Positions 1 through 64,000 of a stretch of 64,000 bases of DNA are shown here, one piece after another (position 1 is the first letter of the stretch; the number at the start of each line of letters is the position of its first letter). The stretch is from Diplolepis rosae. Its lineage: Eukaryota; Arthropoda; Insecta; Hymenoptera; Diplolepididae. Under the pieces are notes generated by a model that was given only the letters and a program-made list of their open reading frames with translations, was not told the DNA's origin and ran no database searches. Location: contig JAPYXD010000715.1 in NCBI GenBank assembly GCA_030998225.1, positions 2,852,001 to 2,916,000 on the forward strand. The letters are read 5' to 3'. Position numbers and translations under genes: made by a program.

Positions 1-965
1 AAAACAATTAAACGGGGACTTTTTTCCTTTAATTTTGTTTTAAATGAGGACCTATTGCCGACCATCACCTGTGCATTATCACAAGCTAAAGCACAGATAT
101 TAGATAAAGGGATTTTCTGCCCGGACAATGCTTTTTCGAACGCATCAAAAATTTTAGAGGCAGAACAATCCGAAGCATTTACATTAATAAGCTGGAACAA
201 TTCCACCCTGACAGAAAATGTCGTTGGCTCCACATATCGAACCATTAATGACAGCCACTTTTCTAGAGTCCTGTCGGTCGTTTCGTCTTCGTACACTGAA
301 AATGATTGCTTATGCAAAATATTTGCCATGCGATCAGTTTCAGCAGCACATACGACGTTATTTACAACTAGGACCATTTTAGTGTGGCTCAATCTAACGT
401 CTTTTAAAACCGAAGGTTCCATATCTTGGAAAAGTCCTATCAATTCTGATGAAATCGCGAATGGTAAATTATGCTCTACGAAAAATGTACTAATCCTAAT
501 CTCTGCTTCTTGTACTTTCTGTTTGAAAGTAACACTTTCCGGAATCGTGGAATTTGTGAATTCTGAAGCAGAAGAACTTGCTACACAAGGTTCAACACTG
601 TAAGAATTGGCAGTTACATTAGAAGAATTTTCACTTACTACTCCATAACATTCTAATTTATTTGAAAACTCTTGCTTCTTTCTATGTGATAAAGATGCTT
701 CATGCTTTTCAATTTCCGATTTGCCACATAGCAACGTTTTATTGCAAACTTTGCAATGAAATCTTGTTTCATCTGCTAATGTAACCACCCACTCTCTCCA
801 CGACGGAAATTCCTCAAACCATCCCAACTGAAAGTTTTTTGCATTTTTCATGACTTTTCTAGCGGGTTGACATTCGTTTGAACCAGAGTTCAAACGGTGG
901 TCAACCTTCGTTTGAACCTGGCTGTCCTTCAAAACACTCGAATTTGGGTCAACCGGATTACTCAT
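1..965 (-). CDS. 5' part of a ZNF862-like / hAT-type transposase-derived protein (partial)
   Basis: Read on the minus strand from the ATG at 963-965, the frame stays open for about 320 codons and runs off the left edge. A short polar N-terminus precedes a zinc finger near residues 65-95 (CKVCNK, then H and H after KSEIEKH and SLSH), similar to the BED/C2H2-like finger that opens ZNF862/KIAA1586-like proteins. Near residues 290-300 it reads LACDNAQVMVGNRSSF, the DNA-x-VM-x-G block of the hAT-like RNase H fold, whose aspartate is usually catalytic. It is either the first exon of a domesticated transposase gene or the start of a hAT-related element. No inverted repeat is visible upstream. The C-terminal dimerisation domain would lie outside the window. 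Confidence 0.7.
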   Translation of the reverse strand, partial: MSNPVDPNSSVLKDSQVQTKVDHRLNSGSNECQPARKVMKNAKNFQLGWFEEFPSWREWVVTLADETRFHCKVCNKTLLCGKSEIEKHEASLSHRKKQEFSNKLECYGVVSENSSNVTANSYSVEPCVASSSASEFTNSTIPESVTFKQKVQEAEIRISTFFVEHNLPFAISSELIGLFQDMEPSVLKDVRLSHTKMVLVVNNVVCAAETDRMANILHKQSFSVYEDETTDRTLEKWLSLMVRYVEPTTFSVRVELFQLINVNASDCSASKIFDAFEKALSGQKIPLSNICALACDNAQVMVGNRSSFKTKLKEKSPRLIV

Positions 966-1899
966 TGTGAACAATAAATTATACGACGAAGGAAAACAGA
1001 ATTATTTGAAAAGAATTAATAAGATGAAAAGTCGATAAAATTGAGCGAATGTGAATAATTTGTAATCTGCACAAAAATTAAGTTTCACAAAATAATCTTA
1101 CCCACAAGCATCAAACAATAACGTACGTACGTTTTTGGCTATTAATCTGATTGAGCTACAACTTTTCAGAAAACTTTCTCTACTAAAGTATTAAAATTTT
1201 TCTCCTGTAGATAGTTTCAGAAAATGTAGACACTTAATACAATATTAATAAAATCGTAAAATTCTGAAAATTTGTTAACCTAGCGCGAGTGGAAGTAGAG
1301 AAAACAATTTTTTTTTTAAATGTACTTCTCCCAATTACTTGAAAAATTAGAAGTTTTAAAAATTTTTGCAAAAGGAAAAACGATGTGCCTTGAAAGTGTA
1401 CATAAAATTTATTGAACTATTACTAGTAAACTCCACCTCCGTGGTGGTGTGGAAGGGAGTTTTATTTCAGAATATTTGGGATTCTCTAAGAATGAACCAG
1501 CTTTTTTATTTTAATATTTCAAATGTGTTTTCTTTCTTTTATGTTTAAGGCAAAAACTAGATCTAAAAGAAGCAAAAAAACCCATTTCTCTAATTGCGTC
1601 CAAGATTAGAGCCGAATCTATGCAACCGATTGTTAAAGGTTTTAAAAGTTTTCGCTTTAATTTAAAAAGCAAGTCTTCATAGTATTTTACTAAGTAATGA
1701 AAGTATGTCTACAATTGTTTTCTTGAATCCTACCCAAAGGTCAAACATGGTGCAAAAATGTCGTAAAATAAGAAAAATGTCTGAGTACTTTGAAGAAGTT
1801 TTTCTAAATCGATATGTATCTTATTCCAATAATATTTAGGAATATTTATTAAAATATTCATCTTCTAAATTTGTTTGATTAATGTACAGAGTACACTTT
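966..1899. other. AT-rich intergenic DNA
   Basis: No open frame longer than 60 codons and no repeat or RNA motif that I can recognise. It could hold the promoter of the minus-strand gene at 1-965, but no clear TATA or initiator stands out. Confidence 0.5.
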
Positions 1900-1915
1900 A
1901 TATTTGAAATTTGTA

Positions 1916-2126
1916 TACACTCTAAATCTGAATCAGTCAAATTTTCACTGATTGAATCAGTGATTTGCCTTTTCACTGAATCATCAGTGGAAACAATATT
2001 TTTCACTGTTAAATCAGTTACTTTTCACTGAAATAATCAGTGAAATTTGACTGATTCACAGCAACCTGTTTTTAGTTATTTAAATCAGTCAAATTTCACT
2101 GATAATCAGTAGATTTTGACTGATTC
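1916..2126. mobile_element. TCACTGA-rich palindromic insertion, copy 1
   Basis: The segment is built from TCACTGATT / AATCAGTGA words in both orientations, spaced by A/T runs, and opens with ACTCTAAATCTGAATCAGTC. It is bracketed by a 16-bp direct repeat, ATATTTGAAATTTGTA, at 1900-1915 and 2127-2142, as expected for a target-site duplication. A diverged copy with the same opening lies at 40790-40967. It has no coding capacity, A tail or long terminal inverted repeat. The family is unknown to me. Confidence 0.7.
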
Positions 2127-2485
2127 ATATTTGAAATTTGTACAGTTTTTAAAAAAATCCGAAACTTTTTGAATTTAGTAGTTTATTTATAAAATTTGAG
2201 AATGTTGTAGTTGATATTTCTATATAGAACTTTAAGCATTTATGGACATAAAATTTCATTTAAAGTTTCTTCTATCGGTATTCAAAACTTTCAACAATTT
2301 TGCAAGATCAGTCAAATGCAAATTTTGACAGAGTATTTAATCAAAATATTTACATTTATTTTTTAAATATTTTGAAAATAATTCGACTAAAATAATGATT
2401 AATAAGATTTTGTAACATTGTGGGAATATTGGAACGCTGCAAGATTAAATTTTGAGTACAATTTTCAATTAATGAATGTTTAAAG

Positions 2486-3797
2486 TGTCACGTCCTGTGA
2501 CCATTAACATTTATTTATTAATAATATCATAATTTTATTCGCAATAAAACAAGCATAAACGATATGTTTTGGAAGGTATTAATGATACGAAATAAAATGT
2601 AGAGTACTATGATTGTAATAGGGAGAGAGAGATAGTAAGTTTATAAATAGACAACGGTTATGAATGAATCGTCGAAACCCTTACAAAGGTGTGAACGAGG
2701 GAACCCCATCGGAATGCGCTGAGTAAACAAGAATATCGACCGGGGGAGCAAGACACGGAAATTAAAAGTCTAGTCGCTTTGAAAAGAAGAAACGCCGGGG
2801 AAACCAGTGGAGGAAAACTATTCGAATATATTCTTCCCCTTTTTCTTCTTCAATATGCGAAAAAGCCAAGCAGATCAGCCACGTGCGAAGGTCGAGGAAG
2901 GGTCAACCAGAGGTTGGTAAAAATATCCAGGGCAAACCAACTATCGATTGAAAAATGGCGACCAGGATCACAATCGACCGAAAATTGCCCATAAAAGCAA
3001 GTGGGAATCCGCAAAAGTTCAGTTGCCGTCGGGAAATCTTAAGCTTCGGAACTCAACCTTGAAAAGTCAGTCTTCTTCAGTTCTTCAGTTCAGTTCTTCA
3101 GTTGTCGTCGAGTTGTCGTCGGAATATCTTAAGCTTCGGAACTCACCCTTGAAAAGTCAGTTCTTCAGTTCAGTTCTTCAGTTCAATTCTTCAGATTTCG
3201 TCGAGTTCTTCTCCAGTTTTTCGTCAGTCGTCGTCGGTACCAGTTCTTCGTCAAGTTCCCATAAGTCTTCCTCGAGTTTTTATCAGACTTCAACAGTTTC
3301 TCATCGCGGAGTCGGTTTCCCCAAAAAAGTCTTCGTCAACCATTCAAGTTCCTTTAAGGAGAATCTACAGTACTCTGGTAGATTTCTTCAACACATCGTC
3401 AGCATTTTCCTTCGGCGTATCAAGTGGTCCAGTTATTCACCTAAGGGAAATTATTACACACTCCCCAAGTTCGTGGAAATATCGGAGTGTTCCAATTGTG
3501 ACGTTGCAAGTTTTTATTTGGAATATCAGTGGTTCCAGAGTGGATTAAACTACAAGTAAGTCATTCAACATTTACCCCAGGAGGAATTTTTAGATATCTC
3601 TCTTTCTCTCTCTCTCTCTCGTGGTTTTATTGTAGAATCATAATAAAGGTTAATAATTGTAAATTCGTTGAATATTTATTTGTTGTTAGCTTTCCCTCAC
3701 CCTGTTTCGGTTTAGAAATTCTTTGGATTTCTTCACCGATCAAAAACGAGGGGAATTAATTTAATAATATTAAAAAGGTAAGTGACAGGACGTTACA
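2486..3797 (+). mobile_element. Solo LTR of a Ty3/gypsy-type retrotransposon
   Basis: The 1312-bp segment begins TGTCACGTCCTGTGAC and ends GTGACAGGACGTTACA, so it has TG...CA ends within imperfect inverted termini. It is flanked by the 4-bp direct repeat AAAG (2482-2485 and 3798-3801), the duplication size usual for gypsy elements. A TATAAATA box lies at 2642-2649 and an AATAAA signal at 3642-3647. Between about 3030 and 3195 a roughly 90-bp unit containing CTTAAGCTTCGGAACTCA is duplicated, with CAGTTCTT microrepeats. No internal region is attached, so it is a solo LTR. Its 3' end is homologous, in reverse complement, to the LTR at 62819. Confidence 0.88.
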
Positions 3798-3801
3798 AAA
3801 G

Positions 3802-4684
3802 AATGAGTGAAAGCATCAATTAAAAAATATTTTTACTTTATAAATTTGATTAAGTGCAGTAATAAGAAAATTTTGACTTTCTATAAAGCATTTCATTTAT
3901 CTGATTAAAAGTCTGTGCATACGTCACTAAAACGTAAGATTAAAAAACTTTAAACTGCTTTTACCATCAATCTATGAATGTGGATTTTAAACCGTAATTT
4001 AATGTGTCTCATTTTTTTTTGATAAAATATTTTTAACATAATTTTTTGCTTAAAGTAGCCGATTTACTCGATTAAAAATTGGTCAACTTGTATATTTCAA
4101 AATTCTGTAATAAAAGTATTTTCATATTATGTTTTTGTATCCTATGAGTAGAATTTTAATTTTAAAATTGAGATTTCTCACAAAGAAGAAAGATTGTCTT
4201 ATTAAAGCAGTTTATTCCCAGCAATTAAAAATTATTTACTTAATATTTCGATTCCAAACATTGAATATGTATTGACTTTGAATAAAACAGAAAAAAAAAT
4301 TTTATGAAGTTTTAAAATCTTTTTACAATGTTACGAATTGTGCCGAATTTAGAATTACGAAATCTTTCATTAGTAAAAGAAAAAGTCACTCACATGAAAT
4401 AAACTTCTGTAAGAATTATCAAGATTGAAGAGATGTTAAAATATTTTAAAAATAATGCAATTGTAAAATTGCAATTTATATCAATATTTGACAAATTTTT
4501 AGCTTTCTCAATCAAAGCATTATCCGGAAATTTTTAGTTCCTATAAAAAGATGGAATATTTATCAATTTCTTGAATGATCATACATTAAAAAAATATCGA
4601 ATTAGAGAATTATATGCAAAGTATTTTCCATTAAGAAGACATAAACATGACATAATTAGTTTTATATCTACATTTTCAGCTTAC
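3802..4684. other. AT-rich intergenic DNA
   Basis: Very AT-rich, with no frame, repeat or structure I can support. Confidence 0.5.
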
Positions 4685-4685
4685 T

Positions 4686-5096
4686 TTTTTGTGGCTTAAG
4701 CACACATTTTGAATTCGAAATACAAAAATGCTCTACAGAGTTGAAGTATTTCCTGAATCAATTATTATTGATCATGAATTCTATTGGAAAATTTGTTGTT
4801 TACTGTTCAAATCTTACTACGATTCCAGATGGACAGACAAATTAAGAACTACAAAATATTTCATCCAAAAGATTGCACTCCTCCATAAAATCTTGTCAAA
4901 TTGTAACAAGATTTGAACACTTCGAACGAACATTTTTATGTAAAATTTAAAGTTGATTGATATTTATATGTTAATATGGAAATACCAATAAACACATATT
5001 TTAGCTTTTTAATTTATCTACTGCTATTAGACAATTTTCCATTTCCGTAGAGATTTTAAGTTTTGGAATGAAAAGTTTGTGCTTAGGCTACAAAAA
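4686..5096. mobile_element. MITE with about 35-bp terminal inverted repeats
   Basis: The left end TTTTTGTGGCTTAAGCACAC is matched, inverted and with a few mismatches, by the right end GTGCTTAGGCTACAAAAA. The arms remain similar for about 35 bp, while the 340-bp interior is AT-rich and non-coding. Boundaries are approximate by a few bases because no clean target duplication is visible. The superfamily is undetermined. Confidence 0.6.
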
Positions 5097-5544
5097 TGTG
5101 AGATGAAAATATTTCTAACATATAACTGAAAATATAAATTATGAACTTGAATTTTATGTTCATTTTATCTTGATAGAAAATATTGTTCTAATTGAAAAAT
5201 TGTTAAATGTACAAAATTAGTAAGAAGTATATAAATTTGAATGGAAAATTATATATTGATTCAAATTTTATACATTTATTGTCACTAAATTTCACTGAAA
5301 GTTTATTTTTGAAGTGTTGAAATCCTCATGAAATTTTCCAAGATCATACTGATGTTTATTTCATGCAGACTTTCTTCAAGAAATTGAAGAAAAGTGTTAT
5401 TTCTTGAACTATATACTTCGTAAATTCAAATTCGTCGTCTGCTTCGCGCCTCTTTTGCACGTACTCGAGAAAAATACAATTCTTAATTTCGACTCGATAA
5501 AAGAAAGCGTGAAATCTAAAAATAACTTGAAAATTCAAGCATTG
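5097..5544. other. AT-rich intergenic DNA
   Basis: No supportable gene. A minus-strand open frame crosses into the GC-rich block to the right but resembles no known protein. Confidence 0.45.
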
Positions 5545-5979
5545 TAACGAAGTCCGTCTTCGTGCACCTTCGGCTTTACACGAAGCTGGTGACCGCAGCG
5601 TGTAGCAGAGCCGACACACTGACACGCCACGTTTGCATGTGTTTCTCCCAGATGGCAACGTGCTGGGGGCCGAAAAATCCCACGTTCTGGAGACACTGGC
5701 CTTCGGACTCACTCTCACGACGCGATTCGTGATGGGAAACACGGACGGAGCGAGGGAACAGTCACCTGTCCCTTTTTCCACACGACCCGCTAGACATCTT
5801 GTCCGTCCTAGAAATCGAAGAGGAATGCTGGCAAGGATCGGTAAAAATTAGCGTCGTGGGTGTATGCATGGAAGGGACTTTTGCGAAATTGTAACTTGAC
5901 TCCTGTTGACTACTGTGAGAACGAAGGCAGGATGTGCGCGACCTTAAAATGCTGATGCTGATAACGCGCTAGCTAAACA
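5545..5979. other. GC-rich block, possibly an LTR fragment
   Basis: An abrupt rise in GC starts at TGTAACGAAGTCCGTCTTCG, which resembles the start of an insect LTR (TGTAACG also ends the LTR at 62819 when read on the plus strand). No matching CA end is found before the foldback element begins. I cannot assign it to a family. Confidence 0.3.
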
Positions 5980-6825
5980 CCCTATTGAAAAACTTGACGT
6001 AAAAAATAACGTAAAAAATGACCTAAAAAAGGACGTCAAAAATGGCGTAAAAAGCGACGTCAAAAATGACATAAAAAACGACGTCAAAAATTACGAAAAA
6101 ACGAGGTCAAAAATTGGGACAGTTTTTTACGTCATTTTTGACGTCGTTTTTGACGCACTTTTTTGTCTTTAAGAAGCCTTACATTTCCTATTACATTTTT
6201 GTGACTCCTTTACGAAATGCCCATTCCAATTTGAAATAAATTATTTTATTATACAATAGTTCTTTTACTGATAAGCATTTCTCAATTACGATACCCAATG
6301 AACGACCGAATATAAATTGTTAAGGCTTTTTAAAGACAAAAAAGTACGTCAAAAACGACATAAAAAACGACGTCAAAAATTAAGTAAAAAACGATGTCAA
6401 AAATTGAGTTAGTTTTTTACGTCATTTTTTACGTTATTTTTTAAGACGTTTTTTACGTAATTTTTCGACTTTAAGAAGCCTTAACAATTTATATTCGGTC
6501 GTTCATTGGATATCGTAATTGAGAAATGCTTATCAGTAAAAGAACTATTGTATAATAAAATAATTTATTTCAAAGTGGAATGGGCATTTCGTAAAGGAGT
6601 CACAAAAATGTAATAGGAAATGTAAGGCTTCTTAAAGACAAAAAAGTACGTCAAAAACGACGTCAAAAACGACATAAAAAACGACGTAAAAAACTTTCCC
6701 AATTTTTAACTTCGTTTTTTACGTGATTTTTGACGTCGTTTTTTACGTCATTTTTGACGTAATTTTTGACGTCGTTTTTTATGTCATTTTTGACGTCGTT
6801 TTTTACGTCAAGTTTTTCAATAGGG
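5980..6825. mobile_element. Foldback element with GACGT-repeat arms
   Basis: The ends are perfect inverted copies, CCCTATTGAAAAACTTGACG at the left and its complement at the right. Each arm consists of tens of bp of short tandem units of the type GACGTCAAAAATGACATAAAA. Inside them lies a second inverted pair of about 170 bp (6165-6345 and 6475-6645, opening near CTTTAAGAAGCCTTA), then more GACGT repeats at the centre. The whole 846 bp can fold into one nested hairpin. It encodes nothing. No target duplication is obvious (flanks ...TAAACA and CAGTTTT...). Confidence 0.85.
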
Positions 6826-7329
6826 CAGTTTTGCAGGACACGTGCACTAATGTCAAATCAAAGTCAATCGTTTAATTCTCGTCATTAGAATTATCGTTTC
6901 AATAATAATTATTATTATACAGTTAATTATTATTATAATAAGTATCATCAAATAATTAATCATTATAAGAATAATTATTATTATGTAAACATTCATCATT
7001 ATAACGATTATTTTTATTAGGTGATACTACGAATGTCTCTAAAATTATTAGTTCTTATTTTGATCAGTATTTTAAAGTTGCGCTGGAATTCTATTGCATT
7101 AAGAGAGCCAGAATATGAAGGAGAGTTGTCGCCACCCCTTCCACGCGCTCTCCCTATCTCCCTGACATGAGCTGTAGTGCAGCGAGTGCACGTGCGATTG
7201 ATGGCTAGAAGAAAGAAAAAGAACAGACGAGAAAGAAAAGAGAGTCTCGGCCACGGCACGCATGATACAATTACGCGTTGGCCACGGGAGTATCTTATCT
7301 TTGATTTGATTACTCCCGTCTCGTAGAGT
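6826..7329. other. AT-rich tract followed by GC-richer unidentified DNA
   Basis: 6850-7080 is dominated by TAATAATTATTA-type sequence. 7081-7329 is GC-richer and joins the gypsy integrase remnant at about 7330, where the reading frame loses all integrase similarity. This marks the broken left edge of that element. Confidence 0.4.
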
Positions 7330-8735
7330 CAACCGTAACACGTGTTCTCGGAGGGGTTCGCTTGAAGGTTGTCTTGCTAATTTACTAAAAACTAATTCGA
7401 ATGGAGTGCAGCAAGTTCCTTCATGAATGCTTGTATTGTAAGAAAATGTAGCTAGTTCTATCCAGTCATCCCATTCGGAACTTTTACTTATAAATTGTTT
7501 TAAATATTCAGCTATATTACTTGCGAGAGAATTGGGAAGTGGTATTGCTAATGAATACTTAGTGAAATTGTCTTGAATTGTTAATATAGACTCGTGTAAT
7601 TTTTGTGTTATTGGCAATGGACTTACAATGTCCATAGAAATTTTTTTAAAGGCGGTTCCTGGAGTATCAGTTATTATCATAGGTTCTTTTGTTTTTACGC
7701 GTACAAGATTTTTTAATTGGCATTTTAACCACGTTTGAATATATTTTTGAACATCTAATTTCATATTATGCCAATAATAATTTTGACGTATTCTACTAAA
7801 AGTTTTAGCGACTCCTTCATGCCCACCTAAGGTCGATGAGTGATTATATTGCGATTTGTCGATAATTTTACGGCCGGCAGATCCTTCTCAGTGGGGGGCA
7901 GTTCTAGTGGCGGTCGATTTTCTAAGTCTTCAGATCCTATATTTTGTGTTTCTGTTTATAAGTTATCATTAAAGTCTTCATGATTTTCTTTTTTAGTCTT
8001 TTCTAAAAGTTGATTCTTGAGTTATAGAGAATTGTTTTTCATTAAGATATCGGATTCGTCAGAAGAATAATCCAAATCTGTGCTTTCATTGATTAAAGAA
8101 TTTTGTTAAATTTGTAATCTGAATCAATTGCATTTTCTCCTTCATTAAGATTATCATTTTCTTTTTTCTTCTGTTTCTTTCTCTGTGTTTTATTCTTATC
8201 TTTGATCAAAGGTTTTAATATATCCTTTCTTGGTCTACCTCTTTTTCTTCCAGGTATAGGCACTGATATAGTTTTATTTTTGATAATTTTTCGTTTTTAT
8301 TTCTTTTTAGGAGGTTCGTCGTCGTTTTCTTCATCTTTTTCTTCATTTGAGTCTGAAAAATCTTTATAATTTGGCTGTTCATATATTTTCGCATTTTGTT
8401 TTCTTGCTTGGTTTCAAGTTAATATGGCATTTATTTTTGAGTCTATTTTTGTATTTTGTTTTTGTTTTAATTCTGATAATATATATGAGATGACTGAATT
8501 TTCGGTTTCGTCATCAGAACTCGAATTTTGAATGGAGGGTTGTTTTTTCTCGAATTTTGAAAAATTTGTGGCTACCGGAGGTTCGGGCTCGCCATCAGAA
8601 TTTTTGTTGTTGATATATGTTTGTATCAAATAGAAAAGATTTGTATATTTCGTAGAATTTATAGATTTTGTATATTTTGTAGGATTTGTAGATTTTGTAC
8701 ATTTTATAGATTTTGTAGATTTTGTTTTCATCGCA
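7330..8735 (-). pseudogene. Ty3/gypsy integrase and pol linker remnant
   Basis: On the minus strand the stretch to 7764 reads as a retroelement integrase: an aspartate in MDIVSPLPIT, then LTIQDNFTKYSLAIPL, and further on FSYNTSIHEGTCCTPFELVF. The sequence jumps from SLASNIAE directly to YLKQFISKSSEW. The segment normally carrying the second Asp and the Glu of the DDE triad is therefore deleted. Upstream (7765-8735) lies a charged pol linker with an RKRGRPRK AT-hook-like patch, broken by stops and containing an array encoding TKSINSTKYT-type repeats from an 11-12-bp DNA tandem repeat (8638-8735). It cannot encode an active integrase. Confidence 0.8.
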
Positions 8736-9640
8736 AAATTCCCTTCTGTATCATTTTCTTTGATGAAATTCGAAAAATATTTTGAATCATCATTGTTTTT
8801 AGATTCAGAAGTATTTGTTTTATTTTCATTTTCTTTAATATTTTTTACAGGATTTCTAGATAACTCGTCAGCATTAACATTCGTTTTTCCTGCTTTATAT
8901 ACAACATCGAAGTCATATTCGACTTATTTAAATCTCCATTTTGTTACTCGAGAACAAGGGTCTCTAGAATTTTGGAACCATACCACCATACTGTCGCTAA
9001 CTGTACGAGAAGTATAAGCTATCGGTTTATCTTGTCCTATTTTTTTCGCATTTTTGAATTTGAAGGGCAGTCTATCAAATTCGTAGTGTCTAAATGGAGT
9101 TGAGAAAGCTGTTTTATGTGAATCTTTAGGATCCATTGGAATATGATGGAATCCAGTGGCTCAATCAAAGACTGAGAAATATCGTGCGTTTCCTAATTGA
9201 TCTAAAATATCAATAATGTTTGGTAATGGATAAGAATCTCGGATTGTTTTCTCATTTAATTTCCTGAAATCTAAAGCCATTATCCACTTTCGTTTTAGTT
9301 TTTTAGGTACAATAAATACTGTTGTATTATAAGGAGATTGAGAGTGTTTGATCATTTTATTTTTTAAAAGCTCATTAACTTGTTTAGTAATTTTTTCTTT
9401 GTGTGCTGGTGGAAAACTATATTGTTTCGAAAAAATCGGTCGCTCATCAACAGTAGGGATTGAGTGCATAGCAGCATCAATAGGTTCTAGAGGTTTATCT
9501 GGCATTTGGAATCTGTCTGAATGTTTAGTAATTAATTTTTTAACGTGATTCAGCTCTTTTTGATTTAAATGATCCAAACGAAGGAGGTCTGTAATTTTCT
9601 TCACTCTATCTTCACCTGAAATGTTATAGAGCTGTGACAA
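8736..9640 (-). pseudogene. Ty3/gypsy reverse transcriptase-RNase H remnant lacking the RT core
   Basis: The minus strand encodes the pol N-terminal linker and the RT fingers (FSKQYSFPPAHKEKITKQVN, MALDFRKLNEKTIRDSYPLP, QLGNARYFSVFD), then a stop where a leucine is expected. The palm begins with [15 protein letters not shown]. It then jumps from [10 protein letters not shown] straight to [17 protein letters not shown], which belongs at the start of RNase H. The catalytic YxDD motif and thumb are therefore absent. A further frameshift or stop precedes the usual NVNADELSRNP end of RNase H. It is related to the copy at 58163-61280 and clearly non-functional. Confidence 0.85.
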
Positions 9641-10300
9641 TGTTTTTTCTGTTCCGTTGGTGAAAATAAATTTGTTGATTAATTCTTCTGGATTGTTGCT
9701 TTCGTATTTGTAGTTTTATAATTATTTATCGTAATTTCTTTAAAGTCCTCTATTATAACGGTAGGAGTTTTTATTTCTATTTGTATAGAAATTATGTTTG
9801 CTACGTTTATATAGGCTTTTCCACTATAATTTTTAACAACATCGTTTGTTGCATATATTCCTTTTTTAAAGAAAGTAAAGGTATAAATCCTTCTTTTAGA
9901 TTTGCATTTGTAATTCGAATACAAACAGTAGAAATTGATCTTGCTGGTAAAATTGTGGTTTTAGGATCTCGAAATGGATATTTATTATTATTTATTTCTA
10001 AACATTTTGAAATTTAATTAATGTTGACGTAATTATCAATAAAAAATTCAGATCCTAGTACTCCATCTTCTTCTACTGGTACACTATTTGGTATTAAATT
10101 AAATATTGTAGGGTATCAAAAGATGTTAAGTGTAATCTGACCTAATGTATAAATTGGTACATTGTTTATTCCCGTGAGACGCAAAATTTCATTTTAGTTT
10201 ATTTCTATATCGTTTACTATTATATTCCATTTCATCAAATTTCTTCCTGCTCCTGTGTCTATCATACGCGCTGGGTTTTTTAGACCATAAGCAGATATCA
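9641..10300 (-). pseudogene. Ty3/gypsy aspartic protease remnant
   Basis: On the minus strand, MIDTGAGRNLMK near 10225-10262 is the active-site loop (D-T-G-A) of a retropepsin-like protease. About 60 residues on, GVLGSEFF matches the second conserved glycine-rich segment. Several stops interrupt the frame between these and the RT. It lies between gag (right) and RT (left), the normal gag-PR-RT order for a minus-strand gypsy element. Confidence 0.78.
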
Positions 10301-10399
10301 CAATAGAAGGAATTGGGTTGTCTCAGTGTAAATTTATTTTTGTATTTTTAATATTCTAATTTGAAGTGGGTGCTCTAAAATGTTTTAAATGGCCTCCCT

Positions 10400-12166
10400 T
10401 ATTGCACCCTGAGCGGAGAGGGGTTTGGAGTTTCCCTGGTTCTGTTTTTCAGCTCTTCTAGATTATTGTTGCTGTTTAAATGATTCGTTGTATGCTCGAC
10501 GTCGACATTCGTCAATTGTGTGACCTATTTTTTTACAATAATTACAATTTTTATTATTAATTCTGTTTGGACAATTCTATTAAAATTGTTAGTGTTTTGC
10601 TGTCGGCATGAACTTGTGTTAGGTGCAGATGATTAAGGTTACCATTGACTCATATCTTCTCGGCGGGGGGTCCATTGACCTGCTTGAGGCCCTCTGTTGA
10701 ATGGTTGCTGTTGGTTATTCCTATTGTAAAAGTTCTGACGACTGGAAAGATTTCTTGCAGGCTGCCAGGGTATCTTGTTATTATTCAAAAGTCTTTGCTG
10801 ATTTGAAGTTATTTGATTTAATTGTCTACAAGTAGGAGCTATGGTATGTGTCCGTTTTTGCCACAAATTTGACAAAAAATTTCTTCCGGAGTTATATTTA
10901 TCCTATTTCTATCTCGTTTTTCTGATGGTCCTATTAAATTATCTTCTTTTTGCCCATATGGTGTACGTGCGGATCGCAGTGCTGCATGTGCAGAGATTTT
11001 TCTTTCCATTTCTAGAGCGCTGTTTATCGTATCTTTAAAATCATGTACACCTTGTAATCTAGATTCAATTTCGGTTTTTAATCCTCGTAAATAACAATCC
11101 CGAATATCGCTGTCAAGAGCTGCTTGAAAATTTTCATCTATCCTATTATTATTATTTGCTTTATGGGCGTTTAATATTTTTTCTCCAAGTTCCCTAACAC
11201 GAGTTGCGTAAGAAATTACCTTCTCACTATCCCGTTGATAAATGTTCCCTAATTCACCTTGTGATTGATATACCGATTTATTTAAAGTATAAATGCGTTT
11301 AAGACTATCTATAATATCTCCTACATTTCTGTATTATCCTCCAGTGACACATTTTCTTGCTTCTCTTTTGACCTTTGTTTTGATTAATTTAGTTGAGTTT
11401 GATTAATTTAGTTGAGTTTGATTCTGTCCCTGCAGAATGCATATCTTTCGCTCCTCTACATCCTTCTATAAATTGGTCCAGAGATATATTATCTCCTGTA
11501 AATATTGGTACAACTTCTAGTGCATCTCGCAATGATACTACTTGATTATGAGCAACAGTTATAACTTGTGGGATATTGGCATTCATTTTTTGTAGTGAAA
11601 TTTTATTTGAAATAGGCGAATAATCTTTTTTATATTGTTTAATTAGAGGTTCTAATAGTTGTGGATCGTTAGAATTTGATTTTTCGGGATCTTCTGCTAA
11701 TTTGTCTGGAAATTTGTAATTTAATTCACGGTCTGAGTCTTCTGGGGATTCAGATAAATGTAATTGTTCTTTATAATTTCAAAGTATTTGTTGGGATCAA
11801 AGTGCGGTTAAATTTATCGACTATGGTAGAATCTCCGGTTAAATTTGATGTATCAAAAATACTTTTATCGAATAATATTGAATCTGTTTAAGTTGATCGG
11901 TCGTTTGGATGTATACTAGAACTAATTATTATACTAGTATCTTGATTAGGATTTTCTGACAGCTCTAATTTTTGGGACGTAGAGGCACTAGTATTTAAAG
12001 GAGTATTTGGATTTTTCGATTCTTGGTTTTCAGCTGTTTTTTTCATAATTTCAAAAGCTTTTTTCCTATTGTCTTCTATAATTTCAGCGAGTTTTGGATT
12101 GTTTTTAGCCTGACTACGAGTAAAACTTTTTGTTGTTAAATTATCTTTCTTATTTTCCACTGACAT
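10400..12166 (-). pseudogene. Ty3/gypsy gag remnant with two zinc knuckles
   Basis: The start is the ATG at 12164-12166, followed by a polar, Lys/Asn-rich N-terminus that hits a stop after 92 codons. Capsid-like sequence resumes at LRDALEVVPIFTGDN near 11540. Near the C-terminus are two CCHC knuckles: CQICGKNGH followed by a shifted IAPTC (around 10870, broken by a frameshift) and an intact CNYCKKIGHTIDEC (around 10505-10546). Between them lies an Asn/Gln-rich stretch. At 11380-11412 an 18-bp unit is tandemly duplicated and disrupts the frame. Confidence 0.8.
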
Positions 12167-12950
12167 TTGGATTCTAGATCATGACGAAAAGAAATAGAAC
12201 TTTTCTGTAATTTAATCGATTTAGGTTTAACGATTTTTCATTAAAAATTCTTAGATAAAAAGTATATAATATTTTTTTGTATATTTGACAAATCTTAATT
12301 GATTAATTTAATAAATAATAATAAAAATTTGAGGAATTGTTTAAAACAAACAACAAATAAATTTAATTTTTATGAATTTTATAAAATTTGTATAAAATTG
12401 TTATGTACAATATAACAATATTTTGGAATTATAAAATATGAAATTTGTTTTTAAATTTATCGAGAAAGAAGAAAAAATCGATTAAATATAATTGTAGGCA
12501 CAGCCTAAATAAAATAGGATAGCTTATAATTCTCAGATGCGGAGGCAAAATATTTCTCAATATTCAATCAAATCTCTTACGCACTGTTTTTGTTTAAATA
12601 TTTTATAGAGGCACCTATCAAAATTATATTAAGATAGTAAAAAATTGAATACAAGAAATTTGAATTTAAATTTCAATAATTATTATTAGACTGTATAATA
12701 ATTTTTGATAATATTTGCATGTATAATTTACTTATTTAAACTTGCAAAAATAAAATATATTTGATTCTTCTTTGTATTCAATTTTTTAAAGAAAATTAAA
12801 ACTGCTATCAACTTGTCGACTTGTTCATAGGTCAAAAAAGAAAACATTTTAACTCAAACTGAAATTGTTTTAAACTAATTTCAAGAATTTTTCCTTTATA
12901 AAATATGCAAACTATTTTAAAAAATGTGTATATAATTCATAAGGCTCGAC
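12167..12950. other. 5' leader of the minus-strand gypsy element, AT-rich
   Basis: Non-coding AT-rich DNA between the gag start and the primer binding site. By position it is the element's 5' untranslated leader. Confidence 0.5.
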
Positions 12951-12973
12951 GTTTTCCAACGGCTGATGCACAA
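12951..12973 (-). promoter_or_regulatory. Degenerate primer binding site, tRNA-Gly type
   Basis: On the minus strand it reads TTGTGCATCAGCCGTTGGAA, homologous in position and sequence to the site at 62781-62802. In both elements exactly 16 bp separate the site from the inner LTR border. It is mutated from the TGGTGCATCG expected for a tRNA-Gly primer. Confidence 0.6.
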
Positions 12974-12989
12974 AAATAATATGACTCTA

Positions 12990-14620
12990 TGACGTCCTAA
13001 GTTTTAAATTATTATATTTTTTCCCAGTTAAAGTCTAGAGCCTATTACCCTAACTATATTCCTCTGTTCATTGTTATAAATAGAAATAATAATTAGCCGG
13101 GTAGAGGACAAGAAAAATGTATTAAATAAAAACTTGAATTTATGATAATTATTTATTGCAAAATTACAGTTATCAGTCAAGACCCAGGTGAAACTGTTGA
13201 TTGTAGTTATAATGGTACTTTCTTCCAGTTCGTATGATTGTTTCTCCAACCTTGAAAGAAAACATTTTTATGAATCTGAGTTAGAGAGAAAGAGTGGGAG
13301 AATCTAGAAGGTATACGGATTGTGACAATTAACTTTTTGACTTATCAAATTTATATGAGCAAGCTTGTTTGAAGAAGAGATCCCCTCTTCGTGAAGACCC
13401 TATATATATATAGCAAATTCCTCCGTGTCCGTAAAGCTACGGATTTAGCACTCCTTGGCTGGTTTCGAATCTAAAGATGAATCCTGTTGAATTGATTCGT
13501 AATCACCCAAACAATATAACTCGCGTAATCCTTAGTTTGGTAATCGACTCCGGTTGCACTCGGTGTATTCCACTTGTTTACTATTTCCACGTGTTCACTT
13601 CGTAGGTTTATTTTTAGACGGCGGCGACAAGACGAGTTTTCAGACTGGCTGGCGTTCCCATGCGTCTGTTGATATACCAGATCTACAAGTATGAAACCGG
13701 AATTTCCCTATAGATGGTGCTTGCCATCAGTTTAGGGACCGTACGACCGCTTCTGCAGCGCCATCTTCTCCCTCTAGCAGCTGAGAAAGATTTTCAGTAG
13801 ACAACAACCCAAGTTCGATATACCAGTGTATTTACTACAAGCATCAACATGTCGACTTTTGTACCTACGAACTACGATTTGCGGACAGCTTGTCGAAGCT
13901 TACGGTGAACATGCTCTTGGCAAAACACAGTGTGCTAAAACCTGGTGAAACTATCAACACGAATCGCTACCAACAGCAAATGATCGATTTAAATCGAGCA
14001 TTACAAGAAAAACGACCGGATTATCGAAGAAGGCAACAAAAAGTAATTTTTCTTCACGATAATGCCCCATCACACACAGCGAAACGGGTGAAGGAAACGA
14101 TCGAGACGTTCAGTTGGAAACAGTTTTATTGGCGTGGCATTCATCACCTTCCGCAGAGGTGGGAAAAATGTGTCAATAGCAATGGAGATTACTTTGAATA
14201 AAATATTTTTGATCATTTTCATGCAACAGACGTGTAACTTTTTCAAAAAAATTCTGGTTTCATACTTCTAGACCTGGTAGGCATATGTTGTTTTTAGGTA
14301 TTTCAATCCATTCGAGCTAAGCATTAGAATCGAAGCTTTAGAGTTTCAATTGGGGTGAACATCTGCATAGAAATCTCAGTTGTCAGTGTAGAATTGAAAT
14401 AGCATTCGTGTGAGTAGTTGGTGTGTCACACCGATTTTCCGAATCAGTGAGAGCAGTGGGGATGTATCTTCTCCATTGTGTAAGTGCTACATGTACTTTC
14501 ACAGGGTGTAGCGTACATGTGTATCAGCTGCATCAGCTAGGCTTAGTCGCAAGGGTCAATGACATTTTTGTATACATGAGTAATAAAGTAATAATGACGA
14601 TATAATTATTATACAATAAA
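12990..14620 (-). mobile_element. LTR of the 7.3-13 kb gypsy element, interrupted by a mariner
   Basis: The inner (3') border is at 12990 (TGACGTCC on the plus strand). The segment is homologous over most of its length to 55150-55946. Shared landmarks are CTTTCTTCCAGTTCG-like sequence, ACTCGCGTAATCCTTAG, CTGGCGTTCCCATGCGTCTG and GGTGTGTCACACCGATTTT. A weak TATA (TATAtc on the minus strand near 13670) lies at the point where the second copy has CTATATAG. A 583-bp mariner derivative splits it at 13684. The outer border is uncertain. Confidence 0.6.
13686..14268 (+). mobile_element. Internally deleted mariner nested in the LTR
   Basis: Terminal repeats CAAGTATGAAACCGGAATTT and, inverted, GAAGTATGAAACCAGAATTT are flanked by TA at 13684-13685 and 14269-14270. 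The coding remnant starts at the ATG at 13850 (MSTFVPTNYDLRTA). It then jumps to VEAYGEHALGKTQC, to LKPGETINTNRYQQQ, through IFLHDNAPSHTA (second catalytic Asp) to ETFSWK, and finally to YWRGIHHLPQRWEKC. At least three internal deletions have removed the first Asp, the third Asp and most of the DNA-binding domain. It is a non-autonomous deletion derivative of a DD34D mariner. Confidence 0.9.
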
Positions 14621-16109
14621 AAGGTAGTTTGTTTACAATTTGTTTTCAGTTATCTTTAATTCAGTAATAACTATGTTTTTATATTTAAACTTAATTGTTT
14701 ATATTGGTAAATCAAATGATGTAATAATTGCAAAAATAGTAGAAACTTCAATATTTATTAATAAACACAATTTATAATTATTTATTTACTATTGATTGTT
14801 GATTAATAAATAACAACAAATTGCATATGATAAAAATAATGATAATAATAATGGTAACAACGGCGTTAGTTGTTTAATGTTTATAGTTATCAATAACGAT
14901 AATATTTGTTGAAATTGATCAATTATCAACCATACATGTTGTTTATTGTTCTAAGTTAAAGTTATAGTTTGTAATAATAATACAACATCAACAATAAGAA
15001 CAATTGCATAAATCGGATTTAGTTATTAATGAAGATAATAATAATAAAATAATAGTCATGTATACAATAATAATAATAATAATAATTAATTGGTTGGGTT
15101 TGAATAATAGTCATGGATACGTGACATTTGCACTATTACTTTATCGACGCGCGATGTGATTCACTGACTCATTACCCTGTGTATGTAATGATCATATGGA
15201 CCGAGCGATGCTCGCCTTTATCACTTTTTTCTAAGTGTCAAACCGATCTATTGACGTAAGGTAGTACATTAGTTTACCTCTCTTGAACAGTTACCTGATC
15301 TGGATAGTAATTACCATAAGACTAATTTTAATTAAAGAATTATTTACTAATTATTTACATAGGCGGGTGACGTATTACTCTTATGCAGGAGCAATAATAG
15401 AAGTTTTCAAAGTTTCTGGCATTTAACACTCTCTTATCCTCCAATCGGAGGGTGTCTAGAAGCACATCGAGTCATACATCACATTAATGATGTGGTCGAA
15501 GGATCTCGATGGGCATAGGAAGTGCAGAAACGGGGAGGGCCAGTAAAATATCGCTTATAGAGCTGACAGATATTAAACTCATGTTCTTTTTTGAGAAACA
15601 TACACTTCTTTATGAATATGAATTGAATATAGATCTATAATAAATCACTGCAAATACTTGAAATGAATATAAGACAAATATTTTTTTAAGAAACCAAGAA
15701 TTTTCTCGATACCAGGTTTGCACGCATTACCGAAATGTGTTATGCAACCACACGGTGGAGGCACACATGACTTTAAAAAAATCGATGCACTTTATACAAA
15801 ATGGTGCACGCAGTACTCGATATTTCACTCGGGGACGAAATGTAGTCAATAAAGAATTTTTCGTTTTATTGAATTTTGTTCTTATGAGTGAATAACAGTT
15901 TTAACTTATCGAAGAGTTTTCCGGAACAGTGTTTTTCGGGTTGCACTTATTCATATGCGTATGAAGAAGGCATCATCATCCCTGCAGCAATATAATCTAT
16001 GTATATATAATATTTTAAATTTCATAACTACACAAATAAAAATTTTAAATACGCACTTGTATTAATTTTAATTCCATACACTGAAGTTTTGAAAATTTAA
16101 TATACATAC
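14621..16109. other. AT-rich intergenic DNA with an AAT microsatellite
   Basis: Mostly AT-rich, with a (TAA)n microsatellite at 15066-15087. Around 15420-15560 there is a GC-richer patch that I cannot identify. I see no gene. Confidence 0.5.
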
Positions 16110-17010
16110 GGGTCATTTCATGGGAGATTTACAGTCAAAATTTTTTTTTCGACGAACTATTTTTTTTGTCTTCTTACTTCGAAAATAATCGACACATTTT
16201 TCTTTTCAATGTGATACTTGAATATTTCGAGATATAATTTTTTTAAGTTTGTCACTCGGGAAAATTTTTTTTTTTCTAACAGCTCACTGTAAAAGCAGTT
16301 TTTAACATAAAATGTAACCCTTGCACTTGAAACACGCGACAGAGTACAAGCTTTCAAAAAAGTTATGGCACACATTTCGTTGTTTTTTTTGTAATAACAA
16401 TATAGTACATTTTTATAAGCAATTGAATTTTTTTTAAATTTGGAACTAATTTTTTACCGATTTTTTTGTTTCTAAATTTTTGTTGAAGTTTTTTCAATAT
16501 GCAGGAAAAATTTTGGAATTGAAAAATGAAAACTGTAGGTGTTATTTTCGAATGAGGATTTCTTTGAGGATTTTTTCAAAGGGGTCGAATGATTGTTATT
16601 TGTATATACGTATGGGTCATTTCATGGGAGATTTACAGTCAACATTTTTTTTCGACGAAATATTTTTTTGCCTTCTTACTTCGAAAATAATCGACACGCT
16701 TTTTTTCAATGTGATACTTGAAAATTTCGAGTTATAATTTTTTTAAGCTTGGCACTCGGGAAACATTTTTTTTTTCTAACAGCTCACTGTAAAAGCAGTT
16801 TTGAATATAAAATGTAACAAATTAATTAGTTGAGTTTGAAATTTTTGTCACTGCCTACATTATCGGAGGATCACTAGTCGCGTGTCAGATAGGATACGTT
16901 GTCGACAGGTGTCCTCGTAAACAATTTCAAACTCTTATATCGCAAATAATGCAAATAAATTTAATATTTTAAAGAATTTGAAAATCTTTGTGTGGAAAAA
17001 ATGACGCTTT

Positions 17011-17082
17011 CGACTGCGCTGGGATTCGAGCCCAGGTCTTTCGATTGCCGGTCGACTGCTCTGACCACTGAGCTACACAGGC
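17011..17082 (-). tRNA. tRNA-like sequence (Ala GGC-like), SINE head copy 1
   Basis: GCCTGTG / TA / GCTC-loop-GAGC form an acceptor strand and a D arm, and CTGGG-CTCGAAT-CCCAG forms a T arm. The A-box-like TAGCTCAGTGG and the B-box-like GGGCTCGAATCCC are good pol III promoter matches. The anticodon loop reads CCGGCAA (GGC, alanine) but has C instead of U before the anticodon, and the stem has one mismatch. The acceptor pairs 6 of 7. I read it as a tRNA-derived SINE promoter rather than a working tRNA gene. Confidence 0.55.
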
Positions 17083-17351
17083 GTCCGACATCTCTTTCTC
17101 CACAGGAAGATCTCCTTATATCGCCTAGTGGCTCAGCCTTGCGGCTGTAAAATGATTTCAAATTAATTAGTTGAGTTTGAAATTTTTGTCACTGCCTACA
17201 TTATCGGAGGATCACTAGTCGCGTGTCAGATAGGATACGTTGTCGACAGGTGTCCTCGTAGACAATTTCAAACTCTTATATAGCAAATAATGCAAATAAA
17301 TTTAATATTTTAAAGAATTTGAAAATCTTTGTGTGGAAAAAATGACGCTTT

Positions 17352-17423
17352 CGACTGCGCTGGGATTCGAGCCCAGGTCTTTCGATTGCCGGTCGACTGC
17401 TCTGACCACTGAGCTACACAGGC
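17352..17423 (-). tRNA. tRNA-like sequence, SINE head copy 2
   Basis: The 72 bases appear identical to copy 1. This copy is cut immediately after the acceptor start, where the sequence switches to the inverted third copy at GCAGTGACAAAAATTTCAAA. Confidence 0.55.
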
Positions 17424-17534
17424 AGTGACAAAAATTTCAAACTCAACTAATTAATTTGAAATCATTTTACAGCCGCAAGGCTGAGCCACTAGGCGATATA
17501 AGGAGATCTTCCTGTGGAGAAAGAGATGTCGGAC

Positions 17535-17606
17535 GCCTGTGTAGCTCAGTGGTCAGAGCAGTCGACCGGCAATCGAAAGACCTGGGCTCGAATCCCAGCG
17601 CAGTCG
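17535..17606 (+). tRNA. tRNA-like sequence, SINE head copy 3 (inverted)
   Basis: The same 72 bases on the opposite strand, followed by a T-run at about 17616, a possible pol III stop. Its tail is cut at the cluster border. Confidence 0.55.
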
Positions 17607-18754
17607 AAAGCGTCATTTTTTCCACACAAAGATTTTCAAATTCTTTAAAATATAAAATGTAACCCTTGCACTTGAAATGCGCGAAAGAGTACAAGCTTTC
17701 AAAAAAGTTATAGCACACATTTCGTTGTTTTTTTTTTTAATAACAATATAGTACATTTTTATAAACAATTGAATTTTTTTTTAATTTTGAACTAATTTTT
17801 TTCCGATTTTTTTGTTTCTAAATTTTTGTTGAAGTTTTTTCAATATGCAGGCAAAATTTTGGAATGGAAAAATGAAAACTGTAGGTGTAATTAATTTATA
17901 AAATCTGTCCCACCCATTGCAGCGGTTCACTGCCACATGTGTTTCGAGTCCGAGCATGCCTAAACAATCTCGAGCGTAGTTGCAGCGTGCGAGCTCGCTC
18001 GTTGCAACGCGCGGGACAGATTTTATGAATTTATTACACCTACAGTTTTCATTTTTCAATTCCAAAATTTTTCCTGCATATTGAAAAAACTTCAACAAAA
18101 ATTTAGAAACAAAAAAATCGGAAAAAAATTAGTTCAAAATTAAAAAAAAATTCAATTGTTTATAAAAATGTACTATATTGTTATTAAAAAAAAAAAAACG
18201 AAATGTGTGCTATAACTTTTTTGAAAGCTTGTACTCTTTCGCGCATTTCAAGTGCAAGGGTTACATTTTATATTCAAAACTGCTTTTACAATGAGCTGTT
18301 AGAAAAAAAAAATGTTTCCCGAGTGCCAAGCTTAAAAAAATTATAACTCGAAATTTTCAAGTATCACATTGAAAAAAAAGCGTGTCGATTATTTTCGAAG
18401 TAAGAAGGCAAAAAAAATATTTCGTCGAAAAAAAATGTTGACTGTAAATCTCCCATGAAATGACCCATACGTATATACAAATAACAATCATTCGACCCCT
18501 TTGAAAAAATCCTCAAAGAAATCCTCATTCGAAAATAACACCTACAGTTTTCCACGGGGAATTCACAAGAAATTCATAATTTCTCGCAAATCTCCTTCAG
18601 GAATTTAAAAATACTGGCAGATTTTCTCTTGAATATTTTCGTGTTATTTTCAAAGTTGGATTTCCGCAAAGATTTTTCCAACAGCGACAGTAGTGTGAAT
18701 ACAAAAATTATATTTTGATCAACACAGGTTCTGTATTAACACTGGTCTTAATAA

Positions 18755-18932
18755 AAGGTTTTCCAATAGGGACATAACATATAATTTTAATCAACTGTCA
18801 ATGTCAAAACGTTAGTTAAAGTCAAAATTTTCATCATGGTAAAGCTTACGAACCAGCAACGTTTGGAAATTATTAAAAATTACAACCGAAATTCTGAGTC
18901 GGTGGTCGCAACTTTAAGAGCGCTTACTCACA
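18755..18932 (+). pseudogene. 5' end of a rosa-type mariner
   Basis: The sequence starts with the terminal repeat GGTTTTCCAATAGGGACATA and continues through the same leader as the copies at 37.0 and 55.9 kb. The frame opens at ATG 18836 with MVKLTNQQRLEIIKNYNRNS and VVATLRALT, matching residues 1-31 of the intact transposase at 37103-38218. Similarity then ends abruptly in unrelated DNA. Confidence 0.82.
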
Positions 18933-19056
18933 ATTTTATTTTCATATTTAAAGGACAGAGGACACTAATATTAATAAAAATTCAACTAACAACAAACTTG
19001 TATATTATACAAATGAGTTTCCATAAGTTTAATAATTATTTCAAAAACAACATTCA

Positions 19057-19762
19057 TACGTTCAAACTCTTCAAAAGTGGAAAATAGTTAGAATTTAACG
19101 TATAAATATTATCATTTTTGTTTATGCTATTTTTTTGACATTTAATATGAATCATTTCAGATATAAATCTCTTTTTATAACTAATTTCGGAATCTACTAC
19201 AACAGTCCTATTCCAATCAAATTCATGTCCAAAATTAATTTGATGCTGACAAACAACTGATTCATTATTTTTATTATTAATATGTTCCTTTATACGTGCC
19301 TTTAAAGATCTTTTTGTTTCACTGATGTAACACGCTTCGCAATCTTTGCAACAAATTCTATAAACAACATTAGTTCTATCCATTGTGTTGGTGCTGTCTT
19401 TACCTAATTTGATGACAGAGCTCAAATTTTTATTGACAATTGGGATGGTTGAAATATTAAAAACTTTCAAACTTGAAGACAATTTTTTTTAAATTCTTTC
19501 AACAAAGGGCAAGAAAACAGAAGTATTGGAGTTATGTAAAAAATACTTATTTTTATTGCTAATGCTTTCATTATGGTTAGAATAAAAAGAAGATCTAATT
19601 TTTCCCAGACAGGTTATAATATTTTTTAAAATCTGAATAACTTTCAACAAATTCTCATGATAAAATTCATGATGAGATAATAAAATTGCTCTGTCAACAA
19701 GGTTAAAAACAATATTTTTCTTTTGTTGAGTTGGATGATTTGAAGAATAGTTAATAACTCTG
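19057..19762 (-). pseudogene. Penelope-like element: RT end and GIY-YIG endonuclease
   Basis: The minus strand encodes VDRAILLSH and FYSNHNESISNKNKYF-type sequence of the end of a Penelope RT, one stop, then a linker. The domain VVYRICCKDCEACYISETKR, followed by SLKARIKEH, fits the Penelope type of GIY-YIG endonuclease (Tyr, Cys pair, Y-I-x-x-T-K-R). It ends with a basic tail. Most of the RT is missing upstream, so the copy is truncated. The in-frame stop at about 19490 confirms it is dead. Confidence 0.82.
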
Positions 19763-19815
19763 TCAGACGATGATTACGAACCAAGCCAACGAAACGTCGC
19801 TCATAACAGATTATT
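19763..19815 (+). ncRNA. Possible hammerhead-ribozyme remnant of a Penelope-like element
   Basis: GACGATGATTACGAACC followed by CGAAACGTCG resembles the CTGATGA / CGAAACGTC core of the minimal hammerhead ribozymes known in Penelope-like elements. Here it is degenerate, and stem II does not pair well. It sits right at the truncated 5' side of the Penelope remnant but on the opposite strand, as in inverted-end copies. Not likely to be active. Confidence 0.3.
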
Positions 19816-21343
19816 GATGAGTGTTTTAATTATATTTTAACCCCCAACTTGATCGACTCCTATATATCTACTAAATTTTTGTTAATTTGTTCATAAGGCC
19901 ATAAGTCATAAACTAACAAACTTCCCGACTCCAGGTTTTGCACACATGATTTGTCAATAATAAGAAGTATTTGAAGGTTGTTGAGCGGTGTGATATGAGT
20001 AAACAAAGCCGTTGAATGATTGTTTATTTAAAAGTCATATATATTATCGTTTTTTATTCATAACTTTTGACCTGATCAATATTTTTCTACGGATGGCATC
20101 TATTTTTGTAGGGTTTTTTATGAGGAAAAAAAGTTATGAAACTATTTTCCGATAAAGTGAAAAGAATCAAAGATATAAGCGAAAAACGTGAAATTTCGTT
20201 AAAAATTTATAAATAACCGTAATTTAAACAATGACGTGCATCGATTTTCTGGACGGGAAAAGATATGTCGCTCTATTTATTTTTTGACGCCTATACTCAA
20301 ATTTTCTACCTGCTCCGAGAAAACATCGCGAAAGGCTGTTTTCAGACTATATAGCCTGGACTATATAGGCGGAAGGCTGCGGGTTCAATTTTTGCTTTCG
20401 TAAATTTTTTTGATGTATTGATTTTTCTGTATAAATTATGTATGTAATTTTATGTAATTTTATGTATTATAATATTAAAATCCTTTTCTATTGATTTTTC
20501 TTAATAGTACTTATTTAAATTATGCCATTTCATAATTATTTTGAATAAAAATTATTTTTTCAGAATTTTTATCAAGTTTCGTTTGGAAAATCGTACGTTC
20601 CATTGAAATTCTATAAGTGTAAGAATTCTGCATTTTTTACACGGAGAGGAAGAACTAGTGTCGCGCACTCTAGACAAACTCGATTTCAACACTTGGACCT
20701 ATATAAGTGGTGAAGCCATAAAGTTCGAACGATAAAAACTTGATATCCATGCTTGACACATACAGTATTGGCCATGCACTATATACACTGCGTTTACATG
20801 AGAATAATGCAAGCTTTAAGTATTAGCCTCAATATGACTCGTTGTAAACATTAGAGGGCCAGTGTACCAAACGCTTGAGTTTGGCTAGAATTGGCTAGTA
20901 TGAAACACTCAAATCATGTATTTCACACTCGTCATTTTACTTGTTCCTAAAACTTGGTATACGGAAAGGATTTCGGCATAACTGAGTCACCTACTAGCAC
21001 ACCCATGGGGGTGAAACCCAATGGTAAATTACTGGAAACAAACATGGCGTTAAATGCATGCGATCCCCCACTTTTGCATGGAGCCTTTCAGTGCTCCCGC
21101 TGCCCTCCTGACCACTTTGCCTGAACACATTCTAAAATGAAATTTTTATACATCTGAAGCGATCAGGTGCTGAAATTGCAAAACTTTGTATTACTATGTA
21201 TTAAGCAGTAAATTTGATCTTGTAATTTCATAACTTGATCGCCTCTGGTGCCTCATTGGAGTATTTAGCATTAATTTCCTTGGCTTTAGACTAAATGTCA
21301 TTTCACAAGCTGCTATGACTCATCTGAACCGCGAGATCAACTG
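19816..21343. other. AT-rich intergenic DNA
   Basis: No gene recognised. 20340-20410 contains TATATAGCCTGGACTATATA-like short inversions and a GGGTTCAA word, which are not enough for a tRNA. Around 20650-20900 GC is higher, without a recognisable frame. Confidence 0.45.
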
Positions 21344-21522
21344 TTTTCTGGGGGATTTTTAATTGGCTGCGTGATTCCCCCACATTTACATGGACGTGTT
21401 TCTCCCCTCCCAAAGCGGGCTTCACTCTCATGGTTTTCTGGGTGATTTTTAATTGGCTGCGTGATTCCCCCACATTTGCATGGACGTGTTTCTCCACTTC
21501 CATAGCGGGTTTCACTCCCATG
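21344..21522. repeat. Two-copy tandem repeat, about 89-bp unit
   Basis: TTTTCTGGGxGATTTTTAATTGGCTGCGTG, CCCCCACATTTxCATGGACG and GTTTCTCC occur twice with about 89 bp spacing and few mismatches. A minus-strand open frame crosses both units, but its repeated protein (HVHANVGESRSQLKI) resembles nothing known. Confidence 0.75.
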
Positions 21523-22605
21523 AGCACACCAACAGTGCTAAATGCTAGGGAGAATCTTGTCGTAACGTTTAACGTATCTAGTGTACATTTTTGAGACAGC
21601 AGGCATGCTACTGCCGTGCAAACGCTGTAATTTTTCTTATTGTTATTATTGATTTTATTGTAAACCTCCTTAAAAGAACATTTCAAAACCCCAATAAAAA
21701 GCAAAATTTCATAGCTGTATAAGGATTTATGTACAATTGAGAGTAAGTGGTCAGTGTAAATCGTCGAAAATTCAGGCCACCGTAACTTAAAAACCCTTTA
21801 AACTAGGTGCACCCCCTTTACAGATTTTAAAGAGGTCCACTAACACTACAATCTGGTGTAGTTTCAATAAGATAGGCAACAATCAGAAATTTGATGGGTG
21901 TAGTTGGCAAAAGGAGCAACGGTTGTCTCTCAGTTTAGCGTGTTTGCTGTGTCAAAATCGGTACTACACTTGTCTCTAGGCATGTTTATAGACGCTGAGC
22001 TATAGGTGGCCTGTCTGCTGTGCCAAAATTCTTCCCGTATGCCTTTCACGTGGGCGACACTACTTATTTTTTGCCATGTAGATGTGCTAAATGTAGCGTG
22101 ACTTTTTGTTTCCCTTGGTTTTATAACGAGTATCACTTTGGTTCGTGTGATTCATCTGATAATTATACTCATACGCATTCTCATATACTCATACTCATAT
22201 ACTCATACTCATTTAAATAATGATGATTGTATTGATATTCTAATCAATATAAATTATTATAAGCCCAGACTATTCAAACTATTTCAATTTGGTTTGGAAA
22301 CTATTGAAAATTGAAATCGTTACCACAATTTGATAATTATGTATCAAAATTGTGAAATTGATGAGCATATTTTATTTCTCACGATGGATGTAAAAAGGAG
22401 GTGAATTATTTGACACTTGAAAATCAGCAAAAGTGCATTATTAACATCAGCATTACTGCAATTCCTTAGGCTACTCCTACCATTTTTACATCGTCCAATC
22501 CTAATTTCCTGCATCAAGAAAAATCCCTACCATCTTCAACTTGCAATGACAACGTGCTGAGTGTTCAATACAGCCGAGTGTTATTAGTTGATATAATATT
22601 TAGTT
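21523..22605. other. Intergenic DNA with a fragment of a long-TIR element and a microsatellite
   Basis: 21735-21830 resembles, with substitutions, the right end of the element at 34149-35474 and the bases beyond it (CGTCGAAAATT..., CTTAAAAACCCTTT). 22168-22213 is an ATACTC-type microsatellite. I see nothing else. Confidence 0.5.
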
Positions 22606-22770
22606 AATTATTTAGTTGAGTTCGAAATTTTTGCCACTGCTTGCATTATCGAAGGATCATTAGTCCCGTATCAAATAAGATACGTTACCGACAGGTGTCC
22701 TTGTAGACAATTTCAAACTTCTATATCGCAATAAACACAAATTAAATTCTAATTTTAAGAATTTGAAATC
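22606..22770. repeat. Diverged body of the SINE-like family at 16.8-17.6 kb
   Basis: The segment follows the tail part of the SINE-like copies in order (TTAGTTGAGTT, TTTTTGCCACTGC, GACAGGTGTCCTTGTAGACA, TTCAAAC) with about 10-15% visible differences. It lacks the tRNA-like head. Confidence 0.65.
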
Positions 22771-23203
22771 TTTTTGTAATATGTGTTGATTGTAAATATC
22801 GAAAATCAAAGTTCGATTTTTAAAGAAAATATGTGAGATACAAAATAAGAGTTGAAATAAAAAATCGTTTGTTTAAAATCAGTCTACGAATTCTTTCCTT
22901 TTTGAGGTATTTGGAAGAAGATAATTTTTTTCCAATCCTGTAAATTATTAGAAAGTTACAGAAATGTATACTGAGATGAAGGTTTTACCCGTAACCTGGC
23001 AACTCTTATCATTGCTTAACCCAACTAATTTTATGTAGTTTGAAATTACCTGAAATCACAAGATCAGATTTAGAGTTGTTGAGCGCCATCCATTCCCTTA
23101 AGTGACAAAATTTTCACAAATAAGGACAAAGCGATAATGATAATAATAATAATAATAATGATGTTGACGAGACTCGAAATTCATAATATCACACAAGGTG
23201 GGG
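22771..23203. other. AT-rich flank of the tandem array
   Basis: No gene is visible. A short TAA microsatellite lies at about 23140-23160. It ends at the first TTAA of the array. Confidence 0.5.
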
Positions 23204-23331
23204 TTAAGGAACTTACTCACCTACCCGCCTAGTCAAAACATGGTTAAACACGCAGGTTGACTACAGTAGTACTTGATCTGGCAACGTCGCATCTTGTTTG
23301 TTCGTGTGCGCACAGGTGTACAGTCGCACAT

Positions 23332-23589
23332 ATGGTCACGTCAGTACCTAAGAAATGTTTCTCAGACATGAAATTATACAATGAATTAAAAAGTTGCACA
23401 TCCGTCCAAATAAGGAAAAAAATGATTGCCTCTGACATCACGGTAGCTATGGTTATCGATGCATACAAAGAACATGGTTTTGATGGATTATCTCGTTTGT
23501 TTGGTGCTGATAAAAACGGGAAAATTCGTGTGACAAATAATAGGAAGGTTAAAAATAAAATCTGTGATTATCTGAAAACAAAATACTAA
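23332..23589 (+). CDS. Array unit 1: 85-codon ORF of unknown family
   Basis: The ATG gives MVTSVPKKCFSDMKLYNELK and the frame ends in CDYLKTKY. The small basic protein has a central IASDITVAMVIDAYKEHGFD segment, probably helical, and a Lys/Arg-rich tail (RVTNNRKVKNK). There is no signal peptide or membrane segment. Compared with unit 4 it differs at six amino-acid-changing and three silent codons, which does not suggest purifying selection. An AATAAA lies about 200 bp downstream. The frame is also open for 25 codons upstream of this ATG. I do not recognise the family. Confidence 0.5.
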   Translation: MVTSVPKKCFSDMKLYNELKSCTSVQIRKKMIASDITVAMVIDAYKEHGFDGLSRLFGADKNGKIRVTNNRKVKNKICDYLKTKY

Positions 23590-24448
23590 TTTACTTTAGT
23601 TTAGTTTGTATATATTTATTGTATATGGTATGTATCAAATATTTTAAATAATAATTAATGAACGATTGTGATGATACTAGATATGTATTAAAAATTGTTA
23701 TATCGATTCAAGACTGAAAATAAGACAAACTTAGTATGTCATTGAGAAAGATTTTACGTACTACGTATTATGATATGTATGTAAATAAAGTTGTTTGTAT
23801 TAATAATTAATATATTATATTTCATTTATTAAAAACATGATTTTCATAACAAATTTTAATCACCAGTTGGTACGAGCTGCTGAATAGATATAACGCATAC
23901 ATTTCAAATTTCGCGCACATAACCTACGAATGGGGCCTTTACCACATACCTGACCAAAGTCCAAAATCACAGCAATTTCCAATCTTCATCGTATTTGTTA
24001 TTACTTTTAGAACCCGCCTTTGAATGTTATTAAAATTAATAACGATTCCTGATCATCTTGTTTTTCTACTGTTCAAATCCTGTTATGATCTGTTCGTCAG
24101 TTGAAAAGATATCAATGATAATACACGATAACCTCCGCGATTTGTCATAAGAGTCCATGTTGAATCTTCTAGAGAGGCGCAAAATAGAAATATGAATATC
24201 TCACTAAAAAACCCACCTCAGACCTTAAAATTTCGTACCGATAATTTTTTAATTATATTCTAACGCTCTGCAAAGTTTAAGATTTTTCTGTTTGTTAATT
24301 CTTCATCCTGAGTAACTCCCTTAAGGGAGTTACTCACCTACCCATTTAGTCAAAACAGGGTTAAACACGCAGGTTGACTACAGTAGTACTTGATCTGGCA
24401 ACGTTGCATTTTGTTTGTTCGTGTACGCACGGGTGTACAGTCGCACAT

Positions 24449-24707
24449 ATGGCCACGTCAGTACCTAAGCAATGTTTCTCAGAAATGAAATTATACAATG
24501 AATTAAAAAAGCTGCACATCCGTCCAAATAAGGAAAAAACTGATTGCCTCTGATATCACGGTAGCTATGGTTATCGATGCATACAAAGAACATAGTTTTG
24601 TTGGATTATCTCGTTTGTTTGGTGCTGATAAAAACAGGAAAATTCGTGTGACAAATAATAGGAAAGTTAAAAATAAAATCTGTGATTATCTGAAAACAAA
24701 ATACTAA
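24449..24707 (+). pseudogene. Array unit 2: frameshifted copy of the 85-codon ORF
   Basis: Same reading frame as the other units until an extra A in the run GAATTAAAAAAGCTGC (about 24505), which shifts the frame after NELK. The remaining sequence still matches in the other frame through the TAA at 24705, with one extra change (Gly to Ser in KEHGF). Confidence 0.75.
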
Positions 24708-25588
24708 TTGTCTTCAGTTTAGTTTGTATATATTTATTGTATATGGTATGTATCAAATATTTTAAATAATAATTAATGAACGATTGTGATGATACTAGAT
24801 ATGTATTAAAAATTGTTATATCGATTCAAGACTGAAAATAAGACAAACTTAGTATGTCATTGAGGAAGATTTTACGTACTACGTATTATATGTATGTAAA
24901 TAAAGTTGTTTGTATGTACTTAATTTGTTTATTTATCATACGAATAATTAACATGTTATATTTCATTTATTAAAAACATGATTTTCATAACAAATTTTAA
25001 TCACCAGTCGGTACGAGCTGCTGAATAGATATAACGCATACATTTCAAATTTCGCGCACATAACCTACGAATGCGACGTTGCCACATACCTGACCAAAGT
25101 CCAAAATCACAGCAATTTCCAATCTTCATCGTATTTGTTATTACTTTTAGAACCCGCCTTTGAATGTTATTAAAATTAATAACGATTCCTGATCATCTTG
25201 TTTTTCTACTGTTCAAATCCTGTTATGATCTGTTCGTCAGTTGAAAAGATATCAATGATAATACACGATAACCTCCGCGATTTGTCATAAGAGTCCATGT
25301 TGAATCTTCTAGAGAGGCGCAAAATAGAAATATGAATATCTCACTAAAAAACCCACCTCAGACCTTAAAATTTCGTACCGATAATTTTTTAATTATATTC
25401 TAACGCTCTGCAAAGTTTAAGATTTTTCTGTTTGTTAATTCTTCATCCTGAGTAACTCCCTTAATGGAGTTACTCACCTACCCATTTAGTCAAAACAGGG
25501 TTAAACACGCAGGTTGACTACAGTAGTACTTGATCTGGCAACGTTGCATTTTGTTTGTTCGTGTACGCACGGGTGTACAGTCGCACAT

Positions 25589-25846
25589 ATGGCCACGTCA
25601 GTACCTAAGCAATGTTTCTCAGAAATGAAATTATACAATGAATTGAAGAGCTGCACATCCGTCCAAATAAGGAAAAAAATGATTGACTCTGATATCACGG
25701 TAGCTATGGTTATCGATGCATACAAAGAACATGGTTTTGTTGGATTATCTCGTTTGTTTGGTGCTGATAAAAACAGGAAAATTCGTGTGACAAATAATAG
25801 GAAAGTTAAAAATAAAATCTGTGATTATCTGAAAACAAAATACTAA
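25589..25846 (+). CDS. Array unit 3: 85-codon ORF of unknown family
   Basis: Intact copy beginning MATSVPKQCFSEMKLYNELK. It differs from unit 4 by Met for Leu and Asp for Ala in the KKxIxSD segment, plus two silent changes. The setting is the same: upstream CATATGGCC at the start codon and a downstream AATAAA. Confidence 0.5.
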   Translation: MATSVPKQCFSEMKLYNELKSCTSVQIRKKMIDSDITVAMVIDAYKEHGFVGLSRLFGADKNRKIRVTNNRKVKNKICDYLKTKY

Positions 25847-26722
25847 TTGTCTTCAGTTTAGTTGGTATATATTTATTGTATATGTATCAAATATTCTAAA
25901 TAATAATTAATGATCGATTGTGATGATACTAGATATGTATTAAAAATTGTTATATCGATTCAAGACTGAAAATAAGACAAACTTAGTATGTCATTGAGGA
26001 AGATTTTACGTACTACGTATTATATGTATGTAAATAAAGTTGTTTGTATGTACTTAATTCGTTTATTTATCATACGAATAATTAACATGTTATATTTCAT
26101 TTATTAAAAACATGATTTTCATAACAAATTTTAATCACCAGTCGGTACGAGCTGCTGAATAGATATAACGCATACATTTCAAATTTCGCGCACATAACCT
26201 ACGAATGCGACGTTGCCACATACCTGACCAAAGTCCAAAATCACAGCAATTTCCAATCTTCATCGTATTTGTTATTACTTTTAGAACCCGCCTTTGAATG
26301 TTATTAAAATTAATAACGATTCCTGATCATCTTGTTTTTCTACTGTTCAAATCCTGTTATGATCTGTTCGTCAGTTGAAAAGATATCAATGATAATACAC
26401 GATAACCTCCGCGATTTGTCATAAGAGTCCATGTTGAATCTTCTAGAGAGGCGCAAAATAGAAATATGAATATCTCACTAAAAAACCCACCTCAGACCTT
26501 AAAATTTCGTACCGATAATTTTTTAATTATATTCTAACGCTCTGCAAAGTTTAAGATTTTTCTGTTTGTTAATTCTTCATCCTGAGTAACTCCCTTAATG
26601 GAGTTACTCACCTACCCATTTAGTCAAAACAGGGTTAAACACGCAGGTTGACTACAGTAGTACTTGATCTGGCAACGTTGCATTTTGTTTGTTCGTGTAC
26701 GCACGGGTGTACAGTCGCACAT

Positions 26723-26980
26723 ATGGCCACGTCAGTACCTAAGCAATGTTTCTCAGAAATGAAATTATACAATGAATTAAAAAGCTGCACATCCGTCCAA
26801 ATAAGGAAAAAACTGATTGCCTCTGATATCACGGTAGCTATGGTTATCGATGCATACAAAGAACATGGTTTTGTTGGATTATCTCGTTTGTTTGGTGCTG
26901 ATAAAAACAGGAAAATTCGTGTGACAAATAATAGGAAAGTTAAAAATAAAATCTGTGATTATCTGAAAACAAAATACTAA
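26723..26980 (+). CDS. Array unit 4: 85-codon ORF of unknown family
   Basis: Intact frame with MATSVPKQCFSEMK at the start and KVKNKICDYLKTKY at the end. AATAAA lies at 27167-27172, about 190 bp after the stop, so each unit could be a complete small transcription unit. No CAAT/TATA pair is obvious in the 120 bp between the unit border and the ATG. The function is unknown. It may be a relic of a larger protein captured by the element. Confidence 0.5.
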   Translation: MATSVPKQCFSEMKLYNELKSCTSVQIRKKLIASDITVAMVIDAYKEHGFVGLSRLFGADKNRKIRVTNNRKVKNKICDYLKTKY

Positions 26981-27856
26981 TTGTCTTCAGTTTAGTTGGT
27001 ATATATTTATTGTATATGTATCAAATATTCTAAATAATAATTAATGATCGATTGTGATGATACTAGATATGTATTAAAAATTGTTATATCGATTCAAGAC
27101 TGAAAATAAGACAAACTTAGTATGTCATTGAGGAAGATTTTACGTACTACGTATTATATGTATGTAAATAAAGTTGTTTGTATGTACTTAATTCGTTTAT
27201 TTATCATACGAATAATTAACATGTTATATTTCATTTATTAAAAACATGATTTTCATAACAAATTTTAATCACCAGTCGGTACGAGCTGCTGAATAGATAT
27301 AACGCATACATTTCAAATTTCGCGCACATAACCTACGAATGCGACGTTGCCACATACCTGACCAAAGTCCAAAATCACAGCAATTTCCAATCTTCATCGT
27401 ATTTGTTATTACTTTTAGAACCCGCCTTTGAATGTTATTAAAATTAATAACGATTCCTGATCATCTTGTTTTTCTACTGTTCAAATCCTGTTATGATCTG
27501 TTCGTCAGTTGAAAAGATATCAATGATAATACACGATAACCTCCGCGATTTGTCATAAGAGTCCATGTTGAATCTTCTAGAGAGGCGCAAAATAGAAATA
27601 TGAATATCTCACTAAAAAACCCACCTCAGACCTTAAAATTTCGTACCGATAATTTTTTAATTATATTCTAACGCTCTGCAAAGTTTAAGATTTTTCTGTT
27701 TGTTAATTCTTCATCCTGAGTAACTCCCTTAATGGAGTTACTCACCTACCCATTTAGTCAAAACAGGGTTAAACACGCAGGTTGACTACAGTAGTACTTG
27801 ATCTGGCAACGTTGCATTTTGTTTGTTCGTGTACGCACGGGTGTACAGTCGCACAT

Positions 27857-28114
27857 ATGGCCACGTCAGTACCTAAGCAATGTTTCTCAGAAATGAAATT
27901 ATACAATGAATTAAAAAGCTGCACATCCGTCCAAATAAGGAAAAAACTGATTGCCTCTGATATCACGGTAGCTATGGTTATCGATGCATACAAAGAACAT
28001 GGTTTTGTTGGATTATCTCGTTTGTTTGGTGCTGATAAAAACAGGAAAATTCGTGTGACAAATAATAGGAAAGTTAAAAATAAAATCTGTGATTATCTGA
28101 AAACAAAATACTAA
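27857..28114 (+). CDS. Array unit 5: 85-codon ORF of unknown family
   Basis: By eye, identical to unit 4 over the coding part. The unit diverges only after about 28500, toward the right edge of the array. Confidence 0.5.
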   Translation: MATSVPKQCFSEMKLYNELKSCTSVQIRKKLIASDITVAMVIDAYKEHGFVGLSRLFGADKNRKIRVTNNRKVKNKICDYLKTKY

Positions 28115-28866
28115 TTGTCTTCAGTTTAGTTGGTATATATTTATTGTATATGTATCAAATATTCTAAATAATAATTAATGATCGATTGTGATGATACTAG
28201 ATATGTATTAAAAATTGTTATATCGATTCAAGACTGAAAATAAGACAAACTTAGTATGTCATTGAGGAAGATTTTACGTACTACGTATTATATGTATGTA
28301 AATAAAGTTGTTTGTATGTACTTAATTCGTTTATTTATCATACGAATAATTAACATGTTATATTTCATTTATTAAAAACATGATTTTCATAACAAATTTT
28401 AATCACCAGTCGGTACGAGCTGCTGAATAGATATAACGCATACATTTCAAATTTCGCGCACATAACCTACGAATGCGACGTTGCCACATACCTGACCAAA
28501 GACCAAAATCACAGCAATTTCCAATCTTCATCGTATTTGTTATTACTTTTAGAACCCGCCTTTGAATGTTATTAAAATTAATAACGATTCCTGATCATCT
28601 TATTTTTCTACTGTTCAAATCCCGTTATGATCTGTTCGTCAGTTAAAAAGATATCAATCATAATGCACGGTAAACTCCGGGATTTCTCATAAGAGCCCAA
28701 GTTGAATCAAGTAGAGAGGCGCAAAATAGAAATACGAATATCTCACTAAACAACCCACCACAGACCTTGAAATTTCGTACGGATAATTTTTTTATTATAT
28801 TCTAACGTTCTGCAAAGTTTAAAATTTTCCTGTTCGTTAATTCTTCATCCTGAGTAACTCCCTTAA

Positions 28867-29194
28867 GATAAAGTCACAACAGTTTGACGGGTAAAATAAA
28901 TGAAAGCCATAATTTAATTATTAAAGTAAGTTGGGTGAAAAAAATTTATTGAAATAAATGAGGACTCGATATATATTAAAATTGGGTAGCAAAAGCCAAA
29001 ACATTTATATTGATACCGATATGTATAATGACATAGATCTCGGAATTTTTCGAACCACGCGACAATATGATGAATTCAATTTATTCTCGCGCGTCACCAC
29101 CAGAGAGATCAGGAAGTTAATGAAGACTTAATTCAATAATCACCCTTTTACCACCGCAAGAGAGTGAAGTTAATTACGAAAAAGATACAAACAC
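28867..29194. other. Intergenic DNA right of the array
   Basis: No gene or repeat recognised. AT-rich, with a small GC rise near 29080-29110. Confidence 0.45.
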
Positions 29195-29480
29195 TGGTCT
29201 ATGTGCCCCAGGGTACGTCTTCTGGGTCACGTGGTGGCAGCTGTTCATCCTGTGCGCCGCTCTCCAGTGATTGATAGCGGTGATAATCGAAGCATCGATA
29301 CATCGCAGCTCGAAAGTCGACATGGCGGCCAGTGTTTACTTCGGCTCGGTAGCCGGTTGTGCCTCATCTCCAACGCCGCTGCCCTCTAGTGCTGTAGTTT
29401 TCGTGCCGTGTATGGAACAGACGGGAGAGGAAGCGTAAGTGCGGGTAGTGAGTGATAAGTGTTTCGAGTGCTCTCAGGCG
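29195..29480. repeat. Left arm of a dispersed inverted repeat (GTCACGTGGTGGCAGCTG family)
   Basis: About 150 bp (TCTATGTGCCCCAGG... to CATGGCGGCCAGTGTTTAC) recurs inverted at 30005-30155 with about 20% differences. The following GC-rich bases (CCTCTAGTGCTGTAG...) have no partner. It may be an LTR or transposon end; the family is unknown. Confidence 0.6.
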
Positions 29481-29575
29481 GCGACGAAGTACGGTCTCTG
29501 ACCATACGACTTTTTCCCTCGGGACATAAGCCCACCTGTCAAACCGGAGAGTTTAACCCAATTAAATCCTTTTAA

Positions 29576-29604
29576 TGTGACGTGGTAAATTTTACCACGT
29601 CACA
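29576..29604. repeat. Perfect 29-bp palindrome
   Basis: TGTGACGTGGTAAA and its exact complement are separated by one T. The TG...CA form is what two directly joined inverted LTR termini would give. Confidence 0.85.
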
Positions 29605-30004
29605 ATACAAATATCGAACTTGACAAGACCGCTGATGCAGCTCACCATTGCTAGGGGTCGAAGACTTTGAAAAATGGTTGGTTCAGGAACAAAATTCACA
29701 ATCTTGCTACTTTACGCCAAATAGTTATTAACTTACAGTTGTTATTATGTATCTTCATCGTTAAAATGCTTTTGTTTTTTATGTACTTTAACATGCAAAT
29801 GGTAAATTAAAGTTAATGAAATTGTATATTATGAAAAACTGGTATACATTCATATTATATGAAATAACTTTTCAATCAAAATATATCAAAATTAAAGTTT
29901 ATCATTAAAATATATACATACGTATATTAAAATTCAAGTTAAAAGCTGTATTCTTCTTAAGATAAATGTTTTCCGAATATAATATGCGCTTTCGATTATA
30001 TGCT
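29605..30004. other. AT-rich spacer
   Basis: No feature recognised between the palindrome and the right arm of the inverted repeat. Confidence 0.45.
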
Positions 30005-30155
30005 TCCGAGTAAAGGTAAACACTGGCCGCCATGACGACTTACGAGCTTCGATACATCGATCGCTATGGAGCGATGCACAGGAAGACCAGCTGCCACCAC
30101 GTGACCTGGAAGATGCAGTCTCTGGCACATAGACCCCAGAACTTGATATTTAATA
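30005..30155. repeat. Right arm of the GTCACGTGGTGGCAGCTG-family inverted repeat
   Basis: Reverse-complement counterpart of 29195-29345, including GTAAACACTGGCCGCCATG and AGCTGCCACCACGTGACC. Confidence 0.6.
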
Positions 30156-30239
30156 CTTTCGACATTTGTGATGCTAAATTTAGGCGAAAATAATATTGTT
30201 GGACACTAACTACAATAGTGCCAATATACTACACGCACT

Positions 30240-30830
30240 GTTCGCCGCATAAGAGAGAACCGTGTGCTTACGAAAAATTGTTTGCCGAGGGCAATTATTG
30301 TATTAGGCACGACTTGCCTAGTCGTCTAGCAGAAGAATGATACGTGACCTGCTACCAGGTCCGCGATTGGGTCACGCGAGTAATACGTGGGGCAGGTCAG
30401 GAACTTTGCTGGCATCGCGACTTCCTTCGTCACTCGTCCTGCGATTCTAAGTAGCAACTGTCACCCACGTTTTGGTCGGCTAAACTATATAAATTTAAAG
30501 CAAGGAATTTGGAGCCATGGAAGGGGAATTCATATTGAGGTTTATTCCGGAACTCCAGGACGTCGTGCAGGTAGTGTAAGCTTGATTATATTCATTTTCC
30601 CTTGGCAAGTGGTCCAGGTTATTTTATTTCGTCTTTCATTCTCTCTCGTGGGGATCAAGGGCTTTAGATATTAGGTTTCATTCTCATTAGATCCGAGTTC
30701 TCTCGGGGCAACGCGGTTAGAGTTAGTACAATCTGAATATTGTCGCGGGTAACTCGAACTAAATATAATTAGTTGAACTTAATCAATAATAAGAGATGAC
30801 AGGTTCCTGGTAAGGACCTGCATCTTAATA
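30240..30830 (+). mobile_element. LTR-like sequence with TATA box
   Basis: CTATATAAATTT at about 30484 is followed by an LTR-like layout with a TCTCTCTCGTGGGG tract (compare CTCTCTCGTGGTTTT in the LTR at 2486) and a short inverted CCTGGTAAGGACC near the right end, which abuts a mariner-type element at 30831. The left border and target duplication could not be fixed, so this is a tentative solo LTR. Confidence 0.4.
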
Positions 30831-31854
30831 CACGGTGACCCATTTTAATCTATAATCCCAAATATCTTCTAAAGTACTTTATCTACGAAAAAATGGTTCG
30901 GACAAAGGTTGACCAGGACTAAGGGGGACATTTGACTGTACCTTCAATTTTGACCTTGAGGTCAGTTTTCAAGGTCGAATGGAGGTGAGACCGTTTTCTT
31001 AAATGAGAACCCCTATTTTTGTCTGCGAATTTGAAAAGAAGGCGAAATTTCTCGTCAAAAATGATCTGTGGGAAAGTGGTTTTTGCGAACTTGGAAAGGT
31101 CCTTTGTGGAGCACTCTTGTCGTTAGTTCCCCTTGCCTCCCATGTTTCGGGTAGTTGATTAACGTGAGTCCCCTTGCCTCTCACCATTGCTATCAGCGTT
31201 ACAATCAGCCATCGAGGACTCTTCGAAATGCTCTATTGGCTTGAAGACACAAACGTAGACGTGCTTCAAAACCGTCCACAGTTTTCAGCAAAGTTTCTCG
31301 AGAGATGGCTGCGCAAGCTCTCCGAATCCTTTCCATCAGATCTTCTCTTGTTGTGGGTCGCTAAGCAAAAACTTTTAGATAGTTAAGTTTTGTTTTTCAC
31401 TTGTTTAAAAAAAGTGATTTGAATCAAACACATTTGTGTATTGTTATAAGGTGATAGAAAAGTTTCTTTGATTTAAAGATATTCCTTGATTAATTTTATT
31501 TTATTTGAATTACTACGTCCACGCCGTTGTTTCTGGGTGACGCTAAAAGTAAGGACAAGGTGTCTTTTTTTGTAATTAGTCACAGAAAAGTGGCATTCTC
31601 AAGATTGTCACTTTTGTAACTACATAATCACAGTCTTTACATCTTATTCAAAATTATTGCAGTCAAAAATAGGGGTTCTCATTAAAGAAAAGGGTCTTAC
31701 CTCCATTTGACCATGAAAATTGACCTCAAGGTCAAAATTGATGGTACAGGCAAATGTCCCCCTCGGTCCTGGTCAACCTTTGTCCGAACCATTTTTTCGT
31801 AGATAAAGTATTTTAGAAGATATTTGGTATTATAGATTAAAATGGGTCACCTTG
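30831..31854 (-). mobile_element. Tc1/mariner-type element with about 200-bp inverted repeats
   Basis: The left end CACGGTGACCCATTTTAATC and right end GATTAAAATGGGTCACCTTG are inverted copies flanked by TA (30829-30830, 31855-31856). Similarity of the arms continues for about 200 bp, through GGTTCGGACAAAGGTTGACC and CCTCAAGGTCA-type sequence. The interior keeps only the end of a transposase gene (31205-31359, minus), so it is a deletion derivative. Confidence 0.85.
31205..31359 (-). pseudogene. C-terminal fragment of a Tc1/mariner-type transposase
   Basis: The minus strand reads TTREDLMERIRRACAAISRE, continues with TLLKTVDGFEARLRLCLQAN and ends at RRVLDG and a stop. The pattern DLMxRIRxAC..ISxETLxxxxxxFxxRLxxCLxxN is the C-terminal signature of insect mariner-like transposases. 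The catalytic domain is absent. Confidence 0.7.
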
Positions 31855-31856
31855 TA

Positions 31857-32879
31857 TATACATATAGCTTAGAATTACAAAACAGCGCAAATTCTACAAA
31901 ATTTTAATTCATGCTGTTTCCAAATTGAGGTAAACTGTAATCAGAATCAAGTAATCAGAATCCATAATTAATAATCAAAGGAATCGATTTAATTATTTTA
32001 TATTGATATTTGATTTATTGGTATCATGAAATATGATCCAAAAATTTCAACTATATCAGAAATAACCATTTCATCACAAATTTCACTTGGCAACAGGTAA
32101 TAACAAGTAGGCTACCAGGTATACCAGGTATACTTGGACAGTAGAGAATATACTTTTCTCTACTTTGCCCGTCCGCGGTTCGGAATAAGCGCTTCCTATC
32201 ACCTGGATAGTTGACCTAGGTTCGTAAAAAGACCTAGCCAGGGCTACAAATTGGGTTGGAAATTGGGCGAACGAGGAGTTTATTTTCTTATAACCAGAAA
32301 TAGGTTTATTGTGAGACAAGAGTGGCGAAGGACAGGGAATTTAAAAGTTCTGTCTCCCTTCTAATTAAAAATTATATATCTCTTTCTCACCTTAAAACTA
32401 TCAGCTTGAAGTAAAGAAGAAGGGTGTGTGCGCGGGTGAACCGCGTAAGGACAAGAGTGGTTTCTTTGTCATAGGATGGGGTAGTGTACAAAATCCGAAT
32501 ATTGTATCGTTCCCATTCAGTTTTATTCCGTCTTTTAACTCCTCTACAAAAATGTTCACATCAGTTTGTTTCTTTTGTTTTTCTTAAGAATAAATTATAT
32601 CATTATTTATGTGTATTTTAGCCGCTTGATTTGAACTTATTTGAAGCACCTTTCCTCTTTTCATTTTTAAAATTAAAAGTGATAAGCGTAGGCGCGTGTA
32701 GGATACACTCTCAGTCCGAGAGTGGAAGACTAACGACCACACATAATAATAAACGAATTTAGCTAATATTTGTATAAAACTGAATTCGGCAGTTTGGACG
32801 ACCTCCGCGTACTCATTATACTCATGAATAAAATATATTCAGGGTAATTATTTTTACTTTTATATCCTCCACGATACGT
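31857..32879. other. Intergenic DNA
   Basis: AT-rich to 32080. 32080-32330 has a GC-richer patch with short CCAGGTATA repeats. No gene or element family is recognised. Confidence 0.45.
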
Positions 32880-33342
32880 CCTGCCTGCAGAGGAACAAGA
32901 GCAGAGGAGTTATCTTACCAAGTCGGACGAAACCAGGAGGAAATATATCAGAGCCAATTGGGAAAAAGAAAGAAGGAAACTACTAGACAAAGTAAGGAAT
33001 AAAATAGAAAATAGAATAGACAAAGGAAGAACAGGAGTAGAAATAAGCAAAATAGAAAACGTCGAAATAGATGTAAATAAACTGTTAGATAATAGGAATA
33101 GGGAATAACTAGACATAGTTAGAGCAGTGAAAAATAAAAGGAAAGTAAAAGTACCAGACGACACGAATAAAAACATTAAAAAAATGTTCACAAAATAAGA
33201 AATGAATTTAGAAAAAGTCATGGATAAAAGAAGTAGGGAAGGACTGGACGGAGTAGACAAAGAACTAGACAAAGAGCACTATATAAACCTCTAAATAGAC
33301 TTCGACCTAGATGAGTTCAAAAAAGAATTCAAAAAATTGTAA
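32880..33342 (+). pseudogene. Degraded Lys/Glu-rich coding sequence of unknown element
   Basis: One plus-strand frame reads continuously in character (SDETRRKYIRANWEKERRKL, ENRIDKGRTGVEISKIENVE, RSREGLDGVDKELDKEHYIN) but is cut by about four stops. Strand-specific purine richness and charged periodicity suggest a former coiled-coil protein, perhaps from a retroelement. I cannot name the family. Confidence 0.45.
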
Positions 33343-33367
33343 ACAGGCATGCACCCCATTTCATACA

Positions 33368-33383
33368 GGGGGGGGGGGGGGGG
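33368..33383. repeat. G16 homopolymer
   Basis: Sixteen consecutive G, very unusual in this AT-rich setting. It is followed by TGTAAAATAGTTGCAAGCC. Confidence 0.9.
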
Positions 33384-33634
33384 TGTAAAATAGTTGCAAG
33401 CCCTGACATGGGTTCAGGGGGTTGTGACCCGATCAGATGCGACCTCATCCGGAAATTGGCGATCTCAATCCATGAATCTTATATTCCGTAAATCGAGATC
33501 GAAGCGTGTTCTAGAGTGCTTAGGTGTTGCCTACTTACAATGAAGCTGTATAGTAAGTCCTGCCATATTGCGTTTTATTATAAAATATACTATTTTTATT
33601 CGAAGCACCGTCCGATTACTTTCCTTACTTTGCG

Positions 33635-33648
33635 CCCCCCCCCCCCCC
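33635..33648. repeat. C14 homopolymer
   Basis: Fourteen consecutive C followed by ATAAGTTAATTGCAACCTG, which resembles, in direct orientation, the bases after the G16 run 250 bp upstream. Confidence 0.9.
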
Positions 33649-34148
33649 ATAAGTTAATTGCAACCTGCACTCTAGCTTGCAGCACTTAGATTTCTGTATG
33701 TCTATGCCACAATTTTTCCTTATTTTTTAAGATTTATTTTTAAGATATTATCTTAATAAACTTTTCTCTTATATTCTGTACTTATATTTGTGTATATCAT
33801 TATCGGGATTCTTCATTGTTTTACGTCTTCGTTTAATATTGCTGTCATTTGTTTTGTCTCACTAATCATCCTTTACGAAACTCTCACGTTAAGTATGAAA
33901 TCTACTTTTGGAGTATATATTTTTCTGTGTGTGCTTCTAATGTGAGGTATTACTTCCATTAACTATCCCTTTATATTTTGTGCCTGTGTGGAGCTATTTA
34001 TCAACGGATCAGTCGAAACCAGCAATTTGTGCCACAAATATTTGTTGCTGTTCGACTGATTTGTTTTTAATTCATTTTGTTTATTGTTACGCGCAATCTC
34101 TATGACTTAACATATCAATATTATTATTCATTTGTATTGGTAAAGTTA
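33649..34148. other. AT-rich DNA with a short imperfect hairpin
   Basis: No gene. 34008-34060 can fold into a hairpin: ATCAGTCGAA pairs with TTCGACTGAT, then CAGCAA with TTGCTG and TTTGTG with CACAAA, with small bulges. That size and shape are compatible with a small-RNA precursor or a tiny MITE. Confidence 0.5.
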
Positions 34149-35474
34149 CGGTGACCCGAATTTTCGACTATTCACCTCAACTGCTTACTTTCATTTTAGA
34201 TGACTTCTGATAAAGTTATTAAATTTTGCTTTTTTATTGGAGTTGTGGAAAGGTCTTCTAACGGGGTTTACAATAGAAGTAATCATTATACAATAAAATA
34301 AATATTTCACCTTAATTTTTCATTTTTCAAAATATTTTTGAGTTTTTCTCACAATACCACATTTTTTTAAAGTAAGCTAGAAATGAAGCTTGATTGTTTT
34401 ATTGAAAAAAATCCGAAAATTAAAATGGGAAGAAAATTATTGGTTGCGTTGTAGGAAATCATAAGAACGTGGGTGCCCCGCGCCCACCACCCGAAGTGCT
34501 ACAAAGCCTGCTGTAGAATCTGATTGGTTCTAATACTTAATAAAAATCATTTTTCTCTATACCTCCAACAAAATTTCTTGTTCTCCCTTATTCATAGTTA
34601 CAAAACAATTTAGATATCTCGTGGCCCCAAAACGAAAAGATGCCATCTCGAATTTTAAATGTCACTTGATTTGCACTTTTTTCGTATGTAAAGTGATAGG
34701 AAACAAGTGAAAAGCGTCTTGATGTATCTTACATTTTTCCGAACGACATATTATCTAAAAAATGGAGGATGATTTAAAAGAGATTATCATATGAATGATG
34801 TGAGCTTTCCTTCTCGGTTAACATAAAAATCTAAAACATCTACAAATTATTGTTTCAATGAAGAGCATGAGGCGGCAATGGAAATTCTTCAAGAAATCAT
34901 GGAAAAACGTGCTTTAAAATGTAACAGGAAATCAACATCATCCACCACAATATTTTATTATCCTAATTTTAACTATCGTTTTCGTACAATGATGCCGTTT
35001 TTAAAATTTCATTTAGAAGATATCTCAATTGTTCTCCAATTATCAAACAGTCAAAACAAAATAAAATCGTCGTTAATAAATAAAATAATTTTCACTAAGT
35101 ATCAGATCCACTCATACTGTACATCACGCCATGTAGCGCCTCGACTGGTAGGCACAGGTCACCCGCGCTCTTATGATCTCCTGTAACTCAACCGATACTT
35201 TTTATCCCATTTTCGTTGTGGTATTTTTTTGAGAGGAAAAATCGAGTTTTTTTCTTAGCTTACACAAAAAAAAATTAAAAATTCGGCATTGTGAGAGAGA
35301 CTTTAAAATATTCTTGGAAATCAAAAATCAAGTTGAAATGATTCTCTTATTGTAAAGCCCGTTGAAAGACCTTACCATAAGCCCATAAAAAGGTAAAATT
35401 GGATAACTGTATCAGGAGTTGTGTACAATAGAATGTAAGCGGTCGGAGTGAGTCGTCGAAAATTTGGGCCCCTG
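34149..35474. mobile_element. Element with about 350-bp terminal inverted repeats and TA target
   Basis: The left end CGGTGACCCGAATTTTCGAC and the right end (on the complement CAGGGGCCCAAATTTTCGAC) are inverted partners flanked by TA (34147-34148, 35475-35476). The arms stay alignable for about 350 bp, including AAGGTCTT and the GGTGCCCCGCGCC / GGTCACCCGCGC region. No transposase is recognised in the 600-bp interior. A related end occurs at 21735-21830. Confidence 0.75.
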
Positions 35475-35476
35475 TA

Positions 35477-35749
35477 TCTTAAAGACCCGCTTTACTAGGT
35501 GCATCCCCTTTACAGAATTTGGAAGAAGAACTTTGCCAAGACAAATTTTTCATTCTTGAAAATACCTCGTGGTAATTCGACGCCCGTCCATTATTAGGAA
35601 TGTACGATTTACCACAATTAAGCTCGCTTTGTCGATCAGTTGATCATTTCAATAAAATCGGGTTTAAGTTTTGCAAGTAGCCGGTCTGCATGATGATTGG
35701 TCGAAATAACCGTAATAGCTCTGTTCGGGGGTGCCCAAACATCATGCGT
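35477..35749. other. Unassigned DNA between two elements
   Basis: The first 40 bp (CTTAAAGACCCGCTTTACTA...) also flank the related end at 21.8 kb, so the older repeat is larger than the TIR element. Nothing else is recognised. Confidence 0.4.
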
Positions 35750-36610
35750 GCATGTGTAAAGTCGATCTCATATTTTTCAAGGACAAGAATCCACTCAAAG
35801 GAAGACTTTTAAAAATAGAAGAAAGAAACAGCTTTCTGCACATAGAAAACGGTTTAGGACAGGCAAAACGCAACAAAAAATTAAGGGCGACTTAGATGAA
35901 GTTTATGGCACATCTGCACCATCGTTTGAAACTATGGGAAATTAGGTAAATAAGTTTTAACATGCTCGTACGTCCACTCGTACGTCCACTCGTGATACAC
36001 TCCATGCAGGACGTCCAGTTGAGGCAGCATTGCCAGAAATCATAGAAAAAGTTCGCGATATGATTTTAAACGATCTACAAATGAAAGTGCAAGAAATTGT
36101 TGTAGCCATAGGTATATCACATGGCACGGTAATTTCATTTTTGCATGGACAATAGTCTATGAAAAAGCTGTCTTCAAGATAGGTTCCGCGTTTACTCACC
36201 GTCGAGAATAAACGCAACCATATGACCAATCCGATGTCTGGTTCAGCGCTTGTCAGTCGCAACTCTAATGAATTTCTGCGTCGGAAAATCATTGTTGATG
36301 AAACTTGGATCCATTTTTACATGCCTGAGACAAAGAAACAGTCAAAGCAGTAAACAACACCAGGCTAACCAGCCCTGAAAGAGGAAAGACGGTGAAGGAA
36401 TAAAAGTGAAGAATATTATGCGTCATTATTGGTCCAGCTAGGCAATGGAATCCAGAATCCTTTATCAACAAATTGCACAAATTGAAGTCCAAATTATTGT
36501 CACACCCACCATATCCACGAGTTCAGCCTCCAGTGACTTTTTCCTATTTTCAAACAAGAACAAATGGCTTGCCTGAAAGAGATTTGAGTCAAACAAGATT
36601 GTCATACCAC
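35750..36610 (+). pseudogene. Mariner (DD34D, SETMAR-like) transposase pseudogene
   Basis: The plus strand reads DTLHAGRPVEAALPEIIEKV, VQEIVVAIGISHGTVISFLH, LVSRNSNEFLRRKIIVDETW and IHFYMPETKKQSKQ. This is the second DNA-binding half and the first catalytic Asp (DETW). After a deletion, the SDFFLF block holding the third Asp appears at about 36530, followed by KWLA and KRFESN. The second-Asp block (HDNA) is missing, and stops and frameshifts are frequent. A 13-bp unit (CTCGTACGTCCA-type) is duplicated at about 35966-35992. Confidence 0.8.
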
Positions 36611-37027
36611 CGGTACGGTCATAACCTAACAAACACTGGAAATGAACAGGAGCGAACAGCCTCGACGCAAAGGTCGTTTTGAAACAAAAAACGAAATTCA
36701 GTTTGAAAATGACCTGGCCCCGGAGACCAAGTAAAGAAAATTAGATCTCAAAGAGAATAAACTGAAACTTGATAATCAGAGAACACTAACACCCGGAGAG
36801 TCACGACGGAGTCATGCTGTCAGCCATGAAACGCTCTAGTTTCTTTCTCACACATTGAAAATAAAACTGTATTAGCGTTTGCAAGCATCTTTTTCTGGTA
36901 CGTTGTCAGAAATGCAACAAGCTCAAAAGAGTTGACATGTCAAATCGAGCAAAACACTTTGACAATGATCGAAAAACTACAAAGCTATAATAGGTATGTG
37001 AGTTACCTCGATTTTTCTGCGATTTTA
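36611..37027. other. Intergenic DNA
   Basis: No gene or repeat recognised. Confidence 0.45.
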
Positions 37028-38278
37028 AGGGTTTTCCAACTGGGACACAACAATTTTATCTATGAATAAAGCACAGAAATATTTGAGATATTGAGTTCAA
37101 ATTTATTGTGGGTGTAATGCAAGCATTACATTTAATGAGCGAAATTCGATATCGGTCATATGACCACCACGAGCCCGTTTACAGCGGTCGACTCTTTGGA
37201 CCCAATTTTCCACCACTCTGGCACACATTTCGACCGAAACGTTGGCAATTTCGCGTTGGATGTTGTCTTTGAGGTCGTCTAAAGTTGCTGGCTTGTTGGC
37301 ATAGACCAGTGACTTGATATGGCCCCATAAAAAGTAATCCAATGGCGTTAGATCGCATGAACGAGGCAGCAATTCGACCGGACCATTTCTCGAGATAATA
37401 CGTTCACCGAATTTGCCTTTCAATAAATCGATTGTGACGCGTGCTGTGTGCCTCGTGGCACCGTCTTGTTGAAACCACATATCGTTGATGTCAAGTTCAT
37501 CCAATTCTGGCCACAAATAATCTTCCAACATAGCACGATAGCGCTCTCCATTGACGGTAACATGACGGTCGTTTTCATCCACGAAAAAATACGGCCCAAT
37601 CACACCTCCGGCATGAAAACTGCACCAAACAGTCACTTTTTGCGGATACAACGGTGTCTCCAGAAGCACATTTGGGTTTGTTGCTGACCAATAACGCATA
37701 TTTTGCTTATTAACAAAGCCATTGAGCCAGAAATGAGCTTCATCGCTAAAGATGATTTTTCGATGAAATTCTTCATTTTCTTCCAGCTTTGCCAGAGCCC
37801 AATTGGAGAAGTTTCGGCGTTTCAAATGATCAAGTGGCTTTAGTTCTTGAGTCAATTTAATCTTGAAAGCATGTAGGCCAAGATCTTTTCGTATAATACG
37901 CCACAGTGTCGTTTGAGCGATGCCCAATTCTTGAGAATGACGTGGAATCGACTGATTTGGCTCATTTTGAATTGATGCACTTACGACTGCGATTATTTCT
38001 TCGCTTCGAGCAATACGACGTCTTTTTGGCAGCGGAACGGCCAATAGTGTAAATTTGGTCTCGAATTTATCCACTATAGCACGCACAGCCTGTCGGGTGG
38101 GACGATTATTACGGCCGAAAATTGGAGTAAGCGCTCTTAAAGTTGCGTCCACCGACTTAGAATTTTGGTAGTAATTTTTAATAATTTCCAAACGTTGCTG
38201 GTTCGTGAACTTTACCATGATGAAAACGTTGACTTTAACTAACGTTTCGAAATTGACAGTTCATTAAAAAAGTTTAAG
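37028..38278 (-). mobile_element. Rosa-type mariner element lacking its 5' terminal repeat
   Basis: The 3' end (left) has the terminal repeat GGGTTTTCCAACTGGGACAC next to TTTTAA. On the right the leader is homologous to the copy at 55.9 kb down to CACCCTTAAACT, then stops, losing about the outer 50 bp and thus the 5' terminal repeat. It carries the uninterrupted transposase gene at 37103-38218. Confidence 0.88.
37103..38218 (-). CDS. Mariner transposase, rosa family (DD41D), intact
   Basis: This 371-residue frame is uninterrupted. Residues 1-60 form the first helix-turn-helix (TNQQRLEIIKNYYQNSKSVD) and residues 65-110 a basic linker and second one (PKRRRIARSEE, SQELGIAQTTLWRIIRKDLG). The catalytic domain has Asp159 in KIIFSDEAHFWLNGF, Asp252 in WFQQDGATRHTA and Asp294 in SCDLTPLDYFLWG. 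The 41 residues between the last two give DD41D, diagnostic of the rosa-type mariners. Length and all motifs are complete, so it could make active cut-and-paste transposase at TA targets. Because its own element lacks one terminal repeat, it could act only on other copies. Whether it is transcribed cannot be told. Confidence 0.92.
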   Translation of the reverse strand: MVKFTNQQRLEIIKNYYQNSKSVDATLRALTPIFGRNNRPTRQAVRAIVDKFETKFTLLAVPLPKRRRIARSEEIIAVVSASIQNEPNQSIPRHSQELGIAQTTLWRIIRKDLGLHAFKIKLTQELKPLDHLKRRNFSNWALAKLEENEEFHRKIIFSDEAHFWLNGFVNKQNMRYWSATNPNVLLETPLYPQKVTVWCSFHAGGVIGPYFFVDENDRHVTVNGERYRAMLEDYLWPELDELDINDMWFQQDGATRHTARVTIDLLKGKFGERIISRNGPVELLPRSCDLTPLDYFLWGHIKSLVYANKPATLDDLKDNIQREIANVSVEMCARVVENWVQRVDRCKRARGGHMTDIEFRSLNVMLALHPQ

Positions 38279-38506
38279 GGTGCGTTCATATAAAGATACG
38301 TAATAAATAGAAGTCCTTGATGGAGAAATTAGGGTTACGCAGTTGAACATTGTGCTCTCAACATGCTACATTTCTGAAACTATATGAATGTTCCATGAGA
38401 GTTGTGATTGAATCAGCTGCGAAGGAGAGTTGTGTCAAGGCGATACACGTAAAAAAGCGGGTTTCTCGCGCCACCAATACGTGAGTAATAATATTATGTA
38501 ACTCGC
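38279..38506. other. Unassigned DNA
   Basis: No feature recognised. Confidence 0.4.
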
Positions 38507-38656
38507 ATGGGTTTCCATAATATATTAGATGCAATTAGTAAAAATAATATTGATTATGGGTTGATGGAAGTACCAAATGAAGATTCCGTACCGATTGCAG
38601 CTTCTAGCGATGCTGCATGGTCAAAACCAGGATATGGTTATACTTACAATAGTTGA
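38507..38656 (+). pseudogene. Fragment resembling a Mutator-like transposase domain protein
   Basis: 49 codons reading DAISKNNIDYGLMEVPNEDS and AASSDAAWSKPGYGYTYNS. The pattern S-x-D-A-A-W-x-K-x-G-x-G-x-x-Y-N-S is like the D-G-A-W-x-K-R-G-x-G-x-x-Y-x-S block of the arthropod Mutator-like transposase domain family. It is short and isolated, and lacks the rest of the domain. Confidence 0.45.
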
Positions 38657-38954
38657 CTACGGGTTCAAAAATGGTTGGCCGCCTTCTTTTTGATCGCTAG
38701 GATAAAAATAGACTATGTGGCAGGTATTCAATAATACCGCTTTATAAACTACCGCAAGTACCGTGTCTACGGCAAGATCCTTTATGTACCTCACGCACTT
38801 TACATGCACCTTTTCCATAGCAAGAATCACTATGGGGTGAATGGTGGTATATTTTATACTACGCATTTCTGTGATTTCGCGTTTTAGCTAGCCATACTGC
38901 TTGATCTTGGTTGTATAGCTCATATACATTTTTTATCAAGGGGAACGGTGATGT

Positions 38955-39420
38955 CTACGATTTTGACATGCTGAGTACGTTTGTTCTATCCGTTTGATTG
39001 TGTACGACAACATGGCTTGTCTGGATTGTCCTTTCCCAAAACAAGAGATAATATTCATTCTCAAGAACTGGTATTGGGACGTGTCTAGAATAAGGCCGCC
39101 AATTATGCAATAGTTCCAGATCAAAAACTACTTGTTTGTTAATGATCCTACATACATCATTATATCTGCGTATGTATTCTCTCTGAGTTAACATTCTATA
39201 GCCATTAATGATGTCCCCAATGATTTCATTTGAATTTCCACATAATAGGCACCTGTCGTCAATGTGTGACAAACGATGTGCTTTTCGTAGTTCTTCGTGT
39301 CGATTATCTTGCCCTGGGTAGTTATGAGAGTCCCTTCCGGAAACAGTTGAAACAGTGGGATGTCTGATGTTTAGTCAATTTGTATTAGCTTGATATATGG
39401 GTGTATAATTATTATCTACT
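38955..39420 (-). pseudogene. C-terminal fragment of a LINE polyprotein (R2/R4-like)
   Basis: The minus strand reads LRKAHRLSHIDDRCLLCGNS, then NEIIGDIINGYRMLTQREYI and RRYNDVCRIINKQ. The C-x-x-C, the E-x-x-x-x-I-x-x-G/C spacing and the YIRRYNDV motif match the zinc-binding region after the RT in LINEs with restriction-like endonucleases. One expected Cys/His is replaced (Gly-Tyr), and the downstream endonuclease is not preserved. The clade is a guess. Confidence 0.5.
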
Positions 39421-39599
39421 CAGTAGGTGTTATTGTAGAGAGGGACATCTCTTTTGTTGTGAAAATATTCAGTCAACTTTGATACTTGTAGAACGTCCAT
39501 AACAACCCTGACCTCCCAAATGCAAAATGCCAAAGTATTTCTAGGAGTCCTTCTTGGCCATCGATTCGATGAAATATTGATCCTCATGTACCAATTACG

Positions 39600-39835
39600 C
39601 ATCAATCACTCTTTTGACCACATGTATTTCTCGATACTCGTCAAACCCAAATTTCAGTTTTTTAACTAACATGCAACTACAGTCGATCCGTGTAAAGACG
39701 GTAGCCACTCGTACCCCTTTCCACATTGTCCCCATAGATCGTGTTGAATAGGCGTTCAATTGACTGCAGAATTTCGCGAAATTATTCGCTCTAGAAATTT
39801 CGATCGCAATAAATTCAATGTTCCCGTGGATGGGT
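39600..39835 (-). pseudogene. Coding-like fragment of unknown family
   Basis: The minus frame NIEFIAIEISRANNFAKFCS continues through GTMWKGVRVATVFTRIDCSC to YREIHVVKRVID. It has protein-like composition, but no start or homologue that I recognise. It lies between the LINE fragment and a mariner remnant and may belong to either. Confidence 0.25.
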
Positions 39836-40232
39836 GGCATGTGGCGCCGTCCTATTGAAACCACATATCACTATTATCTATATTATCAATGATAGGCAAA
39901 AAAATGTCTCAAAATGTCTCGATAACGCACTTTATTGTCAGTATCAGCGTTACCAGACACATTTGGGTCTTCCTCAACACTTTCACTTACAGCAACAATA
40001 TTTTCAGCTGAACGACCAGGACGAACACGTTTCATTGCTGATATGTTGTGTACCGAACCAGTGGACTCATATTCACCCACCAAACTCTTAATAACTGACT
40101 CACGAGGACGATTATAACAACCAAAAATATTCGAAATATTGCGATATGTGGTTTTCAGAGATCAGAAAGACAAAACTGTCACCATATCAAAAATTGCCTC
40201 TATCAAAAAACAACGTCCCAGTTGAAAAGCCC
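39836..40232 (-). pseudogene. Internally deleted rosa-related mariner
   Basis: The right end has a terminal repeat (GGGCTTTTCAACTGGGACGT on the minus strand) close to that of the element at 37 kb. Coding remains include YESTGSVHNISAMKRVRPGR and SAENIVAVSESVEEDPNVS (linker and second helix-turn-helix). After a large deletion comes DMWFQ*DGATCH around the second catalytic Asp. The linker sequence differs from the 37-kb copy, so it is another subfamily. Confidence 0.75.
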
Positions 40233-40789
40233 TGTAGAAAAAAACAAAATCTGTGAAGCTTGGAATTCTCCGACTTAACCTATTTCTATATCCCGAATAC
40301 ACAAAAAATATTATTTGAAAGCTATTACCGCCCGAGAGAACACACTAGATCCTTTATTTATAAAGAATGCGTAAAATAACCCAGAAAGAATAGTCTGGAG
40401 GAACAGTCGCAAGATACGGAGGCAAAGTGAGCCAGAAGTCCGACGGACGCCATGAGGAGTTTGAAGTCTGTCCACAAAATTACGCGGATTTCCAAGCAAC
40501 TTGCCTAAGAAATGTTTAGTAATACCGTCAAGTTACGGATAGTAACGAATAACGAATTCCCCTTCTGCCGACATCCCGATAAGTCCCATAATTCCAGAAG
40601 GATTTGACAACGATTGGTGAAGCTGCTGTCAGCAGTTATTTGCAACATGAGAGTGATGATGGAAAACGCGACACCAACGAATCAAAGAATTTTCCAACCT
40701 TCCCCGCGGAATTTGCGTCCAACCAAATTACAGGTCCAGGAATGTTCACGTACGTAAAGCCGATAATGGCTATCTAGACAACCCGCGGC
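40233..40789. other. Intergenic DNA
   Basis: No gene or repeat recognised. Confidence 0.4.
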
Positions 40790-40967
40790 TACTCTCTAAA
40801 TCTGAATCAGTCGAAATTTCACTGATTGAATCAGTAATTTGCCTTTTCACTGATTCATCAGTGCAAAAATATTTTTCACTGAAAAATCAGTTAATTTTCA
40901 CTGATTAAATCAGTGAAAAAAGTATTTTTCACTGTTAAATCAGTTGATTTTCACTGAAGTAATCAGT
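40790..40967. mobile_element. TCACTGA-rich palindromic insertion, copy 2
   Basis: The same family as 1916-2126. It opens with CTCTAAATCTGAATCAGTCG and has the same order of TTTCACTGATT, AATCAGT and GCCTTTTCACTGA words for the first 100 bp, then a different number of units. No clear target duplication is seen here. Confidence 0.7.
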
Positions 40968-41384
40968 CCGCTTATCGTCGCCAGTGACTGTTTTCACAAT
41001 GCATGGTTCTCATATGTGTGACAAAAGGTATACTATATGATGTGATCCATGCCAAATGGGACGGGATCAGGACTCCATGTTTCCGATTTACTTGAAATTT
41101 TAAGGATTTGTAGACTAACATAAATAATGAAGAAAACCAAAATTTGAGATTTTTTCATGCATTATTTAAAAAGTTATGGGATAAACAAAAAAAATGTTTT
41201 CGTTTATTTCAATTATTTAAAAACTGAAACTCGGAAAAATTCTGAAAAAATACACAAACGTATCATTAGATGGCCGATGTAGTAGCATTTTTTGGAAATA
41301 TTTTCACTCCAAATTTAATAACAAAAACTTAATTTTGTGAAAAACGCAATTTTTTAAAAATCTTAAAAAATTCATGGTGACAGC

Positions 41385-41640
41385 CCCAAGTATTACGCAA
41401 ATTTGAAGTATATAATTAAAGTGCGCACTCGAAAATTGTGCAAAATATGAATTGTTTTGTAAAGTGATGCGCGTAGAATCACGATCGACGGCGTCGAGCG
41501 TAACTTCCACTAATGCTGTATTACTGTCTACTTTTTCTAGAACGTTATTATCAAAAAGTGATAAGAAGTGATTATTTATTTTTTTATGATCGCTTAATAC
41601 TCATAACATATGAATACTGTGATGAGTTTTATGATTATAT
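41385..41640. repeat. Left arm of a 250-bp inverted repeat
   Basis: Pairs with 43190-43430. Shared words include GTGCGCACTCGAAAATTGTG, CATATGAATTG-like sequence, ATGCGCGTAGAAT, CGTCGATCG-like sequence and TTTTTCTAGAACGTTATTATC. This resembles the terminal inverted repeat of a roughly 2-kb element. Confidence 0.7.
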
Positions 41641-43189
41641 ATGAATTATCAAAAAAGTAATTATTTTTATTATCATAAAAATAAATTAGTTCATAAAAAA
41701 TCCACGAGAGTTTATTTTCAAAGAGCAGTTGAAATTATTCGACAAAAAAAGGAATATATATAGTAAAATCATCACGAGCTAATCTATAAATAATTTATCA
41801 AGCCTGAGCTTAAAATTCATTTCCCTCTTTATAAATTATACTCGGAGATTCGAATACAAGCAGTTTGAGGGCATTCCCAGAGCACTTTCTCAGTAAATTT
41901 AAAGATGTTGAAAAAATGCACTCCTTTGCAACACATGCAGTATAAGAGTTATGAAAGATGAAGTTTTAGAAAAAGGATGGAAAAGAATAAGATTTGTTCC
42001 ACCTAGCATTTGTGTTTCCTTCCTTAATTGTGACAATTATCAGAAATCGGCGAATGACTCGCAAAATTTTTCTTCTAACGGCTTCCAGGTTCACTAAAAG
42101 AAATGGTATTGTGTTTCTACCTAACCGAGTTTGTTAGAGAATTTCTATGCAAATTACAAAGAAAATCTTCTTACTTCAGTTATATCATTTGGCGTGTTAA
42201 TAAGTATGAATAAAAAAATAACAAATACTAGTTGAGCTAATGACATGTCTTTAAATTAGCTATCAGCTCAGGAAACTTTCATAAATGTCCTTCTGATTGT
42301 ATTATTCATCGACTGTTATGCTGATTTAGCAAAACAAAATGGTTTGTTTCAAGGATGTACATTGGTGTGCGTTCAAACGCTCGCAGAGTGATCGTACGTG
42401 ATCATGAAAACAAAACACGTGTTGCCGGCATCGATTTAATTTATTTTTTTTAGATTTATAAATTTAATATAAGGTGTACAACTTTGCCGCTTACTGTGTG
42501 ACAGTTTTAATCTGTCGATTTGGACTAGCAATTACTGCTGCAGCCATCTATTGAAAAACGGCGAAAGCAAACTTGTACACTTAATAATAATTCATATATA
42601 AATCTATGAAATTATTTATTTGATACAGTTTTAAAATATTAAAATCAACCACTGATATAATAGTTTACTTATCCCTAACCTCTGAAACTACTACGCATCA
42701 CTAGCAGACAAGCGTCTGTTTGAAGTTGAGCTGATTTTCCAAAACAGAGTTTGGCTAAAAGAACCATAACCATGTTTCATCTGTTGCAGTCATTTCAGTT
42801 TGGATGTGTGTATTGGAAATATATTGCTGGTGCAGTAATATACCTTCAACTATAACTGTTTTTATGAAACACCCATGCAGTTTGGCTGTATCTGAGTCAG
42901 CCAAACTCTTTTGCTAATATACCCAGAAAATTGTCTGTATTCACGATAAATTTCTTTCAGTGTATCTTCCGATTTCAGGAATCCCTCGAAGACAATAATA
43001 TTGAGGAAAAATCAGTCCTTGCGATTCCTCACATTCTCATCAACGTACAATTAAAAAAACCACTCTCCATACTTTCTTACGTAAATAATTTGTTTGTGGA
43101 TTTTTTAAAATCAAACTTATTTTTATGAAAATAAAACAAATTTTTTTTTTTTACAATTTACATATAATAATAATACTCATTACAGTATT
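41641..43189. other. Interior of the 2-kb inverted-repeat structure
   Basis: AT-rich, with no recognisable transposase. A small MITE lies at 42473-42582. The longest plus frame (42931-43128) resembles nothing known. Confidence 0.4.
42473..42582. mobile_element. Short MITE, about 110 bp
   Basis: AGGTGTACAACTTTGCCGC at the left and its near complement GCGAAAGCAAACTTGTACACT at the right, flanked by TA-rich bases. The TA(A)-GTGTACAA type of end suggests a Tc1/mariner derivative. Confidence 0.55.
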
Positions 43190-43430
43190 CATATTTTATG
43201 AGTATAAAGCGATCATAAAACAATAAATAATCACTGTCGTTCATTTTTTGATAATAACATTCTAGAAAAAGTAGAAAGTAATACAGCATTAGTGGAAGTT
43301 CCGCCCGACGCCGTCGATCGAAGATCGTTATTCTACGCGCATCACTTTACAAAACAATTCATATTTTGCACAATTTTCGAGTGCGCAACTTAATTATATA
43401 CCTAAAATTTGCGTAATATTTTCGTTTAAT
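43190..43430. repeat. Right arm of the 250-bp inverted repeat
   Basis: Inverted counterpart of 41385-41640, with scattered substitutions and a few indels. Confidence 0.7.
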
Positions 43431-45239
43431 TCTGTTGTGGGCATTTGAATCGGTAAGCTTTTTCAATCGGCAATTTGATCCCAGACCGATTAAATCATTA
43501 CGTTGTTAAATTTTTTTTAAGCTTCTTCCATTCGTAAAAATTTGTTTTACTGATGTTAATCCTGATTTCACAATTGAGATGAACAATTCATGAAACGTAT
43601 CTTGACGATTTAAATTTTAAGGACTGTGTCACTCAACCGTAAAACTACGATTCAACGTCATTGAAACATATTTATACTATTGAAAAGTCCTGAACGAAAT
43701 TCCACAATGTTTCGGAACAATCGTTTTCAAATAAAACTGCAGATTCAGAAACCTTCAATCGTAAATTGTAAAATACACAAATCAGAGAAATTTCAATCAA
43801 TCGTTTCTTTTTTCCTGGGTACTGAATACTTTTGGAAAGTTCCATACTTTTTCAGGATTCTTGATCTAATTGCACAAGAACGGTACTTCTAGTTTTAAGT
43901 AATTTTTGAAGGTATCTGAAAGTCGAGCACTCTGCCATGTAAATTTCCCAGTACTAATTTTTTCCGTGTAGTAACTCTAAATGTGGCATAAATTTTCCGC
44001 GCAGCACGATATTGACTCCATCTGTAGTAAAGTCACTCAGTGTAATGTACTGCTTTATTTCTATAAGCATTTTCGAGAAATTTCAAATTTTCAATTTTTG
44101 AACCTTGCATACCTCAACAATTTCGGACTAAACTTTTCTTCTTTATATGGTGTCTGACCGACGCATAAATTCAATTGAAAATCGAGAGAATTTTGACTTA
44201 GGTGGATATGCAAACTTTCTACACCTACAAATGTCGGTCTCGCACGGTTGGATCGTAAAAGCAGGGACTTTGCGCAAAAGAATTCCGAGCATGCATAGCA
44301 TTGATTTTCTAACGAGAGACAAACATCATATAGTATATGTTTTGTATTCTTTCTAGTTATCACAAGTTATTGTCTCTTCTCATAAGTGTTTCTGTAATGA
44401 ATTGAGGCTTTGGCTTACTTTGGCCTTAATTTGGGAACGGTCATATTCATGATTCTTTCCAACATAAAAGAAGGCGTAAGCTCTGGACTATCAATACTGT
44501 TATGCATGCACCTGGCTAACACAGGATGCGCACATGTTAAGCGTTTAAACCAAAAGTTGTGCATCATGTGTGGTCGAAATGCTTTTTACTTTATTGTCCT
44601 CTACAAACTCTGGATATATCAGATGCTGTAATAATAATAGCCTTCATATCAAAGGCGCTGAGTACGCGATGCTTTTCGAGTTTGAGCCACATTGCATCCA
44701 TATTGCCTTTGTTCGATTTACCCGAGATACATAACCAATAATCAGCCATGTCTTAAACTTGAGAAACTTAGATCTCTTCGGCTTGTAAATGGTGTTTTTG
44801 ATAGTGCTTGAGAAATTTGAATGGAAATAAAACACTGAAAAATTGATGGAATGTTTTTTTTTATTTTTTATGTGAGATTGAATTCAATGCCATTTGTGTT
44901 TTGAAAATGATTTCTGTCATTTGACTACCACCACCAATCGTTACAAAGAGCATTCGGTCAGTTTGAGTTTTGACAAAATCGAAATTTCCTTTTGATAAAT
45001 TGACTAAGAAATTATGTAGATAGAAATTTCTCTGTAGAATTTGCTGACGTGGCTATTTAGACCCTTCTTTGGTACTCCAGTCCACTGTCTTTTCTTTTTG
45101 TCCTGAATAATAACCCTGCATGTGCTAAGTTCTAATGAAGGTATAGCTTTTATTTCAAAAAAAGAGTCTTCAATGATTTCTTAACATTTTGAATAAAAAT
45201 GAAATGCTTTTAAAAAATTGATTGATTGAATTCTCTCTT
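43431..45239. other. Intergenic or intronic DNA with one dispersed repeat
   Basis: No gene is supported. 44800-44960 resembles 47590-47730 in direct orientation (AAATAAAACAC..AAAAATTGATGG, ACCACCAxCACxAATCGTTACA). It may lie within the DRC8 gene, whose later exons I could not find. Confidence 0.4.
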
Positions 45240-45880
45240 ATAAAAATTAAGTTTTTTTTTAAAACGTTTTTTCATTTGAGCGTTATTTTTGTTGATTACA
45301 GTGACTTGAAAATTGTGTCTAAGCAAAAAATTAGAATTAACTCGTGAAAAATTCCGTGTGATGATTTATTACAACTTTCAACGTGGATTATCAAGACAAG
45401 AATGCATCCATCAACTTATTTCCACTTTTGGCGATAAAACCCCATTCTATGCCACTGTGAAACGCTGGTATGACAAGTTTAATCATAGCCGCCGTCCTCT
45501 CACCAACAAATTTCGTAAAGGTCATCCAAAATCAGTTGTTTGGCCAGAAAACATTAATACTGTGCAAAAACTGATAATCCAAGATCGTCATGTGACATAC
45601 TGTGAGATTGAAACAACCTTAGGCATTAGTTCCACCAGCATATATAAAATGATGTATGAAAATTTAGCCGTGAAAAAGATTTGTTCTCGTTGGATCCCAC
45701 ATAATTTGACAAAACCATGTTTTGGATAATTCTCAAGCAGAATGGAGAAAATGCTATGATACATGGTTCGTGTATAGATCACAAAAAAGAATACTTTGAC
45801 AAACAATAAAGCCATTTTTGATGACAAATTATTGTTTTTCATTATTGGGCTCAAAATATAAAGTACCCCTCGTATTTTTG
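45240..45880 (+). pseudogene. Mariner (Hsmar1/SETMAR-like, DD34D) with deleted catalytic domain
   Basis: From ATG-less sequence near 45313 the plus strand reads ELTREKFRVMIYYNFQRGLS, VKRWYDKFNHSRRPLTNKF and YCEIETTLGISSTSIYKMMY to CSRWIPHNLTK. That is the complete N-terminal DNA-binding region. It then jumps to DNSQAEWRKCYDTWF, the C-terminal end. The whole DD34D catalytic core is missing. The 3' end is near AAAGTACCCCTCGTATTTT. Confidence 0.85.
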
Positions 45881-45982
45881 GAAATAAAAATTGTTCTAGA
45901 TATTCAAACTCTAATAGCTATTTTTGAAACTCTCCAACTTTGAATATTTATTTTATATTCGAACGAAAAAAAGGATTCAAAC

Positions 45983-46107
45983 ATACTTCCGTTCGCTGAT
46001 TATTTTGCACATGTACTCAACAAATCGCCCTTGTGGCACACAATTATTTTCCACGTCCTCAACTTCAACTTGTATTTCTTGCAATTCTGCTTCTGTTACA
46101 ACACAAC
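45983..46107 (-). CDS. Drc8: DRC8/EFCAB2 internal exon (downstream of the two)
   Basis: A 125-bp exon encoding CVVTEAELQEIQVEVEDVEN, continuing NCVPQGRFVEYMCKIISERKY, bounded by an acceptor (ATTACAG) and a donor (GTTTGA). Spliced to the upstream exon it restores RSLGCVVTEAELQE, where vertebrate EFCAB2 has the same Gly-Cys junction and TExELxx(L)I block. It corresponds to the second half of the first EF-hand pair and ends at the family's ERKY. The next exon (phase 0) must lie to the left, but I did not find it. DRC8 is part of the nexin-dynein regulatory complex of motile axonemes. Confidence 0.82.
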
Positions 46108-46251
46108 CTGTAATTTGATTTAAAGCGGTATGTTTTTATTCTATAATATAAATATATATTATACTTTTATTCAGAAAATTTTCTACTGATAATGATGTTT
46201 GCATAACGTACAGGAATATTACAGATTATTAAATTTTAAAATAACTTTTAC

Positions 46252-46368
46252 CTAAAGATCGTATTATTGTTCCTAAGTCCCTGACATCTACTTCATGATT
46301 TCTCGCATTATCAAATACAGCGAATGCATCAGTTAATCTTTTTTCGAGTGATGATTGTTGTACGGACA
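46252..46368 (-). CDS. Drc8: DRC8/EFCAB2 internal exon with EF-hand (upstream of the two)
   Basis: A 117-bp exon with acceptor ATATTGTAG and donor GTAAAA, both in phase 1. It encodes SVQQSSLEKRLTDAFAVFDN followed by ARNHEVDVRDLGTIIRSL, which matches the DAFEVFD...VDVREIGTIIRSLG core of EFCAB2/DRC8, the calmodulin-like subunit of the axonemal dynein regulatory complex. The EF-hand loop DNARNHEVDVRD is non-canonical: Ala replaces an acidic ligand and Asp the final Glu, so Ca2+ binding is doubtful. The intron to the next exon is only 144 bp. The first coding exon to the right was not identified. Confidence 0.88.
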
Positions 46369-47785
46369 CTACAATATAACGAAAATATGAATCGTGAACA
46401 CGGAATAAAGTAGAAATAATATTTGATTGATTTATATTCAATCTGTTAAAAATTATTGACAAAAAATTATAATGTTTACTTTTTAATTAACACTTTCCAT
46501 ATGAATATTTAAATGAAGCGCGGAATGAAAACACGATCAGTATTCTACGGCATTCTTACAGGATGAAGAGTCTGTTTAATCAATACTGCTGTGGAGAAAG
46601 GTAGAAATTAATTTTCACACTGAAGTGTATGGAGTATATTCAGGATAAAAAGAAAGTATGGTATATTTACAATATTACGCTTTAAGTGCGCTGTCAATCC
46701 AATAGAGAGAATGATTTTCTAATTTATTCCTAACCAGGCCCCAATTGAAATCGAGAAAAATGAAACGTTGAACAAATGATGTGCCTGATAAATGAATACC
46801 TACCAATTGCTTAACCTTAATAATATCACATAAGTAGAAAGTAATAAGAGCAGTAAATAACATATCAGTGTTACTGCCATGTGCAAGGGTGGAGGAACAT
46901 ATGTTTTTTAAACAATAATATTATTCGAAACAATTTTTTGGTAAGTAGGCATTTACTAATCTAACTTGTACATAATACGATTTATGTATTCATTTTTTTT
47001 TAAATGTAAGAAATACATCAAAAATGCTAAATTAATTATTTTCCTCTCTTAAGGCCCTGTCAAAAATATGCACGTGTATTTTCATGTGTAATGACGTGTG
47101 TATTTACGCATGTAATTTCGGACGTCATTATCAAAATAATGCACTAGGAATTTCACATGTAAGCCGCCTTTATGAAAGTAAAATTATACACGTGAATTCA
47201 CACATGAAAAAGTCGTGTATTTAGAGTATAATTCAGAATCCCACCTTTCTGTAAGTGAAATTTCACACGTAGATTTACACGTCTGAAACGTGTACTTATG
47301 CAAAAATGGATCTATTGTCATTTTTTTAGAGAGATTCGACACGTTGTACAGCATTGTGTTTAGTGAACTAATTCATTACGGCCATAGATCATCCAGACCA
47401 GGTGACCAAATTCCCGTAAATGTTCGTATGAAATAACTTTTTAATTCTACAAAATATCTTGCTGAAAACTTGTACATTGCAACAGAAGACGATGAACTTC
47501 TTTAGAGTGGAAATTTTGCGAAATTTTTTACAGTTAACTGTAATTATCTATGAGTTTTCCAGGTTTTTTCGAAATGATTGAAGTTTTTTTTAAAGTGCTC
47601 AAGAAATTCAAATTAAAATAAAACACAAAAAAATTGATGGGATTTTTTAAAAAATTTTTTGTGAAAGCCATTTAAGTTTTAAAAATTACTTCCAGCATGT
47701 GACCACCAACACTAATCGTTACAAAATGGTTTTACAAAAAACCTTCTATTTAACTGAATATCATTTATTTTTTAGAAATTGCGTG
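46369..47785. other. Intronic/intergenic DNA with an ACGTGT-rich patch
   Basis: The upstream exon of the DRC8 gene should be here or further right, but I could not identify it. 47055-47300 is rich in ACACGTG/TACACGT words in both orientations (GCACGTGTATTTTCATGTG, ATACACGTGAATTCACACAT). 47590-47730 is the partner of the repeat at 44.8 kb. Confidence 0.4.
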
Positions 47786-48024
47786 TCATTCTCTCCTTTT
47801 TTCTACGCAGAAAAAATTTAAAAAAAGTTTATAGTTCCAGCTGTAACTGTTCGAAAGATGTATGGCAGAGAAGTTGTCTCTTTCCATAGAGTTTCCATTT
47901 TGACGGGTTACAAGTACTTTAGGCGAATCATTGTACTGTTTCTTGTATCTCAATGCATTAAAGTCTACAATATTTGCAATATCTACAATAGTCACAGAGT
48001 TTAAAGTATTTACCAAGCCGAAAT
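47786..48024 (-). other. Possible unidentified exon
   Basis: The minus strand keeps an open frame, ALRYKKQYNDSPKVLVTRQN then GNSMERDNFSAIHLSNS, preceded by acceptor-like TATTGTAG sites. It has protein-like composition but no family that I recognise. It abuts the truncated LINE at about 48025. Confidence 0.25.
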
Positions 48025-48970
48025 GTAAGGCATTTTCGACGCAGGACAGACAACTGGTCGTTCCACCATTACATCGAGTACCCGGTACGCCCGTGCCCAC
48101 GGTGAGGCATAGAGTGGTCACATGCTTCAACCACTTTCCACTTCGCCACCCGCACAGAGTCCTCCAACGACCCAGCAGACCTTGCCCAACCAAGCTCATC
48201 TATGAGCCTGGTTTCTTCAAGATGTTCGCGAAGCTTGTCTTTGCTGAGTCGTTTTGTGTTCCAGGAAGGGCTCCTTACCTTGCCGCCCCTTCCCGTATTC
48301 ACTGGGTGACTCCGTTCCTGGATGCTAAACTCAATGCACCGATGGTCACTCAATGTTATTACATCGAGGACGCACCAGTCACCTATCCTTGAGGCAAGAC
48401 GGGGCGCAGCAATCGTGAGGTCGATAATCGACCCCCCCCGCTCCTCGTCTGAACGTAAAATCCCTGCCCCGATTCAATACAATCAGGTCATTCTTGGCGA
48501 CCATCTCATCGACCAAGATTCCCCTCCTGTCCAGACAGGCTTCGCCCCACTCGGGCGAATTACTAATAAAGTCGCCCGAGATAAGGGACCGCCCACTAGC
48601 CTCTTTGAGGCTTTCCTCAAGGAGGAGTATCTGGGTCTCAAAGATCTCGAAACGAACGTTGGGAGAGAAGTAGCAGCTGTACACACGTACTCCCGCCACC
48701 TCCACTCAAACGAACCCCGCGTCGGTCTTCAGGAAATCCGCGATGCTCAAATCAGGGCTGCAGACAAAGATCCCAGCCCTACTTGATGTATCCTGGTACC
48801 AAGCAGAGTTTTCGGACCATTTGTGTTGCTCACTAATGAGCAACACATCGGCCCCCCTCTCCCTGCAGTCTGCATCAGAAGGTTCTGAGCTTCCTTCCCT
48901 CTCCCGAGGTTGAGCTGTAGGAACTTCACTTTCCACCCCTCAACCTCCGGAGCACCGCCCTGAATATTGG
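48025..48970 (-). pseudogene. R1-clade LINE ORF2: endonuclease domain, RT missing
   Basis: The minus strand encodes an APE-type endonuclease split over several frames: KFLQLNLGRGKEAQNLLMQT, VLLISEQHKWSE, VAGVRVYSCYFSP, LISGDFISNSPEWG (catalytic GDF block) and ITLSDHRCIEFSI (SDH block), then WWNDQLSVLRRKCLTFR, typical of the start of the R1 RT linker. There the element stops at about 48025, so the whole reverse transcriptase is absent. Frameshifts and stops (for example before WWNDQL) show it is dead. It overlaps the end of ORF1. Confidence 0.85.
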
Positions 48971-50246
48971 TCAAGAACCGCTCCTTGAAGCATGGGCGAC
49001 ATCTTTTTCGCCCCTATCAGCGCACGTCAGGCACCGAGGGGGAGCCTTGCACTCCTTGGACACGTGTGACGCGCCCCCACACCTCCAGCAGGCATCCTTC
49101 CTGCCTGGAAGCGTGCAGCCACGCGACACATGACCATATCCCTGGCACCTGAAGCACCGGGCAACCTCGACATGCCCTCGGATGCGGCAGTTCACCCACA
49201 CCACCCTTAGCCTACCGAGCCCGAGCAAGCTCCAGGCGTCCCCCTCGGTTAAACGGACCACCGCAGTCTGCACACCGCCAAAGCGTTTGTACAGCCTGTA
49301 CTGGTCCCCGAGGTCTGGCTTGCCCAGCGCGATGCATAGCGCGGCAACAACCTCTTCTCTTGTGACTGTCTCGTCGAGGTCCCTAACTTCCAGGGACCTC
49401 TTCGAGACCAAAGATTTAACTTCGGCCTTCTCCCCGACCGCCTGGTCGAGCGCCTTTTCGAAGGTCGATACGTCACCCCCCTTTTTGAGGACCAGGAGGA
49501 TCTCCTCCCTCCTGGTTCTCCGAATAGAGAGGACCTCCGCTCCAGCATTTTGGGGGTTTACCTTCGCCTTCATAGCTTTCAGGATATCGGCGTAGGACTC
49601 TCCATCCTTCGCTGACACCCTGATAGCATCGCCAGACCTAGCGGCTGGAAAACGCCTCGGCAACTTCCCCTTTGTTTTAGGTTCTTGCGCAGAGGGCACA
49701 GGAACCTCTTTCTTCTTCTTGTCTTTTTTTTTCTTTTGCTTCTTTTCCATCAGCTGCCATTCCCCATCCTTTTTTGGGGTCTGGCCTTTGGTGGCCGCAG
49801 CGTAGGATGGCGATATGCCACCCTTCCCTTTCTTGGGAAGCCGATATGCTGGGCGAGAAGGAGCAACCCTCTTCTCCCCCTTTGACAGCTCTTTTGGGGT
49901 ATCTCCCAGAGACGCAGTCTCCGGAAGATACCCATCTTTTTGAGGCAGGGTGGGATTCCAGCTTCTTCTAGATTTCCACCCCGCTTTCTTGAAGGCATTT
50001 ATAGGTGTTAAGCATTCCGCTCAGCACCTCTGAGGCCTCGTTTGCACTGTCCTTTACATGGCCAGGGTCATTTCTCAGCATACCCTGCTGGATAACACTG
50101 AGAGCCCTGGCCAACTTCTCCATTTTAGCACTTTGCTCCTTCAGAAGCTGAAGGACGTCTTTCCATCCCTCAGCACCTGGAGGAGTGTGTGAGGGCGTAT
50201 TTGGCGCCTTCACCGCTTCAACTACTTTGTTCATTAAACGATTCAT
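48971..50246 (-). pseudogene. R1-clade LINE ORF1 (gag-like, zinc knuckles)
   Basis: It starts at ATG 50244-50246 (MNRLMNKVVEAVKAPNTPSH, a short coiled region), shifts frame in a Pro/Arg-rich zone (49750-49970), then is open for 259 codons. Features in order are a Lys-rich stretch (KKQKKKKDKKKK), an RRM-like core (ILKAMKAKVNP..EVLSIRRTRREEILLVLKKG), the GRLRVVWVNCRIRG segment and CCHC knuckles CFRCQGYGHVSRGC and CWRCGGASHVSKEC. A third, CLTCADRGEKDVAH, is slightly altered. This arrangement is standard for R1-clade ORF1 RNA-binding proteins. A second fragment is at 57490-57885. Confidence 0.88.
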
Positions 50247-51240
50247 AATAATGCCGTCGTGTCTTAAGACGGTTCGCCCATCATGGGAGCCCTACCGCAG
50301 TAGGGCTACTATCCCCGCCTGTATAGATCCCTAGTTATGTGCGCCGAAACGGAGAGGCGGCTTATCGGATGGTCGATCCTATCAGAACATTAAATGAAGC
50401 TAGTAAAAATGTTACGGGATAGACCCGCGCCATAATGATGCTAAAGGTTTAACGTCACGCCTATCGACCGAGCGGTGCCGGGTCCGCCCCGACACCTGAC
50501 CCGGACTTCAAGCTAGACGGTGTGTGATTTATCCTACGCAGCGTCGGATATAAGGAAATACTGACCAGGTAATCCTTCATTCCTGCGCCCGAGCGTCCAT
50601 GATTTCAACCCCAAAATTGCCTCCAGACAGTAGAAACGTGAGCGGTTTTCCCAGTTTAACATGTGGTTTCACGGGATCTTTGCCCTTCGCGGCCGAACAC
50701 CGGAGGGACTTACATTTACCCATATTACTTCCACAGAGGTAAGGTACTGACATCGCGTCCTACCCTGGTCGGGAGGCTACTACTCCTCCCTTGGCTAGTC
50801 TATCGGGAATATCCACCAGTCAGTATCATGCTTGTGGTTGTGGTGTGACCGGGAGAGGGCATGTGGCAAGTTCAGCGTCACCGCCTCATGCGCATTTGGG
50901 GCGATACCCCGATTAAGGGGCCCCCCGCATTCACTCTGGGTCCACTTATGCGGCATCAAGGAACCTGTTCAAGGTCCCCTGGTGCTTTTGCTCCACATCG
51001 CGTCCTCACGCGCTTAAAGATTGCGGAGAAACCGTCATAGCGCGTGCTCCCGGCAGGCCCACCGCTAGGGAAAAGCCTGCCTATAGGGCCCCCTTGACGG
51101 CCATCCTGACGGCGACAGCCCTGCTGCTGGTAAAGTCCTTTCGGTCTCCACCGTTGGTGGGATGCAGGACGTGTCTGCTCCGTGCATGGCCTCGTGCATT
51201 CATATGGGCGAGGTGTGTTGTGTTCAGTATATCTATAAAT
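50247..51240 (-). mobile_element. Probable 5' UTR of the R1-clade LINE
   Basis: A GC-rich non-coding kilobase directly upstream of ORF1 that ends where GC falls at about 51220. GC content and position fit a LINE 5' UTR with internal promoter. The exact 5' end and target duplication could not be defined. Confidence 0.55.
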
Positions 51241-52269
51241 GTGTTGTGTCCTGTTGCTGTACTATCAGATTTATCATTAATTTTTACAAACATCTTGAAT
51301 TTCATTTTATTGTGTTATCAATGTATGGAATTGACATATTGCCTTCCACTTATAGTTTTTTAACGCAGAATTTTAACTGCTTTCGTCTCATAGTCTTTTT
51401 CTAGAAGATATTTTTGTCCTGTAAAACGATTATTCTGTAATTGCCATTTAAAAATTAAAGTTGTTTTTGTGAAAAATTTGTATATAATAAATTTTATATT
51501 AAACATGACAACTAATTCTCGTCATTTATTTTTCCAAATTATCTGCATAAAAATTGATAAAAACTGTAATTTTCTTATTATGTACACAATTTTATACAAA
51601 CATTAGTTAATATTGTCTGATAACATCATTATAAGCTCTTATTTAGTTTCATATTCATATTACATTTGTTATCAAATTTAATCATTTTTAATACAATATT
51701 ATTAAATTTTTAATATTTTCTATTATAATAGTAAGTGAATGTTGTATTGAACCTCAACTTTTAATAAACATTAAAATGTTGTTGTATAAGTTAAATTCAG
51801 AGTTTATGAATGATAATCTTCTTAGCTTGTATTAAAATATTCCCTTATATTCTAAAAACACTTCCTTTTGGAAGATTAATACAATTAACTTTATTCATTT
51901 GGCTAGTAAAAATTGTTTATGATATATTACCGCAGTCGATGAAGTAAAATATTTTTATTGATGGCTTTCCGTCGAAATAATTACAATATTGGTGCAACTT
52001 TAATACATTAGCATATATAATGTCATTTATTTTATTATTCAATACATACATTTGACAAATCTGTATTTTTCAATTTTCAAATATATATTCACATTTCGCG
52101 CACAACTGCTTGGACGCTACGATTAAAATCGCCTTTAGCAGAGTTCAAGGAAAAACGTTAAATTTTAAGAAGTAAAGGTAAAGGTGGTAGTAAGATTTTT
52201 TGAGGAACAACCAGTGATTTTTGAGCAACGTTTATTTTTCCTGGTTCTAATGCCTTTCAGTGTAGACAA
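51241..52269. other. AT-rich intergenic DNA
   Basis: No gene or repeat recognised. Confidence 0.5.
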
Positions 52270-52361
52270 ACTATAACATCCCTAGCGGATCCGGTTGAGT
52301 TCTTTGAATGTTCTCTGACCGTTCTCTCAGCCGGGTCCGCTAGGGATTATAATGTTATAGT
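52270..52361. mobile_element. Hairpin MITE with CCCTAGCGGA arms
   Basis: ACTATAACAT-CCCTAGCGGA-TCCGG at the left is mirrored by CCGGGTCCGCTAGGGATTAT-AATGTTATAGT at the right. 30-bp arms flank a 30-bp loop, forming a strong GC-rich hairpin. Confidence 0.7.
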
Positions 52362-52625
52362 GTTATCAGTCCAATTTTTCACCACTTTTTCCAATATTTC
52401 TGACCTTCTTTCACTAATGGCTCAGGTATCATTGCCCTGCAGTGCTTCCGGATGTTTAAGTTTTAAATGATTCATGATTAAATAACAAATCTTACTGAAA
52501 ACAAATGTCGAAAAAATTTCACACGAATGTAGTATTTATAAATTGTTTGGTTGAACCTTCCAATTATATGGTAGGTGAACTACGCTCAACGATGTTCAGG
52601 AAAGTAAGCAATAAAAAAGATTAAT
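52362..52625. other. Intergenic DNA
   Basis: Nothing recognised. Confidence 0.4.
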
Positions 52626-53546
52626 TCAGTATCGTTCTATAGGGACTTGAAGTCGATAATTTTTCACGCCCTTATTGCGAGTTTCTAGAACGTCTTCGGA
52701 CACTTGCCCATTTGATAATGGGCCCATTGAATTATCTGGGTTTTGTGAATCATCACTTTGTGCATTCTCGCCAGCATAAAATACCACAAGTACAATGTTG
52801 CATACAATTGCGCAGTTTCTAAACAATATTGTTTAAAATCATTCACATTTATCGCGAAACCACTCGACATCACCTGCAAAATTCATAAAAAGTCATTTAA
52901 TCTTTATCCACATCTGAAAGTCGAGCAGACACTTCCGTGTTTTCGAAAAACCGCAGAGCAGTGTTGCTCTTATTACTGTTTCCAAATCCTACTTTCAGCT
53001 GATCTACACTCAAATACAACTTCTTTTTTAATGTATCCTGCATCAGTTTTTCGCGCTTCTCTGTGATTTATTTTTCGCTAGCCTTACGCGTTTACCACTT
53101 TTTGAATCCAATTCTATTGCCGATATATATAAAACATTCATAGAAATGTGTCCATGCGTGTAATGTGGAAAAACCGATCTTTACATAGGTTTCATCTATT
53201 TCTTTGGTCTTGATCAACTCGATATTATTGGATTCTTTAGCTGTGGAGCTACACAAGTAACAGCGCACGGATGATTTTGTGCCAGATACCGAATTGCATA
53301 CTACTCTATCAATCATCGTGAAAAAAATTCATGATATGCTATGCATTCTTCTCCAATCAAAATTGAACAAAAAGAATCAAGGCTTTTGATTTGGCTTTGG
53401 ATATGTTGCTCTTCATTCCAAGTTGAAATGATGGTTTCTCTGAGAAATTGAATCCAAAATGTTCGGCAAAAACGCGGGGATGAATGGCGAGGAATTCTCC
53501 ACACTACGATTTCCCCATCAATTGTTGTATCATATCCCTTTCTCAA
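52626..53546 (-). pseudogene. Degraded copy of a multi-copy arthropod protein (transposon-associated)
   Basis: Read on the minus strand in pieces: FCRTFWIQFLRETIISTWNE and IQSQIKSLDSF; then MIDRVVCNSVSGTKSSVRCY-LCSST; then IGFSTLHAWTHFYECFIYI; then, in another frame, VMSSGFAINVNDFKQYCLET-AQLYATLYLWYFM; and VSEDVLETRNKGVKNYR. This order (MIDGKVCNxxSGTxSSxxCYxC, GLSTLHAWIRFFE, YCxETAxLYxxLYxWYxMP, xEARNKDxKxYR) is a protein that I recall as common and repetitive in insect and other metazoan genomes, probably transposon-encoded. I cannot name its superfamily. At least two frameshifts are present. Confidence 0.55.
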
Positions 53547-54149
53547 CTACAGGGGGTAAAATTTTCATTTTCCGCGCGAAACGGATATCTTCTAATGATC
53601 ATAACTTTTTTTCTACAAATGCGAATTGAATTTTCTATGAGTGATTTTTGAAGGGTTTTTCATTTCCTTACATCCTGTCAAATCTTTTTTTTAAGTTTTC
53701 TTATTTTTATATATATTTTTATATATATCTAAGCGAAACTTTCCCTCGCACGGTTGGACAGGTTAGCCGATCCAGCCGGAGCACCGACTGGCGCTGTTTC
53801 ATTCGAATTCGATCCATTCAAAGACAATTTTGATTTGATGCACAAACTTTCTAAAAATTAGGATTAGCATATGTAGATGCATCAAAAATTTTCCCATGTA
53901 GTGATAAACAAATTGGGGGGCAAAAGTGTTTTTTAAGATAGCGTTCACCAATAGCTAGTAATCACTAAATAACTAGTAACCAAAAATCAGACCCACCTTC
54001 CCTTCTATTTAATGTTACGTAATTTGTTCACGCTTCCTAGCTAGTTTTAAAATCTCGGAAAATTACTAGGACAGAGAAAACCACCGATAGAAAAAGAAGC
54101 ATATAACTACGTCACGCACAGCAAGGTACTGCGCATTGCGTGACGTCAT
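53547..54149. other. Intergenic DNA
   Basis: No gene recognised. TCGCACGGTTGGA at 53748 also occurs at 44230. Confidence 0.4.
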
Positions 54150-54560
54150 GTAAAAAATTTAATATAAAAAGGACACACTGCCAGGGCTAAAACTAGTCTT
54201 GTGAGCAGAATTAAAATGCGGCATCTTCGGAAGTGTTTGAAAAGATTCCCAGCGTAAAGTATGCGTATGGTTCAGTGCACCAGTTATTAAGACTTGAGGT
54301 TATTTTACCATTTGCCTTTGCTATATTTACAGATTTTATTGTTTGATACAATTGCATTGACATTGTTGTTTGAATTAACTTTAATTGTTTAACGAATACA
54401 ATTGGTTTGACTTTTGTTGTTGAATTAACTCCTATCATTCGAATGAATACAATTTGTTTAATTTAATAATTCATTGTGTCCTATACTGACTTATCCTCAT
54501 CCCTCAGCGAGGATCATCAGATCCTACCTAAAAACGAACAGGTACATCGGCCGGGAAACA
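54150..54560 (+). mobile_element. Possible LTR end with primer binding site
   Basis: A TATAAAAA box at 54163-54170 is followed about 380 bp later by AGGTACATCGGCCGGGAAAC (54549-54568), which matches the tRNA-Gly-complementary site (TGGTGCATCGGCCGGGAA) at 16 of 18 positions. This suggests the remains of a plus-strand gypsy LTR. No gag follows. LTR borders could not be set. Confidence 0.4.
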
Positions 54561-54568
54561 CAAGTCAG

Positions 54569-55149
54569 TTAAAAAGACAACACAAAGGTTAATAATAAAT
54601 TAGAACAAAATATATTGATTACAAATATTTGTGTAAACTAAAATTTCTGTAAAATAAATTTGTTGAAACACAAAGGGATATGATCTTGAGACTAAGCTGA
54701 GTGATTAAGTAACTTCTTTTATTTACAAAAGCATTCTAATTTGTTAAGTAAGTTTTAATTTAAGTGTAAAACAGACAAAAAATGCACACGAGATTATTGG
54801 TCCTTTTTAGATTCATTGAATGGTCACCACTGATTACGATCATTTGGTTGAGGCAAAGATGAAAGTGCATGCACTGTATTGTTTCTAACTGTTATTGTAT
54901 CTCTGTTAAGTAACAGAATATTCTTGATTACAATATATCATCTAAGAGTTTATACTTAAGTGTAACTTGTCCAATCTGAAAAAATGAATCGTGCAAAACT
55001 TGAATCTAGTCTGAACCATGTTATAAACAATTTTATTTAATGGTTCAAAAATAATTTATAATTTCAAATAATATTAGGTAAATAATTACAATTTACAAAA
55101 ATGGCTCATGCAGTTGGTGAAGAAATGCTATTGTTATAGTTTTAAGAAA
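54569..55149. other. AT-rich DNA
   Basis: No gene. If the PBS call is right, this is former retroelement leader. Confidence 0.35.
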
Positions 55150-55946
55150 TGTAGTGTATAAACATAATAAATGTACAGCAAATTGGGCGATTATTTATAT
55201 AAATATTTGATAGAATTATATCAAACAAACAAATAGAAATTTTATTTTTATTGTTATTAAAAATTCTTAAACCAATTAATTGAATAAATCAAATGAAAAT
55301 TAGAATTCACCAAACATATTCACCAATAATTTATTTAAAAATTACAAAATTAGTGAATTCACGACAGTTGCCGACTTTGTTACATTGTTGGTTGCAGTTA
55401 TTATGGTGGTTTCTACCAGTTGGTATTATCACTGGTCCTCTAACCTTGGAAGAAAACACTTTGATTTTTAATCACACAGACAATCAACTCGCGTAATCCT
55501 TGGTTTGTTAATCGGCACCAGTTACACTCTGAGTATTGCACTTGTTGATTACTACATCTACGTGGTAACTCCGTAGGGTTTACTTTTAGAAGGTGGCGAT
55601 GAGATGAAATTTCAGACTGTCTGGCATTCCCATGCATCTGTCTATATAGGCATATGGTGTTTCTTGGTATATCAATCCATCCAAGCTAAGCTTTAGAATG
55701 GAAGCTTGGGAGTTTCAGTTAGGTTGAGCAATTGTATAGAAATCTTAGTTGTCAGTATAGTGAATTGAAATCACATTCATGTGCGTAGTTGGTGTGTCAC
55801 ACCGATTTTATAAGTCAGTAACGGCAGTTGGGGTGTATCTTCTTCATAGTGTAAGTGTCGGTCATATTTTCTTAAGGTGTAGTATAGATGTGTGTCCAAT
55901 GCATCAGGTAGGTTTAATCGCAAAAGTCAATCACATTATTTGTAAA
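55150..55946 (-). mobile_element. Second copy of the LTR found at 12990-14620
   Basis: Colinear with the first copy (CCTTGGAAGAAAACACTTTGA, CAACTCGCGTAATCCTTGG, CTGGCATTCCCATGCATCTG, TTGGTGTGTCACACCGATTT) but without the nested mariner. On the minus strand it keeps a better TATA (CTATATAGACAG near 55645). The outer end is cut by a rosa mariner inserted at 55947. No adjoining gag or pol belongs to it. Confidence 0.65.
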
Positions 55947-56815
55947 GGGTTTTACCATAGGGACATAACAATTTCGCATCTTTAAATCAACTCACCCTTA
56001 AACTTTTTCAATGAAGTGTCAATGTCGAAACGTTAGTTAAAGTCAACATTTTCATCATGGTAAAATTCACGAACTAGCAACATTTGGAAATTATTAAAAA
56101 TTACTACCGAAATTCTTGTAGTGGTCGCAACTTTAAGAGCGCTTACTCCAATTTTCGGCCGTAATAATCGTCTCACCCGACAGGCTGTGCGTGCTATAGT
56201 GGATAAATTCGAGATAAAATTTACACTATTGGACGTTCCGGTGCCAAAAAGACGTCGTATTGCTCGAAGCGAAGAAATAATCGCAGCCGTAAGTGCATCG
56301 ATTCAAAATGAACAAATCAGTCGATTCCACGTCGTTCTCAAGAATCGGGCATCGCTCAAACGAAACTGTGGCGTATTTTGCAGAAAGATCTTGGCCTACA
56401 TGCTTTCAAGATTAAATTGACTCAAGAACTAAAGCCACTTGATCATTTGAAACGCCGAAACTTTTTCAATTGGGCTCTGGCAAAGCTTGAAGAAAATGAA
56501 GAATTTCATCGAAAAATCATTTTCAGCGATGAAGCTCATCTCTGGCTCAATGGCTTTGTTAATAAGCAAAATATACGTTATTGGTCAGCAACAAACCCAA
56601 CTGTGCTTTTTGAGACACCGTTGCATCCGCAAAAAGTGACTGTTGGTGCGGTTTTCATACCAGAGGTGTGATTGGACCGTATTTTTTCGTGGATGAAAAC
56701 GACCGTCATGTTACCGTCAATGGAGAGCGCTATCGTGCTATGTTGGAAGATTATTTGTGGCCAGAATTGGATGAATTTGACATCCACGATATATAGTTTC
56801 AACATGGAGGTTGTA
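55947..56815 (+). pseudogene. Rosa-type mariner, 3'-truncated and frameshifted
   Basis: Starts at the terminal repeat GGGTTTTACCATAGGGACAT next to TA. The leader and coding region follow the intact gene at 37103-38218: MVKFTN then a stop, TLRALTPIFGRNN, VPKRRRIARSEEI, then after frameshifts KDLGLHAFKIKLTQELKPL, IIFSDEAHLWLNGF (first Asp kept) and HVTVNGERYRAML. It ends at DEFDIHDI, just before the second catalytic Asp block, where GC-rich DNA begins. Confidence 0.88.
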
Positions 56816-57489
56816 GTGGCCCGATGAATCGGTGAACAAATGCAGGAGGCTCTAGAGACGGGCATGTTCCCATTTCGTGAAGGGTGCCCTATAAACGGGT
56901 CTATCCCAGGTTGAAAGCAAGGTACTCTATGAACGCATCTATCCCCATGCATGATGAAGGATGTATGCCCCAGGCAGCGGCGCTGAGAATGAGTCCGCGA
57001 GTGCCTGTGAGGAATGAGTGAACTATATGAATGTCAACGCCGCATGACTGTGATATGTGTCCTTCGAATGTAAGAGAAGAACCTATAGACAGGCTCTCTC
57101 TTGAATGAGGCTAAAAGCGAATTGGTGTATAGAATCTCCCAAGGGACACTGCAAAGTCTCCGCAGTCTGTGACCAAGACCAGTCCAAACGATTGTTTCGT
57201 ATGGCATCCCACTGGGAGTGCTTCGTCGCCGAGTGGTGTCTTCCTCGGCCCATGAGGAGGCGATGCTGATGTGAGACTAGCTCTGCCGAGGTGGTGTGCC
57301 ATGCGGGATCAGGAGCCAGCCCCTTCGGAAACTTGATCAGGTAGTCCGTATTGAACACAGGTGTCGGAGCCTGTGTTGCTTCAAGCGAGTCCGGCCTGTC
57401 CATGTATTCCGGGACCGGCTAAGCGGAGGTTAGGCCTCAAGGAACTGGGGCAGGACTTCGGTGCGAGGGTACACCGGTTCTCAACTATT
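56816..57489. other. GC-rich DNA, possibly LINE 5' UTR
   Basis: Non-coding GC-rich sequence leading into the plus-strand R1 ORF1 fragment, so it may be 5' UTR of that LINE or a related one. I see no clear match to 50247-51240. Confidence 0.35.
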
Positions 57490-57885
57490 TCGACCCGCTT
57501 CTCTACGCACGATGCGCTGGCAAAAAAATTCATGGATTTGAACGATAAAACCATGGGGAAAGAGGACTTGGGTCTCGAAGAGGTCCCTTGAAGTTAGGGA
57601 CCTCGACGAGACCGTCACAAGAGAAGAGGCAGGCTGTGCAAGCGCTTCGGCAGGGTGCAGACAGCGGTGGTCCGTTTTACTGAGGCGGACGTCTGGAGCT
57701 TGCTCGGGCTAGGTAGGCTAAGGGTAGGGTGGGGTGGGTGATCTGCCGCATCAAAGAGCATGTCAAGGTTGCCCGGTGCTTCAGGTACCAGGGATATGGC
57801 CGTGTGCCGCGCGGATGCGCGCTTCCAGGCAGAAAGGATGCCTGCTGAAGGTGTGCGGGTGCGTCGCACGTGGCCAAGGAGTTAT
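57490..57885 (+). pseudogene. R1-clade LINE ORF1 fragment
   Basis: Plus-strand counterpart of the ORF1 at 48971-49750, broken by frameshifts and a deletion: LEVRDLDETVTREE, then CKRFGRVQTAVVRFTEADVW and SLLGLGRLRVxWVICRIKEH, then RCFRYQGYGRVPRGC-like knuckle remains (first knuckle Cys to Tyr) and GRKDAC. Similarity ends near VAKE. Confidence 0.75.
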
Positions 57886-58162
57886 GGCGTACTTTGGTTT
57901 GCAACAGCAGATCATTCGACAATGACCTCTTGTTCATATTATGTCTCGTTCATCAGAAATAAGAATGAAAAAACAAATTTGACGTCCTATCATTTTTTCC
58001 CGCCATATGTTGATCACTGCGAAACCTGCAATTTTTTTTTAATTGGTGCTATCTCCGGTCAGAAAAATTAAAATAATACATGTAAATAGTGAAATGGAAA
58101 GCAGAAAAGTGGCTCTTTTTGATGGTTTTCTCATATTTAATAAATAAAAAAAATTCGCGAAG
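57886..58162. other. Intergenic DNA
   Basis: No feature recognised. Confidence 0.4.
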
Positions 58163-59510
58163 TTATTGATGCTCAAATATAGCGAAAAACCGTGTTTTTC
58201 GCATTTTTAAGTTAGGATTACTCGAAAACCCGACGTGATGGATTCTATTATCGATCAGTTCATTCACTTGACGTGAAATTTCTTCTTCATATACTGGAGG
58301 GAATCTATATTGTTCTGAAAATATAGGTTGATCATCTGTTGTTAGAATGTTATGTTGTAAAACAGTTGTTAATCCTGAAGGTTCTCCTTGTATGTGAAAT
58401 CGTTCTGCATATTTTTTAATAAAATTTTCATTATCTTGTTTTTCTTCAGTATTTAAATGATCCAATCTTAATAATTCTTTAATGGAATTTTCCCCATTTT
58501 TATCTGAAATGTTTAATAATTGATCGCAGTCATTTACTTTTGGAATCTGATCAATAAAATCATTGAAAATTTTTTGTGAACAATTTTCTTTTCTGTCTTT
58601 TAAATTTGTTTTTGTCTCAGTTTGCTTTCCTTTATGTATTGATACCTCTTCAAAATCGATCAATTCAACAGTTGGTATAGTTAACTTTTGAGGTTGTGTA
58701 TTTGTATTAAATATTTTCATATATGCTTTATTCTTGTTATTAGAAACGATTGCATTTTCTAAATAAACTCCATTGCATAGATTGTAATTGTGGAATAAAT
58801 CTTGTTTTTTGTTCACTGTTTTTTATTCTTGCATAAAAATCTGAAATTGTTCTTGCTGGTACCAATATAGTTTCTTGAATTTCAAGGGGATAAACTTCAT
58901 TATTTATTTCAAGTTGTTTTTCTGCATAATTAACTTTTGCGTTATTGTTTCTAAAAAATTCTGTACCTAATATACCATTATGATCGTTATCTGGCGAATT
59001 GTAAATACAAGGTGTGCATTTATACCTGTTAGTTTTATGCGTTCAAATTTATTTGTGTCCAAACGGGCGGAAAAAGTCGCATTGCATGCTTGTGCGTAGA
59101 GCGGCATGCAGTCAATTGTGCCATGGCGTCAAAATCGGGCGAAATGTTCATACCACCCGCTTCAAAGGGCGATAATGTTCATACCGCCCGCTTCAACGGG
59201 CAAAATGTTCATACCGCACGAAACTTGACTGCCCGCGGCTAACTACGGACTCGCACGCAACGCGACTTTTTCCACCAATTTGGACACAAAACGTCGTGTG
59301 TACCTCGAGCGACATGGTAGCGATGTGACTCGTGTGAATACCGCCCTTGCTACGCTCGGGCGGGTACACTTCGCACTCGTCACAATCGCCACCATGCCGC
59401 CCTTGGTACACAATTTACTATTATTTTTACGTTTGTTTTGACTCCTTGTTGTTTAATTTAATTTGATCCGGCTCCTGTGTCTATCATCATGTGTATAGGG
59501 TTTTTTAATC
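58163..59510 (-). pseudogene. Second gypsy element: protease and RT N-terminus
   Basis: On the minus strand the protease loop MIDTGAGS lies at about 59470-59492. After the MITE insertion the frame resumes with FERIKLTGIN and later reads LCNGVYLENAIVSNNKNKAY, LKELLRLDHLNTEEK-type linker and IFSEQYRFPPVYEEEISRQV, aligning with the element at 7.3-12.2 kb. It ends after VNELIDNRI at about 58240, where sequence unlike any RT follows. Palm, RNase H and integrase are all missing. Confidence 0.8.
59050..59418. mobile_element. GC-rich MITE-like insert of two adjacent hairpins in the protease
   Basis: TTGTGTCCAAACGGGCGGAA at 59053 is mirrored by CCACCAATTTGGACACAAAA at 59270-59290. The arms extend about 50 bp (AAAAAGTCGCxTTGCxTGC). 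Between them CGGGCAAAATGTTCATACCG-type units repeat three times at about 33-bp spacing. A second inverted pair (GTGTGTACCTCGAGCGACAT, and complement of GGGCGGCATGGTGGCGA) fills 59292-59418. The insert interrupts the protease frame. Confidence 0.65.
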
Positions 59511-59599
59511 CTTCAGCTGATAAAGATATATGAGGAATTGTATTACATGTAAGTAAATTGACTTTTTCAGTTTTATTCTCAATCAAATTAGGTGCATTT

Positions 59600-61279
59600 A
59601 ATTGTTCATTTAAGCCCTCCTTTGTGCACCCGTTCCGGGAAGGGCATTGGAGTTTTCCTGTTGATTAAATTCTTATTGTTGTTTTTGTGGTAATTGTCGA
59701 TCCATATTTATTTGTTTGTAACAGTTCCTAGATGTATGTCCTGGTGTATAACATAGATAACAAATAACTTCAAAATTTTGACCTGGATCTGGATTCTGAT
59801 TGAAATTTGGAATTTTATTTTTATTTTGATTGTAATTCACATTATATGTTAATTTTATCTTCGATTGAAATAAGGATTTTGATTGAAATTCCTGCTTTGA
59901 TTGTAATTTTGACCTGAATTGAAATTTTGGCCTTGATTATTTTGGTTATAATCACGGTACATATTCTGATTATTCCGATTGAAGTTTGGGTTTTGGTTGG
60001 ATTTTGGGAAGAATTAGGGTTGGATGGGAAACTTTTTATATCTCTGTAACCGTTTCCATTCCTTTGTTAATTTAAGCTTTGCACCCGGTATCTCTGTGAG
60101 GGTCTCCATTGAGTTTCCCGACCTTGCCTATTTTCCACCTATTGATTATTTTGTCCATTTAAGTTTCTGGCTGTTAAATTTATTTCTTCTCGTATTTCTC
60201 TTTTTACTATTTCGTCAAATTTGTGGGCTCTTCCTATTCGTATTCCTAATTTTGGTTCTAAACCTCAGAGAGAATAATCGATCGCGTCTCTTTCCAGATT
60301 TCTTTCAAATTTAGCAGCTTATATACCATTATTATTTTGTTTATGACATTCGAGGATTTCTGCTGCAATTTCTTGTATGCGTGTTGCATAGGATAAAACA
60401 CTTTCATTTTACCACATATATATTCTACCTAAATCTCCTTGTAGTTGATATACAGTTTTTGATGGGGAAAAAATTGTTTTTAGCTTCGAAATAAAGTCTT
60501 CTAAATTATTATAATAATTTCCTATAATGCATCTTCTTGCTTCTCCTGTAAGTTTGCTTCTTAATAATTTTACCTAATTTCCTTCTGCATTTGGGACCAT
60601 TTCCTTGGCTTCCTTGCAAGCTTCGATAAATATAGTTAAGGGTACTTTACTTGATCGATCAAAATATGGAACAATCTCTAAAACATCTCGTAGAGATACT
60701 TGTTGGTTTGTTGGTAAATTCATTAATTCGGTAGGCTGTATTGGTAAATTATAATTTGATTTATTTTATTTGGTAAATCTTCTTGGACTTTCTTGGATTC
60801 TAAATTTGGATTATTTAATATTGCTGTTTGATTAAAAGATTCCGGAGTCCTATTTAATTGCGATGAAGTTACAAATGGATTTATTGCTTCGTATATTCCT
60901 TGAGGCGGGGTAAAAATTTGATTGTTTGAAATATCACCAGATTGATCTGGGCATAAAGTTCTATCATACAAGATAAAATGTTATGCTATTATTTGGTTTA
61001 ATAAAAGTTTTTAATTTATCAAAGAATGGACTCTGGGTTTGTTGTTTCAATAATTAATTTATTTGGAGTACTGATTTCGGCTTTAAGAATAGTTCCAACA
61101 CTGATATCAAGAAGATCAGTTTGATCTAAAGCACTCGACGTTTCTAAATATTGCGAAAATTTATCGGTATTTTCTGGGGTTTTCTGTTTTGGCTCAAGTG
61201 GACCTTGCGAAGTTTCTTCAATTTCATTTCCCTCCTTCGAGCGACTGGTTATGCTATTAAGGGTTATATCTTCTAGCAA
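59600..61279 (-). pseudogene. Second gypsy element: gag
   Basis: ATG 61277-61279 opens MLEDITLNSITSRSKEGNEI, an acidic/polar N-terminus similar in style to the first element's. A stop after 86 codons and several more follow. Near 60650 comes LRDVLEIVPYFD-like capsid sequence, then a long Asn/Gln-rich region (FNQNPNFNRNNQN type, 59820-60010) and one CCHC knuckle CYLCYTPGHTSRNC at about 59720-59762. Non-functional. Confidence 0.75.
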
Positions 61280-61780
61280 ATTTCAGTTCCAGGAATTTGA
61301 ATGAACGAAAATAAATCTTATTTCAATATCATATTTTTGTGTAAGTTTCTAGGAAAAATTGCGATAGTCGAAAATCAGAATTTTTCAATACAAAATTAAT
61401 TAGACCTGACTCAAGCACAACTTCCTGCTTAATTCGTGTAATTACAAAATTCTCATAATCGCCCAAAAGTTGGAAGTGTCAGTTTTTTGTCAAAAGAGAA
61501 AAAATAAAAGTTAAAAAGAGTAAAATGCAAGCACTTCGAATTTTGCCTTACCCAAGTGATGGTGACCATTCAACAAATCCAAAAAGAACTTCTACTCTCG
61601 TGTGCTTTATTTTTTTACCTGTCTATAACTTGAATTTAATCCTAGTTAACAAGTGTTGAATTTTTTGTAGTACCAGATGAGAAAAGGATGATTCAAGCAC
61701 AAGCCCTGAATTTTGATTTTAATGTTTAACACTTAACACCTTTTTTTCACCTCAAATATAAGCCATATTTTGTATATAAG
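61280..61780. other. 5' leader of the second gypsy element
   Basis: Non-coding AT-rich leader between gag and the primer binding site. It is interrupted by the two MITEs to the right. Confidence 0.5.
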
Positions 61781-62503
61781 CAGGGTGAGGCACATAAAGT
61801 GTTACAGAGCAATAGCACTCAAACTATTGATCATATCCAAAAATGTTTCAGACAAAAGTTTCAGTGTTCGAGAAGGCCGTCATACTGGACCACCCTCTCT
61901 TCTTAACGGTGAAGGCGCTGAAGCTACGTCAAGGTCAACTCCACTTTTTAAAATGGAACCATGCACTTTTTTTCGATGACACTATTACCGTTTTTAAGAC
62001 GAATTCAGCGACCTACAACACAAGATCATTCTACGCACGCAAAGTATGAAAATAGTCGAAAAATCGAAACATCGGAATAATCACTTTCAAAGGATCCACT
62101 AATTTTGGTTTGGGTTCTACCCACAAATAATGCTCGAAGTGATGGCCCCTGGCGTGTCAACAATACCATATCGATGTGTGTTATCATGGGTATCGTAAAA
62201 AATAAAAATAAATGAAAATGATTTTTCGACTATTTTCATATTTTGCGTAACTAGAATGACCATGTGTTGTAGGTCGCTAAATTCGCCTTAAAATCGGCAA
62301 TAATGTCAACGAAAAAAAATGCATGGTTCCATTTTAAAAAGTGGAGCTGACCTTGACGTAGCTTCAGCGCCTCCACCGTTAAAAAAAGAGGGTGGTCCAG
62401 TATGATGGCCTTCTCGAACACTGAAACTTTTGTCTGGAATATTTTTGGATATGATCAATAGTTGAGTGCTATCGCTCTGTAACGCTTTATGTGCCTCAAC
62501 CTG
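61781..62503. mobile_element. MITE with about 260-bp inverted repeats (CAGGGTGAGGCACATAAAG)
   Basis: CAGGGTGAGGCACATAAAGT at the left and CTTTATGTGCCTCAACCTG at the right are inverted partners. The arms remain similar for about 260 bp, including CTTCAGCGCC, AAGTGGAGCTGACCTTGACG and TTGTAGGTCGCTAAATTCG. TATATA borders suggest a TA target. No transposase is found in the 180-bp centre. Confidence 0.8.
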
Positions 62504-62512
62504 TATATATAT

Positions 62513-62609
62513 GAGGCATTCCATATTAGATTGACAGTCGAAGTCGCAGATTTGAACGACATAATTTTTTTTCTGCGACATCGACTGTCAATCTAATATG
62601 GAATGACCC
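62513..62609. mobile_element. 97-bp hairpin MITE (GGGTCATTCCAT type)
   Basis: CATTCCATATTAGATTGACA-GTCGA-GTCGCAGA and its complement flank a 20-base loop, giving near-perfect 38-bp arms within TATATAT. The end GGGTCATTCCAT recalls the GGGTCATTTCAT termini at 16.1-18.5 kb. It sits directly next to the preceding MITE. Confidence 0.8.
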
Positions 62610-62780
62610 ATATATAATATTCGTATCTAATTAAAGAAGGAATTTCTACACATAATTATAATCTCTCTCTTCTTTACACAATATCTACTTTAAAAAAAAT
62701 TTTCACTCAAAAGTTAATTATTCATTTTTTTAAATTGATCAATTAATTTATTAAATCTTTTTTCTGTTGTTAGCTTTTTT
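62610..62780. other. AT-rich leader segment
   Basis: Nothing beyond AT-rich retroelement leader. Confidence 0.4.
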
Positions 62781-62802
62781 GTTTCCCGGGTCGATGCACC
62801 AA
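62781..62802 (-). promoter_or_regulatory. Primer binding site, tRNA-Gly type
   Basis: The minus strand reads TTGGTGCATCGACCCGGGAA, complementary (with one or two differences) to the 3' end of a glycine tRNA (CGATGCACCA). It lies 16 bp inside the LTR border at 62819. Confidence 0.65.
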
Positions 62803-62818
62803 AAATAATAAAAGGGTA

Positions 62819-64000
62819 TGTAACGTCCTGATTACTCACCCTTTATTCTTATATTTATTTCTCCTCGTTTTTGATCGGAGAAGAGACCTAAAAGATTTCT
62901 CAACCGAAACAGGGACGAGGATAGGTAACAAATAAAGTTTACCAAAATTCACAATTATTAACAACATTTATTCTGACAATTTATACCAGAGAAACATAGC
63001 GAGAGAGAACAAGTTGTTGAAATTTCCTTCTGGGGAGGATGTCATTAAATGTAGACTTACAGATTATTTGGAATACCGCCGTGCAGGTGTAGAATCCAAA
63101 CTGGAGGGTTAAAGTTCTTTAGAATACTCAAAGTGGAGTCCTTTAAAATTCAAACCGGAAGCCTTTCATTCTGAACTGGAGCCTTTTTATATGAAAACTG
63201 GAAACTGGAGGAAACACTGATAATCCAAACTTCTGAACAATTGTACTTCAAATTCTTAAATTGTCTTCACGATTTTCACTCTCTAGAGCAGAGTATCGGC
63301 CCAGATGGAAGTTGGCAGGTTCTTGTCGGGCAGAGTAACGGCACGAATAGAGGTACACCCCGGTTCAGATGGTCTTGTAAGGGTAGCTACGGTGAAAACT
63401 GCTTTGGCTGTGTTAAAACGACATATTGCTCGTCTTTGTCCGTTGTCGGCCTCAGAGGACTTAAAAAAGACTAGGTGAAAGGTGACATGTGTGTGTTGTG
63501 GACGGATAATTTGCATGCGATGTTCGTCTTGCGGACGAAGGCAGGCAGAATGTTCGCGTGCTATACGTTCTGGCGAAGGGAATGCGCGAAGTATTGTGTA
63601 CTTTGATTCTCGCACCTCTTGATAACTTCTTTAATTATGGCGTGCGACTAAAGAGAGCGCTTGCGACGCCCCTTCAGTGACAGCCTCAGATTGATCAGTG
63701 CGCGCGACAGAGGCACATCTCTTCCGGCATCGACCGAGAGCATCGGTCTATAGCGTAGCCTCGACTCGGGTGTAGTACTTTGTTTTTGTCTATCATTAAT
63801 CTTGTCACTTTCGGTTATATTCGTTTCTCTGATTGTCTGTGATATTACGCGCGGACGATTCTTCAATATATCAGGTAAGAGATCTCTCGAACTAGAGTCT
63901 AATGATTTATTTTGGATCGCCACTGCCTCAATTTGGTTTGCATTGGTATTTCACTAATATTTCTTCAATGCTGGCCGGGCACTTGGCTCGTGGTTGAGCT
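62819..64000 (-). mobile_element. 5' LTR of the second gypsy element, cut by the window end
   Basis: The inner border TGTAACGTCCTG at 62819, and bases to about 63010 (CTCCTCGTTTTTGATCGGAG, CGAAACAGGGACGAGG), are the reverse complement of the 3' end of the solo LTR at 2486-3797, diverged by about 20%. Beyond 63020 only the style (short GGAG/CTGGAG repeats) is shared. With the same length the LTR would end about 130 bp past the window. Confidence 0.6.

Follow-up and report, generated by a model that had tools for sequence, protein, structure and literature searches.

The 64,000-nucleotide window of the Diplolepis rosae genome analysed here contains, at 23204-28866, an array of five head-to-tail units of 1,113-1,136 bp, which is a mosaic of two diverged founder elements with one common breakpoint. 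The array is an unusually legible instance of an already known route by which repeat arrays begin: in our judgement, a pair of non-autonomous, Kolobok-type transposons of ~1.13 kb probably gave rise to it through double insertion followed by unequal exchange. Its features are as follows.

23204..23207, unstranded: left outer TTAA target-site copy
23208..24320, + strand: unit 1, founder A, 1113 bp, with a 26-bp deletion and the 5' end GGAACTTACTCA
23332..23589, + strand: unit 1 ORF, 85 codons, intact; putative PML_C (SAM-like) tail end of an exonuclease of DEDDh type
23942..23959, + strand: 18-bp interval with the putative A/B crossover point, unit 1
24321..24324, unstranded: TTAA common to units 1 and 2 (CCCTTAAGGG)
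24325..25460, + strand: unit 2, 1136 bp, hybrid with founder B left and founder A right, an A-type patch at ~24725-24780 and a frameshifted ORF
24449..24707, + strand: unit 2 ORF, broken by a one-base insertion
25082-25099: the same 18-bp interval, unit 2
25461..25464, unstranded: TTAA common to units 2 and 3
25465..26594, + strand: unit 3, 1130 bp, B/A hybrid
25589..25846, + strand: unit 3 ORF, intact
26216-26233: the same 18-bp interval, unit 3
26595..26598, unstranded: TTAA common to units 3 and 4
26599..27728, + strand: unit 4, 1130 bp, B/A hybrid
26723..26980, + strand: unit 4 ORF, intact
27350-27367: the same 18-bp interval, unit 4
27729..27732, unstranded: TTAA common to units 4 and 5
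27733..28862, + strand: unit 5, 1130 bp, founder B
27857..28114, + strand: unit 5 ORF, intact
28484-28501: the same 18-bp interval, unit 5
28863..28866, unstranded: right outer TTAA target-site copy

The original description of a satellite-like arrangement of five units, with one TTAA per border, holds at all six borders. The cluster is laid out like a short satellite with a repeat spacing of 1134 bp, and the single TTAA at each junction means that neighbouring units have one target-site copy in common. The inverted unit ends that had been described proved accurate on one side: TGAGTAACTCCC closes all five units, but GGGAGTTACTCA opens unit 2 alone. Unit 1 starts with GGAACTTACTCA, and units 3-5 start with TGGAGTTACTCA, their left-end dinucleotide being TG.

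Pairwise identity among the five units, with gaps left out, spans 94.6-99.65%; units 2-4 are 99.1-99.65% identical to one another, and units 1 and 5 stand at 94.6%. The mosaic emerges from the distribution of private events about the 18-bp interval: those private to unit 1 number 29 to its left and 0 to its right, while those private to unit 5 number 0 to its left and 23 to its right (Fisher 2.8e-15). Such opposite-sided counts are the pattern left by one unequal crossover. A further 16 variable columns outside these two classes comprise singletons of units 2-4 and small patches.

Beyond the array, the unit belongs to a dispersed family in the same genome (757.7 Mb). A search returned 576 candidates; the matches whose ORF ranked among the best 150 were scored, and from these 60 regions were picked and fetched (loci L009-L068 in all copy counts, L001-L008 being left out throughout). 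Termini were counted only where a match reached within 6 bases of the terminus. In the 60 fetched regions TTAA lies at the left flank of 49/55 copies and the right flank of 49/51, and on both sides of 39 of the 47 copies having both ends, which bears out the earlier claim of a TTAA-targeting DNA transposon, a reading that these dispersed copies support. The 24 near full-length dispersed copies, which alone entered the consensus alignment, are 94.9-98.4% identical to their consensus. Fetched copies outside the array are single insertions, and among the best 150 of 576 matches no pair closer than 2.57 kb was seen outside it, so the suggestion that the unit spreads as a satellite gains no support from these copies. 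Five units also fall short of satellite DNA, with its long arrays of many head-to-tail copies. The family is MITE-like: dispersed, without transposase, with short inverted ends and many similar copies. With 1.13 kb and an ORF, the unit exceeds the length typical of MITEs.

The unit is most likely a non-autonomous derivative of KolobokD, as judged from its ends, target site and exonuclease tail (Sola3 is another TTAA group). Left ends are purine-purine in 54/55 cases in the fetched regions (GG 50, GA 2, AG 2) and right ends pyrimidine-pyrimidine in 51/51; family ends read GGGA...TCCC, with GG...CC outermost. These 5'-RR and YY-3' termini, and the TTAA target-site duplication, are those expected of Kolobok transposons. 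The KolobokD lineage is described by Kojima and Bao (2022, PMC9587614) as having a TTAA target and 5'-RR...YY-3' ends, as occurring in arthropods among others, and as linked to an accessory exonuclease of the DEDDh type that resembles exuperantia and TREX. The array unit resembles it in target, ends and, through its putative tail, the exonuclease link, but differs in being without transposase and exonuclease core and in retaining the exonuclease tail only. The earlier label, piggyBac-like, drew on the TTAA target and short inverted ends; the piggyBac terminal motif, however, is given as CC[C/T]T (PMC2872659), and the ORF is the apparent tail of an exonuclease of the kind reported as an accessory for KolobokD. 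Membership of piggyBac was rejected on the terminal motif and the ORF, and we give very little credence to a piggyBac-derived non-autonomous element.

In the scheme that we favour, the unit would have kept the element ends and the last ~82 codons of an exonuclease gene, and a full-length relative would mobilise it in trans, its transposase presumably acting on the unit. Element A would have inserted at a TTAA, and element B, in the same orientation, into one of the two TTAAs beside it, yielding TTAA-A-TTAA-B-TTAA (in either order of A and B). An unequal crossover of A with B inside the 18-bp interval would then have placed a hybrid unit, B on the left and A on the right, between them, and more exchange, presumably also unequal, would have produced three hybrid copies along with small gene-conversion tracts.

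Two separate insertions with a common TTAA would be the likeliest start of the array. Founder B carries alleles at positions 86, 107, 340, 390, 538, 919, 1009 and 1067 that recur jointly in separate dispersed copies (L055, L060, L039, L032, L053, L050) and are absent from A, a distribution hard to explain by independent mutation in place. Conversely, 11 positions (10 events, a 2-bp deletion being counted twice) are derived in 5/5 units and present in 0-5 of 55-61 dispersed copies; we read these as gene conversion between A and B, and a common origin of the two also fits. Because of these positions, two founder-common blocks (465-521 and 768-869) were masked for tree building, with rows for 59 dispersed copies, unit 1 and unit 5; rows of 500 letters or fewer were dropped, and units 2-4 were left out as hybrids. 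On the masked alignment unit 5 groups with the six dispersed copies that carry the B alleles (FastTree support 0.747-0.874), unit 1 is placed elsewhere, and a tree with the two as sisters is disfavoured (AU p 0.039, SH p 0.064). Left unmasked, the alignment gives no ground to reject a sister relation of the two founders (AU p 0.40). That result and the 11 common positions would also fit a single insertion whose element was duplicated in tandem into a dimer (through slippage, a rolling circle or re-integration of a circle), the two copies then accumulating differences at the locus ahead of the crossover; slippage has been proposed for tandem TTAA-flanked MITEs in a 2010 coral study (PMC2872659). 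We nonetheless consider duplication unlikely, given the recurrent B alleles, the masked tree, and an A-B identity (94.6%) that resembles the identity of either founder to dispersed copies (91.7-95.9%).

The head-to-tail spacing would suit ordinary satellite DNA bordered by TTAA through chance, and the unit's confinement to this array had been named at the outset as the outcome favouring that view. Dispersed single copies instead show the same ends with TTAA on both sides, so the borders are not accidental; this reading was rejected, and its probability is negligible. As for an assembly artefact, the array is read from an assembled contig, and units 3 and 4 differ at just 4 columns, which makes the exact count of these units the least certain part of the array. 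Against this, founder alleles sit at opposite ends, as recombination predicts, and the contig is long (another family match lies on it at 5.3 Mb), leaving an artefact scarcely credible.

The favoured route of double insertion and unequal exchange has precedents. It has been put forward as an origin of satellite DNA, with same-site head-to-tail copies expanded by unequal exchange (McGurk and Barbash 2018, as outlined in passages of PMC9659126 and PMC12368964); in the present Kolobok-type array, assembled at a single locus, alleles specific to each founder are what reveal the process. KolobokP multimers likewise consist of tandem copies with a common border, for which unequal crossover was proposed (PMC9587614), but KolobokP units have long terminal direct repeats in common and encode a His-Me nuclease, whereas neighbours in the array have only TTAA in common and the exonuclease tail is their sole recognised ORF. 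In coral, CMITE arrays also comprise full-size, TTAA-flanked, non-autonomous elements in tandem; these piggyBac-type elements have CC[C/T]T ends and were attributed to slippage (PMC2872659), whereas two founders and a crossover interval are legible in the present array. Transposon-derived arrays are often too homogenised for their origin to remain visible. At this one assembled locus the two founders are visibly diverged, the crossover can be placed within 18 bp, and both a later patch of conversion and the recent copying of the hybrid can be made out; the locus may serve as a worked example of how neighbouring insertions become an array via unequal exchange, in a superfamily where tandem copies are described for KolobokP.

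The 85-codon ORF, previously taken as unrecognised, reads by its sequence as the C-terminal end (PML_C, SAM-like) of an exonuclease of DEDDh type, such as has been reported for KolobokD. In proteins from ENA contigs the tail continues an exonuclease: in P0003 and P0079 the sequence leads on from AHDALGDVVIL to that of the ORF, while P0080 spans the exonuclease end and the first part of the tail. Residues 5-76 of P0080 match PDB 9l8b, 'exodeoxyribonuclease III' (E 0.00032), and its Pfam RNase_T match is sub-threshold (E 0.037); P0003 and P0079 gave no Pfam exonuclease match, and the 4 weak PDB matches of P0003 included no such exonuclease. The PML_C (PF25244) cut-off was passed by two of the seven proteins checked (P0004, P0021), while two window ORFs scored 23.6 and 22.8 bits, below the cut-off of 27.1. 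PDB searches with the ORF and with a profile gave nothing convincing, a padded protein search returned 230 candidates, 0 of them significant, and scans of viral contigs gave no useful result, whether run with P0080, with the ORF or with a stretch of 70 bases. Structure models had poor confidence (mean pLDDT 54.7 and 49.9), too weak for judging a SAM-like fold. In PXL/exuperantia-type proteins, an exonuclease-like domain is described as preceding a SAM-like domain at the C-terminus (PMC12934764). From its position, PML_C would be that SAM-like subdomain; the layout is the same, and the array ORF matches PML_C, but the unit has the C-terminal part alone, as a stand-alone ORF. Naming this orphan-looking ORF as an exonuclease tail should aid annotation of small 'PML_C' database proteins.

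In individual copies, the ORF is a relic that decays neutrally and bears no sign of function kept. An initial test on 40 fetched regions gave 165 nonsynonymous (N) and 71 synonymous (S) changes, 0.73 of expectation (p 0.03); the tested copies, however, were chosen by protein score, which biases toward intact ORFs. The 60-region test covered 61 copies by locus and strand, with two same-strand L040 copies counted once. Copy-private changes there numbered N 113 and S 36, a ratio of 3.14 vs 3.15 expected. Overall, the ORF held N 267 and S 107, with 10 changes creating stops, and stops occur in 25/150 scored matches (the best 150 of 576 candidates). Substitutions per site (2.35% in the ORF vs 3.05% in the rest of the unit) and indels (2 vs 82 elsewhere) are lower in the ORF across the 60 regions, as is to be expected when copies are picked for their protein score, but source copies may be under weak constraint. 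Changes common to at least 3 copies numbered N 22 and S 11 (60 regions). A stand-alone SAM-like/PML_C tail might be translated from many copies and act in trans, for instance by binding nucleic acids in competition with the full exonuclease or in its aid. The tail would then have been retained as something useful to the life cycle of the parasite, and arrays of the present kind would be its amplified sources; we regard this as highly unlikely.

The claim that every unit is complete stands for its AATAAA and, in part, for its ORF. The 85 codons are unbroken in units 1, 3, 4 and 5, but a single extra A frameshifts unit 2. An AATAAA lies 187-195 bp past the stop codon in every unit, and a second AATAAA sits inside the ORF.

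The five-unit array originally predicted at 23204-28866 is confirmed as described, with a single TTAA at each junction and one at each outer edge (23204, 24321, 25461, 26595, 27729 and 28863). Units 1 to 5 measure, in order, 1113, 1136, 1130, 1130 and 1130 bp. All five share the 3' terminus TGAGTAACTCCC and differ in their 5' termini, which read GGAACTTACTCA in unit 1, GGGAGTTACTCA in unit 2 and TGGAGTTACTCA in units 3-5. The 85-codon ORF is intact in units 1, 3, 4 and 5, and its frame is shifted in unit 2.

Alignment of the five units presents a clear illustration of how such an array could arise. All 29 events private to unit 1 lie within columns 6-764 and all 23 private to unit 5 within columns 783-1116, a split that gives 2.8e-15 in a Fisher test when the alignment is cut at column 775. 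Units 2-4, which are 99.1-99.65% identical to one another, agree with unit 5 leftward and with unit 1 rightward of a switch confined in each to the same 18 bp (columns 765-782; 27350-27367 in unit 4); units 1 and 5 diverge at 4.8% of sites to the left of this interval and 6.8% to the right. Such a partition is the pattern left by one unequal crossover between neighbors A (left, kept as unit 1) and B (right, kept as unit 5), which would have generated a hybrid unit that was then copied. Sixteen other variable columns fall outside both private classes. In unit 2, four unit-1-type features at columns 404-459 (two substitutions, a 5-bp insertion and one unmutated site) most plausibly represent a conversion tract; the remaining columns are the unit's first base, a site with the unit-1 state in unit 3, a column within the stretch deleted from unit 1, and sites at which unit 2 or unit 3 alone differs.

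The D. rosae genome (757.7 Mb, 428 contigs) holds many further copies. Searching it with the 85-residue protein returned 576 candidates, and all 150 that were scored match, spread over 76 contigs and including four units of the array itself. In 60 regions fetched from these best 150 of 576, TTAA precedes 49 of the 55 left ends observed, follows 49 of the 51 right ends, and lies on both sides in 39 of the 47 copies having both ends. The original prediction had named a lack of dispersed TTAA-flanked copies as its refutation; such copies are evidently present. Among the first 40 regions, the 10-base outer flanks are unlike each other by eye, save for one similar pair (L015 and L021). Identity to a 1136-bp majority consensus is 94.9-98.4% across 24 near full-length dispersed copies, which is what a single transposition burst would give.

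Defining founder alleles against the consensus of dispersed copies bears on whether A and B arrived separately. B carries alleles at 86, 107, 340, 390, 538, 919, 1009 and 1067 that are absent from A, and these eight co-occur in dispersed copies, L055, L060, L039 and L032 among them. Reciprocally, A-type alleles absent from B include 948C, found in 22 dispersed copies, and the 26-bp deletion of A recurs in L025. Together, these subfamily alleles and the shared deletion suggest that A and B belong to different subfamilies and inserted separately, the later one into a TTAA flanking the earlier one. Counting against this are 11 positions (10 events) derived in all five units but present in only 0-5 of 55-61 dispersed copies. 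Because these fall mainly in two blocks, 465-521 and 768-869, where A and B differ solely at 776, we read them as probable A/B conversion. When both blocks are masked together with site 205, in a tree built from units 1 and 5 and 59 dispersed copies, unit 5 falls with L039, L060, L055, L032, L053 and L050 (support 0.747-0.874) and unit 1 with L042 and L022 (0.898); a tree uniting units 1 and 5 as sisters is disfavored by the AU test (p 0.039; SH p 0.064), but is not rejected on the unmasked alignment (AU p 0.40). Since the mask was picked from the data, two insertions are likely rather than proven.

By its ends, TTAA target and exonuclease tail, the unit is likely a KolobokD-type element. Of 55 left ends, 54 begin with two purines, and all 51 right ends finish with two pyrimidines. 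The available text of PMC9587614 gives the Kolobok rule as a TTAA target with 5'-RR and YY-3' ends, and describes KolobokD as a lineage present in mollusks, arthropods and cnidarians and encoding a DEDDh exonuclease that resembles exuperantia and TREX; the piggyBac end motif is given as CC[C/T]T in that of PMC2872659.

A protein search found 78 relatives of the ORF, all from ENA contigs, of which seven bear a precomputed PF25244 (Pfam PML_C) label. Two window ORFs scored 23.6 and 22.8 bits against PML_C, under the 27.1 cut-off, which was passed by two of the seven proteins in the Pfam test, P0004 (27.3) and P0021 (27.6). In relatives P0003 and P0079, AHDALGDVVIL, an exonuclease motif by eye, leads into ORF-like sequence; similarity between the ORF and P0003 begins at about codon 4. 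A third, P0080, reaches farther upstream and ends about 28 residues into the ORF tail; its residues 5-76 match PDB 9l8b, 'exodeoxyribonuclease III' (E 0.00032), and its RNase_T match is below threshold (E 0.037). Pfam gave no exonuclease match for P0003 or P0079, both of which contain just the end of that domain, and a PDB search with P0003 returned no exonuclease of this kind. These three proteins show the putative parent of the ORF tail, an exonuclease. As the tail continues the exonuclease in all three, and as PML-1 and exuperantia have an EXO plus SAM-like arrangement (PMC12934764, available text), the unit appears to derive from an internal deletion that left element ends, the final exonuclease codons and downstream sequence.

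Taken copy by copy, the ORF shows no sign of being maintained as a gene. Substitutions were counted in 61 copies from the 60 regions, with expectations from the non-coding spectrum: single-copy private changes number 113 nonsynonymous and 36 synonymous, a ratio of 3.14 versus 3.15 expected. Changes common to at least three copies number 22 and 11, respectively. Substitutions are lower in the ORF than in the remaining unit (2.35% versus 3.05%) and indels far fewer (2 versus 82), but copies chosen by protein score are biased toward low nonsynonymous counts and few indels, so these figures are no demonstration of selection. That choice equally weakens the pooled ratio of 0.73 (p 0.03). Weak constraint on source copies is still conceivable.

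Tandem arrays of this kind are already known, and this example is unusually legible. Full-size TTAA elements have been recorded in tandem in corals (PMC2872659) and for KolobokP (PMC9587614); passages of PMC9659126 and PMC12368964 cite double insertion with subsequent expansion as one way in which satellites originate. In the available text of literature on tandem MITEs, Kolobok and double insertion, we recognized no report of a KolobokD-derived tandem array, which is weak evidence. Among the matches listed (best 150 of 576), this array alone holds pairs less than 2.5 kb apart, a count that dimers with decayed ORFs would escape, and the next closest pair is 2.57 kb apart. Elsewhere in the genome, L040 carries two family copies in the same orientation 4.2 kb apart and L048 an inverted pair 2.6 kb apart; given this spacing, neither is a shared-TTAA dimer.

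Other features of the window are as follows.
1916-2124 and 40790-40967: two related repeats 38.9 kb apart and 75-90% alike, both made of short palindromes around ATCAGTGAAAA.
5980-6825: near-perfect hairpin of 12-bp CGACGTCAAAAA-like units, with 279-nt arms at 6122-6682, 93% complementary, and a 3-nt spacer.
7099-11778, minus strand: open frames resembling LTR-type retroelement remains; one of four frames tested has a Pfam match (7102-7887, integrase zinc-binding domain).
16199-18552: nested inverted repeats of up to 347 nt, 94-100% complementary, enclosing three tRNA-Ala (GGC) genes of equal score, two on the minus strand and one on the plus.
19054-19488, minus strand: open frame with a GIY-YIG match slightly under cut-off (E 0.00046), which we take to be possibly from a Penelope-like retroelement.
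37103-38260: open frame of 385 codons that matches the DUF4817 helix-turn-helix domain and by eye looks Tc1/mariner-like.
55971-56811: second copy of the 37103-38260 frame, inverted, split across two frames and about 18 kb off.
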